From contig JAIXQH010000051.1 in NCBI GenBank assembly GCA_027484055.1, forward strand, positions 186,001 through 250,000: 64,000 nt of DNA, in the 5' to 3' direction. Both the position numbers and the translations under genes were made by a program. The number at the start of each line of letters is the position of its first letter. Within the stretch, counting starts at the first letter, position 1. Below, piece after piece: positions 1-64,000 of the stretch. The notes beneath the pieces were generated by a model. That model searched no databases, had not been told where the DNA came from, and worked only from the letters and a program-made list of their open reading frames with translations. This stretch comes from Verrucomicrobiaceae bacterium (GTDB lineage Bacteria > Verrucomicrobiota > Verrucomicrobiia > Verrucomicrobiales > Akkermansiaceae).

Positions 1-1138
1 CAACTTCGGGGAGTGGTTCGTTTCCCATGAGTTTGCCCTTGCGGTAAATTTCAAAACGACCATCCGGCTCAAGGAGGAGCGCACCTTCCTCACAAACGAT
101 CATCGTGCAGCTCCCTGTGATTTTTGAAATCGGCAGACCGTAGTTGGCAAAGGACGGACGGATCCCGCTGTCGCTATAATGGACAACAAACTTCTCGCGG
201 GCAAAGCGATCACCGCCGCCGGGATAGGTGAGGATGGACTGGTTGTAGCCCGTGTGGCATACATCGGACGGTTTCATCGTGTTGGTCTGCACGGCCTCGG
301 GGGCCGCGAGATCGTAGGCGAAGTAGAGCACGTCGATGAGGTGACAACCCCAGTCGGCAAGCATGCCGCCGCCCGTTTCCCAATAGGAACGCCAGCGGCG
401 CGGGTGGAGGTCTTCGCTGTAGGGAAGCGCTGTGTCGAGAGGGCCGTTCCAGAGATCCCAGTTCAAGGTGGCGGGCACTGGCTGGGCAGCGCCGAGAGGG
501 CTCCACGGATCGACGAAATAGTTGCCGCGGCTCATCCCCCCGGTCCAGATATGGGCTTCGATGGGGCGACCGAGACGATTTGATTTCAACAACTCAACGG
601 CTTGCATGCGGCCGGTCAAGCAGGCGCGCTGATTGCCCATTTGAGTGTAGAGACCGGGATTGGCGGCGAGGGCCTCGCGAATGAGGCGCAGCTCGTCGAG
701 CTGATGGACGAGTGGCTTTTGCCCGTAAACGTGCTTTCCGTTTTTCAGGGCGGTCACCATCATGGGGCAGTGGTGGAAGTCGGGGGTGTCAACGATGACG
801 GCATCGAACTGATCAAGGCGGTTTGCGAAGGCCTCGCGGTAGTCGGTGACACGCCAGGCACCGCGGTAGGCAGCGTTTTCCACTTTGGCGAAGGCCGTCT
901 CATCGACGTCGCAGAAGCCTGCAAACTCCACCATGGGATGTCCCTCGAGTCCTTTGCGCTGCAAGTTACCGATGCCATTTACCCCGATCTGGAAGATGCG
1001 GAGTTTACTGTTTTTGTTCGTTGCGGCACGAACGGTGGCGGCATTCGAGGTAAGCAGGCCGGCACCCAGCGCTGCTGTGGAGCGGAGGAAGTGACGACGG
1101 CTGAATGAAGTGGGAGTGGCAGGGTTTTCTAGGTTCAT
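1..1138 (-). CDS. Gfo/Idh/MocA family oxidoreductase, exported (3' end outside the window)
   Basis: The reading frame starts at ATG 1138 and stays open to the left edge (379 codons seen), so the C-terminus is missing. The N-terminus carries a twin-arginine export signal (SRRHFLRS, about residues 13-20) followed by an Ala/Leu-rich stretch, which predicts export of a folded, cofactor-loaded enzyme. A Rossmann NAD(P)-binding start follows (IGVNGIG), then DTPDFHH and GQKPL, the latter matching the usual EKP catalytic-lysine motif with Glu replaced by Gln. Members of this family oxidise or reduce sugars and inositols. Many exported paralogs occur in Verrucomicrobiota and Planctomycetota, and their substrates are mostly unknown. 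No partner gene is visible to the right. The family call is strong; the substrate cannot be inferred. Confidence 0.88.
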   Translation of the reverse strand, partial: MNLENPATPTSFSRRHFLRSTAALGAGLLTSNAATVRAATNKNSKLRIFQIGVNGIGNLQRKGLEGHPMVEFAGFCDVDETAFAKVENAAYRGAWRVTDYREAFANRLDQFDAVIVDTPDFHHCPMMVTALKNGKHVYGQKPLVHQLDELRLIREALAANPGLYTQMGNQRACLTGRMQAVELLKSNRLGRPIEAHIWTGGMSRGNYFVDPWSPLGAAQPVPATLNWDLWNGPLDTALPYSEDLHPRRWRSYWETGGGMLADWGCHLIDVLYFAYDLAAPEAVQTNTMKPSDVCHTGYNQSILTYPGGGDRFAREKFVVHYSDSGIRPSFANYGLPISKITGSCTMIVCEEGALLLEPDGRFEIYRKGKLMGNEPLPEV

Positions 1139-1581
1139 GAGAAGAAATGGATCGGAACCAGAGTTCCATGGCGAGCTTCTTTCGCCCGCGTATTTGTGGT
1201 CATACTCAGTTCAATCTCTGCAAATTTCAGTGGCCGCAAATTCTTATAAAATACCTAGCGACGTAGATCGGGCAATTAGGGACGCCGCCGAGTCGGGTTT
1301 GAAAAGAGCGCTCTGAATATCCGGATGTTGGTCAAGGAAACCGACATTAGAAAATTGAACCGCAGATAATGGGATACACGCAGATGGAAGAGGGGGTAAG
1401 AATTTCCTAGATGTGTGTTCAGCCATGAATCCACTGCTCCATCTCTCTTATCTGCGGTTGATTGGGTTTCTAGATCGGCCTACGGAAGTGTGCTTTCAAT
1501 CCCGGCGAGATCTCACCGCATCAAATCCTCAAGAAAATCTCTGGTTTTCACCACGCCTTGTTTTAGTGTTCGCGCGAACTC
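1139..1581. other. Intergenic stretch with degraded text-like repeat
   Basis: No convincing gene is visible. Around 1358-1390 the sequence AACCGCAGATAATGGGATAC resembles the AT-biased intergenic repeats common in this phylum. The stretch separates two divergently transcribed genes, so it should hold both promoters, but I cannot place them with confidence. Confidence 0.4.
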
Positions 1582-2826
1582 ATGCAACTGGACTCGAAAC
1601 TCGCCATTCTCGCTGACGCGGCAAAATATGATGCGTCCTGCGCGAGTTCCGGGGCGGTGCGGGGGAACTCGCGGGATGGCAAGGGCGTCGGCTCGACGGG
1701 TGGTGCGGGGATTTGCCACAGCTATGCACCGGACGGTCGTTGCATTTCCCTGCTCAAGGTGCTGCTGACGAACCTCTGCATTTACGACTGCCACTACTGC
1801 ATCAACCGCCGCTCCAGCAACGTCCGCCGCGCGGCTTTCACGGCGGCGGAGGTGGTGAAATTGACGCTGGATTTTTACAAACGGAATTACATCGAGGGCC
1901 TGTTCCTCAGCTCCGGCATCATTCGGAATGCCGACTACACCATGGAAATGGTCATCGACGTGGCCCGCACCCTGCGCGAGGTGCATGACTTCCGGGGCTA
2001 CATTCATTTAAAAACCATCCCCGAGGCCTCGCCGGAATTGATCGAGATCGCCGCGCGCTACGCCGACCGAATCAGCATCAATTTGGAGCTGCCGACGCAG
2101 AAATCGCTCGATGTGCTGGCCCCGGAAAAAAGCATCGTCCGCACGCAGCAGGCGATGGGGCGCATCCGCAACAAGCTGGACGAGGCGAGTGAGCGGCGGA
2201 AAAACGGCGATAAAAAAGTCCGTCACGCCACGGGACAAAGTACGCAGGTCATCGTAGGAGCGGACGCCTCGACCGATGCGGATTTCCTCGCTCGCTCGGA
2301 CGATCTTTACGGCAACTACAAAATGCGCCGCGTGTATTATTCCGCATTTAGCCCGATTCCTGAGCCGTCGAGTCTTTTGCCGATGAAGGCCCCGCCGTTG
2401 ATCCGCGAGCATCGGCTGTATCAGGCGGATTGGTTGATGCGATTTTACGGATTCAAAACCGGCGAAATCCTCACACCGGAGACGCCGAATCTGGACTTGG
2501 AGCTCGATCCGAAACTCGCGTGGGCGCTGCGAAATCGGCAGGATTTCCCGGTGGACATTCAGACCGCCACCCGCGAGGTGCTGCTGCGCGTGCCCGGCTT
2601 GGGCGTGCGAAATGTCGACCGCATCCTGCAAATCCGCCGCTTCACGCGCCTGCGACTTACCGACTTGGTTCGGCTGCGGGTGTCGCTGGCGAAGGTGCAG
2701 CCCTTCCTGATGACGGCGGATCACAATCCTTCAAATCTCCTGCTCGACTCGGATGCCCTCAGGGCGCGCTACCTGCCGAAGCCGAAACAACTGGAACTGT
2801 TTTTCCCAAGCGATGCAGTGCGTTGA
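1582..2826 (+). CDS. Putative DNA modification/repair radical SAM protein (TIGR03916-like)
   Basis: A 414-residue radical SAM enzyme. The cluster-binding motif is C-x3-C-x2-C (CIYDCHYC, about residues 70-77), which ligates a 4Fe-4S cluster that cleaves S-adenosylmethionine. The N-terminal DAAKYDASC and GICHSYAPDGRC segments are typical of the family that travels with DUF4130 or UdgX-type uracil-DNA glycosylase proteins. Near the C-terminus, VPGLGVRNVDRIL (about residues 337-349) is a helix-hairpin-helix element that would contact DNA non-specifically. The next gene overlaps it by 14 bases and encodes the usual DUF4130 partner, so translation is probably coupled. The role in nucleic-acid repair or modification is inferred from the family; the chemistry is not established. 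The start is ATG 1582; no strong ribosome binding site is visible. Confidence 0.9.
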   Translation: MQLDSKLAILADAAKYDASCASSGAVRGNSRDGKGVGSTGGAGICHSYAPDGRCISLLKVLLTNLCIYDCHYCINRRSSNVRRAAFTAAEVVKLTLDFYKRNYIEGLFLSSGIIRNADYTMEMVIDVARTLREVHDFRGYIHLKTIPEASPELIEIAARYADRISINLELPTQKSLDVLAPEKSIVRTQQAMGRIRNKLDEASERRKNGDKKVRHATGQSTQVIVGADASTDADFLARSDDLYGNYKMRRVYYSAFSPIPEPSSLLPMKAPPLIREHRLYQADWLMRFYGFKTGEILTPETPNLDLELDPKLAWALRNRQDFPVDIQTATREVLLRVPGLGVRNVDRILQIRRFTRLRLTDLVRLRVSLAKVQPFLMTADHNPSNLLLDSDALRARYLPKPKQLELFFPSDAVR

Positions 2827-3679
2827 TCCAGGAGAGAATTTCGCCTCGTGGCGGGATCAGGCGAGAATCCTATTGGCGGCTAACATTTCGCCGCAGGAAG
2901 TCTTGTGGCAGCGGGAGGCCAGCCTGTTTTCCGAAGCCATCGTGCAGGAGGAAGCGGTGATTTCGTCGGTGAAAGTCCCGGCGGCTTTCATGGACCTCGC
3001 CGAGTCGGTCGCTTGCCACTCGGACCCGACGCGTTGGGCCCTGCTCTACTCGATTCTCTGGCGCGTCACCCACGGCGGGGAACGGCACTTGCTCGCCATC
3101 GCAAGCGACGAGGCGGTTGCCAAGGCGCGGACGATGGAAAAAAACGTGCGCCGGGAAATCCACAAGATGCACGCGTTTGTGCGTTTCAAGTTGATCGATA
3201 CGGATGCCACGACGGGCCGCGAGCGTTACGCCGCGTGGTTCGAGCCGGAGTATTTCATCGTCGAGGCAGGAGCTCCGTTTTTCAGGAACCGTTTTGCGAA
3301 CATGGACTGGAGCATTTTCACGCCAAAAGGCTGTGTTCATTGGCGGGAAAACCGGCTGACTTTTACGGCGGGAATCGCCGAAAATCCGGTGGAAAATCCC
3401 GACGCACTCGAAGCGGCCTGGCGCACGTATTACCGAAACATTTTCAACCCCGCCCGCCTGAAGGTGAAGGCGATGCAGACGGAAATGCCGAAGCGGTATT
3501 GGAAAAACCTGCCGGAAGCCGACCTCATTGAGGAGCTGGTGAGCGAGAGCCAGCACCGGGTAACCCAGATGCTGGCCGAAGAACCGCGCCCGGTGAAACC
3601 AAGGCCGAAGAATGCCTACCTTGACCGCCTGCGCGACTTGTCCGCCCGAGAATCAGGCGAGTCCGGCGCGAATGAGTAG
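2813..3679 (+). CDS. DUF4130 (TIGR03915-like) probable DNA metabolism protein
   Basis: This 288-residue protein is read from ATG 2813, inside the end of the radical SAM gene, in a different frame. The frame is open further upstream, but that part has shadow composition, so I take the internal ATG. Recognisable family features are LLYSILWRVTHGGERHLL, the KNVRREIHKMHAFVRF segment, the WFEPEYFIVE stretch and AAWRTYYRNIFNPARLKVK. In many bacteria this domain is fused to a UdgX-type uracil-DNA glycosylase. Here it is free-standing, and no glycosylase is seen next to it. With the upstream radical SAM protein it forms a two-gene module inferred to act in DNA or RNA repair. Its 3' end overlaps the convergent peptidase gene by 27 bases. 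Confidence 0.85.
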   Translation: MQCVDPGENFASWRDQARILLAANISPQEVLWQREASLFSEAIVQEEAVISSVKVPAAFMDLAESVACHSDPTRWALLYSILWRVTHGGERHLLAIASDEAVAKARTMEKNVRREIHKMHAFVRFKLIDTDATTGRERYAAWFEPEYFIVEAGAPFFRNRFANMDWSIFTPKGCVHWRENRLTFTAGIAENPVENPDALEAAWRTYYRNIFNPARLKVKAMQTEMPKRYWKNLPEADLIEELVSESQHRVTQMLAEEPRPVKPRPKNAYLDRLRDLSARESGESGANE

Positions 3680-5683
3680 GGGTTCCAACTCGGGATCGCG
3701 GCCCATGAAGCGGCGGTAAAGTTCGTCGGACGGCACGGAATTTCCCTTGCTCAGAATGTGCTCGCGGAAGGCCGCTCCGGTGGCGGGATTGAGCACGCCT
3801 TCGTTCTGGAAACGGGTGAAGGCGTCAGCATCGAGCACTTCCGCCCATTTATACGAGTAGTAACCGGCAGCGTAGCCTGTGGGGCTGCTAAAGAGGTGAC
3901 CGAAACGCCGGAGCATCGAGGGCGAGGGCGTTTTCAACGGCGCGAGGTAGTCGGCGAGGATTTCGCGGTCCACGGCGTCGATGTCTTTTCCAAGGTAGCG
4001 GGAAAGGTGCATGTGGAGCTCTAGGTCGATCTTGGCGAAGGCGAGCTGGCGCATGAAACCCGAGGCGCTGAGGTAGTTTTTCGCCGCAAGCATTTTGGCG
4101 AAGAGATCTTCAGGAATCGGCTCGCCAGTTTCGTGATGGCGGGCGAAAAGGTCGAGTGCCTCGCGGTCCCAGCAGAAATTTTCCATGATCTGGGAAGGCA
4201 GCTCGACGAAGTCACGCGAGACATTCGTCCCGGCGAAGGCGCGGACCTCCACGTCGCTGAGCAAGCCATGAAGCAGGTGGCCGAATTCGTGGAAAATCGT
4301 CTCCACTTCGCGATGCGTGAGCTGCGCGGACTTGCCGTCGATGGGTGGGCTCATGTTTCCGATGATCAGGCCGAGGTGCGGCTCGCCGCGCTCACCGGTA
4401 TGGAGGCAGTTCATCCAGGCCCCGCCATTTTTCGACTCGCGTGGGTGCCAGTCTGCATAAAACGAGCCGAGGTGCTTGCCAGTGGAGGAATCGTGGATTT
4501 CGTAAAATTGGCACTCGGTGTGCCAGAGTTCGGGGATGACCTCAGGCTGGGTGATCTGGATACCGAACAGTCGGGAGGAAATTTCAAACATCCCGGCCAT
4601 CACGCGATCGACCGAGAAATAGGGCCGCAGCGCTTCCTCGTCGAAGTCGTATCGTTCGACACGTTGTTTTTCCGCCCAGTAGGCGACTTCCCAAGGCTCA
4701 AGCGCGGTAACGGCTGTGCCGGTTTTCTCGGATTTGTAACGGGCGAGTTGCTCGTATTCCGCGAAAAAGGCCGAGTGGGTGCGGGCGTGGAGATTTTCGA
4801 TGAATCGAAGCGCCGACTCGCCGTTTTTCGCCATGCCGCGGAGGAGATTGAGATCGGCAAAATGCTCGAAGCCAAGCAGTTGTGCCTTCTCGTGACGGAG
4901 TTCTAGGATTTTCCAAACGAGCGCGCTGTTGTCACGCTCGCCGACCGATCCGACCGCCGCCGAGGCCTCCCAGACTTGCTTACGGATCGAGTCGTCATGC
5001 AGGTGCTGCATGAGCGGAAACATGGAGGGGAATTGCAGGGTGAAACGCCAGGCCGGAGCCTCGTGGCCCTTCGACCGGGCATTTGCAGCAGCGGCGGCGA
5101 GAGCGGAGTCCGGAAGCCCTGCGAGCTTGGATTCGTCGGTGATGACAAGCTCCCAGGCGTTGGTCGAGTCGAGCACGTGCTCGGAATACTCCTTGGTGAG
5201 GCGCGAAAGCTCAGCGGAAATGTCGGCCATGCGCTTCTTCTGCTCCGGCGCAAGATCGGCTCCCGCCTCGCGGAAATCGGCCAGCGTTTCCTGCACATGG
5301 CGTTGCTGGATCGGCGATAATTTCGCGATTTCGGGACTCTCGCCGACGCGTTTCACGACGTTCCACAAGCGCTCGTTGAGAGCGATGGAGGAATAAAGCT
5401 CGGTGACCTCAGGAAGCATTTTCCCTAAAGCCTCACGCTGGGCCGGCGCATCGCAGACGGAATCAAGGTGAAACAGGCGACCCCATCCGCGCCCGAGCTC
5501 TTCGCAGGCATAATCTTGCGCCAGAAAAGTCGATTCATAGGTGGCCGTCGCCGGGTCTTGCGCACAAATGGCCTCGATGTTTGCCTTTGCCTTTTCGATC
5601 GCGTGGCGGATGTCGGGCTCGATCGCCTCCGGAACGAGGGTGGACCAGCGGATTTGAAAATCAGGGGCGAGAAAGGGATGCAT
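3653..5683 (-). CDS. prlC: M3 family oligopeptidase (oligopeptidase A-like)
   Basis: A 676-residue zinc metallopeptidase of the thimet oligopeptidase family, which degrades short peptides, including cleaved signal peptides, in the cytoplasm. The catalytic HExxH is present as HEFGHLLHG (about residue 462). The downstream GTNVSRDFVELPSQIMENF segment supplies the third zinc ligand region. The C-terminal YAAGYYSYKWAEVLDADAF block is typical of the family and carries substrate-binding tyrosines. I use ATG 5683 because homology begins at MHPFLAPDF; a TTG 48 bases upstream is also in frame. No signal peptide is visible. Length matches the family. The gene stands alone and overlaps the convergent DUF4130 gene tail to tail. 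Confidence 0.92.
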   Translation of the reverse strand: MHPFLAPDFQIRWSTLVPEAIEPDIRHAIEKAKANIEAICAQDPATATYESTFLAQDYACEELGRGWGRLFHLDSVCDAPAQREALGKMLPEVTELYSSIALNERLWNVVKRVGESPEIAKLSPIQQRHVQETLADFREAGADLAPEQKKRMADISAELSRLTKEYSEHVLDSTNAWELVITDESKLAGLPDSALAAAAANARSKGHEAPAWRFTLQFPSMFPLMQHLHDDSIRKQVWEASAAVGSVGERDNSALVWKILELRHEKAQLLGFEHFADLNLLRGMAKNGESALRFIENLHARTHSAFFAEYEQLARYKSEKTGTAVTALEPWEVAYWAEKQRVERYDFDEEALRPYFSVDRVMAGMFEISSRLFGIQITQPEVIPELWHTECQFYEIHDSSTGKHLGSFYADWHPRESKNGGAWMNCLHTGERGEPHLGLIIGNMSPPIDGKSAQLTHREVETIFHEFGHLLHGLLSDVEVRAFAGTNVSRDFVELPSQIMENFCWDREALDLFARHHETGEPIPEDLFAKMLAAKNYLSASGFMRQLAFAKIDLELHMHLSRYLGKDIDAVDREILADYLAPLKTPSPSMLRRFGHLFSSPTGYAAGYYSYKWAEVLDADAFTRFQNEGVLNPATGAAFREHILSKGNSVPSDELYRRFMGRDPELEPLLIRAGLA

Positions 5684-5917
5684 CGGGTGTCGTTTGGGAA
5701 ATTTCACGCCACGGCATGTGGCAAAGTCCAAGCAAGCTAGACGTTCCGATTCCAGATGACAACCCCATCGCTAAAGCATCTAAGCGCCGGATCTTTTTTA
5801 AAAAACCTCGGCCAAGCGTTTCAATTATCTTGCAAATCTCCATCGCTAAGGCTTTCTTCCGCGCTCCACCACCAACCTAGGACGATTTGGCAGCCGCTAA
5901 ATCCATCCCTTATCATT

Positions 5918-6175
5918 ATGAGCACCAAAGAAATCGACCTCAAAGCCTATCAACTCCACGAAGGAGACACCGGAAGCGCCCCATACCAAGTGGCCCTCCT
6001 CACCGCGCGGATTTTCCACCTCACGGACCACTTGAACACCCACAAGAAGGATTTCTCCTCACGCCGCGGACTCCTCACCTTGGTTTCCCAACGCCGGAAA
6101 CTCCTCGATTACATCAAGAAAGGCTCCAACGAGCGTTACTTGGAAATTATCCAAGGCCTCGGACTCCGCCGCTAA
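5918..6175 (+). CDS. rpsO: 30S ribosomal protein S15
   Basis: The 85-residue protein is read from ATG 5918 and matches the length of bacterial S15. It binds the central domain of 16S rRNA and helps shape the platform of the small subunit. Diagnostic segments are [34 protein letters not shown], the [14 protein letters not shown] loop and the LGLRR end. The N-terminus is slightly divergent ([16 protein letters not shown]). The frame is open upstream for 54 more codons, but that part is not S15-like. pnp follows 206 bases downstream, the classical rpsO-pnp order. Confidence 0.97.
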
Positions 6176-6190
6176 ATACTCTCCGCAAGA

Positions 6191-6215
6191 CAGCCACTGG
6201 GACTCCCAGTGGCTG
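6191..6215 (+). terminator. Strong hairpin in the rpsO-pnp interval
   Basis: CAGCCACTGGGA and TCCCAGTGGCTG are perfect reverse complements separated by one base, giving a long stem with a tight loop 16 bases after the rpsO stop. Only a short T run follows. It could be an attenuator or an RNase III-type processing site between rpsO and pnp, as in the E. coli rpsO-pnp message. The hairpin is seen; its function is inferred. Confidence 0.6.
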
Positions 6216-6381
6216 TTTCGCGAAACGGCATCGACGAGGAAATCCTCTCGATGTCGCCAGACTCACCACTCCGCAGCACGCCTCTTTGCGCGCTGCGGAA
6301 TTTGTCTGAAAACGATGAATGCCCATTCTGCATCCCGCCGAATGGGCCGTACGCACTGAAAAAAGAAAACAACCACTGATT

Positions 6382-8529
6382 ATGAATATCCATACACTCA
6401 CGGCCGACGTCGGAACCAACCCGATGACGTTCGAAACCGGCAAAATTGCCAAACTCGCCGATGGCGCCGTCACCGTCCGCTGCGGCGACACCATCATCCT
6501 CGTCACCGCCGTTTCCTCCACGAAAGTGAAGCCCGGCCAGACTTGGTTCCCACTTTCTGTGGAATATAAGGAAAAAGCCACCGCTGCCGGCGTCTTCCCA
6601 GGCGGCTACTTCAAGCGCGAAGGCCGCCCGACCGAAAAGGAAATCCTCACCTGCCGTATGACGGACCGTCCACTGCGTCCGCTTTTCCCGAAGGGTTACC
6701 TCTACGAAACCCAGATCGTCGCCATCCTCCTCAGCGCCGATGGCGTGAATGACTCCGACATCCTCGCGATGAACGGTGCTTCCGCCGCCCTCTGCCTTTC
6801 CGACATCCCGTTCGCCGGCCCGATCGGTGCGGTGCGCGTCGGTCGCGTCGATGGTAAATTCCTCATCAACCCGACCCACGACGAGCGCGCTGACAGCGAC
6901 CTCGACCTCATCTACGTCGGCGACAAAGAAAACGTCATCATGATCGAAGGCCAAGCCGACGAAATCCCGGAAGACGAATTCATCAAAGCGCTCCATTCCG
7001 CCCAAGCCGCCGTCGTCAAGCTCGTCGCTGCCCAAGAAGAACTCGCCAAACTCGCGGGCAAGGAAAAGCGCTCCTACGAACTCACCGTCGCCAAGGACAA
7101 CCTCCTCGAAATCGCCTACGAAATCGCCGGTGACCGCATCGAAGCTGCCATCTACGCGCCTTCCAAAACCGAGCGTGCCAAGAAAGTCGGCGCCCTCCGC
7201 GACGAAGTCGAAGCTGCCATCAAGTCACGCGCTCCCGAAGCGACCGACTTCGACGTCGAGCAAGCCTTCGAATACCTTCAGAAAAAGGCATTCCGCATCT
7301 CCATCATGGAAAAAGGTGTCCGCGCCGACGGCCGCGCCATCGGTGACCTCCGCACACTCTATGGAGAAGTCGGCACCCTGCCACGCGTTCACGGCTCCGC
7401 CATTTTCTCCCGTGGAGAAACCCAAGCCCTCGCCATCACCACCCTCGCCCCTGCTGACGAAAAGCAACATTTCGACAACTACGCCGGTGGCGAAGACGAG
7501 AAGCGCTTCATCCTCCACTACAACTTCCCTCCCTTCTCCGTCGGCGAATGCGGACGCATGGGTGGCATCAACCGCCGCGAAATCGGTCACGGCTCGCTGG
7601 CCGAGCGCTCCATCGAGCCCGTCATCCCTGACGAATCCGTCTTCCCCTACGCCATCCGCGTATCCTCGGAAGTCATGGAATCCAACGGTTCCACCTCAAT
7701 GGCCTCCGTTTGCGCAGGCGTCATGGCGCTTCTCGACGCCGGTGTCCCACTCATCCGCCCGGTCGGCGGCATCTCCGTTGGCCTCGTCACTGAGAACAAC
7801 GAAGATGGCTCCATGAAATCCCACAAAATGCTGTTGGACATCATCGGTTCCGAAGATTTCTACGGCGACATGGACTTCAAGCTCTGCGGCACCAGCGAAG
7901 GTGTCACCGGCTATCAGCTCGACCTCAAGCTCGCCGGCCTCCCGCTCGCCATGCTCGAAGAAGCCATCCACATCGCCAAGGCCGGCCGCACCAAGATCAT
8001 CGAAAAAATGGCCGAGTCCATCATCGAGCCTAAGCCACTTAGCCCGCACGCCCCACGCATCGTTTCCGTCAAAATCCCAGCAGACCGCATCGGCGAGCTC
8101 ATTGGACCAGGCGGCAAGAATATCAAGGGTATCCAAGCCGAGTCCGGCGCCGAAATCAACATCGAGGACGACGGCACCGTGCACATCTACGCTTCCAAGC
8201 AAGAAGGCCTCGACCGCGCGAAAGCGATGATCGACCGCATGTTCCAAGAAATCGAAGTGGGCAAGGTTTACACCGGCAAGGTTGTTTCCATCACCCAGTT
8301 CGGCGCTTTCATGGAAGTGCTCCCTGGTAAAGACGGCCTCGTCCACGTCTCCGAACTCGCCGAAGGCCGCACCGAAAACGTGGAAGACATCGTCAAAAAA
8401 GGCGACGTCATCACCGCCAAGTGCCTCGGAGTCGACGAAAAAGGCCGCGTGAAAATGTCCCGCCGCGCCTGGCTCCGCGACCAAGCCGCCGAGAAAGCAG
8501 AAGCGCAGCAGCCCGTCGCTGCCGAATAA
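6382..8529 (+). CDS. pnp: Polyribonucleotide nucleotidyltransferase (PNPase)
   Basis: This 715-residue exoribonuclease phosphorolytically degrades RNA from the 3' end and is a core part of bacterial RNA turnover. Two RNase PH-like domains are visible: the first with TDRPLRPLFPKGY, the second with GRMGGINRREIGHGSLAERS and STSMASVCAGVMALLDAGV. Then come a KH domain (IGELIGPGGKNIKGI, about residues 571-585) and an S1 domain (VYTGKVVSITQFGAFMEVLP followed by GLVHVSELAEGR, about residues 629-663). The start at ATG 6382 (MNIHTLTADVG) fits the family; an upstream in-frame ATG adds 21 unlike residues. A rho-independent terminator follows. Part of the S1 coding sequence recurs as a fragment at 11652-11735. 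Confidence 0.98.
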   Translation: MNIHTLTADVGTNPMTFETGKIAKLADGAVTVRCGDTIILVTAVSSTKVKPGQTWFPLSVEYKEKATAAGVFPGGYFKREGRPTEKEILTCRMTDRPLRPLFPKGYLYETQIVAILLSADGVNDSDILAMNGASAALCLSDIPFAGPIGAVRVGRVDGKFLINPTHDERADSDLDLIYVGDKENVIMIEGQADEIPEDEFIKALHSAQAAVVKLVAAQEELAKLAGKEKRSYELTVAKDNLLEIAYEIAGDRIEAAIYAPSKTERAKKVGALRDEVEAAIKSRAPEATDFDVEQAFEYLQKKAFRISIMEKGVRADGRAIGDLRTLYGEVGTLPRVHGSAIFSRGETQALAITTLAPADEKQHFDNYAGGEDEKRFILHYNFPPFSVGECGRMGGINRREIGHGSLAERSIEPVIPDESVFPYAIRVSSEVMESNGSTSMASVCAGVMALLDAGVPLIRPVGGISVGLVTENNEDGSMKSHKMLLDIIGSEDFYGDMDFKLCGTSEGVTGYQLDLKLAGLPLAMLEEAIHIAKAGRTKIIEKMAESIIEPKPLSPHAPRIVSVKIPADRIGELIGPGGKNIKGIQAESGAEINIEDDGTVHIYASKQEGLDRAKAMIDRMFQEIEVGKVYTGKVVSITQFGAFMEVLPGKDGLVHVSELAEGRTENVEDIVKKGDVITAKCLGVDEKGRVKMSRRAWLRDQAAEKAEAQQPVAAE

Positions 8530-8574
8530 GGAGTCGCGACACTCCTGTCGCTACAACCTCATCCATCCCCATCA

Positions 8575-8607
8575 AACCGGCGTCCTCACAAGGGACGCCG
8601 GTTTTTT
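8575..8607 (+). terminator. Rho-independent terminator of pnp
   Basis: AACCGGCGTCC pairs perfectly with GGACGCCGGTT around a seven-base loop and is followed by a T run. It ends against the stop codon of the convergent ankyrin gene, so it may serve both directions. Confidence 0.9.
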
Positions 8608-9620
8608 CATTCCCCGACCTCGTAAGAAATTCGGTCCTCTGGCGTACTGATTTTCCCGGCCAAGTCCTTTGAATATGAGCGATGGACGCCCATTTGGATT
8701 TCTACAACGTTGTCGGATGAGTTTGCCGATTTCCAGACGCGATAAACCTCCCGTATCTCGTAGGTCGGCATCACGTCTTCAAGCCGTGACCAGACGTTCG
8801 TCTCAATGATGCCGGCACCGCTGCGGATGTTTTTCCACTCACCGGAGGTGACCCCGGCAAGGCAGCGGAATTCAGGAGCAGAGCGGAAATAAAAACCCTT
8901 GGGCATCGCGTGGGAATCCCTGTGGAACGGCACGGCAATTTCCAGATAGAACGGACAGGGATTTCGAAAATTCCGTCCAGTGTAGTTCACATGAAGCAGT
9001 CCTACCGGTTTTGCTCCTACCGAGTCGAGAGCCGCGTATAGCGCCGGGACCTTCCTATCAAGAAATGCAGGAATATCCTCCTCGCTGACGACCTGTCCCA
9101 TGCAAAGGAACGGTGTCACCGGAACACTTTTGAACACCACGTTCGTGATCGCGCCGTGTTGTTTGAGCAGTTCAAAAACCTGATCGTCGAGCGGAGGCTG
9201 ATGTGACCGCTTGTCGAGAATCTGGCCCAATGCGTTGTTCGCACTGGCTCCATGATCGAGTAGGAGCTTTGCGGTCGAAAAATGCCTCAGTGCTCCTGCT
9301 AACGGAGTGCTGCAATCCGAAAACGTCATCTCCAAGTTCGCTTTGTGTTCAACGAAGAAACGGACAACTTCATCATGACCGGCGGAAGCCGCTTCATGCA
9401 AAGCGGGGCTACCGCCTTCGGTTCCCTCCTCTTGCGGAAATGCATTTAGATCAGCGCCCGCCTCGAACAGCCGTTTCACCTCTGCTAGGTCCCCTCGTGC
9501 AGCCGCATCCGTGAGATCCCATTGTTTGCCGCGACCACAGGCTGATATCATCAAGGTCAAGCTGGACACGAGGATGACCCCGCCTATGCGGGCAATTTGG
9601 TTTCTTGTTATTCGGGCCAT
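8607..9620 (-). CDS. Ankyrin-repeat lipoprotein
   Basis: The 337-residue protein from ATG 9620 has a basic N-terminus, a hydrophobic stretch and a lipobox ending ISAC (Cys about residue 28), so it should be lipid-anchored in the envelope. A GGTGG sequence sits just upstream of the start. Residues 35-150 hold ankyrin repeats, for example DLTDAAARGDLAEVKRLFEAG and ALHEAASAGHDEVVRFFVEH, which mediate protein-protein contacts. The C-terminal half (about residues 175-337) shows no domain I recognise. The partner is unknown. The toxin-antitoxin genes lie directly upstream on the same strand but with a gap, and no functional link is visible. Confidence 0.8.
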   Translation of the reverse strand: MARITRNQIARIGGVILVSSLTLMISACGRGKQWDLTDAAARGDLAEVKRLFEAGADLNAFPQEEGTEGGSPALHEAASAGHDEVVRFFVEHKANLEMTFSDCSTPLAGALRHFSTAKLLLDHGASANNALGQILDKRSHQPPLDDQVFELLKQHGAITNVVFKSVPVTPFLCMGQVVSEEDIPAFLDRKVPALYAALDSVGAKPVGLLHVNYTGRNFRNPCPFYLEIAVPFHRDSHAMPKGFYFRSAPEFRCLAGVTSGEWKNIRSGAGIIETNVWSRLEDVMPTYEIREVYRVWKSANSSDNVVEIQMGVHRSYSKDLAGKISTPEDRISYEVGE

Positions 9621-9673
9621 GTCCACCAAGTTATGCCAAGCGACTGGCCCATTCAATCGCTCAGATTGGGGCA

Positions 9674-10021
9674 TCACTGCCCCGCCACTGGCAGTAATGG
9701 ACGCATTTCATGCCGAACCTGCAACACAGTGACCCGCGCTTCTAGCTCATCGATCACAAAAAGAATCCGCCAAGCAGACGGTGTTTTCCAGGGCTTGAAT
9801 TGCATCTGCCTGATGGAGATCTCGGGCATCCACCGTCCGTTTTCCGGAGCGAATCCGTATCGTTCGGGATGCTGCCTCAGCGTATCTAGGGCCGTCTCCA
9901 GTAGATCCAACCAACGATCGGCGAGTTCCGCTCCACCACGCGTTTCATCCACCTCATACCATCGAATCTGTTCTTCAATGCAGCGCTCGGCCTCGGATGA
10001 CAGCAGCAACTCGTAGTCCAT
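9674..10021 (-). CDS. RelE/ParE superfamily toxin
   Basis: The 115-residue protein has the ParE/RelE fold pattern: an N-terminal strand and helix (YELLLSSEAERCIEEQIRWY), a long helix pair (ADRWLDLLETALDTLRQHPERYG), then the C-terminal sheet with WRILFVIDELEARVTVLQVRH. RelE members cleave ribosome-bound mRNA and ParE members poison gyrase; the sequence alone does not decide which. Its ATG overlaps the TGA of the antitoxin gene by one base, indicating coupled translation in the order antitoxin then toxin. A remnant of a related toxin gene lies at 11761-11832. Confidence 0.82.
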   Translation of the reverse strand: MDYELLLSSEAERCIEEQIRWYEVDETRGGAELADRWLDLLETALDTLRQHPERYGFAPENGRWMPEISIRQMQFKPWKTPSAWRILFVIDELEARVTVLQVRHEMRPLLPVAGQ

Positions 10022-10344
10022 CACGCTTTGGTCCGGCGTTGGTCGGCACGCTCGCGGAGCCTGCCCATCACGGTCTTTGCTGCTACACCGGCTTCACCCG
10101 CAGCATAGCTTTCCAAGGCCTCGCGAAGCCTCAGGTCCATGCGGTATTCCTCCGCATCGTGTGCCATTCGTTCAAACGCATCCAGCGAGAGCACCACGAC
10201 CGATGCCTTGCCGTTTTGGGTGAGAATTCTCACCCGCCCTCCCGCCGCGAGTTCTTTGGCGTGTTGCTTCGTGTTACGCGCAAAATCCGTCAGACTCACC
10301 ACGTCCTTTTTAAGGTCCATTCGCATGGATCGAAGTTCGCACAT
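10021..10344 (-). CDS. Phd/YefM-type antitoxin
   Basis: The C-terminal part (LTDFARNTKQHAKELAAGGR, then ILTQNGKASVVVLSLDAFER) is the standard Phd/YefM DNA-binding and dimerisation region, followed by an acidic, Arg-rich helix that would wrap the toxin. Such antitoxins neutralise the toxin and repress their own operon. I use ATG 10344 (107 residues) because GGAAT precedes it; ATG 10326 or 10320 are alternatives that start closer to the conserved domain. The frame is open far upstream through the ATPase gene, but that part is a shadow. Confidence 0.8.
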   Translation of the reverse strand: MCELRSMRMDLKKDVVSLTDFARNTKQHAKELAAGGRVRILTQNGKASVVVLSLDAFERMAHDAEEYRMDLRLREALESYAAGEAGVAAKTVMGRLRERADQRRTKA

Positions 10345-10426
10345 TATTCCGTGCTTTCCTACTCCTATTTTGCCACCGTTTAGCCAGAGCATTGTGAATC
10401 CGCCTCCTTGTTTCCACCTGGAATTT

Positions 10427-11575
10427 TCAACACCTCTCAAGCTCCTGCAACGCCGCCGGTAGTGATAACACGTGGATTTGCTCCGTGAGCGGGTAACACG
10501 CTTCACCCGGGTGGACGACCCAGAGCTTCTCCAATTGCAGGCTCTCCACCGCGCTGTGCATGGACTTGGTGGTGCGGGGAGCGTCGCTGTATTTGAATTC
10601 AAACCCAATCCGCCGACCATTCCGCAGCAGGAGTAGATCGAGTTCCGCGCCGGAATGGGTGGCCCAGAACCAGGCTTGGCGGTCATCGGTGCGGCGCAGG
10701 ATTTGATCGATGCAGAAGCCTTCCCACGAGGCTCCGCACTTGGGATGTCCCTCGACGGCGGCGGGCGAGGTAAGGCCCAACAAGGCATGGAGCAGGCCGG
10801 TGTCCCGGACATAGACCTTGGGATGCCGGACAAGGCGTTTTCCCAGATTCTCGAACCAGGGCGGGAGCTGCCGGATCATGAAGGCGTTCGTCATGATATC
10901 GAGGTGGCGGCGAACGGTTTGATTCGACTCACCCAGAGAACGGCCGATTTCGGAGCCGTTGGAAATACCGCCATGGTGGTGCGCGAGCATTTGCCAAAGC
11001 CGTCGCAGAGCCTCGGGCTGCGTGTTCACGCCGAAGCGCCGGATGTCGCGCTCCAGAAAGGTGCGGATGAAATCCGTCCGCCATTGGTAGCTGGCAGCAT
11101 CGTCCGCCGCTAGAAAGGAGAGTGGGAATCCACCTCGTTGCCAGAGTCGGGCTTGGTCGGCGACTCCTGTTTCATCCAAGGTAAAGCCGCCGATTTCGAT
11201 GAACTCAACGCGGCCCGCAAGGGTTTCCGAAGACGTTTTCAGGAGATCGGGCGAGGCACTGCCAAGAATCAGAAACCGCGCCGGCAGTGGCTCACGATCC
11301 GCCAGAACCCGCAGAATGGGAGCGAGTGCGGGCATGAGTTGGAATTCGTCTAGAACGACCAGACCGTCCAATTTTTCCAAGGCCAGCATGGGAGCGCTTA
11401 AGCGATTGGCATCCGTAGGATCTTCCAAATCGAACAGCGTTCCGCCTTGCTCTGCTGCGATGATTCTCGCCAGCGACGTCTTCCCCGCTTGCCGTGGACC
11501 TAGCAACGCAACGATCCGACTACGACCTAAAGCGGTGCGGATTTTGTCCAGAAGGTGCTTCCGTTCTAGCGGCAT
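10427..11575 (-). CDS. AAA_14/DUF4143 family ATPase
   Basis: A 382-residue ATPase with a Walker A near the N-terminus (GPRQAGKTS, about residues 26-34), a Walker B-like LVVLDEFQ (about 92-99), a sensor-like RFLILGSASPDLL and a C-terminal DUF4143 part with YVRDTGLLHALLG and ELDLLLLRNGRRIGFEFKY, which has the look of a PD-(D/E)xK nuclease-like core. Families with this architecture are widespread, and their role is unclear. It lies just upstream of the antitoxin gene on the same strand but with a separate 82-base gap, so it may or may not share the transcript. Confidence 0.88.
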   Translation of the reverse strand: MPLERKHLLDKIRTALGRSRIVALLGPRQAGKTSLARIIAAEQGGTLFDLEDPTDANRLSAPMLALEKLDGLVVLDEFQLMPALAPILRVLADREPLPARFLILGSASPDLLKTSSETLAGRVEFIEIGGFTLDETGVADQARLWQRGGFPLSFLAADDAASYQWRTDFIRTFLERDIRRFGVNTQPEALRRLWQMLAHHHGGISNGSEIGRSLGESNQTVRRHLDIMTNAFMIRQLPPWFENLGKRLVRHPKVYVRDTGLLHALLGLTSPAAVEGHPKCGASWEGFCIDQILRRTDDRQAWFWATHSGAELDLLLLRNGRRIGFEFKYSDAPRTTKSMHSAVESLQLEKLWVVHPGEACYPLTEQIHVLSLPAALQELERC

Positions 11576-11651
11576 CCATGAAATTTGGATTAACTATGTC
11601 CAAAATTCAATGTTAAATTTTTATGTTTTGAAGTTATCGCTCAGCACCTTA

Positions 11652-11735
11652 ATGGGAGTTCTCCCTAGCAAATACGGGCTCGTCCTCGTCTCCGAACTCG
11701 CCGAAGGCCGCACCAAGAAGAAGGTGACATCACTG
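11652..11735 (+). pseudogene. Fragment of a pnp S1-domain coding sequence
   Basis: The stretch from ATGGGAGTTCTCCCTAGCAA onward translates as MGVLPSKYGLVLVSELAEGRT. This matches MEVLPGKDGLVHVSELAEGRT of the intact PNPase encoded at 8309-8371. After GRT about 24 bases are missing relative to pnp, and a KKGD-I-TA-like remnant continues with a further single-base deletion. It has no start signal of its own and no flanking PNPase sequence. It is a decayed partial copy, not a functional gene. Confidence 0.75.
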
Positions 11736-11760
11736 CACTTCAACACATCGTAGAGTCGCT

Positions 11761-11832
11761 TCACACACCGTATCTTTCATGCCGCTCCCTCAGTGCATCG
11801 AGAGCTGCCTCCAGCAGACCCAAGCCGCCGCC
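11761..11832 (-). pseudogene. 3' remnant of a second RelE/ParE-type toxin gene
   Basis: Read on the minus strand this stretch gives LGLLEAALDALRERHERYGV and then a stop at 11761-11763. It matches the WLDLLETALDTLRQHPERYG helix pair of the intact toxin at 9674-10021. Upstream the frame loses similarity, and the C-terminal sheet is missing. It is a degraded toxin gene fragment, next to the pnp fragment. Confidence 0.65.
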
Positions 11833-11853
11833 TGACGGGGCTGCTGGCTTGCC

Positions 11854-12735
11854 TTATTTCGAGGGCACGGGCTCGATGTCATGCACGCGGCCATAGTCCA
11901 CTTCTAGGCGGCCGTCGGCGTGTTCGGTGTAGATTTCAACGAAGCGGTGGTCGAAGTGGACGTCCTCCCAGCTGTAGTCGGCTTGGCTTTGCACGGAGGC
12001 TTGGATGACGGTGTCGGTGCAGACGATGGAGGTCATGAATCGAGTCCCGGCCTCTTCGAGCATTTCTGCGGTCACGCCATAGAGCGGGCTGTTTTCATCG
12101 ATTTGGTGGCGGATGGTGACAGCGGAGGGAAACAGCAGTAGACGGTCGAAGTCGAGCTTCAGGGAGTAAAAGCGGCGCACGTCATCGTCCTCCTCAATCA
12201 CCCATTCGCGGCGGATCATCATGAGGCGGAACTCGGCTTCCACCATCGGTTGGTGCTGCTGGTTGGCGACGCGGAGTTGAAGGCATGGCTTCCCGCCGAA
12301 GTTGCAGATGACCATGGTTTTGCTAAAAATAAGCCGCGCGATAGGCCGGGAAAATCGGACAAAGATCAGCCCAGTGACCACGGCGGTGAAGAACATGCCG
12401 ACGACGATTTCCAACGTCGTCACCGCATTTCCATACACCGTGGCCGGGTAGAGGTGGCCGAAGCCGACGGTGGACAGGGTCTGAACGCTAAAGAAGAAGG
12501 CGCTGGGAAATGAGCCGGGGGTCATCTCGGCGATGCAATTTCCGCCGAGCAGGTAGGCCACGGCGAAGAGGAGATTGATCCCGAGATAGAGTGCGAGCAC
12601 CGCTAAGCCGAAGCGCGGCCACGTCAAGCTGAGCACGGTGCGGTAAAAATCCGGCCATCCGTGGTGGCGGGAGTTCGTGCGGAGGAATTCAATTTTCCCG
12701 GAGCGGATGGTGACGGGTGGGCGGGATTTTCTCAT
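11854..12735 (-). CDS. Inward-rectifier potassium channel (KirBac type)
   Basis: The 293-residue protein shows the KirBac layout: a first transmembrane helix (LAVLALYLGINLLFAVAYLL, about residues 42-61), a pore helix (SAFFFSVQTLS), the selectivity filter TVGFG, and a second membrane helix (TTLEIVVGMFFTAVVTGLIF). A cytoplasmic immunoglobulin-like domain of about 160 residues follows (from FSRPIARLIFSKTMVI). It should form tetramers in the inner membrane that conduct K+. LRVANQQHQPMVEAEFRLMM is typical of the cytoplasmic part. The gene is monocistronic and divergent from gspE. The start at ATG 12735 leaves a basic N-terminus. Confidence 0.93.
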   Translation of the reverse strand: MRKSRPPVTIRSGKIEFLRTNSRHHGWPDFYRTVLSLTWPRFGLAVLALYLGINLLFAVAYLLGGNCIAEMTPGSFPSAFFFSVQTLSTVGFGHLYPATVYGNAVTTLEIVVGMFFTAVVTGLIFVRFSRPIARLIFSKTMVICNFGGKPCLQLRVANQQHQPMVEAEFRLMMIRREWVIEEDDDVRRFYSLKLDFDRLLLFPSAVTIRHQIDENSPLYGVTAEMLEEAGTRFMTSIVCTDTVIQASVQSQADYSWEDVHFDHRFVEIYTEHADGRLEVDYGRVHDIEPVPSK

Positions 12736-12965
12736 GCCGCAAGAAGATGTAGCGGGTGTGCGGCGGGTTGACGAGTCTTTGGCCGAGCTGGAGTGTGGAC
12801 TTTGTGAAAAAATCTGTACAGGTTGGCGGCTTGACTCCTGTGGCGAAATACTTGGCGCGCCTGTGAAACCCGCCTCCGCAATCGGGGATTGCTGGCGATT
12901 TCGGACATTTTAGAGAGACAAGATTGCGTCCAGCGGGCATTTAAAGGACAAGAAGTCCACCGACC

Positions 12966-14681
12966 ATGACACAGCTTTTGATCGAACCCGCTCGCCGCAC
13001 TGGTTGCGAGGACCTCCCCGCACTCACTGAAGTGCTCCGCAGTGCCGCGCAGCGTCAGCGTTCCCCCATCGACGACGTGCTCGACTCGGGTGTGGTCGAT
13101 GAAGAACGCTACCTCTGCGAAATCGCCAACGATCTCGGCATCGAGTGGCTGGTGAGCATACCCATGGCAGAAGTGCCGCTGCCCCTCCGCGAAGCCTGCG
13201 GCCCCCGCGTCGCGCTGCGGCATCGGCTTTTACCGGTGGAAATCACGGGCGAGGGCGACTACCGGCGCTTGAAATTGGCCACTTTCGATCCTTTCAACCT
13301 CGTCGCCCGCCAGGCCGCCGCGCAGGAACTTGCCCTGCCCATCGACTGGTGCATGGCCTCCCGCAAGCGGCTGCACGAGGCACTCCGCCGACTTTACGGG
13401 GTGGGCGCGGACACGTTTGAACAAATTTTAGAAGGTCGGGACTTCGACTACGACCACTTGGACACCGGCGAGGACGAGGCAAACGTCATCGACCAAGACG
13501 ACGACGAAGAAGCCTCCGTGGTGAAATTCGTGAACCAGATCATCCGCGAAGCGCTCGACCAGCGGGCGACGGATATTCACGTCGAGCCACTCAGCACGAA
13601 TCTCCGCATCCGCTACCGGATCGACGGGCGGCTCATCGAGATCGCCGTGCCGGAAAACATCAAGGCGCTGCAAAGCTCCGTCATCGCCCGTTTGAAAATC
13701 ATGGCCCGCCTCGACATCGCCGAGCGCCGCGTCCCCCAGGACGGCCGGATCAACCTCCAGTTTGAAGGCGCGACCATCGACGTCCGGGTCGCCACGGTGC
13801 CGACGGTCGAAGGCGAGAGCGTTTCCCTGCGTCTGCTCAACCAAGAGAAATTCAACATCGCCAAGCTCGGCATGGAGTCCTTCGTGCAGAAAAAAATCGA
13901 AGCCCTGCTCCACCTTTCCAACGGCATCATCCTCATCACCGGCCCCACCGGTTCCGGGAAATCGACCAGCCTTTACTCTTTCCTCACCGAGGTGAATCAC
14001 CCCGAACGCCGCATCGTCACGGTCGAAGACCCCGTGGAAAACAAGCTCACCGGCGTCATGCAGATCGCGGTGAAAAATGAAATCGGCCTCACCTTCGCCA
14101 CCGCGCTGCGTTCCATCCTCCGCGCGGACCCGAACATCGTCATGATCGGGGAAATTCGCGACCTAGAAACCGCAGAAATCGCCATCCGCGCCTCACTCAC
14201 CGGTCACTTGGTGTTTTCCACCCTCCACACGAACGACGCCATGGGCGGCATCAGCCGTCTTGTGGACATGGGCGTGGAACCCTTCCTCGTCTCCGCCGCT
14301 GTCCGCGCCTTTCTGGCCCAGCGCCTGGTCCGGAAGCTTTGCCCGCATTGCAAAGTGCCGCGTGACGTCAGCGAGCAAAACCGCCGCGACCTCGGCATCC
14401 CGCTTCACCTACCCGGCCAAGTTTATTCGCCGAAAGGCTGCGACCGCTGCCGCATGACCGGCTTCTCTGGCCGACTCGCGATTTACGAAATCATCCAGCT
14501 CACCCAGCCCATGCAAGAACTCGTCGCCCACCGCGCCCAAGCCGTGGACATGCGCGCCCAAGCAGTCCGCGACGGTTACATCCCCATGCGCGAATACGGT
14601 TGGCACAAGGTGATGAAGGGCGAGACGACGATCGAGGAAGTCATCTCCGTCACCTCCTCCGACATCGGTGGTGCGGATTAA
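12966..14681 (+). CDS. gspE: Type II secretion / type IV pilus assembly ATPase (GspE/PilB family)
   Basis: A 571-residue secretion ATPase that would drive pseudopilus or pilus assembly from the cytoplasmic face. The N-terminal MshEN-like region is followed by the NTPase core: Walker A GPTGSGKS (about residues 324-331), an Asp box region RIVTVEDPVE, Walker B IVMIGEIRD, and the His box GHLVFSTLHTNDA. A four-cysteine zinc motif is present (CPHC and CDRC, about residues 459-500), as in GspE and PilB. gspF follows 117 bases downstream, but no pseudopilin, secretin or GspG gene lies nearby. It could act in either system, so the symbol is provisional. Confidence 0.92.
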   Translation: MTQLLIEPARRTGCEDLPALTEVLRSAAQRQRSPIDDVLDSGVVDEERYLCEIANDLGIEWLVSIPMAEVPLPLREACGPRVALRHRLLPVEITGEGDYRRLKLATFDPFNLVARQAAAQELALPIDWCMASRKRLHEALRRLYGVGADTFEQILEGRDFDYDHLDTGEDEANVIDQDDDEEASVVKFVNQIIREALDQRATDIHVEPLSTNLRIRYRIDGRLIEIAVPENIKALQSSVIARLKIMARLDIAERRVPQDGRINLQFEGATIDVRVATVPTVEGESVSLRLLNQEKFNIAKLGMESFVQKKIEALLHLSNGIILITGPTGSGKSTSLYSFLTEVNHPERRIVTVEDPVENKLTGVMQIAVKNEIGLTFATALRSILRADPNIVMIGEIRDLETAEIAIRASLTGHLVFSTLHTNDAMGGISRLVDMGVEPFLVSAAVRAFLAQRLVRKLCPHCKVPRDVSEQNRRDLGIPLHLPGQVYSPKGCDRCRMTGFSGRLAIYEIIQLTQPMQELVAHRAQAVDMRAQAVRDGYIPMREYGWHKVMKGETTIEEVISVTSSDIGGAD

Positions 14682-14695
14682 AGTTAGAAGTTAAA

Positions 14696-14768
14696 TGTTA
14701 AAAGTTATTAGGATTGAAATCATGATAAAAATCCGAGCCATAAATCTATTTCCTAATAACTTTTAACA
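14696..14768. repeat. 18-bp perfect inverted repeat between gspE and gspF
   Basis: TGTTAAAAGTTATTAGGA (14696-14713) and TCCTAATAACTTTTAACA (14751-14768) are exact reverse complements separated by 37 AT-rich bases. Further TTAAATGTTA and ACAAATAACAAATAAC units flank it. There is no T run, so it is not a standard terminator. It resembles the AT-rich intergenic repeats seen in this phylum. Confidence 0.8.
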
Positions 14769-14798
14769 AATAACAAATAACGTATAACGCCACCCAAG

Positions 14799-16076
14799 AT
14801 GCCCCTCTTCGCCTACAAAGCCCTCGCCGCGAACGGCTCCGTCACCACGGGCGAAATCGATGCTGCTGACCGCCCAGAAGCCTTGCGGGTGCTGGATCGA
14901 AAAGGCCTCCAGCCGGTCAATCTCAAGGAAACCGCCGCCGCCATCAAGAAGTCGGGCACCCCCTCCAAGGGCAAGACGGAGGAGGTGAAACCCAAGCCCA
15001 GTGCCAAAGAAGACGTCATCCCAGACGGCCCCATCAAGCTGAAGCGCCAAGAAGTCGTGCTCTTCACCGAGGAGCTGTCCGACATGCTTTCCGCCGGTCT
15101 TCAGCTTGAGCCAGCCCTGAAATCCATGGAAGGCCGCCAAGAACTTGGCAACCTCAAGGCCGTTTCCTCCAAGATCCGCACCATCGTCCGCGACGGGGTG
15201 AATTTCTCCGTGGCCTTGAAAAAGGTCAGCCCCAGCTTCGGCCCACTTTATTGCTCTCTCGCGGCAGCCGGGGAGGCTTCCGGCGCGCTCGACGACATTC
15301 TCAAGCGCCAAGCCCACTACCTCAAGGCTCTCGCCGAGCTTCGCAGTCGCCTGATCCTCGCGATGATTTACCCAGCCTTCTTGGTATTCGCCGGGATCGC
15401 CGTCGTCATCGTCTTCGTCACCACCCTCATTCCCCAACTCACCCAGCTCATCGAGAGCACACCCGGCGGGAAAATCCCACTCCCCGCCGCCCTTCTGATG
15501 GGCTTTTCCGCGTTTCTCAGCAAATGGTGGCCGTTCATCCTCATCATCCTCATCGCCGCCGGCCTGTTTTTTAAAGCTTGGAAAGACAACGACGCGAACA
15601 AGCCAAAGTGGGATCGCATCAAGCTCCGGCTCCCACTCTTCGGCCCGGTCATCGTCAGCCGTTTCTACGTCCAGTTCCTCGAAACCATGGCCAACCTCGT
15701 CGCCAACGGCCTGCCGCTGCTGCGTGCGCTCGAACTCTCTCGCGACGCCACCCAGAACCAGGCGCTCCGCAGTGAGTTGGACCAAGTCATCGGCCTCGTC
15801 GGTGATGGTCGCTCATTTTCCAAGGCCCTCATCCGCAATGGAAATTTCCCACCGCTCCTCATCGACATGATTTCCGTGGGTGAGCAAACCGGTAAAATCG
15901 ACCAGTCGCTCCGCCGCGCTGCCGAGCGCTACGACAAGGAGCTCGACAAGGATCTCAAGCGCATCATGGCGCTCATCATGCCCACCGTGCTCATTATCAT
16001 GGCCGCACTCATCGGCACCATGGCCTACCTGATGATCACCGGTATCTTCAACACGATTTCAAATCTCAATAAATAA
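14799..16076 (+). CDS. gspF: Type II secretion / type IV pilus inner-membrane protein (GspF/PilC family)
   Basis: The 425-residue polytopic protein begins with MPLFAYKALAANGSVTTGEI, the usual start of GspF. Two repeated T2SSF domains follow. The first contains LFTEELSDMLSAGLQLEPAL and AGEASGALDDIL; the second contains FLETMANLVANGLPLLRALE and SVGEQTGKIDQSL. Three hydrophobic segments lie at about residues 190-215, 240-255 and 395-420. It would be the membrane platform engaged by the upstream ATPase. A Lys/Pro-rich linker at residues 45-75 separates the N-terminal domain. The pair looks like an isolated assembly module whose other parts are encoded elsewhere. Confidence 0.92.
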   Translation: MPLFAYKALAANGSVTTGEIDAADRPEALRVLDRKGLQPVNLKETAAAIKKSGTPSKGKTEEVKPKPSAKEDVIPDGPIKLKRQEVVLFTEELSDMLSAGLQLEPALKSMEGRQELGNLKAVSSKIRTIVRDGVNFSVALKKVSPSFGPLYCSLAAAGEASGALDDILKRQAHYLKALAELRSRLILAMIYPAFLVFAGIAVVIVFVTTLIPQLTQLIESTPGGKIPLPAALLMGFSAFLSKWWPFILIILIAAGLFFKAWKDNDANKPKWDRIKLRLPLFGPVIVSRFYVQFLETMANLVANGLPLLRALELSRDATQNQALRSELDQVIGLVGDGRSFSKALIRNGNFPPLLIDMISVGEQTGKIDQSLRRAAERYDKELDKDLKRIMALIMPTVLIIMAALIGTMAYLMITGIFNTISNLNK

Positions 16077-16091
16077 GCCGCGCCAAGCCGC

Positions 16092-16622
16092 ATGAAAACC
16101 CAAGCCGCCGGAGAAAAAGCAGAGCTCATCCACTACGCGCTCAGCGACTGCTCACTCGGCGGCATCCTCGTCGCCTTCACGGCCACCGGCGTCTGTGCCA
16201 TTTTATTCGGCGACTCGCCAGCGGCCCTGCTCGCCGACTTAAAAGCCCGCTTTCCCCACGCAGAACGGGTCATGGCGAATGCGGACTCCTCAGCAGAGTT
16301 GCTCTACAAGGTCATCGCCTTCGTCGAGACCCCCGCACTCGGGCTCGACTTGCCGCTTGATGTCAAAGGCACCCCCTTTCAACGACGCGTCTGGCAAGCC
16401 CTGCGCGAGATCCCAGCAGGCAGCACCGTGAGCTACTCGGAGATTGCCCAGAAAATCGGGAGCCCAAAGTCCGTCCGCGCCGTCGCTGGAGCCTGTGCTG
16501 CGAACCCCATCGGCATCGCCATTCCCTGTCACCGCGTCGTCCGGATCGGTGGTGCCCTCGCTGGATTCCGCTGGGGCATTGAGCGGAAAAAAGCCCTACT
16601 CAGCCGTGAAGCCTGCCTCTGA
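16092..16622 (+). CDS. ogt: Methylated-DNA-[protein]-cysteine S-methyltransferase
   Basis: The 176-residue suicide repair protein transfers the alkyl group from O6-alkylguanine in DNA to its own cysteine. The active-site motif IPCHRVVR is present (about residues 144-151), preceded by the recognition helix with VRAVAGACAANPIG and followed by ALAGFRWGIERKKALLSREA. The sequence resembles the C-terminal half of Ada more than Ogt, but the N-terminal zinc domain of Ada is absent, so a regulatory role is unlikely. The alkB-type gene starts three bases after its stop, making a two-gene alkylation-repair operon. Confidence 0.93.
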   Translation: MKTQAAGEKAELIHYALSDCSLGGILVAFTATGVCAILFGDSPAALLADLKARFPHAERVMANADSSAELLYKVIAFVETPALGLDLPLDVKGTPFQRRVWQALREIPAGSTVSYSEIAQKIGSPKSVRAVAGACAANPIGIAIPCHRVVRIGGALAGFRWGIERKKALLSREACL

Positions 16623-16625
16623 GCG

Positions 16626-17225
16626 ATGGACCTTTTCGGCACCGATCCCAGCGCCAACTTACTCCCGTATGACGGCCTCGTAAATTATCACGGCCCCATC
16701 CTGAGCCCCGAGCAGACGCAGGCTTATTTCGAAACGCTGCTCCACACCATCCCATGGAAAAATGATGAGGCCGTCATCTTCGGCAAGCGCATCATCACCG
16801 CCCGGAAAGTCGCTTGGTATGGAGATTCCGCCTTTTCCTACACCTACTCCGGCACCACCAAGCAAGCCCTCGCTTGGACCGCAGAACTCGCCGCGCTCAA
16901 GTCTCGCGTCGAGCACATCACCGGCACCCGCTTTAACTCCTGTCTGCTCAATCTCTACCACGACGGCAACGAAGGCATGGCCTGGCACAGCGACGACGAA
17001 AAATCCCTCGCCAGCGACAGCAGCATCGCCTCCATCAGCCTCGGCGCGGAGCGTGAATTCCGCTTCAGACATAAGCACCATGAGGACAAGGCCGCCGTGC
17101 TCCTCGAAAGTGGCAGCTTGCTCGTCATGCAAGGCCGCACCCAGACCCACTGGCTCCACAGCATTCCAAAATCAAAAAAAATCAAAACCCCTCGCATCAA
17201 TCTCACCTTCCGCACCATGCGCTAG
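16626..17225 (+). CDS. alkB: AlkB-like Fe(II)/2-oxoglutarate dioxygenase
   Basis: A 199-residue member of the AlkB family, which removes methyl groups from N1-methyladenine and N3-methylcytosine by oxidation. The iron ligands fit HSDDE (H-x-D, about residues 120-122) and the His of QTHWLHSIPKS. The 2-oxoglutarate-binding arginines are in RINLTFR at the C-terminus. SLLNLYHDGNEGMAWHSDDE-like residues and SISLGAEREFRFRHK are typical of ALKBH2/3-type and bacterial short AlkB proteins. It sits directly behind the methyltransferase gene, so both major direct-reversal alkylation repair routes are co-transcribed. Confidence 0.92.
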   Translation: MDLFGTDPSANLLPYDGLVNYHGPILSPEQTQAYFETLLHTIPWKNDEAVIFGKRIITARKVAWYGDSAFSYTYSGTTKQALAWTAELAALKSRVEHITGTRFNSCLLNLYHDGNEGMAWHSDDEKSLASDSSIASISLGAEREFRFRHKHHEDKAAVLLESGSLLVMQGRTQTHWLHSIPKSKKIKTPRINLTFRTMR

Positions 17226-17639
17226 GCCGGAATGGAAGTCGCTACAGTTCAAAATTTTTGAGTGAAGTTGAAGAATCTAGGACTTCATTAGTGTGGTAAC
17301 CGACTGGCTTTTAATGACTTGCTGCTTTAACATTAGTAAAATAGGTTGTTTAATAAACTATTTAGTTGACGATTGGCGAGGTCCGTAGTTTTCTCGTGTC
17401 GTTCCCACCATGAAAGCCCCGCAAATGTTCGCCCGAACCGGAAACCATCGCGTTGTGGAATTCCGCTGTCGATGTGCTTGATCACCGTGGTTTTTCGCCG
17501 CTCTTTTACGGCGATAATTTCGATACCAAATTTTTCCATAAAGGCCTTGGTCGGCGTGATTGATGCATCCTGCTCCGGAATTTCCGGGGCGGGATGCCAA
17601 CCGACGAACCTCTCAACTCAATTTCAACATCCGAATTTC
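17226..17639. other. AT-rich stretch without a convincing gene
   Basis: A 68-codon minus-strand frame (17333-17539, FGIEIIAVKERRKTTVIKHI-like) is the most protein-like sequence here, but it has no visible ribosome binding site and no family I recognise. The stretch is more AT-rich than its neighbours. It may hold the promoter of the gene at 17640 or the remains of a lost gene. Confidence 0.3.
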
Positions 17640-18179
17640 ATGAATCTTTCCAGTACTTATCTCAACCAAATCACCGATCCGCTCACCTCGACCGTGTCCT
17701 CTCCCAAGCTCGATCTGATCCAGCAAACTTGGAACCACATCGCGCAGCGCTATCTCGACCGCATCGCATCGAACCGGATTTTAGCCGGACGGGTCCGGGC
17801 GATCCGTCTGCTGGCGGTCCACGACGCGATCCAGTCGGTGATCGATCCTGGCAACGGCCATATTTATAAGGACATTTCCGAAGGTTCCAGTATTGAGGCG
17901 GCCTATGCGGCGGCGGTTAAGGCTTCGCATGACGTGCTGGCTCAAGTTTTTAGCGATTCCTCGGACCGCGAGGATCTTGCGGATCTGTTGGAGGAAAGCC
18001 TCGCGCTCATCGGCAAGGAGGACGAGAAGGCGGCGGGGCTCTTCACGGGAGCGGAAAGCGCCCGTAGCTACATCCGGAGTTTCATTCCGCTGCTTATCAA
18101 TTTCCGTGCGCCGAAGCGCCAACCGATCCGCGTGGCCCACAAGCTCGCGCTGTCATCCGGCGGCGGCGGATTCTGGTGA
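17640..18179 (+). CDS. Short protein resembling the N-terminal part of vanadium-haloperoxidase/PAP2-like proteins
   Basis: The 179-residue protein is read from ATG 17640; the frame is open upstream, but that part looks non-coding. The pattern TWNHIAQRYLDRIAS, then RVRAIRLLAVHDAIQSVI, then IEAAYAAAVKASHDVLAQVF resembles the all-helical N-terminal half of bacterial vanadium-dependent haloperoxidase-like proteins. The C-terminal half with the phosphate/vanadate-binding Arg and His residues is absent. The reading frame ends in SSGGGGFW directly before repeat sequence. It could be a truncated gene or a stand-alone small protein. The family resemblance is by eye only. Confidence 0.4.
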   Translation: MNLSSTYLNQITDPLTSTVSSPKLDLIQQTWNHIAQRYLDRIASNRILAGRVRAIRLLAVHDAIQSVIDPGNGHIYKDISEGSSIEAAYAAAVKASHDVLAQVFSDSSDREDLADLLEESLALIGKEDEKAAGLFTGAESARSYIRSFIPLLINFRAPKRQPIRVAHKLALSSGGGGFW

Positions 18180-18237
18180 TGGGAAACAAAAAGAATCTGG
18201 AGGGCCGTGTCGCACAACGCAACTTTGCGGCAGGCTC

Positions 18238-18582
18238 TTCTTTCTGCCTCTCACCCGCCTTGATGCCTCAGGCTTTCAGCGTTTGGTTAGACGGAGACGC
18301 GAATTGGAGAAAGCGATAGGAACCACAACTCGGATCTGGGTGATTCTGCCAGCTCAGGGTGCTTTTGGCTTCGGGACAAGGGAGAGGAATGACTGAGGCC
18401 ATGTTTTTGTGCCCTGCAAGTCTGACACCAGAGCCCCCGCCCCCGGTAAAGGCCGGAGAATTTGAATGAGGAAAGCAGGAAGACAGGAAAAAATTTCTGA
18501 TACAGCTCTTTATTCCTGCCTTCCTCATTAAAAAAGCAGAAGAAGACAGAGTATGAATAAAGCCGGTAACCTCGCCGGATGG
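18238..18582. repeat. Intergenic repeat family, copy A
   Basis: The segment 18329-18582 is highly similar, in the same orientation, to 21721-21976. Shared marks are GGCCATGTTTTTGTG, CCCCCGCCCCCGGTAAAGGC, GAATGAGGAAAGCAGGAA with its near-inverted partner TTCCTGCCTTCCTCATT, and AGCCGGTAACCTCGCCGGAT. A short upstream match (TTCTTTCTGCCTCTCACCCG, from 18238) is also shared with copy B. The rest of the 18180-18773 gap holds nothing I recognise. Confidence 0.85.
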
Positions 18583-18773
18583 ATCAAGAAAAGACATTGA
18601 AGATGTTCGGCCCTAACCCCATTACTAATAAAAGGCCGGAGTTAACTATTTTTTGATCATTTGTGTCCGTCCTAATTTTGTAAAAAAGCCTGGTTTTTTG
18701 GAACGGCCATCTCGTTGTTAGGTCAATTTCCAAAGAAATCCCGCGTCGTGAATAATCCTAAACCTCGCTTGTT

Positions 18774-21359
18774 TTATGGGTTGTGGGTCAATTGGATCAT
18801 GGCGCAGCCTCGGTGAAGTGGGACTTTGATTGAGCCGTCAGTGGGGTCGATCGTTAGCGGAATGGGCGTTTCCCGGCCAGGCAGGAGCGCGCTGGCTTTG
18901 AGCGGTCCTGCGGCTGCGAGTTTGCACGGCGTGATAACGGCTTCGGTCCGATCACCACCGAAAGTGACAGGGATGATATAACCATTCGGCACTTCAAAGA
19001 GGTTCACTCTCACGCCGGGCGTGGTGGTCTCGACCGCGCGTGGAGCAAGCACCCATTTCCTTCCTTTCAGGGCCTTGAGCAGTTGACCATAGTCTTGGTA
19101 AAGTTGGTCGGCTGCTGGCTCTGGTTCGATGCAGTGGTTGTTATGCGGATAGGGCGCGGTGGGAAAGCACCCCATGTAGAGATGCCGCTGCATGAAGGAG
19201 TCGGGGTCGGGTTCCTGAAGTGTTTGATTGTAAGTCCATGCGACCACCGGCTTGCGAAGGCCCAGCAAGGCGGACGCGTTGAGCGCATTCCCATGGTTTC
19301 CAAATTCGGTGAAAATCCCGTCCAGCTCGCGGCAAAGCTCTAGCCGCATGGTCATCATATTGCTAAAAATCACCTTGTCCGCTGCGTGCATCTTGGGCCC
19401 GAGTTTCTCCATCAAGGTCAACCATGAGCGGAAGAGGCTGCGTCCTGGCTTGTCTCCTAACCACGTCACTCCGTCGTCGGCCTTCGGGTTGTAATACCGA
19501 AGCCAGTCGGTGCGGTCGATGCAGATTCCCTCCATATCGGGCAGCATCTGGAGGTGGCGCTCCGCTTGTTCCAGCAGGAAATTTAGATAGTCTGGATCTG
19601 CCGGATCGACCACGCGGGCACGGTAGCAGGTGAAAATCCGTGGGTCGAAGGCGGCGTTCGGCAGCTTTGTTTGGAGGAAAGCGACCGGGTCTTTCCACAG
19701 ATCTGGCGCGTCAGCAGGCAGCACGGCCTTGCGGCCGTTCATGTTTTTTCCGAACTCGGTGACGTTGAAATACGCCAGCACCGCGAAGCCATCTTGCTTC
19801 ATGGTCCGGGCGTAATCGTTCATTTTCCCGCAAGAACTGAGCGGACCCTTATACGCTGCGGACGGCTCGTCACCGGAACGCTCCCAAGTCACCGCCGGAT
19901 CACTCACCGGCGGCAGAAACATGCCCATGTAGGGGAAATCGTCAGAGAGCTTCCAATTGAAACCGAAGCCCATGCGCTTGAATTTCTCGACGTCGATCGG
20001 TTCCTCCCCAGCGGAATACGCGCCGCAACCAGCGAGTTGGTCGGCCTTGGCATTGGGTGGATTGAAATGGTGCGGGAACGATTGAGTGAGAAAACGGAGT
20101 CCACCGCGCCATGACGCCTCGTGAGGCACTAGGTAGAGCGAAAAGCTACGGGTTTTCCCTTCGCCTAAGCGATGCTTGCCGCGTGAAAAGCGAATCTGCC
20201 CGGATCGAGAAACCGCTAAATCCACATCCAGCAACACATCGTCCGGGGAAAGAACGACGCTCAAGCCGGCATCCCGTGAAGAGTCCAGTACCGTCAGTAT
20301 AGGCAAGGCGATGTAGTCACCACCAGACGGCACATTCTGAGCGACATTTCCATAATGCCAACTCCGGTTGACGAAGGGGGTGGAAACAAGTGGGTCGTTC
20401 CACACGCTACTCACTGCCGCCTTGCCCGCTTGGACCAACGCGGCCTGTGCGGCTGCCAACTGGGTGCCGGTCTGGTCTGGCGAACCCCAGGCGGACCAGA
20501 TTTGCTTTTCCGAAGGGCGGCTGCATTCGATCCAACTCTGAATCGGTGCGGTCCAAGGAGCACCATCGGCCGTGATTTCTGTCTCCCAGCGGATGCAACC
20601 GGGAGCCGGGGAAAAGGTCTCCGTCACCTCACAGGAGCGGCCATGGCCATCGGTCAACGTGCGTTTGACACGCAGCCCACCACCAGGAAGGCGGCTGGAT
20701 TCTGCCGCCGTGGATTCGCGAAATCCAGGCAAACTGGTTCGTGCCCCGTCGAGCCAGGCCTGCGGTTGTTCCAAAGTGCCGCCGGCGACCAGCGTGCCGT
20801 TTGGGTCGATCCCCAGCACCAGCCCGCCGCCGCCAGAGCTCACCACGGCGTTGCCCGGCTCACGACGAACCAACGTGGCGTCCGCCCAATTTGCGTGATC
20901 GCAGTCTTTTCCGTCACCTGCATCCGTGACCAGTAACTGCAATTCCTGAACACCGGATAGGGGAACATCGACCCGCTTTACCGCGTCGCCCATGCGCATG
21001 ACGCCACTGTCGTAAAGCACTCGCCCGTCTCCCTTGACCTGGAAACTGACGCTAGCCTTGGAGCCTTCTGGGCGATCCTTCAAGTGATCATCCACACCGA
21101 CCCACGCCGTGAACGCTTGGAAACCTCCGCCCGTCTGGTAGGTGATCGCGCTCGGCGCATGAGTGCCTAATCCCTTATTAAAAACCCTGCCAGCGATGGA
21201 AAGTGGACTGCCAGCGATGGATTTCCCAGTTTGAAGGGAGCCGAATCCTTGGAGAACCGACTCCGGAAGACGATCATCGAGCGGGACGCTTAACTCCGCA
21301 GCACTGGTAAACTGACCGATGCCTAGCAAGAGGGTGATTGATAGATTTCGAGAATTCAT
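18774..21359 (-). CDS. Secreted NPCBM-domain glycoside hydrolase-like protein
   Basis: The 861-residue protein has a signal peptide (hydrophobic residues 7-20, cleavage probably after TSAA). An NPCBM carbohydrate-binding domain follows at about residues 28-165, with the typical NKGLGTHAPSAITY, FTAWVGVDD and VLYDSGVMR pieces. The rest looks like a beta-sandwich followed by a TIM-barrel hydrolase: GFGFNWKLSDDFPYMGMF, then GICIDRTDWLRYY, in which the Asp pair could be catalytic, then FTEFGNHGNAL. The C-terminal part (MIQLTHNP end) is sandwich-like. NPCBM enzymes commonly act on alpha-galactosides or related glycans. Exact GH family and substrate are not resolved. It is monocistronic and lies between direct repeat copies A and B. 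Confidence 0.75.
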   Translation of the reverse strand: MNSRNLSITLLLGIGQFTSAAELSVPLDDRLPESVLQGFGSLQTGKSIAGSPLSIAGRVFNKGLGTHAPSAITYQTGGGFQAFTAWVGVDDHLKDRPEGSKASVSFQVKGDGRVLYDSGVMRMGDAVKRVDVPLSGVQELQLLVTDAGDGKDCDHANWADATLVRREPGNAVVSSGGGGLVLGIDPNGTLVAGGTLEQPQAWLDGARTSLPGFRESTAAESSRLPGGGLRVKRTLTDGHGRSCEVTETFSPAPGCIRWETEITADGAPWTAPIQSWIECSRPSEKQIWSAWGSPDQTGTQLAAAQAALVQAGKAAVSSVWNDPLVSTPFVNRSWHYGNVAQNVPSGGDYIALPILTVLDSSRDAGLSVVLSPDDVLLDVDLAVSRSGQIRFSRGKHRLGEGKTRSFSLYLVPHEASWRGGLRFLTQSFPHHFNPPNAKADQLAGCGAYSAGEEPIDVEKFKRMGFGFNWKLSDDFPYMGMFLPPVSDPAVTWERSGDEPSAAYKGPLSSCGKMNDYARTMKQDGFAVLAYFNVTEFGKNMNGRKAVLPADAPDLWKDPVAFLQTKLPNAAFDPRIFTCYRARVVDPADPDYLNFLLEQAERHLQMLPDMEGICIDRTDWLRYYNPKADDGVTWLGDKPGRSLFRSWLTLMEKLGPKMHAADKVIFSNMMTMRLELCRELDGIFTEFGNHGNALNASALLGLRKPVVAWTYNQTLQEPDPDSFMQRHLYMGCFPTAPYPHNNHCIEPEPAADQLYQDYGQLLKALKGRKWVLAPRAVETTTPGVRVNLFEVPNGYIIPVTFGGDRTEAVITPCKLAAAGPLKASALLPGRETPIPLTIDPTDGSIKVPLHRGCAMIQLTHNP

Positions 21360-21597
21360 CCGATGGGTATTTTGTATTGAACGACGAAGGGCTTACTCGA
21401 TTCCGAAAGTAGCCCCCACGGGTGGTGATGGGTGGGTAGGTTAAGGAAAACGCAATACAGCCTGCCAACCTTTCGGCGACCCCCTCCCGTGTTTAAGGGG
21501 GATGGAAGCCATATCAAGCGCTGCCTGACCTAACGTCTCTGAGGTCGATTCCCGCAACGGAAAAAGATGAATCGGCGCGGCCTCTCGCTGGGGATTC

Positions 21598-21976
21598 TTC
21601 TTTCTGCATCTCACCCGCAGCGTTGGACACAGATGAAAGATCGGATAAGAAATGGATTTCTGGGCCGTCACTTCATCCTCTCCATCTTGGTTCATCCCAT
21701 TCATCCGTGGTTCAAGTCCAACTCAGGGCTGGGCGAGTCTGCCAACTCGGGGTGCCTCTGGTTTCGGGATACAGGGGAGAAAGGACTGGAGCCATGTTTT
21801 TGTGACCTGCGGGTCTGACACCAGGGACCCCCGCCCCCGGTAAAGGCCGGAGAAATTGAATGAGGAAAGCAGGAAAAGATTTCCGATACAGCTCTTCCTT
21901 CCTGTATTCCTGCCTTCCTCATTAAAAAAGCAGAAGAAGACAGAGTATGAATAAAGCCGGTAACCTCGCCGGATGG
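21598..21976. repeat. Intergenic repeat family, copy B
   Basis: This is the longest copy seen. It shares TTCTTTCTGCATCTCACCCG with copy A, CATCCCATTCATC and CAGGGCTGGGCGAGTCTGCC with copy C, and the whole 21721-21976 block with copy A. A hairpin is formed by AATGAGGAAAGCAGGAA and TTCCTGCCTTCCTCATT. No open frame here looks like a gene. The remainder of 21360-22180 shows nothing recognisable. Confidence 0.85.
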
Positions 21977-22180
21977 TCACGTATGACGTGTTCGATCATC
22001 TTTTTTGTGAAAGTGCGATCACCAGAAACTGTCTCCGCTCCTTCATTACGGTCACGTAGACTGGGAAAGATCTAGCACCCGTGACTCTTCCAGAAACTAC
22101 GCATCCACGATTGCCAGTTTCATCGTTAAATGTGGTGGCTCGGCGCCGCTAGACTCAAAGGGCGAAGCGGACGAGGGAGC

Positions 22181-22690
22181 TTATCCGCCGTTGCCCCCCA
22201 CGACCTGTTCGGTATTCTGTAGTTTGAATGCCTTGGCGATGTCGGCTCGGACGCCATCGATTCTTCCATCATAAAAAGGGCCATTGAGTCCCGTCACGAC
22301 AAGACTCCCGCCGTCACCGCTGGAACAGTGATGGCCGAAATAGGTGTCTATCCTTCCGGAGCTATCTAGCAGTATGATGGTGCCACCACGGACCCACCCA
22401 TGACTGGCAGTAGCGTAATAGACAAGCCACGTGCCATCGAGATCGTCCTCGACGATCCCCTCCATTCTGACGTAGCCTTGCGGGAGAAGGCTCGCATCTT
22501 TGGTACGGTAAAAATTCCGAAACTTCAGCGTGATCGCATCGGCTTCTTGAAATGAGCCTTCACCTTTGGGAGCGGGATCGAAGATGGGACGATTAAATAT
22601 CGCCACTGCTGGGCCGGCAAATCCAAGCACTAAGGCCGAGAGAGAAAACAGTGCAATTCTGGCCGCCCGAGATGATTTAGTTATCTCCAT
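22181..22690 (-). CDS. Hypothetical membrane-anchored or secreted protein
   Basis: The 169-residue protein is read from ATG 22690. A basic start (MEITKSSRAARIA) and a hydrophobic stretch (LFSLSALVLGFAGPAVAIF, about residues 14-32) form a signal peptide or anchor. The mature part contains TLKFRNFYRTKDASLL and a Gly/Asp-rich C-terminus ending VVGGNGG. I recognise no family. It lies upstream of nothing co-oriented except across repeat B, and it follows the zinc-ribbon gene on the same strand by 114 bases, so the two may be co-transcribed. Confidence 0.5.
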   Translation of the reverse strand: MEITKSSRAARIALFSLSALVLGFAGPAVAIFNRPIFDPAPKGEGSFQEADAITLKFRNFYRTKDASLLPQGYVRMEGIVEDDLDGTWLVYYATASHGWVRGGTIILLDSSGRIDTYFGHHCSSGDGGSLVVTGLNGPFYDGRIDGVRADIAKAFKLQNTEQVVGGNGG

Positions 22691-22804
22691 GTTTTTACCG
22701 AACGTTTGATGTGCGCCCACCGGCGCGATTGAAAGGTAAATGAATTGAAATTGAAAAGATTATGGCCGGTTGGTGCGTCACGACTTGTTGGGGCTCTTAC
22801 TCTT

Positions 22805-23158
22805 TTATTCTGACGTATCCAGCTTGAGGCCACATCCGGGACAGTGGCTCCAATTCTGGCCTTGTGAATATTCGGTGTCCTCAATCTCCCAGTTGTATCC
22901 GCACTTCGGGCACGATGGACGATGTCTCGCAAAGATCAACGATACGAACAGTCCCAATACTGGCGATGCCACGGCAGCCAGAAGGATGGAATTACCGGCT
23001 TGAGAGGAGTCAACAAAGATCATCCAGGTTAATGCAACAAGCAGGCAAACGAGAAATGAACCGAGGAGAATCCAGTTGCGGCGGTCGCGCATCTGGACTG
23101 CAAGCCTGCGCTGCTGCTCCACGGCAGAAGCTAGTTTTGGTTGGTCAGGATGGTTCAT
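22805..23158 (-). CDS. Small membrane protein with C-terminal zinc ribbon
   Basis: The 117-residue protein has a basic, coiled N-terminus (ASAVEQQRRLAVQMRDRRN), two membrane helices (about residues 29-50 and 57-76), and a C-terminal zinc ribbon with CPKC (about residue 84) and CPGC (about residue 107). This layout is common in small inner-membrane proteins of unknown role. Start ATG 23158 gives a hydrophilic cytoplasmic N-terminus. The gene product on the same strand downstream is the signal-peptide protein at 22181. No functional assignment is possible. Confidence 0.65.
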   Translation of the reverse strand: MNHPDQPKLASAVEQQRRLAVQMRDRRNWILLGSFLVCLLVALTWMIFVDSSQAGNSILLAAVASPVLGLFVSLIFARHRPSCPKCGYNWEIEDTEYSQGQNWSHCPGCGLKLDTSE

Positions 23159-23365
23159 TTCTTTGCCCCAACAGAGTAATTAGTTCTGTTTTTGAATGGC
23201 CGGAAAAAGAGAACTGGTCGAGAATTTTTTGAAAGGGGTAAGTTTAATCAACTAAACGAGAGTCATTTACCCATGTAATTTTACGCGGTTTATGACTTCA
23301 CAGTGTGACGCACCTTTTTGCTGCGAGGTGCGATATGCCCGAAAGGACTTCTCGCGAGTGCCTTT

Positions 23366-23494
23366 ACTTCATCCTCTTCATATTGGCTCATCCCATTCAT
23401 CTATGGTTCCACTCCAATTCGGGTCTGGGTGAGTCTGCCAGACTCAGGGTGCCTTTGGTTTCGGGATAAGTGGGAGAAAGGACTGCGGCCATGC
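23366..23494. repeat. Intergenic repeat family, copy C (partial)
   Basis: The segment shares CATCCCATTCATC, GGTCTGGGTGAGTCTGCCAG and GGTTTCGGGATAAGTGGGAG with copies A and B. It ends at GCGGCCATGCTTGG, where the similarity stops inside the esterase gene. The 23444-23494 part is read as the last 17 codons and the stop of that gene. Confidence 0.8.
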
Positions 23495-24322
23495 TTGGCC
23501 GGGGCCGGTTGAGACCCCTACGTGAAAGGCTCCGTGTCCGCCAGTTGGGACGATGAACTTCGTCACGGTGCCGCCCTGTTTCTTGAGGGCTTCGGCGATT
23601 TCTAGGGCAAAGCTCGTGGGGGCGATCTTGTCATCCTCGGCGCTGGCGATGAAAACGGGGGGAGGATTGGCTTTCATGGGGAAGGCGGTGGCCGCTTTTT
23701 GATAGGGCCACGGACACATCAGGGCGACGAAGTCGGGGCGGCTTGATTCGCGTGCCAGTGGGTCGGTGCTGGAGGGATTCCCCGTGTCGAAATTTCCCAA
23801 GAGATTCATGCAGACGGTGCCGCCAGCGGAGTAGCCTTGCACTCCGACGCGCTTGGGATCGATCCCCCATTCGTTGGCGTGGGAGCGGATGAGTCGCAGC
23901 GCTTGGATGCAGTCAGCAAGGGAGTCTTTGGCGGGGTCATTTTTGCCATATTTCGTCCGGTACTTGAGGCCGATGATGACGACTCCCTTATCATTGAAAA
24001 GATCCACTACATTCCTAACATGCAAGCCCATGGCCAAATGGCCAAAGCCGCCGCCGGGGCAGATCATGAGGGCTGGGCGATGGGGTTCCGGGTGTTTGGG
24101 GAGATAGACCCACAATTCGGGAACGGATACCGATTTGAGGCTCAGCCTTTCGTCGCTCGTTTCTTTCGGTTGAGGGAGGACCAAGCCGGGAGCATCACCG
24201 GGCCAGAGCCGGAGAGTGACGTCGGGTTGAGGGGGGATCTTGGATGCTTGGGTCTTCACTTCCTCCGCCAAACAAGTTCCGCAAGATGCCAAGAGGGCGA
24301 ATGTCATCACGATTTTTCTCAT
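23444..24322 (-). CDS. Secreted alpha/beta-hydrolase, acetyl-xylan-esterase/lipase-like
   Basis: The 292-residue protein from ATG 24322 has a signal peptide (residues 1-19, hydrophobic FALLASCGTCLAE; a lipobox-like Cys is possible). The alpha/beta-hydrolase fold is clear: ICPGGGFGHLA forms the oxyanion loop, GVQGYSAGG carries the nucleophile Ser (about residue 162), SAEDDKIAP the acid, and GGHGAFHV the His. This pattern fits the exported xylan-esterase or BD-FAE-like group that deacetylates plant or algal polysaccharides. The last 17 residues (AWPQSFLPLIPKPKAP) and the stop codon come from repeat copy C, so the native C-terminus has been replaced. The triad remains intact. Confidence 0.82.
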   Translation of the reverse strand: MRKIVMTFALLASCGTCLAEEVKTQASKIPPQPDVTLRLWPGDAPGLVLPQPKETSDERLSLKSVSVPELWVYLPKHPEPHRPALMICPGGGFGHLAMGLHVRNVVDLFNDKGVVIIGLKYRTKYGKNDPAKDSLADCIQALRLIRSHANEWGIDPKRVGVQGYSAGGTVCMNLLGNFDTGNPSSTDPLARESSRPDFVALMCPWPYQKAATAFPMKANPPPVFIASAEDDKIAPTSFALEIAEALKKQGGTVTKFIVPTGGHGAFHVGVSTGPGQAWPQSFLPLIPKPKAP

Positions 24323-24487
24323 CGCTAATCTACCCGGGTTTAGCGGGAGTTTTATCGGAATGGGGATCATTTCTTCAACGTGCAGTTTCCTGCGGTTTTG
24401 GGACGTCGCCGAGGGCGTGGTCGAGGCCGAAATGTTCCTTCTGGACAAGGTGAAATCTTGGCACGCGAGTGGCTAAGTGGGCGGAAC

Positions 24488-25045
24488 ATGAGTATCAATC
24501 CAAGACTTTTTTCCTTCGTCGGAGGGGCTGAGGGCCCGTGGAGGTCGGTGGAGTCTCGCGCGATCCGTGGTGAGTCACTTGCTGAGATTAAGCGGTTGCA
24601 GATCGTGCCGGGCGAGGTGGTGGTGCCTGAGGCGAAATGGGTTCTACAAGGCGTGACCAGTAACGAGCGCTACGTCACCCGCCCAGAAAAGGATCTGCTT
24701 GTGGCGAAACAAGAAGGCTTGAACCGGCCGGAGGCGACTCGCGCGGTGCTGATCCCAATTCAAAAAAGCCCGGCCTGGTGGGCGCTGACTCAGGATGAGC
24801 GGCGGGAGATTTTCGAGACTCAGTCGCAGCACACCCGCATCGGGTTGGAGTATTTACCGGCGGTTGCGCGGAAGCTGCATCATTGCCGGGACCTCACGGG
24901 GGAGCAGCCGTTTGATTTTTTGACTTGGTTTGAATTCGCCCCTGAGGCGACGCCCGCATACGACAAGCTACTCGCACGGCTGCGGGCGTCGGTGGAGTGG
25001 AGCTACGTGGAGCGGGAAGTGGAGATCCGCTTGGTCCGGGAATGA
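24488..25045 (+). CDS. Chlorite dismutase family protein (Cld/HemQ-like)
   Basis: The 185-residue protein is read from ATG 24488, with a GGAAC just upstream. SPAWWALTQDERREIFETQS, HTRIGLEYLPAVARKLHHC and FDFLTWFEFAPE fit the chlorite dismutase fold. The His in KLHH occupies the place of the proximal haem ligand in KLYH of known members. The protein is shorter than HemQ or pentameric chlorite dismutases, nearer to the small Cld class. Function is open: haem-dependent chlorite or peroxide chemistry, or none. It stands alone and converges on the efflux operon with five bases between stops. Confidence 0.75.
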   Translation: MSINPRLFSFVGGAEGPWRSVESRAIRGESLAEIKRLQIVPGEVVVPEAKWVLQGVTSNERYVTRPEKDLLVAKQEGLNRPEATRAVLIPIQKSPAWWALTQDERREIFETQSQHTRIGLEYLPAVARKLHHCRDLTGEQPFDFLTWFEFAPEATPAYDKLLARLRASVEWSYVEREVEIRLVRE

Positions 25046-25050
25046 GTGGC

Positions 25051-26433
25051 TCAAGCGCCGCCGCCGAGGGCTTTGTAGAGATTGATGCGGTTGAGAGCGC
25101 GGGAAAGGCGGAGCTGGATGAGGGTCTGGCGGGTGCTGTAGAGATCGAGCGTGGCGGTGAGGGCTTCCAAGTAGCTGTCCACGCCTTTGGTGTAGCGGGC
25201 GGTGGCGAGGTCGGTGCGCTTTTGCTGCGCGGCGACGAGGCTCTCGGTGGCGGCGATGCGTTCAGCGAGACCGCCGCGCGCGGCGAGAGCGTCTGCGACC
25301 TCGCGGAAGGCGGTCTGGATGGCTTTTTCGTAGCGGGCGATCTCGGTGGTTTTACGAATTTCCGCTACGTCGAGATTGGCGCGGTTTCTGCCGCCGTCGA
25401 AGATGGGAAGGCGGATCTCGGGGGAAAACTGCCAGATATTGCTGCCCGCGCCGAGGAGATGGGAGAGGTCGCGGCTAGAGCTGCCGACGTCTGAGGTGAG
25501 AGAGATTCTTGGGAAAAAGGCGGCACGGGCCGCACCGATATTGGCATTCGCCGCGCGGAGTTGATGCTCGGCTTCACGGATGTCCGGGCGGCGGAGGAGC
25601 AGGCTGGAGGGGCTGCCGGCTTTCACCTCCGCGAGGATGGCTTGGTCGAGCGGACGGGCGCTGGGTAGATTCGCAGGCAGCGAACCCCCGGCGAGAAAGA
25701 CGAGGGAGTTGTGGATTTCCAAAAGTCTCTGACGGACAGCGGCGAGATCCGCCCGTGCGGTTTGGCGTTGCACATCCATGGCGCTGAGGTCGAGCTCGGA
25801 GACGGTGCCGGAATCGAAGCGCTGCTTCATGAGCCCGTAGGCGAGGTCGAAGCCGTCGTAGGTCTGCTGGGAAAGCGCGGCTTGTTCTTGGAGGGCGCGC
25901 TCGGTGAGGTATTGGCTCGCGACTTCTGCGACGAGCGAGATCTGCGCACTGAGCCGAGCGGAGTCGGTGGCGAAGTAGCTTGCGAGGGCGGCACCATTCA
26001 GGCTGCGCACGCGACCGAAGAGATCGAGCTCGTAGGAGACGAGTCCCACGGAAGCGGCGTAGGCGGTGAAATTGAGATTGGAGTCGTTGAAGCCGGGCGC
26101 ACCGAGCCCGCGTTGGCGATTGCTCGAGCCGGTGAGATTGAGCGTGGGGAAAAGCTGACTGCGGGAAATGCTGTATTGGGCCCGGGATTGCTCGACATTG
26201 AGGGTGGCGATGCGGAGGTCGCGATTGTTGGCGAGTGCGCCCTCGACGATTTTCCGCAGGCGTGGGTCGGTGAAAAGTTTCTGCCAAGCGATGTCGGCCG
26301 AGACCTGGCCTGCGGTGTCGCCGGGGAACTGATCCGCCACGGGCGAGGTGAGCGTGCCAAGTGGCGGCACGAAGGAGCAGCCAGCCGTGAGGGCGGCGAG
26401 GACGAGGGGGGCGGCGAACGAGGATTTACGCAT
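25051..26433 (-). CDS. Outer-membrane efflux lipoprotein (OprM/NodT family)
   Basis: A 460-residue outer-membrane channel of the TolC/OprM type. A lipobox ends ALTAGC (Cys about residue 19), then two repeats of the OEP domain follow, with DIAWQKLFTDPRLRKIVEGA and LRIATLNVEQSRAQY in the first half and SLLLRRPDIREAEHQLRAAN plus NIGAARAAFFPRISL in the second. It would form the trimeric exit duct of the pump. Its start overlaps the RND transporter gene by eight bases, in the order MFP, RND, OMF, so it is the last gene of the operon. Confidence 0.95.
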   Translation of the reverse strand: MRKSSFAAPLVLAALTAGCSFVPPLGTLTSPVADQFPGDTAGQVSADIAWQKLFTDPRLRKIVEGALANNRDLRIATLNVEQSRAQYSISRSQLFPTLNLTGSSNRQRGLGAPGFNDSNLNFTAYAASVGLVSYELDLFGRVRSLNGAALASYFATDSARLSAQISLVAEVASQYLTERALQEQAALSQQTYDGFDLAYGLMKQRFDSGTVSELDLSAMDVQRQTARADLAAVRQRLLEIHNSLVFLAGGSLPANLPSARPLDQAILAEVKAGSPSSLLLRRPDIREAEHQLRAANANIGAARAAFFPRISLTSDVGSSSRDLSHLLGAGSNIWQFSPEIRLPIFDGGRNRANLDVAEIRKTTEIARYEKAIQTAFREVADALAARGGLAERIAATESLVAAQQKRTDLATARYTKGVDSYLEALTATLDLYSTRQTLIQLRLSRALNRINLYKALGGGA

Positions 26434-29400
26434 GAGGGAGTGCGGTGGTGGAGGATTTTTTTCCGGTAAAGCGGGTGACGATTTGGCTCACGACCACGAA
26501 GAAAACGGGGACGAGGAAAATAGCGAGCAGGGTGCCGGCGATCATGCCACCGGCGACTCCGGTGCCGATGGCGTTCTGACTGGCAGAGCCGGCGCCGGTG
26601 CTGATGACGAGCGGAACCACGCCGAGCACGAAGGCCATGGAGGTCATAAGGATCGGGCGGAGGCGGAGTTTGACGGCCTCGAGGATGGATTCCATGAGGC
26701 CTTTGCCTTCTTTCATGAGGTCGAGGGCGAACTCGATGATGAGGATGGCGTTCTTGGTGGAGAGTCCGACGGTGGTGAGCAGGCCGACTTTAAAATATAC
26801 ATCGTTCGGCAGCTCGCGGAAGGATACGGCGGCAAGTGCGCCGAGAATCCCGAGTGGCACGACCATGATGACGGCCACGGGGATGGACCAACTCTCATAA
26901 AGCGCGGCGAGGCAGAGGAAAACGATGAGCAGGGAGACGCCGTAGAGGACCGGGGCTTGATTGCCGGAAATGCGTTCTTCGAGTGACTGGCCACTCCATG
27001 AGAAGCCGATTCCCGGGGGCAGTTTGGCCGCCATGGTTTCCATTTCCTGCATCGCATCTCCCGAGCTCAGGCCGGGCGCGGCGGCACCGACGATGTTGAT
27101 AGCGGGGATGCCGTCATAGCGCTGGAGCTGCGGGGAGCCAAAGGTCCAATGGGTGCTGGTGAAGGCGGAAAGGGGGACCATGCTGCCGGTTTTATTCCGC
27201 ACATAAACGTTTCCGAGGTCTTCGGGATTCATGCGGAAGGCGGCGTCGAGCTGGACGATGACGCGCTGGACGCGTGGGCCGTTGACGAAATTATTCACAT
27301 AGGCGGAGCCAAATGCGGTCTGCATGGTGCTGTTGATGTCGGCCAGTGACACGCCGAGAGCGCTTGCCTTGTCTTGATCTAGCTCGATTTTCATTTGTGC
27401 GGCGTCGCTGAGTCCTTGAGGGCGGACACCCGCGAGGCGTGGATTCTGCGCGGCCATACCGAGTAGTTGGTTTCTGGCGTCGTTGAGCTTATCATGGCCA
27501 AGTCCGCCGATGTCTTGGAGCCAGAAATCAAAGCCGGACGAGGTGCCCAGCTCGGGGATGGCTGGGGGATTGAGCGGGAAAACGATGGCGTCCTTGATGC
27601 CGCCGAGTCCGACCAAGGCGCGCTGGATGACGGCTTGCACGCGTTGTTCTTTTCCGGAGCGCTCTCCCCAAGGCTTGAGGCGGAGGAAGGCGAGGGCGGA
27701 GTTCTGCGCTTTCCCCGCGAAGCTGAAACCCGCGACGGTGAAGTAGTGTTCGATTTCCGGCTGTTTGGCAAAATACTCTTCCACCTTCAACAGCGCCTCG
27801 CCGGTTCTGGCGTCTGTCGCGCCGACGGGTAGGGAAATCAGCGCGAGGAAATAGCCCTGATCTTCTTCTGGCAGGAACGAGGACGGCATTTTCTTGTAGA
27901 GCACGAACACGGCAGCGAGCACGCAGAGCAGAACTAGCATCCCGGCGAAGGTCCGCTTTACAAGCACGCCCACCCAGCGTTGGTAGCGGTTCGTGAAGGC
28001 GTCGAAGCTGCGGTTGAACCAACCAAAAAAGCCGCCTTTCGCGTGGTGGTGACCGGCGTCCACCTGTTTCAACAGCGTGGCGCAGAGGGCCGGGGTGAGT
28101 GACAGCGCGAGGAAGACGGAGAACAACATGCACGAGACCATCGACATGGTGAACTGGCGGTAAATCGTTCCCACCGAGCCACCGAAGAAGGCCATCGGGA
28201 CAAAAACAGCGGTGAGCACCAGGGTGATACCGATGAGGGCACTGGTGATTTGCCCCATCGCTTTCTGCGTGGCCTCCTTCGCCGGGAGGCCCTCCTCGCT
28301 CATGATGCGCTCGACATTTTCCACCACCACGATCGCGTCATCTACAAGGATGCCGATGGCGAGGACCATGCCGAACATGGTGAGCACATTGATCGAGAAG
28401 CCGAAAAGGGACATCAACCCGCAAGTCCCCAGCAGCGCGACGGGCACGACGAGAGTGGGGATGAGGGTGGCGCGGAAATTCTGGAGGAATAAAAACATCA
28501 CGAGGAAGACCAGAATGATCGCTTCCACGAGGGTTTTGAGCACCTCCTCGACGGAGATTTTCACGAAGGTGGAGGTGTCGAGCGGGTAGGTGACTTTGAC
28601 GCCGGGAGGGAAAAACTCCTTGAGGCGCAGGACCTCGTTGCGAATGGCTTCGGCAGTGTCGAGCGCGTTGGCGGAGGGGGAGAGCTTGATCGCCGCGGCG
28701 GTGGCGGGGCGTCCATCGATCCGGGCTTTGGTGGAATAGTCTTGGCCGCCGAGCTCGACTCGGGCCACGTCTGCGAGCAGGACCCGCGAGCCGTCTGCAT
28801 TCTCGCGGAGGATGATTTTTTTAAATTCCTCAGCTTCTCGCAAGGTGGCGCGGCCTTGGAGGATGACGTTGAGCTGCTGATTTTCCACGGCAGGGAGCGA
28901 GCCAAGCTGGCCGACGGGCACTTGGGTGTTCTGCGTTTGGATGGCGGCGGAGATGTCGGCTGGCGTGAGATTGAAGCTGAGCAACTTCGCGGGATCCAGC
29001 CAGACGCGCATGGCGTATTGGGTGCCGAACTGGATGACCTCACCCACGCCAGGCACTCGGCGGATGGGGTCGAGCACATTGGCCGCGAGGTAATTTCCCA
29101 AGGCGATGGCGTCCATGCTGTTGTCCTCCGAGGAGAGAGTGATGAACATCATGAAGTTCCGAGTCGCCTTGGCCACGATGATGCCTTGCTGCTGGACGGT
29201 CTGCGGGAGACTGGGGGTGGCGAGCTGGACCTTGTTCTGGACCTGGACTTGGGCCACGTCTGGATTCGTGCCGGGAGTGAAATAGAGGGTGATGATGGCG
29301 GTGCCGTTCGCATCACTGGCGGAGGACATGTAGAGCAGGTTATCGATCCCGTTGAGCTGCTGCTCAATGACGGAGGTGACCGTGTCGCTGAGGGTCTCGG

Positions 29401-29560
29401 CGGAAGCACCGGCGTAGTTCGCGGTGATGGAAATGGATGGCGGGGCGACGCTTGGGTATTGGGCGACGGGGAGTTTCGTGATCGCGATTCCACCTAGCAA
29501 GCAGATGAGAATGGCGAGCACCCAAGCGAAAACGGGGCGGTCGATGAAGAAGCGGGCCAT
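26426..29560 (-). CDS. RND multidrug efflux transporter (HAE1/AcrB family)
   Basis: The 1044-residue, 12-helix inner-membrane pump begins MARFFIDRPVFAWVLAILIC, the hallmark of HAE1 transporters. The proton relay Asp pair is present in GILVDDAIVVVENVERIM (about residue 405). Porter-domain pieces such as GTNPDVAQVQVQNKVQLA and ALPQTVQQQGI-like residues fit AcrB, as does MTSMAFVLGVVPLVIS near the C-terminus. It exports hydrophobic drugs, dyes or detergents out of the periplasm using proton flow. It sits between the adaptor and outer-membrane genes, with 15 bases to the adaptor. Confidence 0.97.
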   Translation of the reverse strand: MARFFIDRPVFAWVLAILICLLGGIAITKLPVAQYPSVAPPSISITANYAGASAETLSDTVTSVIEQQLNGIDNLLYMSSASDANGTAIITLYFTPGTNPDVAQVQVQNKVQLATPSLPQTVQQQGIIVAKATRNFMMFITLSSEDNSMDAIALGNYLAANVLDPIRRVPGVGEVIQFGTQYAMRVWLDPAKLLSFNLTPADISAAIQTQNTQVPVGQLGSLPAVENQQLNVILQGRATLREAEEFKKIILRENADGSRVLLADVARVELGGQDYSTKARIDGRPATAAAIKLSPSANALDTAEAIRNEVLRLKEFFPPGVKVTYPLDTSTFVKISVEEVLKTLVEAIILVFLVMFLFLQNFRATLIPTLVVPVALLGTCGLMSLFGFSINVLTMFGMVLAIGILVDDAIVVVENVERIMSEEGLPAKEATQKAMGQITSALIGITLVLTAVFVPMAFFGGSVGTIYRQFTMSMVSCMLFSVFLALSLTPALCATLLKQVDAGHHHAKGGFFGWFNRSFDAFTNRYQRWVGVLVKRTFAGMLVLLCVLAAVFVLYKKMPSSFLPEEDQGYFLALISLPVGATDARTGEALLKVEEYFAKQPEIEHYFTVAGFSFAGKAQNSALAFLRLKPWGERSGKEQRVQAVIQRALVGLGGIKDAIVFPLNPPAIPELGTSSGFDFWLQDIGGLGHDKLNDARNQLLGMAAQNPRLAGVRPQGLSDAAQMKIELDQDKASALGVSLADINSTMQTAFGSAYVNNFVNGPRVQRVIVQLDAAFRMNPEDLGNVYVRNKTGSMVPLSAFTSTHWTFGSPQLQRYDGIPAINIVGAAAPGLSSGDAMQEMETMAAKLPPGIGFSWSGQSLEERISGNQAPVLYGVSLLIVFLCLAALYESWSIPVAVIMVVPLGILGALAAVSFRELPNDVYFKVGLLTTVGLSTKNAILIIEFALDLMKEGKGLMESILEAVKLRLRPILMTSMAFVLGVVPLVISTGAGSASQNAIGTGVAGGMIAGTLLAIFLVPVFFVVVSQIVTRFTGKKSSTTALPHA

Positions 29561-29575
29561 GAAAAAAAGGGGGGC

Positions 29576-30697
29576 TTAGGGGTGAGTGACAGGGGCCGGG
29601 GCAAAGGGTTCTGGGACCACGGGGGCACCGGGTCTCGCTTTCAAATGGCCTTCCATGATGACTCGTTCTCCTGGCTTGAGTCCGGAGGTGATGACCCATT
29701 TATCCCCGAAAATTTCACCGGTCTGGACCGTGCGGACTTGTGCGTGGTTGGTATCATCCACCAGTAAAATGCTGCCGACGCCTCCGACACCACGGGTGAC
29801 GGCGCGTTGGGGGACGGTGACGGCATTTTCCTGAATCGCCGTGGTCACTCGCACCCTGGCAAATTGGCCGGGGAGTAGCTCGCGGTCTGGATTTGGGAAT
29901 TCGGCACGCAGGGAAACCATGCCGGTGGTCGCGTCCACGGAGGCCTCGGAGAAAAGGATCTTGCCGGGGTGGGCGTATTCTTGGCCGTCGTCGCGTAAGA
30001 GTTTCACGACGCTTTGCGCGGGGCTTGATTTTTTCAGCGAGATGAGGTCGCCAGTGGATTGAGTGAAATCGACGTAGATCGGGTCGAGCTGCTGGATGAC
30101 GGCGAGGCGCGTGGCGTCTCCCTGCCCGACGAGTGCGCCTTCGGTGACCTGTGCCTTGCCAATGCGCCCGGAAATCGGTGCGGTCACTGTGGCGTAGGCG
30201 AGGTTTAGCTCGGTGGTGAGTTGTGCGGCTTTAGCGGCTAGGACGGCCGCTTCCGCGATGGCGAGGGTGGATTCTGAGGTGTCTGCGTCTTGTTTGCTGA
30301 CGGCGTTGAGGGCGACGAGTTCGCGTGAGCGGGTGACTTGCTGGTTGGCTTGTTTGGCTTGGGCTTCCGCGCCGGCCAGCACGGCGGCGGCGCTGTCACG
30401 GGCAGCGGCGAGCGGGGCGGGGTCGATTTGAAATAAGACATCACCCGCAGCGACTTCCGCGCCTTCGGTGAAAACTTTTTTCAGTAAAATCCCCGAAACT
30501 CGCGCCCGGACTTCGGACGTGCGCACGGCGTCGATCCGGCCCGGCAGGTCCCGGGTGATGACCACCTTTTCTGAAATGGCGGGGACGAAGGTGACCGCAG
30601 CGGGCGGCATGGCCGGGGCTTTGGGGGCTTCATTTTTACCGCAGCTCGGGAGGATCAACCAGAGCAGCGATACGGGGAGGAAAAGGGTGGGACGCAT
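29576..30697 (-). CDS. RND efflux periplasmic adaptor (AcrA/MexA family)
   Basis: The 373-residue adaptor is read from ATG 30697; the frame is open 33 codons further upstream, but that part lacks a signal. The N-terminus is a lipoprotein signal with LILPSCGKN (Cys about residue 19). Family landmarks are TRDLPGRIDAVRTSEVRARV, VLFQIDPAPLAAARDSA (lipoyl and hairpin region), YATVTAPISGRIGKAQVTEG and the C-terminal GEIFGDKWVITSGLKPGERV. It links the inner-membrane pump to the outer-membrane channel. It is the first gene of the operon and faces the LysR regulator gene, with a LysR-type palindrome in the gap. Confidence 0.95.
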   Translation of the reverse strand: MRPTLFLPVSLLWLILPSCGKNEAPKAPAMPPAAVTFVPAISEKVVITRDLPGRIDAVRTSEVRARVSGILLKKVFTEGAEVAAGDVLFQIDPAPLAAARDSAAAVLAGAEAQAKQANQQVTRSRELVALNAVSKQDADTSESTLAIAEAAVLAAKAAQLTTELNLAYATVTAPISGRIGKAQVTEGALVGQGDATRLAVIQQLDPIYVDFTQSTGDLISLKKSSPAQSVVKLLRDDGQEYAHPGKILFSEASVDATTGMVSLRAEFPNPDRELLPGQFARVRVTTAIQENAVTVPQRAVTRGVGGVGSILLVDDTNHAQVRTVQTGEIFGDKWVITSGLKPGERVIMEGHLKARPGAPVVPEPFAPAPVTHP

Positions 30698-30788
30698 GGT
30701 GAAATTTGAAGGGGAGTGGTGGCTGAAAACTAACTTAGCAGAGCATAGGGCCGATAGCGAGGGGCGGAATGATTTTGATCTTTCCATG

Positions 30789-30809
30789 CTGGTCACTATT
30801 TGTTACCAG
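30789..30809. promoter_or_regulatory. LysR-type operator (T-N11-A box)
   Basis: CTGGT and ACCAG are perfect inverted half-sites around 11 bases, matching the T-N11-A consensus of LysR-family binding sites. The box lies nine bases before the regulator's ATG and in the gap shared with the divergent efflux operon, so it could control both. Confidence 0.6.
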
Positions 30810-30817
30810 TCCACGAG

Positions 30818-31732
30818 ATGGAATTGCGGCACTTGAGATACTTTGTAGCGGTGGCGGAGGAATTGAGTTTCCGGAAGGGGGCGCAGCGTTTGAACGTCAG
30901 TCGCCCAGCGCTGAGTAAGCAGGTTAAGGATTTGGAAACGGAGATTGGCGTCCGCCTTTTGGAGCGAGATACGGTCACGGTTTCCTTGACCAAGGCGGGG
31001 GAGAATTTCCTCAGAGACTCACAAGCGATATTGGCGCAGGCGGAGCTGGCAGTTCAGCAAGCGAAGGAGGCTCAATCGGGCCTGCGGGGGTGCTTACGAA
31101 TCGGTAGCCCCGGGACCATCGCCACCGACTTTCTGGCGGGGGCCTTGAAAATTTTCAAACAGCACTCGCCGAGCGTGGACATTGTTTTCTTGGGAATGTC
31201 GCCCGCAGAGCAGCTAGCCGCTTTGGCGCGCGGGGAAATCGATATCGGTTTCGCCTATGGTAAAGAGGTCGCAGGCATCGCGCATTTGAGGAGCTTTTCG
31301 ATCGTGCAGTCAACCTATGGGGTGGCGATTTCAAAGCAGCATCCACTGGCTTCACAGAAAAGGATCACGCTGGATCAAGTGCGCCAAGAAACCTTGCTCT
31401 ACCTCGGTGATTCGACGCATGGCGATACGATTTCAAGCATTTACCGGGGTGAGGGAATCGAGCCGATGGAGATGCTCCAAGTGGACTGTTGCGATGTTTT
31501 GAAGACCTTGATCGCAGCGGAACAAGGGATTTCGCTCCTACCTGAAGTGCTTGATTTCACCAGCCAGCAGATCGTCATCGTCCCGCTCCAAACGGCGCAG
31601 GCGGTCCAAGAGTTCAACATGTGGGTGGTCTGGCAAGGGCTGAATCCCGGACCCCACGTCCAGCGATTTATCCGTTTGCTCGAAGAGCGTGTGCAAGGTG
31701 ACAGTTCTGCCTTGTTGCTGAAAATCGGTTGA
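30818..31732 (+). CDS. LysR-family transcriptional regulator
   Basis: The 304-residue regulator begins MELRHLRYFVAVAEELSF, the usual start of LysR proteins, then the helix-turn-helix with LNVSRPALSKQVKDLE (about residues 27-42). The co-inducer domain follows (GCLRIGSPGTIATDFL, IDIGFAYGKE, EQGISLLPEV). It is divergent from the efflux operon, 120 bases from its first start, and is likely its regulator in response to an effector. The effector cannot be told. A TTG 18 bases upstream is in frame, but the ATG is better placed. Confidence 0.93.
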   Translation: MELRHLRYFVAVAEELSFRKGAQRLNVSRPALSKQVKDLETEIGVRLLERDTVTVSLTKAGENFLRDSQAILAQAELAVQQAKEAQSGLRGCLRIGSPGTIATDFLAGALKIFKQHSPSVDIVFLGMSPAEQLAALARGEIDIGFAYGKEVAGIAHLRSFSIVQSTYGVAISKQHPLASQKRITLDQVRQETLLYLGDSTHGDTISSIYRGEGIEPMEMLQVDCCDVLKTLIAAEQGISLLPEVLDFTSQQIVIVPLQTAQAVQEFNMWVVWQGLNPGPHVQRFIRLLEERVQGDSSALLLKIG

Positions 31733-31762
31733 GAAATCTGAAGATTCTGAAACGATCTTTGG

Positions 31763-32209
31763 ATGACTCCCCCAGATTATCATTCCGTCACGCCATCACT
31801 GACCGTCGCCAATTGCGCAGCAGCACTCGCATTTTATACACGAGCCCTCGCGGCGACCGAACTCTTCCGCATGGAGGAGCCAGGATCGGGAAAAATCATG
31901 CATGCGGAATTCAAGATCGGTGACTCGCGGCTGATGATTTCCGACGAGTATCCGAGTGAAGGCGCGCATGCTCCAGCCTTGGGCGCCGGCGGTTTATTCA
32001 TGATCTACGTGGCCGATGTAGATTCTGCTTTTTCCCAAGCCATCGCCACCGGGGCGACGATTCTGCAAGAACCTGCGGATCAGTTTTGGGGCGATCGCAC
32101 GGCTCGTGTCGCGGACCCATTTGGTTACAGGTGGACGCTGGCCACTCATGTCAGAGACCTTTCTCCTGAAGAAATCGCCAAGGCGGCAGCGGAATGGAGC
32201 GCAGCTTAG
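31763..32209 (+). CDS. VOC (glyoxalase/PhnB-like) family protein
   Basis: The 148-residue single-domain protein shows PhnB-like features: PSLTVANCAAALAFYTRALA, then MHAEFKIGDSRLMISDE, then WGDRTARVADPFGYRWTLAT, and the end LSPEEIAKAAAEW. PhnB-like members bind small molecules or metals, and their substrate is generally unknown. It lies 30 bases after the LysR gene on the same strand and may be co-transcribed with it. A strong terminator follows. Confidence 0.9.
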   Translation: MTPPDYHSVTPSLTVANCAAALAFYTRALAATELFRMEEPGSGKIMHAEFKIGDSRLMISDEYPSEGAHAPALGAGGLFMIYVADVDSAFSQAIATGATILQEPADQFWGDRTARVADPFGYRWTLATHVRDLSPEEIAKAAAEWSAA

Positions 32210-32214
32210 AATGG

Positions 32215-32249
32215 AAAAAGGGCAGGACCGCGAAGTCCTGCCCTTTTTT
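32215..32249. terminator. Bidirectional rho-independent terminator
   Basis: AAAAAGGGCAGGAC pairs perfectly with GTCCTGCCCTTTTT around a six-base loop, with A and T runs at the two sides. It lies between convergent genes and can serve both. Confidence 0.93.
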
Positions 32250-32281
32250 CAAGGATGAATTCAAACTTCAGCGAGGCCGAA

Positions 32282-33298
32282 TTAACGGCGACGGCGGCGA
32301 AGTATCAAGCCGAGGCTGGTCGCGGCCAATGCTGCAAGGCTCGATGGCTCAGGCACTTGTGAAATGATGACAATACCTGGAGTGTTCGTGTAGGACGAGC
32401 CGAGCACGAAGTCGAAGTTTTGCTCCTCGGGAAGCAGAAGCTGCAAGGTGTAGGTCTCGTTCGCCACGACGTTGAAGGTATTTTTAAAATACTCCCAATC
32501 TTTCTGGCTGACACCTGTGCCAGCGGGAGCTGCGGTAAGAACTGCACCGGCGGATGGATTTAAGGGGTCAATCGGCGTCCATGCTTCAAAGGGGTTGTCG
32601 CTCGTGCTGCCTGAAAAAAGCACGGAGTCATTGGAGTCGATCAAACGATAATACCCACGCGACGTTGCGGAACCGTTGTCACGACCGCCGAAACCGAGAG
32701 TGGTGAAGTATTCATCGTCAGACGTGACGGTAAATTTAAGAGAAATTTGAGAAGAGAATCCTACTTTACCGTGGGTATCTAGAAACTGGTCGCCGAGACC
32801 AGGCGCTTGGGCAAGATTTCCAGAAGCGGGTGAGAAGAATCGGTTCACATTGAGGGCTTCACTGAACTCGGTATTGCGCCCTACGACCCCGCCGGCGTAA
32901 TCGGTACCAATGGAAGCGCCATTTCCTACGAACGTATTATCAAACGTATTGAAAGTTGGGGCAGAGTTATTCGTTGCGTTCCAACCATCGAGTTTCCAGC
33001 CGAAGGTTGGCGATTTGTAATAATCGGGGACAGCTCCGCCTGAGGTACTTGGGGTGCCATCATCACCATCTGGAGTACCGAGAGTGGTATTTCTGAAGGA
33101 CTGGAGATTGTTTCCAGCCACGAAGTTGTAGCTGATGGGGCCACCCACTGTGGTACCATTTGGAATACCGACACCCGTGCCGTAGGGAATATCCGTCAGA
33201 TTGCCTTCGAAGCCGATCGGATCGAAGCCTTTTGCAAGACCTGTTGAAAGGCTCAGAGCGAGCGCAGTTCTGCGGAGAACTCGGTATTTTTTACGCAT
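32282..33298 (-). CDS. PEP-CTERM sorting-domain protein
   Basis: The 338-residue protein from ATG 33298 has a signal peptide (basic MRKKYRVLRR, then hydrophobic to about residue 24). The C-terminus is a PEP-CTERM tail: VPEPSS, a hydrophobic helix (LAALAATSLGLIL) and RRRRR. Such tails are recognised and processed by an exosortase in the inner membrane, leading to surface or extracellular-matrix delivery. The middle part is low in Cys and rich in Gly, Asn and Thr, without a domain I recognise. It is monocistronic; no exosortase gene is in the window. Confidence 0.88.
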   Translation of the reverse strand: MRKKYRVLRRTALALSLSTGLAKGFDPIGFEGNLTDIPYGTGVGIPNGTTVGGPISYNFVAGNNLQSFRNTTLGTPDGDDGTPSTSGGAVPDYYKSPTFGWKLDGWNATNNSAPTFNTFDNTFVGNGASIGTDYAGGVVGRNTEFSEALNVNRFFSPASGNLAQAPGLGDQFLDTHGKVGFSSQISLKFTVTSDDEYFTTLGFGGRDNGSATSRGYYRLIDSNDSVLFSGSTSDNPFEAWTPIDPLNPSAGAVLTAAPAGTGVSQKDWEYFKNTFNVVANETYTLQLLLPEEQNFDFVLGSSYTNTPGIVIISQVPEPSSLAALAATSLGLILRRRRR

Positions 33299-33621
33299 GG
33301 GGTGAGTGGGTAAACAAGGGGGCGGACTGTTATCGTAATAAAATCCGTCGGCTAACAAGTAAATTTTTATAAAAAATCACCGTTGCCTATGAAGCTGCGG
33401 TGTTTGATCGCTTTCGATTGTAGTGACTTGCGAGACTTATCGGGCCAAGCCAGCCATTCGCTCGGACTGCCCGGAGCTACATCACTGTCTCATGGCTTTT
33501 CAGGATCGCCTATCAGCGGCGGGGTGAACGCACGGGATTTCCTGAATCGTCGAGGCTTGCATGCAGAGTTTTTCTTTCCATTCCGAGCGGGCTCCGCCAA
33601 GTTCCCTGCCCTTTCCTGACC
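33299..33621. other. Divergent promoter region, no gene visible
   Basis: The stretch separates the PEP-CTERM gene from leuS and starts AT-rich (around 33340-33380). I see no convincing gene, RNA or repeat. A T-box or attenuator for leuS was looked for and not found. Confidence 0.4.
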
Positions 33622-36183
<2,562 letters not shown>

Positions 36184-36188
36184 GGGGC

Positions 36189-37154
36189 TTAGCTCGCCAG
36201 CGGTGCGGCAAGGCGAAGCAGTGATGCATCGATCTGATACTTCGCATCCGCCACCGCTTGGATCGGTAGGTGGCCATAGGTGCCATCCCGGAAAACCATA
36301 ATCGAATTCGTCTGCCCGGCCTCCAGCGAGTCCACTGCAGCGACGGCAAATTTATAAGCCATGATCCGGTCATGCACGGTGGGTGAGCCGCCGCGCTGGA
36401 TGTGACCGAGCACGGTGAGCCGCGCTTCCATGCCGATGCTGTCGTTGATCCAGCGGGTGAGGTAGTCGCCCATTTTCGTGCCCTCCGCGACGACGGCCAG
36501 CACGTAACGGCGGCCGCTGGCGAGGTCGTGTTTGATGCGGGCGCCGATGCTGTCTAGGTTGTATTGCAGCTCGGGCACGAGGCAGATTTCTGCACCACAG
36601 GCGAGGGCGCTGGTCAGCGCAAGGTAGCCGCAGTGACGCCCCATGACCTCGATGACGAAGGCGCGGGAAAATGAGCTCGCTGTGTCCCGGATCGAGTCCA
36701 CCGCCTCGCGGATCACGTTCAGCGCGGTGTCCACGCCAAGGCAGTAGTCGGTCCCGGCGATGTCGTTGTCGATGGTGGCGGGAATGCCGGCGAAGGGCAC
36801 GCCGAAGTCGTTATAAAACTGGTTGAGCGCACGGAATGAGCCGTCCCCGCCGATGACGATGAGCTTGTCGATGCCGCGTGCTTTCAAATTTTCGTAAGCC
36901 TGCCGCCTGTATTCGATGTCGAAAAACTGGGGTGAGCGCGAGGACCGGAGCATGGTGCCGCCGCGGTGGAGGATACCGGAAATGAGGTCTCGTGTGCTGG
37001 GAACGATGTTGCCCTCGATGAGGCCGCGCAGGCCGTCGTAAACGAGGTGGACATCGTAGCCTTTTTGCGAGGCATATTCGACGGCACATTTCACGGCAGG
37101 GTTCATCCCAGCGGAATCGCCGCCGGAGGTGAGTATAGCTAGTCCTTTTGGCAT
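36189..37154 (-). CDS. pfkA: 6-phosphofructokinase
   Basis: The 321-residue enzyme phosphorylates fructose 6-phosphate in glycolysis. It starts MPKGLAILTSGGDSAGMNPA. The phosphate donor region GGDGSFRALNQF has Gly at the position that favours ATP over pyrophosphate. The catalytic loop is PATIDNDIAGTDYCLGVDTA, followed by VIEVMGRHCGYLAL and the substrate-contact HIQRGGSPTVHDR. The usual PGTIDND is PATIDND here, a mild departure. I infer an ATP-dependent enzyme; donor choice is not certain. The start is ATG 37154; it follows the histone-deacetylase-like gene by 47 bases. Confidence 0.92.
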   Translation of the reverse strand: MPKGLAILTSGGDSAGMNPAVKCAVEYASQKGYDVHLVYDGLRGLIEGNIVPSTRDLISGILHRGGTMLRSSRSPQFFDIEYRRQAYENLKARGIDKLIVIGGDGSFRALNQFYNDFGVPFAGIPATIDNDIAGTDYCLGVDTALNVIREAVDSIRDTASSFSRAFVIEVMGRHCGYLALTSALACGAEICLVPELQYNLDSIGARIKHDLASGRRYVLAVVAEGTKMGDYLTRWINDSIGMEARLTVLGHIQRGGSPTVHDRIMAYKFAVAAVDSLEAGQTNSIMVFRDGTYGHLPIQAVADAKYQIDASLLRLAAPLAS

Positions 37155-37201
37155 GGTGTGGAAAACGGGAAGCAAGGCGGATGCCGAGATAGAGGGGAAG
37201 A

Positions 37202-38116
37202 TTACAGGCCGCGGAACTGGGCGGCGAGGCGCTTGGCGGTGGCGACGGTGTTGCGGTGCAGCTTGGCGGTGAACTCGGGTTGGCGGTTGTAGCCACCGCC
37301 GTAGAGCACGGCCACGGGGATGCGGTTTTTGATGAATGCACTGAGCAGCACCTCGTCCCGGCGCTGGATGTCCTTGAGCGAGAGATGCATCTGGCCGAAG
37401 CGGTCGTTCCGATGGTTGTCCGCGCCCGAAACCCAGATCACCAGATCCGGAGCGAAGGCATCCAGCGCGCCGGCGAGGCTGACGAAGAGTTGCTTCAAAT
37501 ACATGTCGCCTTCTACGAAGCGGACGGTCTCGATGTCGAGTGTACCTTGGACTTTTTGCGTAGGGTAATTTCTCCCGACGTGGATCGAGTAGGTGAATAC
37601 GCGCGGGTCATCACCGAGCAGATCGGCGGTGCCGTTTCCTTGGTGGGCGTCGGTGTCCACGACCATGATTTTGATGTTGGGCTGCTTGTCTTGGAGGTCG
37701 CGGATGGCGATGGCGACGTCGTTGAAGACGCAGTAGCCCTCGCCATGTTCGCGGAAGGCGTGGTGAGTGCCGCCCGCGAGGCAGACGCCGACGCCCTCGG
37801 CAAGAGCCGCATGGCAGGCGAGCCGAGTGGCCTCGACCTCGGTGATACTGCGCTTGAAAAGCTGCGGGCTAGCCGGCAGGCCGAGCCGGAGCTGCTCCTT
37901 GCGGCCGAGCTGACCGGACTCGATTTGGTGAATGTAGGCCGACTCGTGGACCCGCTGAAGGTGGTGAATGTCGGCACGCGTGACCTCGATGATTTCCTCG
38001 GGCCGGAGGATGCCGCCGTCGAGCAGCATGTCCTTGGAGACGCGGAATTTCTCCATCGGGAAAGGGTGCCCGGCGGGGAGTGCAAGCTCGAAGTCCGTTG
38101 AGTAAAAGCAGCGCAT
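37202..38116 (-). CDS. Histone deacetylase family protein (acetoin utilisation/acetylpolyamine hydrolase type)
   Basis: The 304-residue zinc hydrolase removes acyl groups from amines. Active-site landmarks are present: GTHHAF (paired His), DTDAHQGNGTA (zinc-binding Asp and His), SGADNH (second Asp) and YGGGYN, near the catalytic Tyr position. The N-terminal FELALPAGHPFPMEKF stretch is common in the bacterial class. Known substrates in the family include acetylpolyamines and acetyl-lysine; this one is not resolved. It lies just upstream of pfkA on the same strand and may share its transcript. It could serve metabolic protein deacetylation. Confidence 0.9.
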   Translation of the reverse strand: MRCFYSTDFELALPAGHPFPMEKFRVSKDMLLDGGILRPEEIIEVTRADIHHLQRVHESAYIHQIESGQLGRKEQLRLGLPASPQLFKRSITEVEATRLACHAALAEGVGVCLAGGTHHAFREHGEGYCVFNDVAIAIRDLQDKQPNIKIMVVDTDAHQGNGTADLLGDDPRVFTYSIHVGRNYPTQKVQGTLDIETVRFVEGDMYLKQLFVSLAGALDAFAPDLVIWVSGADNHRNDRFGQMHLSLKDIQRRDEVLLSAFIKNRIPVAVLYGGGYNRQPEFTAKLHRNTVATAKRLAAQFRGL

Positions 38117-38347
38117 GGTTCACGCCTAGCCAACAGCGGATCGGCGGAGAAACCAAGCGGTAATCCTCACTCGGAAGATGGGAATTACTGATTTCAGGGA
38201 TTTCTGAAGCGATTGGAGAAACGGCCTTGTCCAAAAGGCGTGTGAAATCAGTCAAACCAAGTCGCCCACGTCTGCTGATCTCCCACGATGGCAAACTTGG
38301 GACAAAGTGAGCTGGCAGCTCGCCGTGGATTCACTCAGGGTCGGGCA

Positions 38348-39022
38348 ATGAACGTTGCCTTCACCTTGGTCATTGAGACATCGACGCCTTTTGCCTCAGT
38401 GGCCACCATCGGGCTCGATGGGTGCCTGACTCAGCGTGATTTCACCAGTGACCGCAGCCACAACGCGGTCTTGTTTACCCCACTCAGAGAGCTGTTGGAC
38501 GCGAGGATGGAGGCAGAAATCGGCCTCGTTCTCGTTGGCAGCGGGCCGGGAAGTTATAGTGGGACGCGGGTGGGAATCGCCGCAGCACAGGGGGTCGCGA
38601 TCGCTTCTGGCTGTCCGGCTTTGTGCGTCCCGTCGATTTTAGCGGTGCCGAGCGCGGAAAATGGCAGAGCCTGTCTCGCCATCGGCGACGCGCGGCGGGG
38701 GAGCTTCTGGACGGCGATGATGGAAAACCACGCGCTGAAAAATGAGCCGACCCTTACGGATGCTGAGGGACTTGCCAACGAGGTGGCTGCTGCGGCGGCG
38801 GCGGGCGTGCCGGTGATCTCCTTCGAAGCCGCGGAACGATTTCCACTCCCGGCCGAGCTTTGCGGGCAGGTGAAACTGGAGTTTCCCTCCGCCGCCCGTC
38901 TGTGGAATGCGTGGAAAATGGCTCCTGCCGCCGCCCGCGCCCAATGGCTGAGCGAGATTCCCCAGCCGATTTACCTAAAACCCCCGCACATCACCCCGGC
39001 GAAGCGGCCGTGGTTGGTTTAG
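38348..39022 (+). CDS. tsaB: tRNA threonylcarbamoyladenosine biosynthesis protein TsaB
   Basis: The 224-residue protein acts with TsaD and TsaE to install t6A at position 37 of ANN-decoding tRNAs. It begins LVIETSTPFASVA, followed by SHNAVLFTPLRELL and GSGPGSYSGTRVGIAAAQG, the two most typical TsaB segments. ATG 38348 is preceded by AGGGTCGGG; the in-frame ATG at 38288 adds unlike residues. Its stop overlaps the argF stop by four bases. No other tsa gene lies nearby. Confidence 0.9.
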   Translation: MNVAFTLVIETSTPFASVATIGLDGCLTQRDFTSDRSHNAVLFTPLRELLDARMEAEIGLVLVGSGPGSYSGTRVGIAAAQGVAIASGCPALCVPSILAVPSAENGRACLAIGDARRGSFWTAMMENHALKNEPTLTDAEGLANEVAAAAAAGVPVISFEAAERFPLPAELCGQVKLEFPSAARLWNAWKMAPAAARAQWLSEIPQPIYLKPPHITPAKRPWLV

Positions 39023-39915
39023 CGCTTGGCAAGGGAGACGAGGATCGCCTTCTGCGCGTGGAGGCGGTTTTCCGCTTGTTGGAAAATGGTGCCGGCATGG
39101 AGCTCGAGGATTTCCTCGCTGATTTCCTTGCCACGGTAGGCGGGCAGGCAGTGGAGGACGATGTGATTTGCCGCAGCGTGGGTGAGTAAACCGGCCTCGA
39201 CCTGGAAACCGGCGAACTCGAGCTCCTTTTCCTTCTGCCCCTCTTGGCCCATGGAAAGCCAGACGTCGGTATTGATGACATGCGCGCCCTGAGTGGCGGC
39301 GATCGGGTCGCTGGTGACGGTGACATTCGGCGCATCCAAAGCCGCGAGGAACTCCGCTGGTGGCTGGCAGGATACGGGTGAGGCGACGCAGAGCTCGAAG
39401 CCAAGGCGCTTGGCAGCCCACATCCACGAGCGGGTCATGTTGGAAAATCCATCCCCGATGAAGGCGATTTTTTTTCCCTCCCAGCTGCCGAGTTTTTCCT
39501 GAACGGTGAGCAGATCGGCTAAAATTTGGCAGGGGTGCTCATCGTCCGTCAGGGCATTGATCGTCGGGATGCCGGAGTAGGTCGCGAAATCCACCACGTC
39601 TTGCTGGGCGAAGGTGCGGATGATGGTGCCGTGGACCATGCGGCCTAGCACGCGGGCGGTGTCTTTGATCGGTTCGCCACGGCCGAGCTGGATGTCATTT
39701 CCCGAGAGGAACATGGGGAAACCTCCGAGCTCGCGGATGCCGACTTCGAAGGAAACCCGAGTGCGGGTGGAGGATTTTGTGAAAATCAGCGCCCAAGTCT
39801 GTCCGGCCAGTGGCTGCCCTTCGCGGCCACGTTGCAGCTTTAAATGCGCGGCAGAATCAAGCAGTTGCTGGATTTCCTTGGCGCTGAGTTCTTCGATGGA
39901 GAGCAGATGTTTCAT
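39019..39915 (-). CDS. argF: Ornithine carbamoyltransferase
   Basis: The 298-residue enzyme makes citrulline from ornithine and carbamoyl phosphate in arginine synthesis. The carbamoyl phosphate site is SSTRTRVSFEVG (about residues 46-57), with HGTIIRTF, HPCQILADL and HCLPAYRG following. The ornithine-loop segment (DVWLSMGQE) is present. The start at ATG 39915 fits the family. It is the last gene of the avtA-argD-argF operon, 19 bases after argD. Confidence 0.96.
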   Translation of the reverse strand: MKHLLSIEELSAKEIQQLLDSAAHLKLQRGREGQPLAGQTWALIFTKSSTRTRVSFEVGIRELGGFPMFLSGNDIQLGRGEPIKDTARVLGRMVHGTIIRTFAQQDVVDFATYSGIPTINALTDDEHPCQILADLLTVQEKLGSWEGKKIAFIGDGFSNMTRSWMWAAKRLGFELCVASPVSCQPPAEFLAALDAPNVTVTSDPIAATQGAHVINTDVWLSMGQEGQKEKELEFAGFQVEAGLLTHAAANHIVLHCLPAYRGKEISEEILELHAGTIFQQAENRLHAQKAILVSLAKR

Positions 39916-39934
39916 GGGTAGGGAAGGTGGGGGA

Positions 39935-41191
39935 TTAGTGGCAATAGCCTTCAAGCACGCCTTTGATGATGGCCAAGGCCTCATCCACTTCGGCCGTCGT
40001 GACGTTTAGCGGTGGGAGCAGGCGGAAGGTGTTCGGGCCAGCGGGTGGGACCAGCAGCCCGATTGCCATGAGTTGATTGACGATCACGAGCGCGGGTGTT
40101 TTCCCTTCAGGAGTGGGGATGAGAGCGGGGTCGAGCCCGATGCCAAGCAGCAGGCCCTTGCCACGGATTTCGGTGACGATTGGGAGTTTCCACGAGCCGA
40201 TGATTTCACGGATGTGGGCTTCTTGGCGGGTGGCATTCGCCTCCAAGTCTTGCTCGCGGATTTCACGGAGCACGGCGAGTGAAGCGGCGCAGACGAGTGG
40301 ATTTCCCCCGTAAGTCGAGCCGTGGGAACCGGGACCCAGTAATGAAGAAAGCGCGGTGCCACCGGGATCGACAGCGCGGTCGCTTAGCCAAAATGAACCG
40401 ATCGGCACGCCGCCGCCCATGCCCTTGGCCCAGGAAATCCCATCTGGCTCGATCTCCGGTGCGATCACGCGCCACGCCATGGCATCGCCACAACGGCCGA
40501 AGCCGGCTTGCACCTCGTCGAAGAACAGCAAGAGGTCATGCTTTTTGCACAGCGCGGCCACCGCACGGAGGAACTCGGGCGTGGCGGTGATGACGCCGCC
40601 CTCGCCCTGCACCGGTTCGAGCAAGATCGCCGCCGTCTCCGGGCGCACGGCATTTTCAAGCGCGGCGATGTCGTTGAACGGCAGGTAGCGGAATCCGGGG
40701 AGTAATGGATCGAAGCCCTCGTGGATTTTTTTCTGCGCCGTGGCCGACATCGCGCCGAGCGTGCGACCGTGGAACGATTGTAAAAAGGTCACCACCTCGT
40801 AGCGCTGACTGCCATCCGCAGCAGGGCGTTTCAGGCCGAAGCGGCGGGCCGATTTGATCAAGCCGTCATTCGCCTCGGCACCGGAGTTGGAGAAAAACAC
40901 CTTCCCCGGCAGGCGCACGTGGTGGACGTTAATTTCCTCCGCCAACTCAGCTTGGAGTGGTGACTGATAGAGATTGGAAACATGCATCAGCTCACCCGTT
41001 TGGTGGCGGATCGCCTCGACCAAGCGCGGGTGACAGTGACCCAGCGAGCACACGGCAATACCCATGCAGAAATCGAGATAGCTCTTCCCCGTTTCATCCC
41101 ACAAGCGAGCACCCGCACCGCGCACCGGGACGAGTGGAAAACGTCCATAGGTGGGAAGCACGTGTTGCAGGTAGCGTTCGGGAGTCGTCAT
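39935..41191 (-). CDS. argD: Acetylornithine aminotransferase
   Basis: The 418-residue PLP enzyme transfers an amino group to N-acetylglutamate semialdehyde in arginine synthesis; it may also serve lysine synthesis. Landmarks are FSNSGAEANDGLIKSAR, FHGRTLGAMSATAQ, LLFFDEVQAGFGRCG and the PLP Lys in the SWAKGMGGGVPIG segment. An inserted stretch near residues 265-280 (SDRAVDPGGTALSSLL) is longer than in E. coli ArgD. It lies between avtA and argF, so arginine biosynthesis is shared with a branched-chain amino acid aminotransferase gene in one operon. Confidence 0.95.
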   Translation of the reverse strand: MTTPERYLQHVLPTYGRFPLVPVRGAGARLWDETGKSYLDFCMGIAVCSLGHCHPRLVEAIRHQTGELMHVSNLYQSPLQAELAEEINVHHVRLPGKVFFSNSGAEANDGLIKSARRFGLKRPAADGSQRYEVVTFLQSFHGRTLGAMSATAQKKIHEGFDPLLPGFRYLPFNDIAALENAVRPETAAILLEPVQGEGGVITATPEFLRAVAALCKKHDLLLFFDEVQAGFGRCGDAMAWRVIAPEIEPDGISWAKGMGGGVPIGSFWLSDRAVDPGGTALSSLLGPGSHGSTYGGNPLVCAASLAVLREIREQDLEANATRQEAHIREIIGSWKLPIVTEIRGKGLLLGIGLDPALIPTPEGKTPALVIVNQLMAIGLLVPPAGPNTFRLLPPLNVTTAEVDEALAIIKGVLEGYCH

Positions 41192-41250
41192 GGTCGGCAG
41201 GAAAGGGGCGGACGGTAGCGGAGTTCAGTGGAATGGCAACGCGGGAAATT

Positions 41251-42528
41251 TTAGCGCCCATAGGCCCGACCGACTTCTTCCGCAATGATGCGTAAACCCT
41301 CGCGGACGACGGAGGCCTCCATCGCGTAGGAGACTCGCAGGCACTCGTGTCGATGAGACCAGTCGGTATCTTCTAGTCCGAAGAAAAAGTGATGCCCGGG
41401 GATGACCAGCACCTCGCGCTTTTTCAAGCGTTCGTAGAGTTCTTGCGATGAAATCGGCAGGCCGGGAAACCACAGCCACAGGAACAGCGCACCCTCGCTG
41501 CGGTGCATGAACCATTCGATCCCCTCGCCGAAGACCTCCTGCGCGGCGGCCCGGGCGAGCCTGCATTTTTCCTCGTAAAACGGCCGCACGATCTCGCGAC
41601 TCAGCCGCAGAATTTCGCCCGATTGAATGAGCGGCAGCGTGATTTGCTGGCCCATGTTCGGGTTCGCCAAGCCGGCAATGGCACTCATCGAGCCCAGCGC
41701 CCGAATGATTTCCGGCGGGCCGATGACGATGCCCGTCCGCGTGCCGGGCAGGCCTAGCTTGGAAAGACTCAGCGTCAGCACCACCTGATTTTCCCAAAAC
41801 GGCGTGGCATCCGAGAAGATAATCCCCGGAAAAGGCGCGCCATAGGCATTGTCGATGATGAGCGGGATGCCGTGCTGCTTGGCGATGTCCGACAGCCGCG
41901 AAATTTCCTCATTCGTCAGCACATTTCCCGTCGGGTTCGTCGGGCGCGAGGCGCAGATCGCTGCGATGTCCGGCGTCACCTCTAGCCGCTCGAAGTCCAC
42001 GCGATACTTGAATTCATGCGGTCCCGTTTTCTCAATGAGGGGCATCACCGCGTGAAATAAATCACCGCCCACTCCCTGATTTGCATAGCCGATGTATTCC
42101 GGCACCAGTGGCAGCAAGATCTTCCGCCGTGAGCCATCCGGCATGGTTCCGGCGAGGAGATTGAACAGGAAAAAGAACGCCGTCTGCCCGCCACTAGTGA
42201 CCCCCACATTTTCCGGACCGATTTCCCAGCCGAAGCTTTCACGGAATAAGGTGGCGATCGCTTCCAGAAAAAGCGGATTTCCACCCGGTGGGTCATACGT
42301 CGTCAACGCACGATCCAGCCCACCCGGCTCCGCGAAAATTTCTGCCAGTTGCTGCCGCCACACCGCCTCCATCTCAGGAATTTTAGCAGGCTGACCGCCG
42401 CCAAGCATTTTCAACTGCGGACTCGCACTGGCCATCGCGTGGCCGAGGTCGTCCATCAGCTCGCCGATGCCACTGCCGCAGCCGAGGTTGTGGCCAAATT
42501 GTGAAAATGGGTAGGGCATTGCGTCCAC
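41251..42528 (-). CDS. avtA: Valine-pyruvate aminotransferase
   Basis: The 425-residue PLP aminotransferase closely follows AvtA of E. coli. Shared blocks are LGGGQPAKIPEMEAVW, FFFLFNLLAGTMPDG, LPLVPEYIGYANQGVG and LIIDNAYGAPFPGIIF. The PLP lysine lies in LSLSKLGLPGTRTGIVIG (about residue 252), and the C-terminus has ALFLWLWFPGLPISSQELYE. AvtA makes valine from 2-oxoisovalerate with alanine as donor. M4 is an equally possible start. It is the first gene of the operon with argD (59 bases on) and argF. Confidence 0.92.
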   Translation of the reverse strand: MDAMPYPFSQFGHNLGCGSGIGELMDDLGHAMASASPQLKMLGGGQPAKIPEMEAVWRQQLAEIFAEPGGLDRALTTYDPPGGNPLFLEAIATLFRESFGWEIGPENVGVTSGGQTAFFFLFNLLAGTMPDGSRRKILLPLVPEYIGYANQGVGGDLFHAVMPLIEKTGPHEFKYRVDFERLEVTPDIAAICASRPTNPTGNVLTNEEISRLSDIAKQHGIPLIIDNAYGAPFPGIIFSDATPFWENQVVLTLSLSKLGLPGTRTGIVIGPPEIIRALGSMSAIAGLANPNMGQQITLPLIQSGEILRLSREIVRPFYEEKCRLARAAAQEVFGEGIEWFMHRSEGALFLWLWFPGLPISSQELYERLKKREVLVIPGHHFFFGLEDTDWSHRHECLRVSYAMEASVVREGLRIIAEEVGRAYGR

Positions 42529-42532
42529 TCTT

Positions 42533-42760
42533 CAAACCAGCCAACGGATCGATTGTCGATCTCCATCATCCACTCGCAGAATCAGCCTCGTTGCAGCTTT
42601 TTGCTGGCTTGCCCTATGGAGCAGCGGAATCCGTCCGCTGTGCCACTGGAAAGCCAAGGTGAGGTGAAGATAAAAACGAAACGCAGAGGCGCGGAGGCCG
42701 CAGAGAGGAGCGCGGAGGGGGGGAGTTCTGATCTCCAATCTCCTGCTTCACCTCCTTAAG
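42533..42760. repeat. Intergenic repeats upstream of the AT-rich insert
   Basis: The part 42533-42600 (with TCTCCATCATCCACTCGCAG) has a diverged copy at 47533-47600. The part 42680-42722 is a degenerate tandem of GCAGAGGCGCGGAGG-like units. Both are non-coding, text-like repeats of the kind that fill gaps in this phylum. Confidence 0.65.
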
Positions 42761-42880
42761 TCATAAACCTTCTAAACTACATGGGTGAGTCACGATCGTT
42801 TAGTCCCTGAATCCTGTCCCGTTCAAAAAAATATCGACCAACTCTCTTTTTACCGCCATCAAATAGCGGACCTAATTGTA

Positions 42881-43183
42881 ATGTTCGCCAAAAAGATGAA
42901 ACACTTCCTCGTCACGCTCGCATCAACTGGCAATCCGTCACTACTCGGAGCACTTTCAGACATATTATCCGAAGGCTTCGACTTCTGGGCATCAGAGTTT
43001 GATGACGGGCTATTCTTTATTTCGTCCGAGCTGTCAGCAGAGGATATATTCGACGCGCTCAGTGATTCGCTAGATCTAGACTTGCCCAATACTCTGTATG
43101 TTTTCCAGTTGGCGGGGGCGTGGGCCGGATTCGGAACGACCAACGTCCGCGAAGCTCTATCCGAGAGGCTCAAGGATAGATAG
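42881..43183 (+). CDS. Small SinR-like protein
   Basis: About 100 residues from ATG 42881; ATG 42896 (MKHFLVTL) is an alternative, and the frame is open further upstream. The pattern of an N-terminal strand, then DFWASEFDDGLFFISSELSA, then FDALSDSLDLDLPNTLYVFQ and GAWAGFG resembles the small ferredoxin-like SinR/Cas2-like proteins that often lie in accessory regions. There is no nuclease signature I can confirm. Base composition is AT-rich relative to flanks. The opposite strand has an overlapping 172-codon frame (42859-43377), which is Ser-rich across this gene and looks like a shadow there. Confidence 0.5.
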   Translation: MFAKKMKHFLVTLASTGNPSLLGALSDILSEGFDFWASEFDDGLFFISSELSAEDIFDALSDSLDLDLPNTLYVFQLAGAWAGFGTTNVREALSERLKDR

Positions 43184-43505
43184 CTCGCTCCACCATCCAC
43201 CGTATCAAGAAGACGTATTTCAGCACCGCCGACAGAGACCCGCTCGCCAGCAGGAATTATTATAGGAATCAATTCGTATGTATTTTTCATGTTTTTCAGT
43301 AGCCACCGGCCAGAGTCCACTCTTGGGCAGGACGCGCCCAAGAGAATTAAGAGGGAGATCAAGTCGAGACACAGCAACCCCTATCAGTCGCCCTGTTTAC
43401 ATGATGTTACGTCGTTTCAACATCAACCTCGTGATCGACGCTCGCCCTCGCTGATAGGTTTGAGCATTCTTTTGTGTTGGGCAAAAAACTAAAAAATCAC
43501 AAATT
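43184..43505. other. AT-rich gap before the FRG gene
   Basis: No confident plus-strand gene is visible. On the minus strand 43183-43290 reads MKNTYELIPIIIPAGERVSV and LLDTVDGG, which looks protein-like and could be the remnant of a separate gene end. The last 40 bases are A-rich and probably carry the FRG gene promoter. Confidence 0.35.
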
Positions 43506-44291
43506 ATGTCACGACCGCCACGATGGAAGAATCACACCCACGACAAGGGAGTCACCGAAATCCGCTTCTCTGCCTGGAGATGGTTTTCCGACTATATTAA
43601 CCAGGAACTTCTAGACTACACGACCTACATTTATAGGGGGCATGCCAACAGCATTTGGAATCTAGAGCCGACTCTTGATCGCATCATTAAGTATTCCCGC
43701 TCTACCAAACGAAAAACTCACCTCGAACAGTTTCAGTTTTCGGCACGCGGAAGAAGAGGGAGCAATCCGCCGCGCATGGAGAGCGACAATGACTGGTGGG
43801 CCTTAGGACAACATAATGGACTGGCGACTCCTTTGCTTGATTGGACCGAATCGCCGTTCGTGGCCCTTTACTTCGCTATGGTCAAAGCAAGATCAGAACC
43901 GGGAGCAGATTGCTGCGTCTGGGCGCTATCACAGTCCACGATCAGATCTAACTCGAAGAACATTCAGGAGGATCCCGATGTAAAAGAAATTGATGGGCGG
44001 AAGCCTGTGGTAGAGATTGTCCGCCCAATGAGTGACGACAACAGTCGATTGGTGAATCAGCGAGGTCTCTTTACCCGTGGACCAAACAATGTCGACCTGG
44101 AAAAATGGGTTAAGGAACATGATAGAGCTGCTAAGACGATGAGCCTTATCAAGCTATCCGTTCCTAAGAAGGGCGCTGATGACTGTTTGCGCTATCTTAA
44201 TCGAATGAACATTAACCATTCTACACTCTTTCCTGACCTCTATGGTGCTTCCCAATTCTGCAACATGGAACTGAGAATAGCAAAATACTGA
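43506..44291 (+). CDS. FRG domain-containing protein
   Basis: The 261-residue protein has the FRG signature in YIYRGHANSIWNLEPTLDR (about residues 41-59) and the second conserved block GQHNGLATPLLDWTESPFVA with LYFAM (about 102-127). The name-giving F-R-G is YRG here. The domain is widespread in accessory regions, often next to phage defence or toxin genes; its biochemistry is unclear. Coding DNA is AT-rich, unlike its neighbours, which suggests horizontal gain. It follows the SinR-like gene in the same direction after 322 bases. No helicase, nuclease or reverse transcriptase partner is visible. Confidence 0.85.
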   Translation: MSRPPRWKNHTHDKGVTEIRFSAWRWFSDYINQELLDYTTYIYRGHANSIWNLEPTLDRIIKYSRSTKRKTHLEQFQFSARGRRGSNPPRMESDNDWWALGQHNGLATPLLDWTESPFVALYFAMVKARSEPGADCCVWALSQSTIRSNSKNIQEDPDVKEIDGRKPVVEIVRPMSDDNSRLVNQRGLFTRGPNNVDLEKWVKEHDRAAKTMSLIKLSVPKKGADDCLRYLNRMNINHSTLFPDLYGASQFCNMELRIAKY

Positions 44292-44446
44292 AGATGCCCA
44301 ACAAGGCGTGGCGCACCAACCAGCATGGGCGTCTCAAATTCATTTCAACATCCCTTCAAGCGTGCCGATTGGCACGCATCAAACGTTGGAGTCGAGCATT
44401 TTTCAAGTCCCTTAAATCAGCGTCCATCTCAGCCCCATTATCCTCT

Positions 44447-46390
44447 TCAATTCGGTAACTTGCTGATTTCCGGTAGGTTCGTGATCGGTTTTGCGGCCTT
44501 CCATTGGGCTTCGTCTGCAGGCTCGTAGGTGATGCGGACCACGGCTTCCTTGACCTTTTCGCGAAGCTTGATGCCGAGTCTGCATGGCTCATAGCGGTCG
44601 GGATTTAGGAGTTTTTCCAAGCGAAATTCAGCGGGCTGGGTGCTGTCCACCGTGACTTTGAGGATCGAAGCGCCATCGCGCAACAGCCAGATCTTGTCAC
44701 TGGCCTGTGCCCAGGTCGCCGAGCCCACCACGGCGGTTTCAAAGGTGCCGTCTTCGTTGAATTTCACGGTGTCACTTACCTGCAAGAAAGGCTTTTCGCC
44801 TCGGTGGAAGGTCCACTGTCTCTCCAGCGATTTGATTCCCGCCTTCGGATAGCACGCTGATAGATCCACCGACCACAGGTCCGCGTCGGGCTTGAAGTCC
44901 AGGCGGGTGATTTTTCCTGCTGCTTTGCGTCCGGGGCTCTGGAGTTGGCCGTTGATGAGCGGCACGCTATGGCCGTAGGAGCTGAGGATCGGATGGTTGT
45001 AGCGCTCCTTGCTGAAGGTTTTCGCGGTGTAAACAGTGGATCCGGGATCGAGAACCGGCAGGCCTCCCATCCAGTCGATCACATAAGAGCCGACGTCGTT
45101 GTGATTGTGGTCTTCTGCGTTGTGCCCCGCTTTCATGGCAGCGGAAAACGTCACCTTGCCAGCGGTCAGCATTCGTGAAACCAGCACGCCGCCATCCGTA
45201 AATTCATCGCGTATGCCCAGAGGGGCCGCAGGCGGTGGAGTGGTGGTTGGGGCCGTCGCGCTCAGTCCGATGAGCTGCCATTGGGCGAGAGTTCCCCCCA
45301 TTTTGGCATGTGGGTCACTGTTCGGATACGGCTCCTGCTTGCCTTTGACCACGAAGTTTGCCCACCAGCGGATCATGCCATCTGGCCCGCTGGTGGTTCG
45401 CGCATCGGCAAAGGCCGGAAAGTTTACGCCATCCAGTGTGATGCGGTCTGGATAGGTTGCGGCGCTAGCGGCATTGGGGAACTGGCCCAACTGGATGCGC
45501 CCACTGGATTCACGCTGGAGAAGATCCGCTAGCGCTACGAAATGACCGAACCCATAGCCCCAGTAAGTGGGGCCCTCGCTGCAATAACCATCCTGGGTGA
45601 AGCCGGATAGGTAGTCGCGCGTGTTCGCCACGGCATCCAGCACGACCAGAGCGCGTCGGCGCTTCGAGGGCTCGAACGACAGCACCGCGCCCGTCGAGCC
45701 GGCGGTGCAGACGGCGTTCCAGTTCATCGCCATCGTCCGCCAACTGTGACGTAGAGTGATGAGCGGATCGTTCTTTTCAAGGACCGCGAAGACCGGCTCG
45801 ATGACCTTCTGTTTCAGTGCCGCCTCGATTGCGCCGCGCACGGCTGGATCGAGCTTGTCGCCGAACCACTCCAGCGTCAGCGCGATGTCGTATCCGAGAT
45901 TTGCGGACCTTAATTCCAGGTACTGCGCCTTGCCGTCGATGATTTCCTGATTCCGGTCGTGTGCGGGTAGCACCCACGACGGCTGTTTACTGAGCTCCAG
46001 AAGCTGGGCCTCGATGGCCTTGAGAAAGCGCCCCTTGCCCTCCATGCACTCGGCTGCCGCGAATTTCTGTAGTCGGTCCCAGAATGGCTTGAGCATCGCT
46101 TGGCCCTCCTCGCGGCTACCGGTTTTGAAGAAGATGCGGTAGGTTTCCTCGGACCATGGTGGGCCAGGGGATTGGAGGGCTTTTTCCGCTTCCGCGATGA
46201 CCCCGTCGCCCAGCGCCAATTTCACAGCGTCCCAATAGGCACGGTCCGTGACCGGATGGTGTGTGACACCCGGCTTGTCTGGGAGCCAAGCCTCAACCTC
46301 AAGTATTTGGGCCTCGGAATAGGGCTCGCGTGCATGCAGTGCTGTGGAAAGTGTCGCCGTTAGAAGGATTCCGAAAAGAAAGGATCTCAT
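44447..46390 (-). CDS. Secreted heparinase II/III-like polysaccharide lyase
   Basis: The 647-residue protein from ATG 46390 has a signal peptide (MRSFLFGILLTATLSTALHA). An all-helical (alpha/alpha) toroid spans about residues 30-370 and includes WRTMAMNWNAVCTAG and FTQDGYCSEGPTYWGYGFGH, the alginate-lyase/heparinase-type catalytic Asn and Tyr region. The heparinase II/III C-terminal sheet follows with NAEDHNHNDVGSYVIDWMGG, whose His residues bind metal or substrate, and VLDPGSTVYTAK. It should cleave acidic polysaccharides by beta-elimination in the periplasm or outside. The substrate (alginate, heparin-like or algal glucuronan) is not decidable. It is divergent from the secreted protein at 46540. 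Confidence 0.82.
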   Translation of the reverse strand: MRSFLFGILLTATLSTALHAREPYSEAQILEVEAWLPDKPGVTHHPVTDRAYWDAVKLALGDGVIAEAEKALQSPGPPWSEETYRIFFKTGSREEGQAMLKPFWDRLQKFAAAECMEGKGRFLKAIEAQLLELSKQPSWVLPAHDRNQEIIDGKAQYLELRSANLGYDIALTLEWFGDKLDPAVRGAIEAALKQKVIEPVFAVLEKNDPLITLRHSWRTMAMNWNAVCTAGSTGAVLSFEPSKRRRALVVLDAVANTRDYLSGFTQDGYCSEGPTYWGYGFGHFVALADLLQRESSGRIQLGQFPNAASAATYPDRITLDGVNFPAFADARTTSGPDGMIRWWANFVVKGKQEPYPNSDPHAKMGGTLAQWQLIGLSATAPTTTPPPAAPLGIRDEFTDGGVLVSRMLTAGKVTFSAAMKAGHNAEDHNHNDVGSYVIDWMGGLPVLDPGSTVYTAKTFSKERYNHPILSSYGHSVPLINGQLQSPGRKAAGKITRLDFKPDADLWSVDLSACYPKAGIKSLERQWTFHRGEKPFLQVSDTVKFNEDGTFETAVVGSATWAQASDKIWLLRDGASILKVTVDSTQPAEFRLEKLLNPDRYEPCRLGIKLREKVKEAVVRITYEPADEAQWKAAKPITNLPEISKLPN

Positions 46391-46539
46391 GCCGAACGAG
46401 AACGGAGATCGTGTCAAACTTCTGTCATGCGATCACACCGATTTCGCGGGGAGGAGTGCATGGTCTGCATTCTATTGGCATTTCGAAAATCCGGAGAGAC
46501 CGCTTGAAAGTTTGGGTGATGGTAGGTCGTAGGCAGATT

Positions 46540-47427
46540 ATGAGGAAATTCCTTTTCTCCGGACTATCATGTCTGGCACTTCTCACTGAGCTATCCGCTA
46601 AGGAGAAACTGATCGTCTTGGCCGGAGGAGTCTCAGGAGCTGCGGATCTCACGGTGGACGAAAACTCAGACACGTTCCGGGCCTCGGGGGGCGGGCTCTA
46701 TCTCCACAATAACGGGTGGGAAAGACTCGATGACGCGCAGCGGCGCAAAGCGCTTGGACTGTTCAAGGATCGGCCGCTGGCGATCGAGCTCGGTTTCAAG
46801 CCGTCCGGCAAGGCATGGGGGAACGTTTATCGCCGCGCCTATCTGGTCTATCAAATGAGTCCACTTTTCATCGCGGCGAACGCCTTCGCCGGGAACAACC
46901 TACCGACTCCCGAACAATGGCGGGACTACATGACGGAGCTGCGAAAGGCCGGTGTGCCAGAGACCACCAAAATCCTGCCAACCTTCGAATTTGCAAATTT
47001 CTCGCATAATATCCCTGAACTGTCCCACAACAAGGTGAGCGACCGGGAGGACTTCCAGAAGATCCTCGCCGTGGCCGGAGGGATCGTGATCGACTCGCCA
47101 TCTGGTTACTTTTTCACCCGCGAGCAGAATTACCGGGACTGGGTCGTGGATGCCCTTCACTGGTGTCGGAAGAATCGTCTGACCCGTGTGGTGATCGCCT
47201 CACCCCATATTTTCGGAAAACCGTTTCCCGAACACACCCGCAAGTTTGTCGGCTATCTCAAGGAGCACGAAGCCCTGCCAGACATCTGGGTTTGCGAAAA
47301 CTACAATGGCTCGAAAGACCCGGAGACCTATCTGAACCGTGTCGGCAGCGAGGATGTTCCCGCGAATGTGTTTGGCACCGCGCGCCTTCTGCTGACGGAT
47401 TTTCTCAAGCCGAATTCCGGAGACTGA
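46540..47427 (+). CDS. Secreted protein of unknown function
   Basis: The 295-residue protein is read from ATG 46540 and begins with a signal peptide (MRKFLFSGLSCLALLTELSA). The upstream open frame is not protein-like. The mature part has VLAGGVSGAADLT, LYLHNNGWERLDDAQRRKAL, WGNVYRRAYLVYQMSPLFIA, GIVIDSPSGYFF and IWVCENYNGSKDPETYL, which suggest a TIM-barrel-like fold. I recognise no named family. It is divergent from the lyase gene with about 150 bases between starts, so a joint role in polysaccharide handling is possible but unproven. Confidence 0.55.
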   Translation: MRKFLFSGLSCLALLTELSAKEKLIVLAGGVSGAADLTVDENSDTFRASGGGLYLHNNGWERLDDAQRRKALGLFKDRPLAIELGFKPSGKAWGNVYRRAYLVYQMSPLFIAANAFAGNNLPTPEQWRDYMTELRKAGVPETTKILPTFEFANFSHNIPELSHNKVSDREDFQKILAVAGGIVIDSPSGYFFTREQNYRDWVVDALHWCRKNRLTRVVIASPHIFGKPFPEHTRKFVGYLKEHEALPDIWVCENYNGSKDPETYLNRVGSEDVPANVFGTARLLLTDFLKPNSGD

Positions 47428-47529
47428 AGCGTGGTCCATCGATAGATCGGGCCATTCAATGTCCCAGAATGAGTGTAAAGTTTTGGCTGGCTGGATGAAA
47501 TTTTGCTACGCTCATGGAGGCATTGTGTC

Positions 47530-47610
47530 TGCTCTTGAAACCAGTCAACTGGCCGATCGGAGTTCTCCATCATCGACTCGCAGAATCATCCCCGTGCTTC
47601 GGGCTAGAAC
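47530..47610. repeat. Diverged second copy of the 42.5-kb intergenic repeat
   Basis: TTGAAACCAGTCAACTGGCC then TTCTCCATCATCGACTCGCA matches 42533-42600 in the same orientation, with roughly three of four bases identical by eye. The two copies bracket the SinR-like, FRG, lyase and secreted-protein genes. Confidence 0.6.
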
Positions 47611-47701
47611 TGAACTTTCGCGGACCTTCTCCAAATTTTTCTTGGGCTGGTCATCGTTCAGCTGCCGCCGCGATCTCGCTTGCCAATGGAAATCACATCT
47701 T

Positions 47702-48538
47702 TTAGCTGAATGGACGAAAGGCGGATTCAGCAGCGGTATGGTCGAAATTGGGATTTGGGTTTCCATGAACTAAACCTACCAAACTGTCACTGCGAAAGGG
47801 TATAGGAAGCCCCACCATTTCCGCCAGCTTGAGCCCGACCATGACACACTGCGGAGGAAGAGGGAGAAAGACTCGGGAGCGATTCGTTCTGTTCGCGAGG
47901 ATTTGTAAAATAGACCTTAGCGAAAGTGGTATAGGATGAGCCATCGACAGTAAATTTTGATCCGCGAGCGGAGGGCGCTTTGCTAGAGAGACCAGACCTT
48001 CGGAGAGATCCAATTGGTGTATCAGGAACTGCCTCGCGTTCTTTCCTCCACTGGGGTAAGGCACTGCGGGCAGCACCGCAACCGCTCGTTCCAGAGAACC
48101 CATGACCCCACCTGAGCGCGCACCCCATACCAGCCCGGGACGCACGACGATCCCTCCCTGCTGGAGAAGTTCTTTTTCGATCATTCGCTTGGCTCGTCCA
48201 TAGTGAGAGCGACAACCGTCGAAGCTGCTCATGGAGCTGATGAAAATCCTAGTTCGCACATTCGCTTCAGCTGCCGCCTGAAATAGGGCGATGCTTGGCG
48301 CGACATTGACCTTGATGATTTCCTGCCAACTAGACGGAGAAAAATCGTAAGCAGCATGGACTAACACATCCACTCCATCAAGAGGCAGATCCCGCGGGTT
48401 GTCTTGTAGTGAATAAGGGATCCATTGATCACCGCATACCTTCCGGCTCAGTGAGAGAACCTCATGCCCATCCTCGCGGAACGCTGTCGATAAGCATGTT
48501 CCCAAATAGCCGGACGCACCTGTAATAGCGACTCTCAT
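47702..48538 (-). CDS. NAD-dependent epimerase/dehydratase (extended SDR)
   Basis: The 278-residue enzyme begins with the nucleotide-binding ITGASGYLG (about residues 5-13). DVLVHAAYDFSPSSW fits the NAD contact, SSMSSFDGCRSHYGRAKRM supplies the catalytic Ser and Y-x3-K, and RPGLVWGARSGG follows. Extended SDR proteins act on nucleotide sugars or related compounds. Its start overlaps the GMC oxidoreductase stop by four bases (ATGA), so the two are translationally coupled. Substrate is unknown; surface glycan or polyketide-like lipid modification are both possible. Confidence 0.85.
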   Translation of the reverse strand: MRVAITGASGYLGTCLSTAFREDGHEVLSLSRKVCGDQWIPYSLQDNPRDLPLDGVDVLVHAAYDFSPSSWQEIIKVNVAPSIALFQAAAEANVRTRIFISSMSSFDGCRSHYGRAKRMIEKELLQQGGIVVRPGLVWGARSGGVMGSLERAVAVLPAVPYPSGGKNARQFLIHQLDLSEGLVSLAKRPPLADQNLLSMAHPIPLSLRSILQILANRTNRSRVFLPLPPQCVMVGLKLAEMVGLPIPFRSDSLVGLVHGNPNPNFDHTAAESAFRPFS

Positions 48539-50133
48539 TCTCGTTCCAATTTACCAGCTACGGTTGCAATCCGGTGAGCGTTTGCCATGACCGTGAAGGT
48601 GATGGATGTGGCTGGTATGCTAGGAAATACCGATGAGTCCACAAGGTGGACGCGAGGCATGGTGGGGAGTCTGCCCAGCGTGTCTGTCTCGCCGCCAACG
48701 GGATTCTTGGCCATCGGAAAGGTGCCGCCGCTATGGTAGCCACTGCCGGCCAGTGGGATTTTTAACCCAGGAATCAGCGGCAATGCCCGGATTTTGAATG
48801 CCTGCTTCAACAATTTCATGCCTACCCTGAGTAGCGTCGCTAAGCAGCTCGGTGACTTTGTGATGCATGCATCCAAGGAGCTCGATCCTTCACCCGTTTT
48901 CTTTAATGTTAGTAAGATTCTCCCAGATTCTTCAGAGTGAAGAAACCCTTGTGCGATCATGAGTCTTCCCAAAAACTGGCGGCGGAATGATCGAATCCGG
49001 AGCGGCCATTTGAGAAATGTCCTATTGAGTTCACGCAAAAGAAACGCGCTGAATCCATAGATCTGGATGTGGACTAAGTATTGACTAATACGCGGATCGT
49101 CGATTTCTAAGAAGACTTGAGCAGAAGTATGGCACCTTTCCTCCTCCACGTCTTCGACTCTTCCGAAGCGTAGCAACGGGTAGATAAAATATTGGCTATC
49201 TTTGAGCGTGACTGGCTTGTCGAAGACTTGCAGAGAATTGAGAATGATTTTAGCCGTTGGTAAGACACCAGCACCTATCAGCACCCGACTCACTTGGAAA
49301 TGAAACGGGCGGCCATTCGCAAGATCCAACCCGCTGACACAGACCTCACTTCCCAAGTCTTGGACCTTTTCGACAAGATGATCTTTATGATAAGTAACCT
49401 TCCCAGTCTCGATGAGAGCAGCAAGTGTCTGGGCAGATGAATAGATCAAGCCATATGGGCAACCTGATAGACAAAGAGTGCAGTAGGCACAAGCGCGGTG
49501 AGTGAGATCTCCAGATGCATTTATCGCAAGCCGACTGCGTCCGAAGTGGATACCTTGCTGCTTGAGAGGCTGTCCTTGCTTTTCCAGATCATCTAGCAAT
49601 TCCGCTGCCTGTGCAGAGGGCTCTAGCACAGCTGGTCGGCTACAGTAGGAAGGTAAGAGCTCCTCGAGACCATCCACCACGGCAGTGCAGGGCACAAAGT
49701 CCATGACCGCCTTGTAGTGGGGGATCAAATCAGCCAAGGAAATCGGCCAGTCGGCGATGTCTTCCGCACGGTAAGGCAACAACACCGCCCCCCAAACATT
49801 GCTCAATCCACCCAGCGCCAATGAATGACTGAAGCCTTGCCGACCCTTCCACCGGATATCGATGGCAGAGGAAGAAGACGCGAAACTGTAGGATGAGCCA
49901 AAGGACTGTTTGGAATGCACCGCTTCACGACCGAAAGTCCGGCTGCCTTCCATGACGTTTAAGTCATCTTGCGTCCAGTCGCTAGGCTCCATGGTAGACA
50001 TCCGTTCCGCGACTACGCGCCGGTCAGTTTCCAGGCGCGCGCCTACATCAAGGACCATCACCTCTTGTCCTTGTTCAACCAAAGCAATTATCGCCGCCAC
50101 TGCGGAAGGCCCGGAACCAACGACGATGATCAT
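48535..50133 (-). CDS. GMC-type FAD oxidoreductase with internal cysteine cluster
   Basis: The 532-residue protein starts with an FAD-binding MIIVVGSGPSAVAAIIALVE. The C-terminal GMC block is clear, with SGYHSGGTFPMAK (catalytic His region), then HLVDSSVFPSIPATSITFTV and MANAHRIA. The segment CAYCTLCLSGCPYG (about residues 212-225) has Cys spacing C-x2-C-x2-C-x3-C and resembles an iron-sulfur binding loop, as found in a subgroup of GMC-like enzymes. It would oxidise an alcohol using FAD and possibly pass electrons through the cluster. It is the middle gene of a three-gene operon with a membrane glycosyltransferase-like protein and an SDR. Confidence 0.85.
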   Translation of the reverse strand: MIIVVGSGPSAVAAIIALVEQGQEVMVLDVGARLETDRRVVAERMSTMEPSDWTQDDLNVMEGSRTFGREAVHSKQSFGSSYSFASSSSAIDIRWKGRQGFSHSLALGGLSNVWGAVLLPYRAEDIADWPISLADLIPHYKAVMDFVPCTAVVDGLEELLPSYCSRPAVLEPSAQAAELLDDLEKQGQPLKQQGIHFGRSRLAINASGDLTHRACAYCTLCLSGCPYGLIYSSAQTLAALIETGKVTYHKDHLVEKVQDLGSEVCVSGLDLANGRPFHFQVSRVLIGAGVLPTAKIILNSLQVFDKPVTLKDSQYFIYPLLRFGRVEDVEEERCHTSAQVFLEIDDPRISQYLVHIQIYGFSAFLLRELNRTFLKWPLRIRSFRRQFLGRLMIAQGFLHSEESGRILLTLKKTGEGSSSLDACITKSPSCLATLLRVGMKLLKQAFKIRALPLIPGLKIPLAGSGYHSGGTFPMAKNPVGGETDTLGRLPTMPRVHLVDSSVFPSIPATSITFTVMANAHRIATVAGKLERE

Positions 50134-50203
50134 GGCGGTAAGACATCAGCAAGGGAGGCCGCACCGGGACCAAAGACCTTGAATTTACGGTTCAGAGTGG
50201 AAC

Positions 50204-52105
50204 TCACCGGGCACCCTTTCTAGTCGATTTTGGGACAAGAACGCTCCACTGGCTTGCTGGAATGGCAGCCAGCGTCTGCACCGTAACCGTTGCACTGATT
50301 TCCCAATCGAGTCGATCGGCCAATTGCTGCGGTGTCATGCCGAAGCGATCCTGAGTGCCCCACTGTGACGCGACGATTGCGTCGAACCCATGCGCATCGG
50401 GAAGGCCTCCACCGCTGCGGGGCGTGAAATCACGGACCTTTCTCGTCCCCATCGGCAGCCAGAATGAATACTGCGACTCACCTGCGGTTCCGGCAAAAGC
50501 GAGCGATTTCGCGCCTACAGGTAGAAGTCGGCGAACGGGACGGTAGGGATCTGCACGATTTGCATAGACCTCATAGACCGTCTCCATGCGAGACAGGGCG
50601 CCTGTCCCGATTCCGAAGCTCTTGAGGCCCTTCACCAGCGAGACCATCGGCAGCAGCGGTCTTGAGGGACTGCATACCAGCGCCGGCAAAATCGGTAGCA
50701 GTAGAGCCATGCTGGTCCACCGCCACCATTTACTGGCAAAAACGCTGCTAGATTGAAACAAAACTAACGGCAGTGCGAGTAGTCCCACGTAATACGGGGC
50801 GATTAAGCGGGGGGCACCACAATTTCCTAACTTCATCATGTAGAAGATTAAAGCGATCCAGAAACCAGTAAAAACCAATCCCCCCAAGCCGAATAGCCTA
50901 TTGAAACGTAGGCTCCCCCTTGCGCCGAAAATCCCTAGCAACAGCGCACCACTCACCCCTAGCCCCAAGCCGGAATTCTCCTCGGATGCCAATTGAGGGT
51001 GCGTCATTCGAAAATCCGCAAACCCCTGCTTGATCCATCTTAATGAGGGTTCCGGGATCCGACTGTTAAACGCCTTATTCAGCGCTTCCGCTTGAGGAAA
51101 TACGGCGGGTGCGAGACTTGCACTTGCTATCATCAAGCCATTGCCCACCAAGCCCCCAATGGGGTCCTTCAGTTTTAACAGGCTGCCCGGCTGCCCAGTC
51201 CAGTCACCCGTATGCCGCGAGTTCATTATGGCAATTGGTAAAAAGGAAACCAACGCTGCAAAACATCCGGTCAGCACAGCTGTAACAACCCGTTGCGGAT
51301 ATTTGAAGAAAACGACCATCAAGCAAATCGCGACTGGAAGCAGGAGTGGAAGATTGCTCGCCTTGACTCCAGTCATCAACGCTGCGGCGAGCACCGAGAG
51401 CATCACCTCCGTGCGGCTGCCACTGCGGATCGCCTGTGTGCCAAACATCAGGGCGGCCAATAGATAGATACAGGCTTGGAAATCATTTCCAAGGCTACCT
51501 GCTTCCATCACGAAACAAGACGCACACGGTAGAACCCACATCCACGTCCACGAAACCGCCCTTTTCACCCCGAGAGCCGAAAGAACCGCGTAGATCAATC
51601 CGGGAAAGAGTAGGAAGGAAATACCATTGATTAGGAAGGCAAAGCGTAGCGTATGTAGCGCTGCAAAGGCGGGAATCATCATGCACTCGAAGCCCACGCC
51701 GCTGAAGTCCATTCGGGGGTCGGCGCTGCCGATCCAATGCCACTTCTCCGCAGATAACCATTGTAGAATTCTCGGGATTCGGTAGCAAAGTGCGTCGTAA
51801 TTATTCGGTGCATGAATGGCCCCACCCACCCATGCAGCAGTGGCACATAGCAGATATAGTAGTGGAAACGGCTTGCGGAATCTACTAAGCTTAAATCCTC
51901 TAAGCTTCATAGATTTATGATTGAATCTATAGTAGCCGTAAACAGATCCTAAGACTCCCAAGATTAGCAAAACCGCATTGCCTTGGCGGTTAAACTGCCC
52001 GCAGATCGAGAGAACGAGTGGCCCAAGTGACCACCCGGCGGAAAGTAAAACCCATACAGCCGTGCAGCTTGCGGTGCAGGAGCGGAGGTCGGCTTTATGT
52101 GTCAT
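50204..52105 (-). CDS. Multi-pass membrane protein, GT39/ArnT-like
   Basis: The 633-residue protein has about ten hydrophobic segments, including VLLSAGWSLGPLVLSICGQF, LLYLLCATAAWVGGAI and MLSVLAAALMTGV. After the second helix a periplasmic loop carries HAPNNYDALCYRIPRILQWL, with the Asp and Tyr-Arg typical of lipid-linked GT39/GT83-type sugar transferases. The C-terminal 110 residues form a soluble domain. Such proteins move sugars from polyprenyl carriers onto lipids or proteins in the periplasm. It is the first gene of the operon. The acceptor is unknown. Confidence 0.75.
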   Translation of the reverse strand: MTHKADLRSCTASCTAVWVLLSAGWSLGPLVLSICGQFNRQGNAVLLILGVLGSVYGYYRFNHKSMKLRGFKLSRFRKPFPLLYLLCATAAWVGGAIHAPNNYDALCYRIPRILQWLSAEKWHWIGSADPRMDFSGVGFECMMIPAFAALHTLRFAFLINGISFLLFPGLIYAVLSALGVKRAVSWTWMWVLPCASCFVMEAGSLGNDFQACIYLLAALMFGTQAIRSGSRTEVMLSVLAAALMTGVKASNLPLLLPVAICLMVVFFKYPQRVVTAVLTGCFAALVSFLPIAIMNSRHTGDWTGQPGSLLKLKDPIGGLVGNGLMIASASLAPAVFPQAEALNKAFNSRIPEPSLRWIKQGFADFRMTHPQLASEENSGLGLGVSGALLLGIFGARGSLRFNRLFGLGGLVFTGFWIALIFYMMKLGNCGAPRLIAPYYVGLLALPLVLFQSSSVFASKWWRWTSMALLLPILPALVCSPSRPLLPMVSLVKGLKSFGIGTGALSRMETVYEVYANRADPYRPVRRLLPVGAKSLAFAGTAGESQYSFWLPMGTRKVRDFTPRSGGGLPDAHGFDAIVASQWGTQDRFGMTPQQLADRLDWEISATVTVQTLAAIPASQWSVLVPKSTRKGAR

Positions 52106-52649
52106 AGATCCTTTTACGATGGCGAGTGACCTTACTGAGGAGTGTAAGTTTGAGAAAGAAAGAAATCAAACCGATGCAATTGCTTGGGAGGTGAGGGCCG
52201 TTGATCCAGTCGCTGACCGGATCGAAGATCGAGGAAGATAAAGGGCATTTTGATAGAGTTGAAAACCTCAAATGAATCAGCTCGATGGCGGTTTAGATTT
52301 CTTGGAATCCGTAAAATTCACCGGAATTTGCATTTGCGGCGAATCTAGCTTTGCGGGGCGCTTTGCCAAGAATTCTTTTGGCTACGGTTGCCGGTCGCAT
52401 TGGGATTCTGGGGCGGGGAATATGCCCAGAGATAGCGTCATGCGGCGACGCTGTGTTTGGGCAGGAGACAGAAATGATCCGTAGCGGTGCTAGGAGGACT
52501 GTCGCGAAAATAGGCCATCCACGCCACGAAGCGTTATGTTGCATTGTTTGGGCTCGCGTGCAGCGCTCAGCGCGGGTGGTTGGCTCATACCGGATGCACA
52601 GGCCAAGATCACGACTTACCTTTGAAACTTTGATGATTCGACACAAGCA
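52106..52649. other. Gap with no recognisable gene
   Basis: Several frames of 60-120 codons are open here on both strands, but none has a convincing start or composition. No RNA gene or repeat was seen. The gap separates the GT39-type operon from the small-ORF operon, which run apart, and should include both promoters. Confidence 0.35.
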
Positions 52650-52841
52650 ATGACGAATATTCAACTTTCAACGGCTGGGCAGTCATTGCGGTCGTCCACT
52701 AATTCGATCAAGGTACTTACTAAGACCAGAACACAGGTTGATTTGAGCGTTATCAATGTATTTGACAGCGGGAAGGAGATTCCAGTCACAGTGAGCTACA
52801 CCGTTGAAGGCAGGCGGATCAGACAGTCTTTACTCTGGTGA
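52650..52841 (+). CDS. Small hypothetical protein 1 of a coupled trio
   Basis: The 63-residue frame MTNIQLSTAGQSLRSS-to-RRIRQSLLW is hydrophilic, with alternating Val/Thr residues suggesting a beta-rich domain. I recognise no family. It is reported because its TGA overlaps the next frame's GTG start (GTGA at 52838-52841), which is a typical sign of translational coupling. Confidence 0.4.
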   Translation: MTNIQLSTAGQSLRSSTNSIKVLTKTRTQVDLSVINVFDSGKEIPVTVSYTVEGRRIRQSLLW

Positions 52842-53026
52842 GGCGCACTATGGATGAACTGAAGAGTTTCTACAGCCCACAGGGTAGACTTCCATATCCA
52901 TGGCATGCCCGAGCGAGTGAACTAAAAATTAATGTCGAAGGCGCTGCATCTGACGGCGGGTATCACTCCAGTTTGAATTTAGGCTTCCATCCCACAGCGG
53001 ATGGACTCAAACGCTGCACAAAATGA
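52838..53026 (+). CDS. Small hypothetical protein 2 of a coupled trio
   Basis: A 62-residue frame from GTG 52838; ATG 52850 (MDELKSFYSPQGRLPYPW) is a possible inner start. No signal peptide or membrane helix is visible and the family is unknown. Its stop overlaps the next frame's ATG as ATGA (53023-53026). Confidence 0.4.
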   Translation: MRRTMDELKSFYSPQGRLPYPWHARASELKINVEGAASDGGYHSSLNLGFHPTADGLKRCTK

Positions 53027-53295
53027 TTATCATAATCAAGACAACTAAAAGGTCGGGCTTCACTTTGGTCGAGCTCCTGCTAGTTTTGATGATCTTGTTG
53101 ATTGTCGCCGGATTTGTTCTGCGTATTGTGTATCACGACGAATTGCGAAAGGCTGATGCATGGTTCGCGCAATCTTTCGGTTTATCCCATCTTTGGATCA
53201 CGATGCCTCTACTTGCGGTGTATGTGATTTATCGACTTAGATCTCGAAAGAAGAACCATTCGAGAATGGGCCGACTTAAACTTCCTCTAGACTAG
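53023..53295 (+). CDS. Small prepilin-like membrane protein
   Basis: The 90-residue protein has a type IV prepilin-like N-terminus: a short basic leader (KTTKRSG), the cleavage context G-FTLVE and a hydrophobic helix (LLLVLMILLIVAGFVLRIV). That would make it a substrate of a PilD-type prepilin peptidase. Unlike a normal pilin it has only about 65 residues after the helix, including a second hydrophobic segment (LWITMPLLAVYVIYRL) and a basic tail. It could be a minor pseudopilin, a truncated pilin or a small membrane protein that reuses the leader. It is coupled to two small upstream frames. Confidence 0.6.
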   Translation: MIIIIKTTKRSGFTLVELLLVLMILLIVAGFVLRIVYHDELRKADAWFAQSFGLSHLWITMPLLAVYVIYRLRSRKKNHSRMGRLKLPLD

Positions 53296-53421
53296 CCAAC
53301 CCAAAATCCAGCAAGTTGAACATGAGGGGGGTAAGAAGACTCGTGAGTCGTGAGGAGTGTGAGGTGGGAGTCTAAATGCGTGTCTAGACCTTTTACACAA
53401 AAGTCTGTGCGTGTTAGTGGA

Positions 53422-53471
53422 TTGTTGGGGCAGGATTCCCCAACAACGGTCTGGGGCTGGAATCCCCAGCC
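53422..53471. repeat. Two adjacent hairpins in the gap before smpB
   Basis: TTGTTGGGG and CCCCAACAA (53422-53446) form a nine-base stem, and GGCTGG pairs with CCAGCC (53455-53471). The two units share a GGAATCCCCA-type core (ATTCCCCAAC and AATCCCCAGC), so they look like members of one short palindromic repeat. The gap 53296-53604 shows no gene. Confidence 0.65.
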
Positions 53472-53604
53472 ACGAGCAACTACGTAAGGGGCTTTGGCAC
53501 GTACTCTGAATGGAAAGATGCGTGGCTGAAACTGAGCTGGAACGATAATGGGCCTTGCGGAGTTTTCACGCTGCCGACGCGATGAGGCCATCACGGCTTG
53601 AGTC

Positions 53605-54063
53605 TTAGCGCTGATTGAAACGGGACATTTCGCGTTGGGCCTCGCGGAGTTCGACTTTGTTTTTAAGGTCTTGGCGCTGGTCTGAGTGGGTTTTTCCTTT
53701 GCCGACACCGATCTCGACCTTCACGCGGCGGTCTTTCCAATAAACACGGAGTAGGGGTAGCGAGTGGCCTTTGACGGCGGTGAGGTTCGCCAGTTTGAGA
53801 ATTTCCTTTTTATGAAGGAGGAGGCGTCGCGGGCGCTGCTCGGCATGGTTATACCAGTCACCGGCGGTTTGCCAGGGCTGGATGTGGCAGCCGTAGAGGA
53901 AAACCTGGTGATTTTCGACGCGGGCGAAGGCGTCGGCGATGTTGATTTTACCGGCACGGATCGACTTGACCTCGGTGCCCTTGAGCTCGATTCCAGATTC
54001 GTATTTTTCCAAAATGTGGAAATCACGCCCGGCCTTCCGGTTGGTGGCGATTTCCGCATTCAT
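53605..54063 (-). CDS. smpB: SsrA-binding protein SmpB
   Basis: The 152-residue protein binds tmRNA and carries it to stalled ribosomes for trans-translation. Diagnostic pieces are NRKAGRDFHILEKYESGIEL, KGTEVKSIRAGKINIADAF, the HIQPW motif, RPRRLLLHKKEI and the C-terminal helix region GKGKTHSDQRQDLK. Length is normal. No ssrA gene was found in the window. rpoZ lies just upstream on the same strand (40 bases). Confidence 0.96.
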   Translation of the reverse strand: MNAEIATNRKAGRDFHILEKYESGIELKGTEVKSIRAGKINIADAFARVENHQVFLYGCHIQPWQTAGDWYNHAEQRPRRLLLHKKEILKLANLTAVKGHSLPLLRVYWKDRRVKVEIGVGKGKTHSDQRQDLKNKVELREAQREMSRFNQR

Positions 54064-54103
54064 GGGCTGACTGGGTCGTCAAATAATCCAGCAGGAGGCC
54101 ACT

Positions 54104-54307
54104 TCAGGGCGCGTCGCGGTGGATGAGTTTGATCTTGCCCTCGATAATCTCAGTGAGGGCGATATCTGCCACGCCCATGCTGGGACGGACGGCGATGAGG
54201 GGCGAGCGCCCGCTATTGAGTTGTTTCACGCGCTGGGAGACCAGATTGACCAGGACAAGTGGGTCGCTGACAATTTCGGAGGCCTTATCGAGGAGATCGC
54301 TTTTCAT
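54104..54307 (-). CDS. rpoZ: RNA polymerase omega subunit
   Basis: The 67-residue protein from ATG 54307 has VSQRVKQLNSGRSPLI and DIALTEIIEGKIKLI, typical of the short omega subunits of this phylum. Omega helps fold and hold beta-prime. The frame is open for 29 more codons to a TTG (54394); that extension is not conserved-looking. It precedes smpB on the same strand. Confidence 0.8.
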   Translation of the reverse strand: MKSDLLDKASEIVSDPLVLVNLVSQRVKQLNSGRSPLIAVRPSMGVADIALTEIIEGKIKLIHRDAP

Positions 54308-54513
54308 ATTGGAGCCGGGAAATCGCGAATTTGGCTGCACCTGCTCAAACGCTAGGACGTTTTTGGGGAGTAGGGACGGTTGATTTTCGCTCAAAACAGT
54401 GTTGTGGAAGAAATTCCCGGAAATAACGCCGGGCCGATGGTCAAACCAGAGTTAGTCGTTCCTGACAAGGCTTATCTGGTTTTTTACGGGGAATTTTTTA
54501 CGAAACCCTTCAA

Positions 54514-54909
54514 TCACTTTGGCATGAGGTCGATCCCGAAGCGGCGGAGGACGATGACAGTGAGCCAGAAGAAGCCGACGGTGAAGAGGCAGTTCACGGC
54601 GAGGGTGGTCCAGAACCCCCATCCGTTGCGGAGCATCCAGGGGATGATGAGGAACATGGGCAGGGTGGGGAGGACGAACCAGAAGGTGCCTTCTGCGTGG
54701 TTGGCGAGGCGCTCCGAAGATTGGCCGGCGTGATGCATCCAGAGCATGGCGACGAGAGAGGTGAGTGGCAGGGCGATGAGGAGGGCTGAGAGGCGGTCGT
54801 TGATGAGCTGGATCTTGGTGACGAAAAGGATGATCAGGGCGCTCAGGAAGAGTTTCGCGATGTCGAAGGGGGTGATGGAGAGGATTTTATCCCAAGGAAT
54901 GCGGTTCAC
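54514..54909 (-). CDS. Small integral membrane protein, DUF3147-like
   Basis: The frame from GTG 54909 gives 131 residues with four hydrophobic segments, including IAKLFLSALIILFVTKI, LSALLIALPLTSLVAMLWM, FWFVLPTLPMFLIIPWML and LAVNCLFTVGFFWLTVIVL. A conserved-looking HHAGQSSERLANHAEGTFWF loop lies between the second and third. The layout resembles DUF3147-type proteins of unknown role. The start is uncertain; the frame is open 53 codons further upstream into the divergent gene. Confidence 0.6.
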   Translation of the reverse strand: MNRIPWDKILSITPFDIAKLFLSALIILFVTKIQLINDRLSALLIALPLTSLVAMLWMHHAGQSSERLANHAEGTFWFVLPTLPMFLIIPWMLRNGWGFWTTLAVNCLFTVGFFWLTVIVLRRFGIDLMPK

Positions 54910-54957
54910 GGTCGTGTGGGCTTGCGGTTGGAGGAAAACTAAGGATCTTTTGAAGGC

Positions 54958-55740
54958 ATGCAAGTGAGCAGTCTTCTGGGATTCATGCTGATGATGTGCG
55001 CGGGGGCGGTGCAAGCGGCCGATCTGACGGGTGCACAAAAAACGGCCATTGGACGAAAAATTTGGCAAAATGAGTGCGCCGGAACGGTCGCAGGCTTGAC
55101 GTCATGGAATGCAGGAGAGGAATTCCCGTCGTTTGGGATTGGTCATTTCATTTGGTATCCCGCCGGATTTCTGGGAAAATATGAGGAAAGTTGGCCTGAA
55201 TTCGCGGAGTTTGCGAAAAATCGAGGTGAGAAAATGCCAGCTGTGGGCCGCGCTGCAGATAGCCCATGGCGGACGAAGAGCGATTTTGAGAAAAACGTCA
55301 AAGGTGCAGAAATGACGGCTTTGCGGACGTGGCTAGCGAGCCATGTGGACCTGCAAACCGACTTCATCATCGCGCGCTCACGAGCGGCATTACCGAAGAT
55401 CCTCGCCGCTGCCCCAGCCAGTGAACGGCGTCGAATTGAGGCGAACTATTTCAAAGTAGCGTCTTCTTCACAAGGGACTTATGCCCTGATTGATTACGTC
55501 AATTTCAAGGGTGAGGGTGTCCAGATCGCGGAGCGATACAAGGGCCAAGGTTGGGGCTTGCTACAAGTGTTAGGCGGGATGAAGGAGGTGCCAACAGGTG
55601 CAGCTGCGGCTACGGAGTTCGCCGCATCTGCGAAGCGGATTTTGTCCCGGCGGATCGCAAATTCCCCACCAGAACGCGGCGAAAAACGGTGGGAAGAAGG
55701 CTGGCATAATCGTTGCAGCACCTACGGCAGGCCCTTGTGA
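54958..55740 (+). CDS. Exported protein of unknown function, possibly lysozyme-like
   Basis: The 260-residue protein has a signal peptide (MQVSSLLGFMLMMCAGAVQA). The mature part begins with a helix (IGRKIWQNECAGTVAGLTSW), then EEFPSFGIGHFIWYPAGF, in which a Glu and the Gly-rich turn recall a lysozyme-like arrangement. ALIDYVNFKGEGVQIAERYK and a helical C-terminus follow. I cannot name the family. It lies just before the urt cluster on the same strand, but a sigma-54-like promoter separates them. Confidence 0.5.
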   Translation: MQVSSLLGFMLMMCAGAVQAADLTGAQKTAIGRKIWQNECAGTVAGLTSWNAGEEFPSFGIGHFIWYPAGFLGKYEESWPEFAEFAKNRGEKMPAVGRAADSPWRTKSDFEKNVKGAEMTALRTWLASHVDLQTDFIIARSRAALPKILAAAPASERRRIEANYFKVASSSQGTYALIDYVNFKGEGVQIAERYKGQGWGLLQVLGGMKEVPTGAAAATEFAASAKRILSRRIANSPPERGEKRWEEGWHNRCSTYGRPL

Positions 55741-55773
55741 AAGATTCGGCAAAACCTTGATTTCATGCTGAGG

Positions 55774-55789
55774 TGGCACACGTGGTGCT
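55774..55789 (+). promoter_or_regulatory. Sigma-54-like -24/-12 promoter before urtB
   Basis: TGGCACACGTGGTGCT has the GG-N10-GC geometry and matches most of the TGGCACG-N4-TTGCW consensus. The predicted transcription start, about 12 bases after the GC, is near 55800, only five bases before the annotated urtB ATG. Start ATG 55853 would leave a normal leader. Confidence 0.6.
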
Positions 55790-55804
55790 AATCCGTCGGC
55801 GGCG

Positions 55805-57544
55805 ATGCTGAAACAAATCACTCACCGACCGACAGCGATCATCAGTTGGTTAATGGCCTTCTCGTTGTACTTCGTGCTCGTGTTCGTCTCACGAGCGGAT
55901 GAAGTCTCTATCCGCAAGACGGTTGCAGACGCGACTGTCGCAGCCAGCCCTGCAGAGCAAAGGGCGCTCATTTCTTCCCTAAAGTTGAAACCGGCGGCGG
56001 AGGCGGTGACCTTGTTTGATCGTTGGAAAGCCGGGGAGATCTTTCTCTTCAAAGATGATGCCGGACTTACGACTCCCGTTCTTTTAACCGGCACAGCCGC
56101 ACCAGACGGTTCTTTTGCGACGCTGCGTTTGGAAAATGGTTCACCGCTGCTCGCGCCAGATGGTTCTCCCGTTCGAATCAATCCTAAAACCGTGGAGGCT
56201 GCCGAGACAGATTCCGGGCTCCGAAAGGTGATGAAAGAGGTCTCGGATCTCGTCTCACTTGCAGATCCCGATTTAACGAAGCGAATCCGTGCAATTCAAG
56301 ACTCGGCGATTGGCCAAAAACTCGAAAAATTGCCCGCACTACTGGCGCTCAAGGCGACTGAGAAAAATCAAAGCGCCTTGCGGGCCTTGGATGAATCGAT
56401 CGCGATCATCCAACTCCGCTCCCCCATCTCCAGCGAGCGAGTGGCGGCCTGCACGCAGCTTGGGCAGCTCAAGTCATTGCCCGCTTACGACACAATCAAG
56501 ACGATTCTCACGGAAGCGAAAAAAGCGTCTGATGGGCCGACCGTGCTCGCGGCCAAGGCAGCGCTCAAAGCGATCGATGTCCATGTCTCTCAGATCAACG
56601 CCGCAGGAACCGCTTTTCGTGGTTTGTCGCTCGGCTCAGTGCTCTTGGTGGTCGCCATCGGGCTTGCGATCACCTTCGGTCTGATGGGGATTATCAACAT
56701 GGCGCATGGTGAATTCATCGCCGTAGGTGCCTACACCGCCTATGTCATACAAAACCTTTTCGCCACCGGGCTAAAACTGTCACCCTTTGGTGTTTCTCTC
56801 TCACTTCCCGGCATGGATCTAGGCGCTAAAGGGGCGAACCTGTATTTTGTCGTAGCGATTCCTGCGAGTTTCTTGGTTGCCGCGCTGGTCGGGATTTTAC
56901 TCGAACGCTCAGTGATCCAGCATCTCTACAAACGGCCTCTGGAATCACTACTCGCGACTTGGGGGATCTCACTGGTGATGCAGCAGATTCTAAAGTTTAC
57001 CTTTGGTTCAAATAATGTACAAGTCTCCAGTCCAGCATGGCTTTCGGGGAACTGGACCGTCAACGACATCGTTTTCGGATGGAACCGGGTCTTTGTCATT
57101 GGATTTGCCGTTCTCATCATCTTGGTGACTTGGTTGGTTCTTAACAAAACGTCGTTAGGCTTGCTCATTCGCGCAGTCATGCAGAACCGAAACATGGCCG
57201 CTTGCATGGGCGTCCGCACTGAGCGGGTGAATACGCTGACTTTCGCTTTCGGCTGTGGTCTGGCGGGTCTAGCTGGTGCCTTCCTTTCACAAATCAGCAA
57301 CGTGGGGCCATCCATGGGGCAGCTCTACATCGTGGATTCCTTCATGACCGTTGTCGTCGGTGGGGTGGGAAATATCATGGGTACCGTCATCAGCGCGCTC
57401 GGCATCGGCCTAGCGGATCAGTCCCTCCAACAGTATTTGGGAAATCCAGTCATCGGAAAAATTCTAGTGCTTGGCGCGATCATTCTGTTCCTCCAATGGC
57501 GTCCTGCCGGGCTCTTTGTCACCCGTTCCCGTAGTCTTGATTGA
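55805..57544 (+). CDS. urtB: Urea ABC transporter permease UrtB
   Basis: The 579-residue permease is one of the two membrane subunits of the high-affinity urea importer. As in other UrtB proteins, a large extracytoplasmic N-terminal domain (about residues 35-270) precedes the LivH-like membrane part with [38 protein letters not shown] and [21 protein letters not shown] signal or anchor helix lies at about residues 13-30. Two starts are possible: ATG 55805, or ATG 55853 ([12 protein letters not shown]), which fits a shorter signal peptide and the upstream promoter better. urtC, urtD and urtE follow with spacings of four bases or overlaps. Confidence 0.94.
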
Positions 57545-57548
57545 AGCA

Positions 57549-58673
57549 ATGATTAAACAACCCCTTACAGGTCGGCTCCACACGCCTCTACTCCTCACCT
57601 TGGCGGTGATCTTGGTAGTCGTAGTGCCGTTGCTCAATGCATTTGGGTATATCTCTAACTTCACCTTAGGCAATTGGGGGAAATATCTATGTTACGGCAT
57701 TCTTGCGATTTCAATCGACCTACTATGGGGTTACACGGGCCTGCTGTGCCTCGGCCAAGCACTCTTTTTCACCCTCGGGGGTTACATGATGGGAATGCAT
57801 CTCATGCGCATGATCGGTGGGGATGGCGTGCCGACATTCCTCAGCATGGTCGGTCGCCGAGAGTGGCCTTCATTCTTCATCCCGTTTTCTAGCTTTCCTT
57901 TCGCGCTGCTGATGATCGTGTTTGTGCCCGGACTACTTGCTTATGTCTTCGGCTACCTGGCATTTCGCTCAAGAATCAAGGGGGTCTATTTTTCGATTCT
58001 GACGCAAGCGCTCACCTATGGCGCGGCTTTACTTTTTTTCCGCAACGAACTCCTGATGGGCGGGAACAATGGCTTTACGGATTTTAGAATGTTGCTTGGG
58101 TATTCATTGCGCGAGGATTCGACAAAACGCGGACTTTACATTGTCACCGCGCTTCTGCTCGTGCTGGTCGTCGCTGGTTGCAAATGGCTCACCCAGTCTC
58201 GGTTCGGTCTGATCCAGCGAGCAATTCGCGATTCAGAAAATCGAGTCCTGTTTTCAGGCTACGCGACGGCGAACTTCAAGCTCTTCATCTTTGTCATCAG
58301 CGCCGTCATCGCCAGCTTCGCAGGCGCGCTGTTTGTTCCTCAAGTCGGAATCATCAATCCGAGCGAAATGGATACCAGTAAATCCCTGGAAGCCGTCGTA
58401 TGGGTCGCCCTCGGTGGCCGTGGCACCATCATCGGGCCTGTCATTGGAGCCATTAGTGTCAACGCCCTGAAAAGCTGGGCCAGTGTGGGAGCGACTGCGG
58501 ACTTCTGGCCACTCATGCTCGGTGGCGCATTCGTGTTGGTGGTGCTTTTCATGCCGAAGGGTATCATCGGCCTCCCAGCTCAAATCCAAGGATGGATCGC
58601 AAAAAGTCGCCGTGCCAAATCACCAGAGGAACCATCCCCTCTCTCCACTCCACCCGAAGCAATTGACCCATGA
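57549..58673 (+). CDS. urtC: Urea ABC transporter permease UrtC
   Basis: The 374-residue LivM-like permease starts at ATG 57549, four bases after urtB. About nine membrane helices are visible. Landmarks are [20 protein letters not shown]-like residues ([20 protein letters not shown]), [26 protein letters not shown] (the loop contacting the ATPase) and [19 protein letters not shown]. It pairs with UrtB in the inner membrane. It overlaps urtD by four bases. Confidence 0.95.
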
Positions 58674-59440
58674 GCCAGAAACCCTTCCTACTTGCTGCCG
58701 AGGGCCTGAATAAATCATTCGACGGCTTTAAGGCCATCAATGATCTCAATTTCTACCTCGACGAAGGTGAGCTTCGCACCGTCATTGGCCCGAATGGTGC
58801 GGGGAAAACCACGTTTCTCGACCTCATCACCGGTCGAACCCAACCGGATGTTGGAACCTTGCTTTGGGACGATGCCAAGCATGACCTCCTCAAGCTCAAC
58901 GAATACGAAATTTACCGCCTAGGGATTGGACGGAAATTCCAAACCCCTACCGTTTACAATGACCACACGGTCACCGAAAATCTGATCCTCTCCCTCGCCG
59001 GCTCACGTGGCATCTGGCACAGCCTCTTTGGAAAAGTCACTTCACTCCAGCGCGACCGCATCGCCGAGATCCTCACCACCATTAAACTATCCAAGCACTC
59101 TAACCGTAAAGCCGGGGAACTCGCCCATGGGCAAAAACAGTGGCTCGAAATCGGGATGCTATTGGCACAAGAAGCACGACTCCTCCTCGTTGACGAGCCT
59201 GCCGCCGGCATGACCGATGAAGAAACCTACCGCACCGGCGAGCTTTTGCTCTCACTCGCAGGGAAACACACCATTGTCGTCATCGAACACGACATGACTT
59301 TTGTCCGCCAAATTTCACAAGGTCGTAAAGTCACCGTGCTTCATCAAGGTCACGTCCTGTGCGAAGGCCCAGTTGACAAAGTCCAGGCCGATGAACGCGT
59401 CATCGAAGTCTATCTAGGCCGTAAATCGAAAGCTGCATGA
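58670..59440 (+). CDS. urtD: Urea ABC transporter ATPase UrtD
   Basis: The 256-residue LivG-like ATPase has Walker [10 protein letters not shown] (about residues 40-48), a signature helix [12 protein letters not shown] (instead of LSGGQ), Walker [13 protein letters not shown] and the His switch [32 protein letters not shown] is typical of UrtD. It energises urea import. The ATGA overlaps join it to urtC and urtE. Confidence 0.96.
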
Positions 59441-60159
59441 ACCCGGTCCTAACCCAAGATAGCCTCTCCATCAGCGACCTTCGAGTTTCCATCGGAGGCA
59501 GCGCCATCTTACGCGGTGTGAATCTGACCATCCGCCCTAAAACCGTCTTCTGTTTGATGGGGAGGAATGGAGTGGGAAAAAGCACCACGCTTAAAGCTCT
59601 CATGGCCTTGCTGCCTGCGGACTCCGGCAGTATCCAGCTTGAGGGTTCGAGTATCGATCGATCTTCCACCGCAGACCGTGCACGCTTTGGCCTCGCTTAT
59701 GTTCCTCAGGGACGTGACATTTTCCCTCACCTGAGCGTCGAAGAGAACCTTTTCATCGGCCTGAACGCTCGTGGGAAAAAACGCGACTCTGCCGAGACCG
59801 ATCGCATTTACACGCTATTTCCGATCATCAAAGAATTCCTGCATCGCAAGGGCGGGATGCTCTCGGGCGGCCAACAGCAACAGCTGGCCATCGGGCGTGC
59901 TCTCCTTACGAAACCCAAGCTCTTGATTTTGGACGAGCCCACGGAAGGGATTCAGCCTAACATCATCGATCAAATCGGTGATGCGATTAAAATGCTACGG
60001 GCTGAAGGAGAAATGAGCATCTTGCTCGTTGAGCAGTATTTGGATTTTTGCAAAGAGTTGGGTGATGACTTCGCGATCCTTGAGCGGGGTGCCGTTGCAG
60101 CCCACGGTGAGATGACAGGGCTGACGGATGAAATCGTCAAAGAGTTCCTCACGGTTTAA
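59437..60159 (+). CDS. urtE: Urea ABC transporter ATPase UrtE
   Basis: The 240-residue LivF-like ATPase has Walker A GRNGVGKST (about residues 41-49), signature LSGGQQQQLAIGRAL, Walker B LLILDEPTEGIQ and the family piece YVPQGRDIFPHLSVEENL. It completes the heterodimeric motor with UrtD. It is the last gene of the first urea transcription unit; a 274-base AT-rich gap follows. Confidence 0.96.
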   Translation: MNPVLTQDSLSISDLRVSIGGSAILRGVNLTIRPKTVFCLMGRNGVGKSTTLKALMALLPADSGSIQLEGSSIDRSSTADRARFGLAYVPQGRDIFPHLSVEENLFIGLNARGKKRDSAETDRIYTLFPIIKEFLHRKGGMLSGGQQQQLAIGRALLTKPKLLILDEPTEGIQPNIIDQIGDAIKMLRAEGEMSILLVEQYLDFCKELGDDFAILERGAVAAHGEMTGLTDEIVKEFLTV

Positions 60160-60362
60160 TCGTGATAGAATCCCTGGAAGAGATTCAGATCATCTGAAAT
60201 TTAGGATTTGCAGTTTATCTGCGCGCTCAGCCGTAAAGATCCATCTATTCATGAATGATGAGCCGTGTTCATACCCTTTATTTTATGAGGTCGATTCATT
60301 CGTGCGGGTAGTGAATAATAAGTCACATCCGTAGAGAAATTTCCTGATCAATCTGATCGTGC

Positions 60363-60378
60363 TGGCACGAAAATCGCT
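60363..60378 (+). promoter_or_regulatory. Sigma-54-like -24/-12 promoter before the barrel gene
   Basis: TGGCACGAAAATCGCT matches the TGGCACG-N4-TTGCW consensus at all but one informative position and has GG-N10-GC spacing. The predicted transcription start is near 60389, about 45 bases before the ATG at 60434. This is the best of the three matches in the urea locus. The rest of the 60160-60433 gap shows no gene. Confidence 0.7.
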
Positions 60379-60433
60379 AACATTTGGCATGTTGGAATTC
60401 AGCAAAAAGTCTCCACACACAAATTAAAATACC

Positions 60434-61411
60434 ATGAAATCAAAATTCGGTTTTAGCTTACAAAATTCATCGCGATTCGCCTCAGCGCTTGTCGCAACAA
60501 CGGCCCTCGTCGGCATTGAAGCCGCAAGTGCGATCGAGGTTAAGGCACCAACTGGCTTCATTGGAGCTTCTTACACGAAGACGGACAATGGCACGGAGAC
60601 CTTCCTTGACGGTGGTATATCTCAAGATGCCCTCAAAGTGGGTTTTGCAGCCTCTGAAGGTGATTTTGGCGCTTTCGCCAGTATTTTTTACACACCAGAC
60701 AGTCCCAAAAACGGCGACGAGGTTGGAATCTTGGATGCCTATCTGACTTACAAAATGGGTAACCTAACCATCACGGGAGGTAAGTACCTCAGCTGGTTGG
60801 GCTATGAAGCGTTTAACTTAAACAAATTACAGACCATCACCTTCGCCACCGATCCTGGTGCCATTCCTGCCTTTCGCTCGGGTCTAAAGGCGGATTACGT
60901 CACCGACACCTACTCCGCTGGTGTAAGTGTCTCCGACTCGATCCGTGGTGGAGATGGCTTTTGGAACGGCGATGAAGACTTCGGTAACGGCTTGGGTTAT
61001 GAAGCCTATGTGAAGTATAAAGGCATCGAGAATCTTACAATTTTCGCGGGTGTCGCGTATGAGGATGCCCATGACGCAGCAGACTTCTCAACCTATGATC
61101 TCTGGGCCAGCTATAATCTGACAGATAAGGCCACGGTGGCTGCTGAAATTGTCTACAATGACAACGGCCCAGTCGTCAAAACACAAGGACTCTTGCTCTT
61201 CAAATATGCATTCACTAAAAAGTTTTCGACACTCGCAAGATTCGGTGCCGATGCCTATGACACGGGTGGGGACGACAAGTTTGGCTACACGATTTGTCCG
61301 TCCTACTCATTCACCGATACCTTCTTGGTTCGTGCTGAGTTAACCTACAAGGACATTGATGAAGCAGATAACAGCCTCTTTTCTGGCATCCAAGCGGTGT
61401 ATCAATTTTGA
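60434..61411 (+). CDS. Outer-membrane beta-barrel (porin-like) protein within the urea cluster
   Basis: The 325-residue protein has a signal peptide (to about AASAIEV, residue 36) and then alternating amphipathic strands rich in Tyr, Gly and Asp, for example TGFIGASYTKTDNG and LYDLWASYNLTDK-like segments (TYDLWASYNLTDKATVAAEI), ending in IQAVYQF with the C-terminal Phe typical of outer-membrane barrels. About 12-16 strands can be counted. It lies between urtE and urtA on the same strand and has its own sigma-54-like promoter, so a role as the outer-membrane entry for urea or short amides is inferred. No urea-specific porin family is recognised here. Confidence 0.8.
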   Translation: MKSKFGFSLQNSSRFASALVATTALVGIEAASAIEVKAPTGFIGASYTKTDNGTETFLDGGISQDALKVGFAASEGDFGAFASIFYTPDSPKNGDEVGILDAYLTYKMGNLTITGGKYLSWLGYEAFNLNKLQTITFATDPGAIPAFRSGLKADYVTDTYSAGVSVSDSIRGGDGFWNGDEDFGNGLGYEAYVKYKGIENLTIFAGVAYEDAHDAADFSTYDLWASYNLTDKATVAAEIVYNDNGPVVKTQGLLLFKYAFTKKFSTLARFGADAYDTGGDDKFGYTICPSYSFTDTFLVRAELTYKDIDEADNSLFSGIQAVYQF

Positions 61412-61421
61412 CCGTCGCGTT

Positions 61422-61491
61422 CTACTTAGCGGTTGCGGTGGTATAGTATCTTTAACTCATAAAATATCTCTGCCGCTCATCTGCTAAGTAG
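61422..61491. repeat. Nine-base inverted repeat before urtA
   Basis: CTACTTAGC (61422-61430) and GCTAAGTAG (61483-61491) are perfect inverted repeats around 52 bases in the AT-rich leader between the barrel gene and urtA. It could be an operator or an mRNA structure. No sigma-54 geometry is seen in this gap, so urtA may be read through from the barrel gene. Confidence 0.4.
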
Positions 61492-61534
61492 GTTGGAATT
61501 TATATTATTCTTAACTAATTTACTTATACAATAT

Positions 61535-62782
61535 ATGATCACTCGATTCATCCCAACAGCACTTGCTGCCCTCTCCCTCATCGGGGTAACCGCGAAAGCG
61601 GCAGACACCGTAAAAGTCGGTGTTCTTCATTCCCTCAGCGGAACGATGGCCATTAGTGAAACGTCTCTCCGCGACATTCTCCTCTTCACCTTTGACGAGA
61701 TCAATGCGGCTGGTGGAGTCATGGGCAAAAAAATCGAGCCCGTCGTTGTTGACGGTGCTTCAAACTGGCCCTTGTTTGCCGAAAAAGCCAAACAGCTGCT
61801 CGACCAAGATAAAGTCGCAGTGACCTTCGGTTGCTGGACTTCGGTCAGCCGTAAATCAGTGCTTCCCGTGTTCGAAGAGAAGAAAGGCCTGCTCTTCTAC
61901 CCTGTGCAATACGAAGGTGAAGAAATGTCCCCGAACATTTTTTACACCGCTGAGGCTGTGAACCAACAGGCGACCCCTGCTGTCGATTACCTTCTCGAAG
62001 AGGGTAAGAAAAAGTTCTACCTCATCGGTTCCGACTACGTGTATCCACAGACCACCAACTTGATCCTTTTGGAGTATCTCCTCAGCAAGAAAGTGCCTCT
62101 AGAAAACATCGGCGGCGGTTTCACCAAGGATGCAAGCGGTAAAATTATCTCTGCTGGTAAATACACCCCATTCGGCCACACGGATTATCAACAAATCGTT
62201 GCTGAAATCAAACAGTTCGCAGCCAGCGGTGACGCCTGCATCATCAGCACGCTGAACGGTGACACCAACGTGCCATTCTTCAAAGAATACGCAGCTGCCG
62301 GTCTCGATGCAGAATCCTGCCCGGTCGTGAGTTTCTCGGTCTCAGAGGATGAGTTCCGTGGACTTCCAGCGAGCCAGCTCGTTGGACAACTCGGTTGCTG
62401 GACTTACTTCCAGTCCATCAAGAGCCCAGCGAATGCGAAGTTCATTGCCGATTTCCAAGCCTGGCTTGCCAAATCCACAGTTCCAGGAATCGTGAAAGAG
62501 GGTCGCGTGACCTGCTCGCCGATGGTGCTAAGCTACGCTGGTGTATATCTCTGGAAGGCTGCAGTTGAAAAAGCGGGTTCCTTCGAGGTTGACAAAGTGA
62601 TGGAGGCCCTCAAGGGCGGAATCTCATTCGACGGTCCTGGCGGCAAAGTGACTTCGCAAAAGAACCATCACCTTACCAAGAATGTCTTCATCGGTGAGAC
62701 CAAGGCTGATGGTCAATTCAAGATCCTAAAGGAGTTCAAAGACGTCGTCGGCGAACCTTTCCTGAAAGGGACTTACAAATAA
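61535..62782 (+). CDS. urtA: Urea ABC transporter substrate-binding protein UrtA
   Basis: The 415-residue periplasmic protein is read from ATG 61535, followed by a signal peptide ([22 protein letters not shown]). The type I binding-protein fold is clear, with [53 protein letters not shown] and [15 protein letters not shown]. These blocks are characteristic of UrtA rather than leucine-type proteins. It delivers urea to UrtBCDE. It is the last gene before a strong terminator, and unusually it lies at the end of the cluster, after the barrel gene, instead of first. Confidence 0.96.
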
Positions 62783-62816
62783 TTTCTTTGGGTATTCGGT
62801 TGTTTTTCGGTTTTGG

Positions 62817-62848
62817 AACCATGCCTTCTTCGGAAGGCATGGTTTTTT
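62817..62848 (+). terminator. Rho-independent terminator with UUCG tetraloop after urtA
   Basis: AACCATGCCTTC pairs perfectly with GAAGGCATGGTT around TTCG, the most stable tetraloop, and is followed by a T run. It insulates urtA from the urease unit. Confidence 0.95.
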
Positions 62849-62859
62849 CGTATCTGGCT

Positions 62860-62875
62860 TGGCATGTCCGGTGCT
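62860..62875 (+). promoter_or_regulatory. Sigma-54-like -24/-12 promoter before the urease genes
   Basis: TGGCATGTCCGGTGCT has GG-N10-GC spacing and two mismatches to the consensus. It begins 12 bases after the urtA terminator and predicts a start near 62886, ten bases before the ATG at 62896. Confidence 0.5.
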
Positions 62876-62895
62876 CAATGATTGTATCTCGGCAC

Positions 62896-63189
62896 ATGAA
62901 ATCACCCAGTTCCGCATCTCAGTTTTTCGTATCGCGTTTCCTCAGTTGGGGAGCTTGCTTATGGCCCACCCTGCTGCTGGCTCATCCGGGGCACTATCAT
63001 CCAGAAGAAACGGATGAATTCGATTTTCTAAGAGCCACATTTTTCCACAGCCATGGTGCTTTGGATTACTTGGTCGGCGTGGTTTTTTTGGTCAGCCTTG
63101 CCTGTTGCTTCTTGAGTGGAAAGCCTGCCGTCCGCCTTGCCGGCCTTGCCGCAGCAGTGGGTTCACTCGCTGCCATACCGCTTTTCTAA
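62896..63189 (+). CDS. Small His-rich membrane protein leading the urease unit
   Basis: The 97-residue protein from ATG 62896 has a hydrophobic N-terminus ending LLAHPGHYHPEETDEF, a second His-containing stretch (LRATFFHSHGALDYLV) and a hydrophobic C-terminal helix pair. HPGHYHP and HSHG recall the metal-binding N-terminus of HupE/UreJ-type nickel permeases, but the protein is only about half their size. It could bind or pass nickel for urease maturation. It lies 12 bases before ureA and is probably co-transcribed. Confidence 0.6.
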   Translation: MKSPSSASQFFVSRFLSWGACLWPTLLLAHPGHYHPEETDEFDFLRATFFHSHGALDYLVGVVFLVSLACCFLSGKPAVRLAGLAAAVGSLAAIPLF

Positions 63190-63201
63190 CTCATAGCGGA
63201 C

Positions 63202-63504
63202 ATGCATCTTTCTCCTCGGGAACAAGAAAAGCTTCTCATCGTCGTAGCAGGTGACTTGGCAAATCGCCGTCGGGCTCGTGGATTGAAGCTGAATTACCCT
63301 GAAACGGTCGCACTCATCACCGCCGAGCTGCTCGAAGGAGCGCGGGATGGCCGCAGCGTCGCTGAGCTGATGAGCTATGGCACCACCTTGATTACCCGCG
63401 CTGAAGTCATGGAGGGCGTGGCTGAAATGATCCATGACGTGCAAGTGGAGGCGACCTTCCCTGACGGCACGAAACTTGTCACCGTTCACCATCCTGTCCG
63501 ATGA
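63202..63504 (+). CDS. ureA: Urease gamma subunit
   Basis: The 100-residue protein matches UreA throughout: [40 protein letters not shown] and [20 protein letters not shown]. It is the smallest structural subunit of the nickel enzyme that splits urea into ammonia and carbamate. Its stop overlaps the ureB start by four bases. Confidence 0.98.
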
Positions 63505-63818
63505 TTCCCGGCGAAATTATCACCCCTCCCGGTGCCCCAGATTTAGAGCTCAACGTCGGCCTCGCGACGCTTAATTGCATCGTCGCGAACACCGGAGACA
63601 GGCCGATCCAAGTTGGCAGCCACTTCCATTTCGCGGAGGTAAATGCCTCACTTCATTTCGACCGAATGGCCGCCCGTGGCTTCCGGTTAAACATCCCCGC
63701 TGGCACGGCGATCCGCTTCGAACCAGGTGATACCCGAGAAGTTCCACTCGTAGCACTAGCTGGCACGCGCCAAGTATTCGGCCTCAATAATCTCATCAAC
63801 GGACCACTCGATTCATGA
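63501..63818 (+). CDS. ureB: Urease beta subunit
   Basis: The 105-residue protein matches UreB, with [40 protein letters not shown] and the [20 protein letters not shown] block. It forms the trimer with UreA and UreC. The final DS-TGA overlaps the ureC ATG (ATGA). Confidence 0.98.
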
Positions 63819-64000
63819 AACAAACCCGTCCAAACTACGCTGGCATGTTCGGTCCCACCACCGGTGATCAAGTGCGCTTGGCGGATACGGAGCTATTCAT
63901 CGAAGTGGAGCGCGACCTCATCGCCGAGGCGGGCGGTTATGGAAATGAAGTGAAATTCGGCGGAGGGAAAGTCATTCGCGACGGCATGGCCCAGTCGCCG
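63815..64000 (+). CDS. ureC: Urease alpha subunit (N-terminal part; runs off the window)
   Basis: Sixty-two codons are seen. [20 protein letters not shown], then [14 protein letters not shown] and [19 protein letters not shown] are the typical UreC start. The catalytic domain with the nickel ligands lies beyond the right edge. Confidence 0.97.

Follow-up and report, generated by a model that had tools for sequence, protein, structure and literature searches.

Candidate sigma-54 promoters before three urea transcription units of a verrucomicrobial bacterium suggest coordinated nitrogen control

The urea locus and its candidate promoters

The window (the whole 64-kb stretch of Verrucomicrobiaceae DNA that was analysed) carries three units of genes for the entry, import and hydrolysis of urea, all on one strand: urtBCDE, a porin gene with urtA, and a small-protein gene with ureABC (Table 1). 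The names urtC, urtD, urtE, ureA, ureB and ureC are those that the initial annotation gave to these open reading frames, whose order is conserved in relatives; urtB, the porin gene and urtA are named by family-library matches.

Table 1. Genes, predicted promoters and other features of the urea locus (window coordinates)
Feature	Position	Strand	Basis or remark
Upstream ORF, 260 aa, containing the decoy match	54958..55740	+	no Pfam/NCBIfam match at E 0.001
Decoy sigma-54-like match, TGGCATAATCGTTGCA	55702..55717	+	10/12; inside the ORF preceding urtB
Predicted -24/-12 sigma-54 promoter, urtB unit, TGGCACACGTGGTGCT	55774..55789	+	10/12; block aligned in relatives
urtB, urea ABC permease (start codon uncertain)	55805..57544	+	TIGR03409 383.5 bits, cut-off 250.3
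urtC	57549..58673	+	ORF; adjoins urtB in relatives
urtD	58670..59440	+	ORF; order kept in relatives
urtE	59437..60159	+	ORF; order kept in relatives
Predicted -24/-12 sigma-54 promoter, porin-urtA unit, TGGCACGAAAATCGCT	60363..60378	+	11/12; porin-site conservation
Outer-membrane beta-barrel porin, BBP2 family	60434..61411	+	PF07642 E 6.4e-14
urtA, urea-binding protein	61535..62782	+	TIGR03407 504.6 bits, cut-off 492.75
Intrinsic terminator after urtA	62818..62848	+	inverted repeat CATGCCTTC..GAAGGCATG, then T-run
Predicted -24/-12 sigma-54 promoter, small protein-ureABC unit, TGGCATGTCCGGTGCT	62860..62875	+	10/12; block aligned in relatives
Small protein, 97 aa	62896..63189	+	ORF; no Pfam or NCBIfam family match
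ureA (gamma)	63202..63504	+	ORF; order kept in relatives
ureB	63501-63818	+	ORF; order kept in relatives
ureC	from 63815	+	ORF; order kept in relatives

The initial annotation had proposed a sigma-54-like promoter before each of these units. Re-reading the window finds all three sequences in place, one match per gap and each ahead of the first gene of its unit, with a GG-N10-GC core in a TGGCAC...TTGCW context. Sites were scored on both strands as matches, out of 12, to TGGCACG-N4-TTGCW with the GG and GC fixed. Seven sites in the window reach at least 10/12, and three of these are the urea-gap sites: 11/12 is found at 24459 and 60363, and 10/12 at 3078, 55702, 55774 and 62860 and, on the minus strand, at 45721. 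The three urea gaps together amount to 452 bp; in first-order Markov versions of them the probability of a site of at least 10/12 is 0.0068, 0.0026 and 0.0072, and none of 5000 simulated trials placed such a site in all three gaps at once.

Distances from site to ATG are 15 bp for urtB, 55 bp for the porin gene and 20 bp for the small-protein gene. Sigma-54 transcription starts about 12 nt beyond the GC, which puts the predicted urtB start only about 6 nt ahead of the ATG of the ORF, and the spacing is even tighter in the related loci L014, L017 and L018. So short a leader implies either that translation begins at a codon further downstream or that the mRNA is nearly leaderless.

(A note on the decoy: the match at 55702, which the initial annotation overlooked, outdoes the three sites in its -12 element. 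Its letters encode the residues W-H-N-R-C of the upstream ORF, which L012 preserves in the same frame, so the likeliest reading is a coincidence of coding sequence.)

How much is a match worth? The looser pattern TGGCA-N8/9-GCW is common (20 matches against 10.5 expected), and allowing two mismatches gives no excess (24 against 28). Genome-wide, YTGGCAN7YGCT stays near background, with 77 matches against 59 for its reversed control, and the strict pattern shows no enrichment, with 5 against 6: of these five, three stand ahead of amt, of rpoN and of an RNA-like gene, the fourth is the decoy, and the fifth falls within a long ORF. The initial annotation had suggested weighing hits in coding against intergenic DNA. 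The outcome goes against a naive reading of the pattern: coding DNA is rich in loose matches (60 of 74 examined genome matches are called genic), so that a match alone proves little, and it is conservation and gene identity on which the case rests.

Conservation in relatives

Comparing the same gaps in relatives, another of the suggested checks, finds the sites kept and their spacing unchanged. Of 37 porin hits in relatives, 31 have the motif TGGC-N8-NGCT ahead of them; counted by locus, this is 30 of 35. The other spacings tested occur ahead of at most 7 of the 37, and 6 of those 7 are due to a GCTGCT repeat. The motif also occurs upstream of urtA (21/83), urtB (16/70), the small-protein gene (3/5) and ureA (6/57), as against 2/68 for urtD and 2/77 for urtE, which serve as internal controls. 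On the reverse strand the corresponding numbers are 3/37 for the porin, 2/83 for urtA, 5/70 for urtB, 0/5 for the small-protein gene and 2/57 for ureA. The motif is absent from 54 of 70 urtB, 62 of 83 urtA and 51 of 57 ureA upstream regions, totals that as they stand speak against the reading and that pool all gene arrangements; many of the genes without a site come directly behind another urt gene, where no separate promoter is expected.

Six syntenic loci carry sites in comparable gaps. In the window and in the four syntenic loci whose sequence extends beyond urtB on the upstream side (L012, L014, L017, L018), the urtB site stands out as an aligned block from DNA that is otherwise little conserved. 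The small-protein site forms such a block as well, shared by the window with L012, L013 and L014; the terminator that had been described as isolating this third site is present in the window and conserved in the same three loci. Sites in the urtE-urtA gap score 11/12 in L013, 11/12 in L017 and 9/12 in L018, and all six syntenic relatives have a site after urtA (out of 12: L012 10, L013 9, L014 11, L016 10, L017 12, L018 12). G013, of the same genus, retains the urtB and porin sites and has none of at least 10/12 ahead of small protein-ureA; G036 retains the urtB site and a urtE-urtA gap site, and no ureA was found in its stretch.

The urea units are not the only nitrogen genes so equipped. Sites of the Ntr-type set in the same genome score 12/12 before amt, 10/12 before PII and 10/12 before GlnII (glutamine synthetase), the site upstream of rpoN itself scores 12/12, and genes of a nitrate-type ABC transporter have weaker ones. 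Sharing one promoter type, the urea genes and these other nitrogen genes are probably switched on together under nitrogen shortage.

RpoN and its activators

The rpoN gene is present and intact: the product, of 466 aa, has all three RpoN domains and scores 401.5 bits against TIGR02395 (cut-off 277.35). The search for ntrC ended differently. Three activators with a full sigma-54 interaction domain were identified in this genome, G000 (EBP1, EBP2 and EBP3), together with two weak hits; at 421.9, 400.2 and 382.9 bits the three fall short of the NCBI ntrC cut-off of 558.6. An activator lies near the urt locus only in L056, among 80 loci in which one strand and one motif spelling were read.

EBP1 consists of a receiver and a sigma-54 domain and, in G000, has no HTH_8 match at E 0.001; nor has EBP3, whose tail is Fis-like by eye. 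EBP1 orthologues in L168, L172, L173, L176, L184 and L186 have a truncated tail that ends soon after the AAA+ lid, and others have a longer tail, Fis-like by eye. Activators were collected from the genomes by tblastn. A sigma-54 site precedes rpoN in all 42 examined family genomes with EBP1 (30/30, then 12/12) but in just one of the eight that lack this activator. EBP2 carries a Fis-type HTH (PF02954), and the histidine kinase that adjoins it has a PAS match.

Searches for shared 8-mers, inverted repeats and 3-mer dyads, run with no positive control, found no shared upstream activator site. The best dyads do exceed the simulated maxima listed (porin 6.8 vs 5.2, rpoN 7.0 vs 5.2, urtA 6.5 vs 4.8, urtB 13.2 vs 4.5), an excess that we attribute, without proof, to the relatedness of the sequences. 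The top dyads are non-palindromic except in the urtB set, where this stretch codes for urtA in many of the loci; the palindromic GTG-N8-CAC reaches 5.2 in the rpoN set (6/30). An EBP1 with no recognised DNA-binding domain, taken together with the lack of a shared upstream site in these searches, suggests that activation of the EBP1-linked rpoN promoter may be enhancer-independent.

A small-RNA family

A multicopy small-RNA family with covarying structure was found in 68 of 145 family genomes, and a subset of its copies has predicted sigma-54 promoters. Neither of the two copies tested has a match in Rfam. A search with the model of the family finds nothing at E up to 1 in the window or in the stretch that follows it; in the 80 urt loci it yields no more than three weak matches, the best at E 0.1. 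Another RNA-like gene, sR1 (G000:C61:355107-355220), was seen in G000 only, among the matches listed. (An Rfam 5_ureB_sRNA match on the minus strand of ureC, L156:973-1265, is probably conserved urease coding sequence.)

Interpretation and alternatives

The three sites are, in our judgment, very probably RpoN promoters that place the entry, import and hydrolysis of urea under common control with other nitrogen genes; the coordinated nitrogen control claimed at the outset is well supported at the level of sequence. We infer RpoN binding and transcription initiation at the three sites, nitrogen as the signal, and the activator that drives the urea units (EBP1, EBP2 or EBP3). In the mechanism we propose, RpoN-RNA polymerase would wait as a closed complex at each site, to be opened by an AAA+ activator that a shortage of nitrogen has charged; porin, UrtABCDE and UreABC would then rise together, and amt, PII, GlnII, rpoN itself and probably nitrate-type uptake would rise alongside.

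Which activator? It is quite conceivable, at somewhat less than an even chance, that EBP2 and its neighbouring histidine kinase, rather than EBP1, activate the urea units and that EBP1 serves only rpoN and perhaps part of the regulon: a Fis-type HTH beside a kinase is the NtrB/NtrC layout. EBP1 and EBP2 are both present in the five typed genomes with UrtA of at least 77% identity (G000, G013, G036, G007, G032), so these data do not separate the two. Against EBP2, similar proteins occur in G004, G017, G028 and G038, whose rpoN lacks a good site, and EBP2 alone thus does not track rpoN autoregulation.

A more adventurous reading, offered tentatively, is that of a self-amplifying, enhancer-free RpoN circuit: EBP1, which has no kinase beside it and whose receiver is degenerate and DNA-binding tail weak or lost, would open sigma-54 promoters from solution; rpoN would drive its own promoter; the urea units would be ordinary outputs; and the multicopy small-RNA family, partly recruited to sigma-54, would add a post-transcriptional layer.

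The signal itself might be something other than nitrogen. It is unlikely that the activator of these RpoN promoters senses another cue (urea, carbon or the state of the envelope, for example) and that the overlap with nitrogen genes is incidental. In favour of this reading, all three activators score below the ntrC cut-off, the kinase that adjoins EBP2 has a PAS match, and the targets include a porin, sigma-54 having been tied to the bacterial exterior (PMC3162934). The sites before amt, PII and glutamine synthetase in the same genome argue the other way. That the three sites are chance matches to a short -24/-12 pattern, the true promoters being of sigma-70 type, is hardly credible: near-background genome counts, mostly genic matches and the coding decoy speak for it, and fixed spacing conserved over divergent loci and the 5000 simulated gap sets speak against it.

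Comparison with known systems

The Proteobacterial Ntr regulon joins RpoN and NtrC in the control of glnA, glnK-amtB and urea and nitrate genes. The present genome resembles it in having sigma-54 sites at PII, amt, glutamine synthetase, urea and (weaker) nitrate-type genes; it differs in an activator below the NCBI NtrC equivalog cut-off, in the lack of a shared enhancer in our searches, and in the sigma-54 site before rpoN in the EBP1-positive family genomes examined. The fmdCDEF genes of Methylophilus are a porin-transporter locus for amides and urea. There, as here, an outer-membrane porin adjoins a urea/amide binding protein; in the present locus the porin belongs to the BBP2 family, and every unit comes with a -24/-12 site of its own.

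Within the phylum, the methanotroph Methylacidiphilum fumariolicum SolV has annotated ntrB and ntrC1-4, and it raises amtB at least 3-fold on nitrate (PMC5623727). A verrucomicrobial precedent thus exists for genes of NtrB/NtrC type and for an amtB that depends on nitrogen; the portion of that account consulted does not name promoters, a urea regulon or rpoN. FlgR and CtcC are enhancer-independent activators with no DNA-binding domain (PMC3162934, PMC7175178). EBP1 may be like them, in that it joins a receiver to a sigma-54 domain with no HTH_8 match and that some orthologues stop soon after the AAA+ lid; it is unlike them in co-occurring with a sigma-54 site before rpoN and in the Fis-like tail, by eye, of some orthologues. 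NfeR1, a rhizobial nitrogen sRNA, is likewise a small RNA inside nitrogen control, but it is repressed by NtrC (PMC10746234), whereas some copies of the family described here have a predicted -24/-12 promoter.

Among the matches listed for Verrucomicrobiota and Akkermansia, no paper announces an RpoN nitrogen or urea regulon in its title or the start of its abstract. The sites described here would bring the Verrucomicrobiota, and their scavenging of urea in particular, within the range of RpoN nitrogen control. If the readings of EBP1 and of the small-RNA family are true, these bacteria would also offer a testable case of enhancer-less sigma-54 control and of one RNA family divided between sigma factors.

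Predicted sigma-54 promoters of the urea units

The three -24/-12 sites proposed in the initial annotation are present, with the sequences claimed, on the plus strand of the window, one in each of the gaps (452 bp in sum) before the urea units. Scored as matches, of 12, to TGGCACG-N4-TTGCW with GG and GC fixed, they are among the seven sites that reach at least 10/12 when both strands of the window are scored. In Markov-simulated gaps the probability of reaching that score is <0.01 for each of the three; all three together never reached it in 5000 trials. A match alone is nevertheless little proof, because matches to looser consensus patterns are frequent. A further match, at 55702, is read as a decoy: it lies in the upstream ORF and spells conserved WHNRC codons, residues that match in frame also in the related locus L012.

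Features and their positions (window coordinates unless prefixed)
Feature	Position	Strand	Remarks
Site before urtB	55774	+	
Site before porin-urtA	60363	+	
Site before small protein-ureABC	62860	+	
UrtA, UrtB			both above NCBI cut-offs
Barrel protein			BBP2 porin
Other urt and ure genes			names from the initial annotation; gene order kept in relatives
Stretch with the long ORF 3' of ureC (strand of the ORF)	L156:815-5311	-	
5_ureB_sRNA match	L156:973-1265	-	
sR1 (RNA-like gene)	G000:C61:355107-355220	-	L157; 12/12 sigma-54 site, strong terminator fold (z -5.8)
sR2 (small-RNA family copy)	G000:C34:189950-190065 = L131:1551-1666		further copies in L273-L382
rpoN upstream stretches, 42 EBP1-positive genomes	L223-L252, L260, L261, L263-L272		

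No family match was found for the small protein before ureA. The long ORF after ureC resembles, by eye, DNA polymerase I, so no urease accessory genes lie directly 3' of ureABC. An Rfam match to 5_ureB_sRNA (112.5 bits), antisense to ureC, is probably due to conserved urease codons. Seven other loci (L022, L024, L026, L037, L051, L053, L057) have a UrtA homologue of at least 78% identity and, in the DNA retrieved (only 1.7 kb upstream of the homologue in L026), no match to urtB or urtC and none to urtD except one at 27%; they are possibly lone urea-binding proteins.

Conservation of the sites

Comparison of the same gaps in relatives, as the initial annotation had suggested, drew on the loci of the 80 best UrtA relatives, in which the neighbouring genes were then located; all are classed as Verrucomicrobiota, several of the nearest being labelled Akkermansia or Akkermansiaceae. 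With TGGC-Nk-NGCT sought from -200 to +45 bp around extrapolated gene starts, k = 8 stands out among the spacings tested (k = 4 to 12): it occurs before 31/37 porin matches (30/35 loci), 21/83 urtA, 16/70 urtB, 3/5 small-protein and 6/57 ureA genes, as against maxima at any other k of 7/37, 6/83, 3/70, 3/5 and 2/57, and reverse-strand counts at k = 8 of 3, 2, 5, 0 and 2, respectively. A GCTGCT repeat at the -12 element accounts for six of the seven k = 5 matches before the porin; the six porin matches lacking a TGGC-N8-NGCT site are in L030, L031, L038, L041, L064 and L067. The internal genes urtD (2/68) and urtE (2/77) score low at k = 8; urtC is noisy, with 4/68 at k = 8 and 10/68 at k = 9.

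In loci picked for having the gene and its upstream DNA, the -24/-12 elements are aligned blocks before urtB (window, L012, L014, L017, L018) and before the small protein (window, L012, L013, L014); the urtA terminator is conserved in the window, L012, L013 and L014. The porin gap aligns poorly, and its sites were found by scanning (L012, L014, L016), as were those in the urtE-urtA gap of L013, L017 and L018. Placement varies: in L016 and L023 the DNA directly 5' of the small protein has no good site, but L016 does have one directly 5' of ureA, and 12/12 sites follow urtA directly in L017 and L018, in which the small protein was not found. Of two further genomes, G013 (same genus) keeps the urtB and porin sites and has none of at least 10/12 upstream of small protein-ureA. 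In G036 the urtB site is retained and another lies in the urtE-urtA gap, the stretch examined containing no porin or ureA match. The proposal stands: conserved, predicted RpoN promoters precede each urea unit.

RpoN and its activators

The rpoN gene that the initial annotation had said to look for is present and intact in the host genome, G000 (assembly size 4.4 Mb; the window is G000:C61:186001-250000), together with three activators that have a full-length sigma-54 interaction domain (EBP1, EBP2 and EBP3); two further, weak matches are probably other AAA+ proteins. Which of these might serve the urea units? Of the three, EBP1 (L002) comes closest to the ntrC model, yet stays under its cut-off. 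It lacks an HTH_8 match, which is weak evidence, since EBP3, whose tail looks Fis-like by eye, lacks one too. Its receiver has Ala where 9 aligned orthologues have Asp (alignment read by eye). Orthologues of at least 54% identity occur in 52/60 family genomes. Six EBP1 orthologues (L168, L172, L173, L176, L184, L186) have a C-terminus that stops before any HTH; such activators are already known, namely FlgR and CtcC (PMC3162934, PMC7175178). EBP2, which has a recognised HTH and lies next to a kinase, is a serious candidate for activator of the urea units.

EBP1 also keeps company with a sigma-54 site 5' of rpoN itself. The examination covered 50 genomes out of the 58 in which rpoN was matched. 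Counted as present at a score of at least 13.5 of 16.5, this site occurs in 30/30 genomes of a first set and, in a second, in 12/12 EBP1-positive and 1/8 EBP1-negative genomes (matches in two of the negatives fall short, at 12.0 and 13.0); in all 42 EBP1-positive genomes examined it lies 35-91 bp before the rpoN start. The exception is G005, with an assembly that is 93% complete; its genus-mates G018 and G029 do have EBP1. The other negatives belong to only two genera (g3, g5), so that the correlation represents few independent events. A gap of ~180 bp separates the end of the EBP1 match from the following rpoN match in G043. No convincing common upstream (activator) site was found.

A small-RNA family

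Two of the genome matches are followed not by an ORF but by a strong terminator-like hairpin. Among the matches listed, sR1 is matched only in G000. sR2 recurs within the genus, in tandem in several genomes; a search at a lax E of 10 gives some match, often weak, in 72/73 genomes. In a structure alignment of 44 copies, with the promoter left out, both sides of the hairpin are changed in 9/19 pairs, above any of 500 shuffles, and the loop GGTTAATGGGTTTTCC is conserved in most genus copies aligned. The covariance model has members in 68/145 family genomes, at most 13 per genome; 22 of the 68 belong to the same genus. The 20 listed of the 77 non-matching genomes include none of that genus, and the window contains no copy. 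Searched against Rfam 15, the two tandem G000 copies (L131) give nothing at the gathering threshold and nothing convincing at lax E.

How far does this family depend on sigma-54? Sites of at least 9/12 accompany 39 of 53 extracted copies, a figure biased by the inclusion of the promoter in the search query. Of 34 same-genus copies (seven genomes), 10 have a site; 9 of the 34 had served to train the model, and 6 of the 10 sites are theirs, leaving 4/25, three of them G079 copies resembling those of G036. Other genera give 4/32 (3 in G048), random stretches 328/20,000. Many other copies have, by eye, TTGAC-type boxes upstream. The family is therefore mainly not sigma-54-driven; a subset of copies seems to have come under RpoN. 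The urea cluster of G013 has a copy on either side, and the one downstream carries a sigma-54 site.

Nitrogen as the probable signal

The genome scan for intergenic as against coding matches, also put forward in the initial annotation, used two patterns. The strict one occurs 5 times and its control 6 times; the five are one each 5' of amt, rpoN and an RNA-like gene, the decoy, and a match within an ORF. With the looser one the counts are 77 and 59. All but the three of the 77 that fall in the window were classified by a simple ORF caller, which overlooked the amt site: of these 74, 60 are genic and 9 are upstream of a correctly oriented ORF (12% against 6.7% for random positions). The upstream set includes PII; a glutamine synthetase, nearest GlnII and under that model's cut-off; and a divergent LysR/substrate-binding gene pair, its sites only 9/12 where scored, adjoining an ABC transporter whose permease is above the nitrate NtrB cut-off. 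Other members of the set (e.g., L126, L127, L150) show no obvious connection to nitrogen.

Among the matches listed, titles and abstract openings on sigma-54, RpoN, nitrogen and small RNAs in Verrucomicrobia or Akkermansia describe neither this regulon nor this RNA family, and the NtrC/RpoN work listed is mostly proteobacterial; a word search of a 2025 phylum review (PMC12714770) finds no mention of sigma, NtrC or RpoN. NtrC-type regulators are not new to Verrucomicrobiota, since ntrB and ntrC1-4 are named in Methylacidiphilum fumariolicum SolV, where amtB is up at least 3-fold on nitrate (PMC5623727). The RNA family and the activator logic are each more novel than the urea promoters, and less certain. 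The promoters themselves are of a type common to several nitrogen genes of this genome, and because PII, glutamine synthetase, amt and others have such sites, nitrogen is the favoured signal for these predicted promoters.
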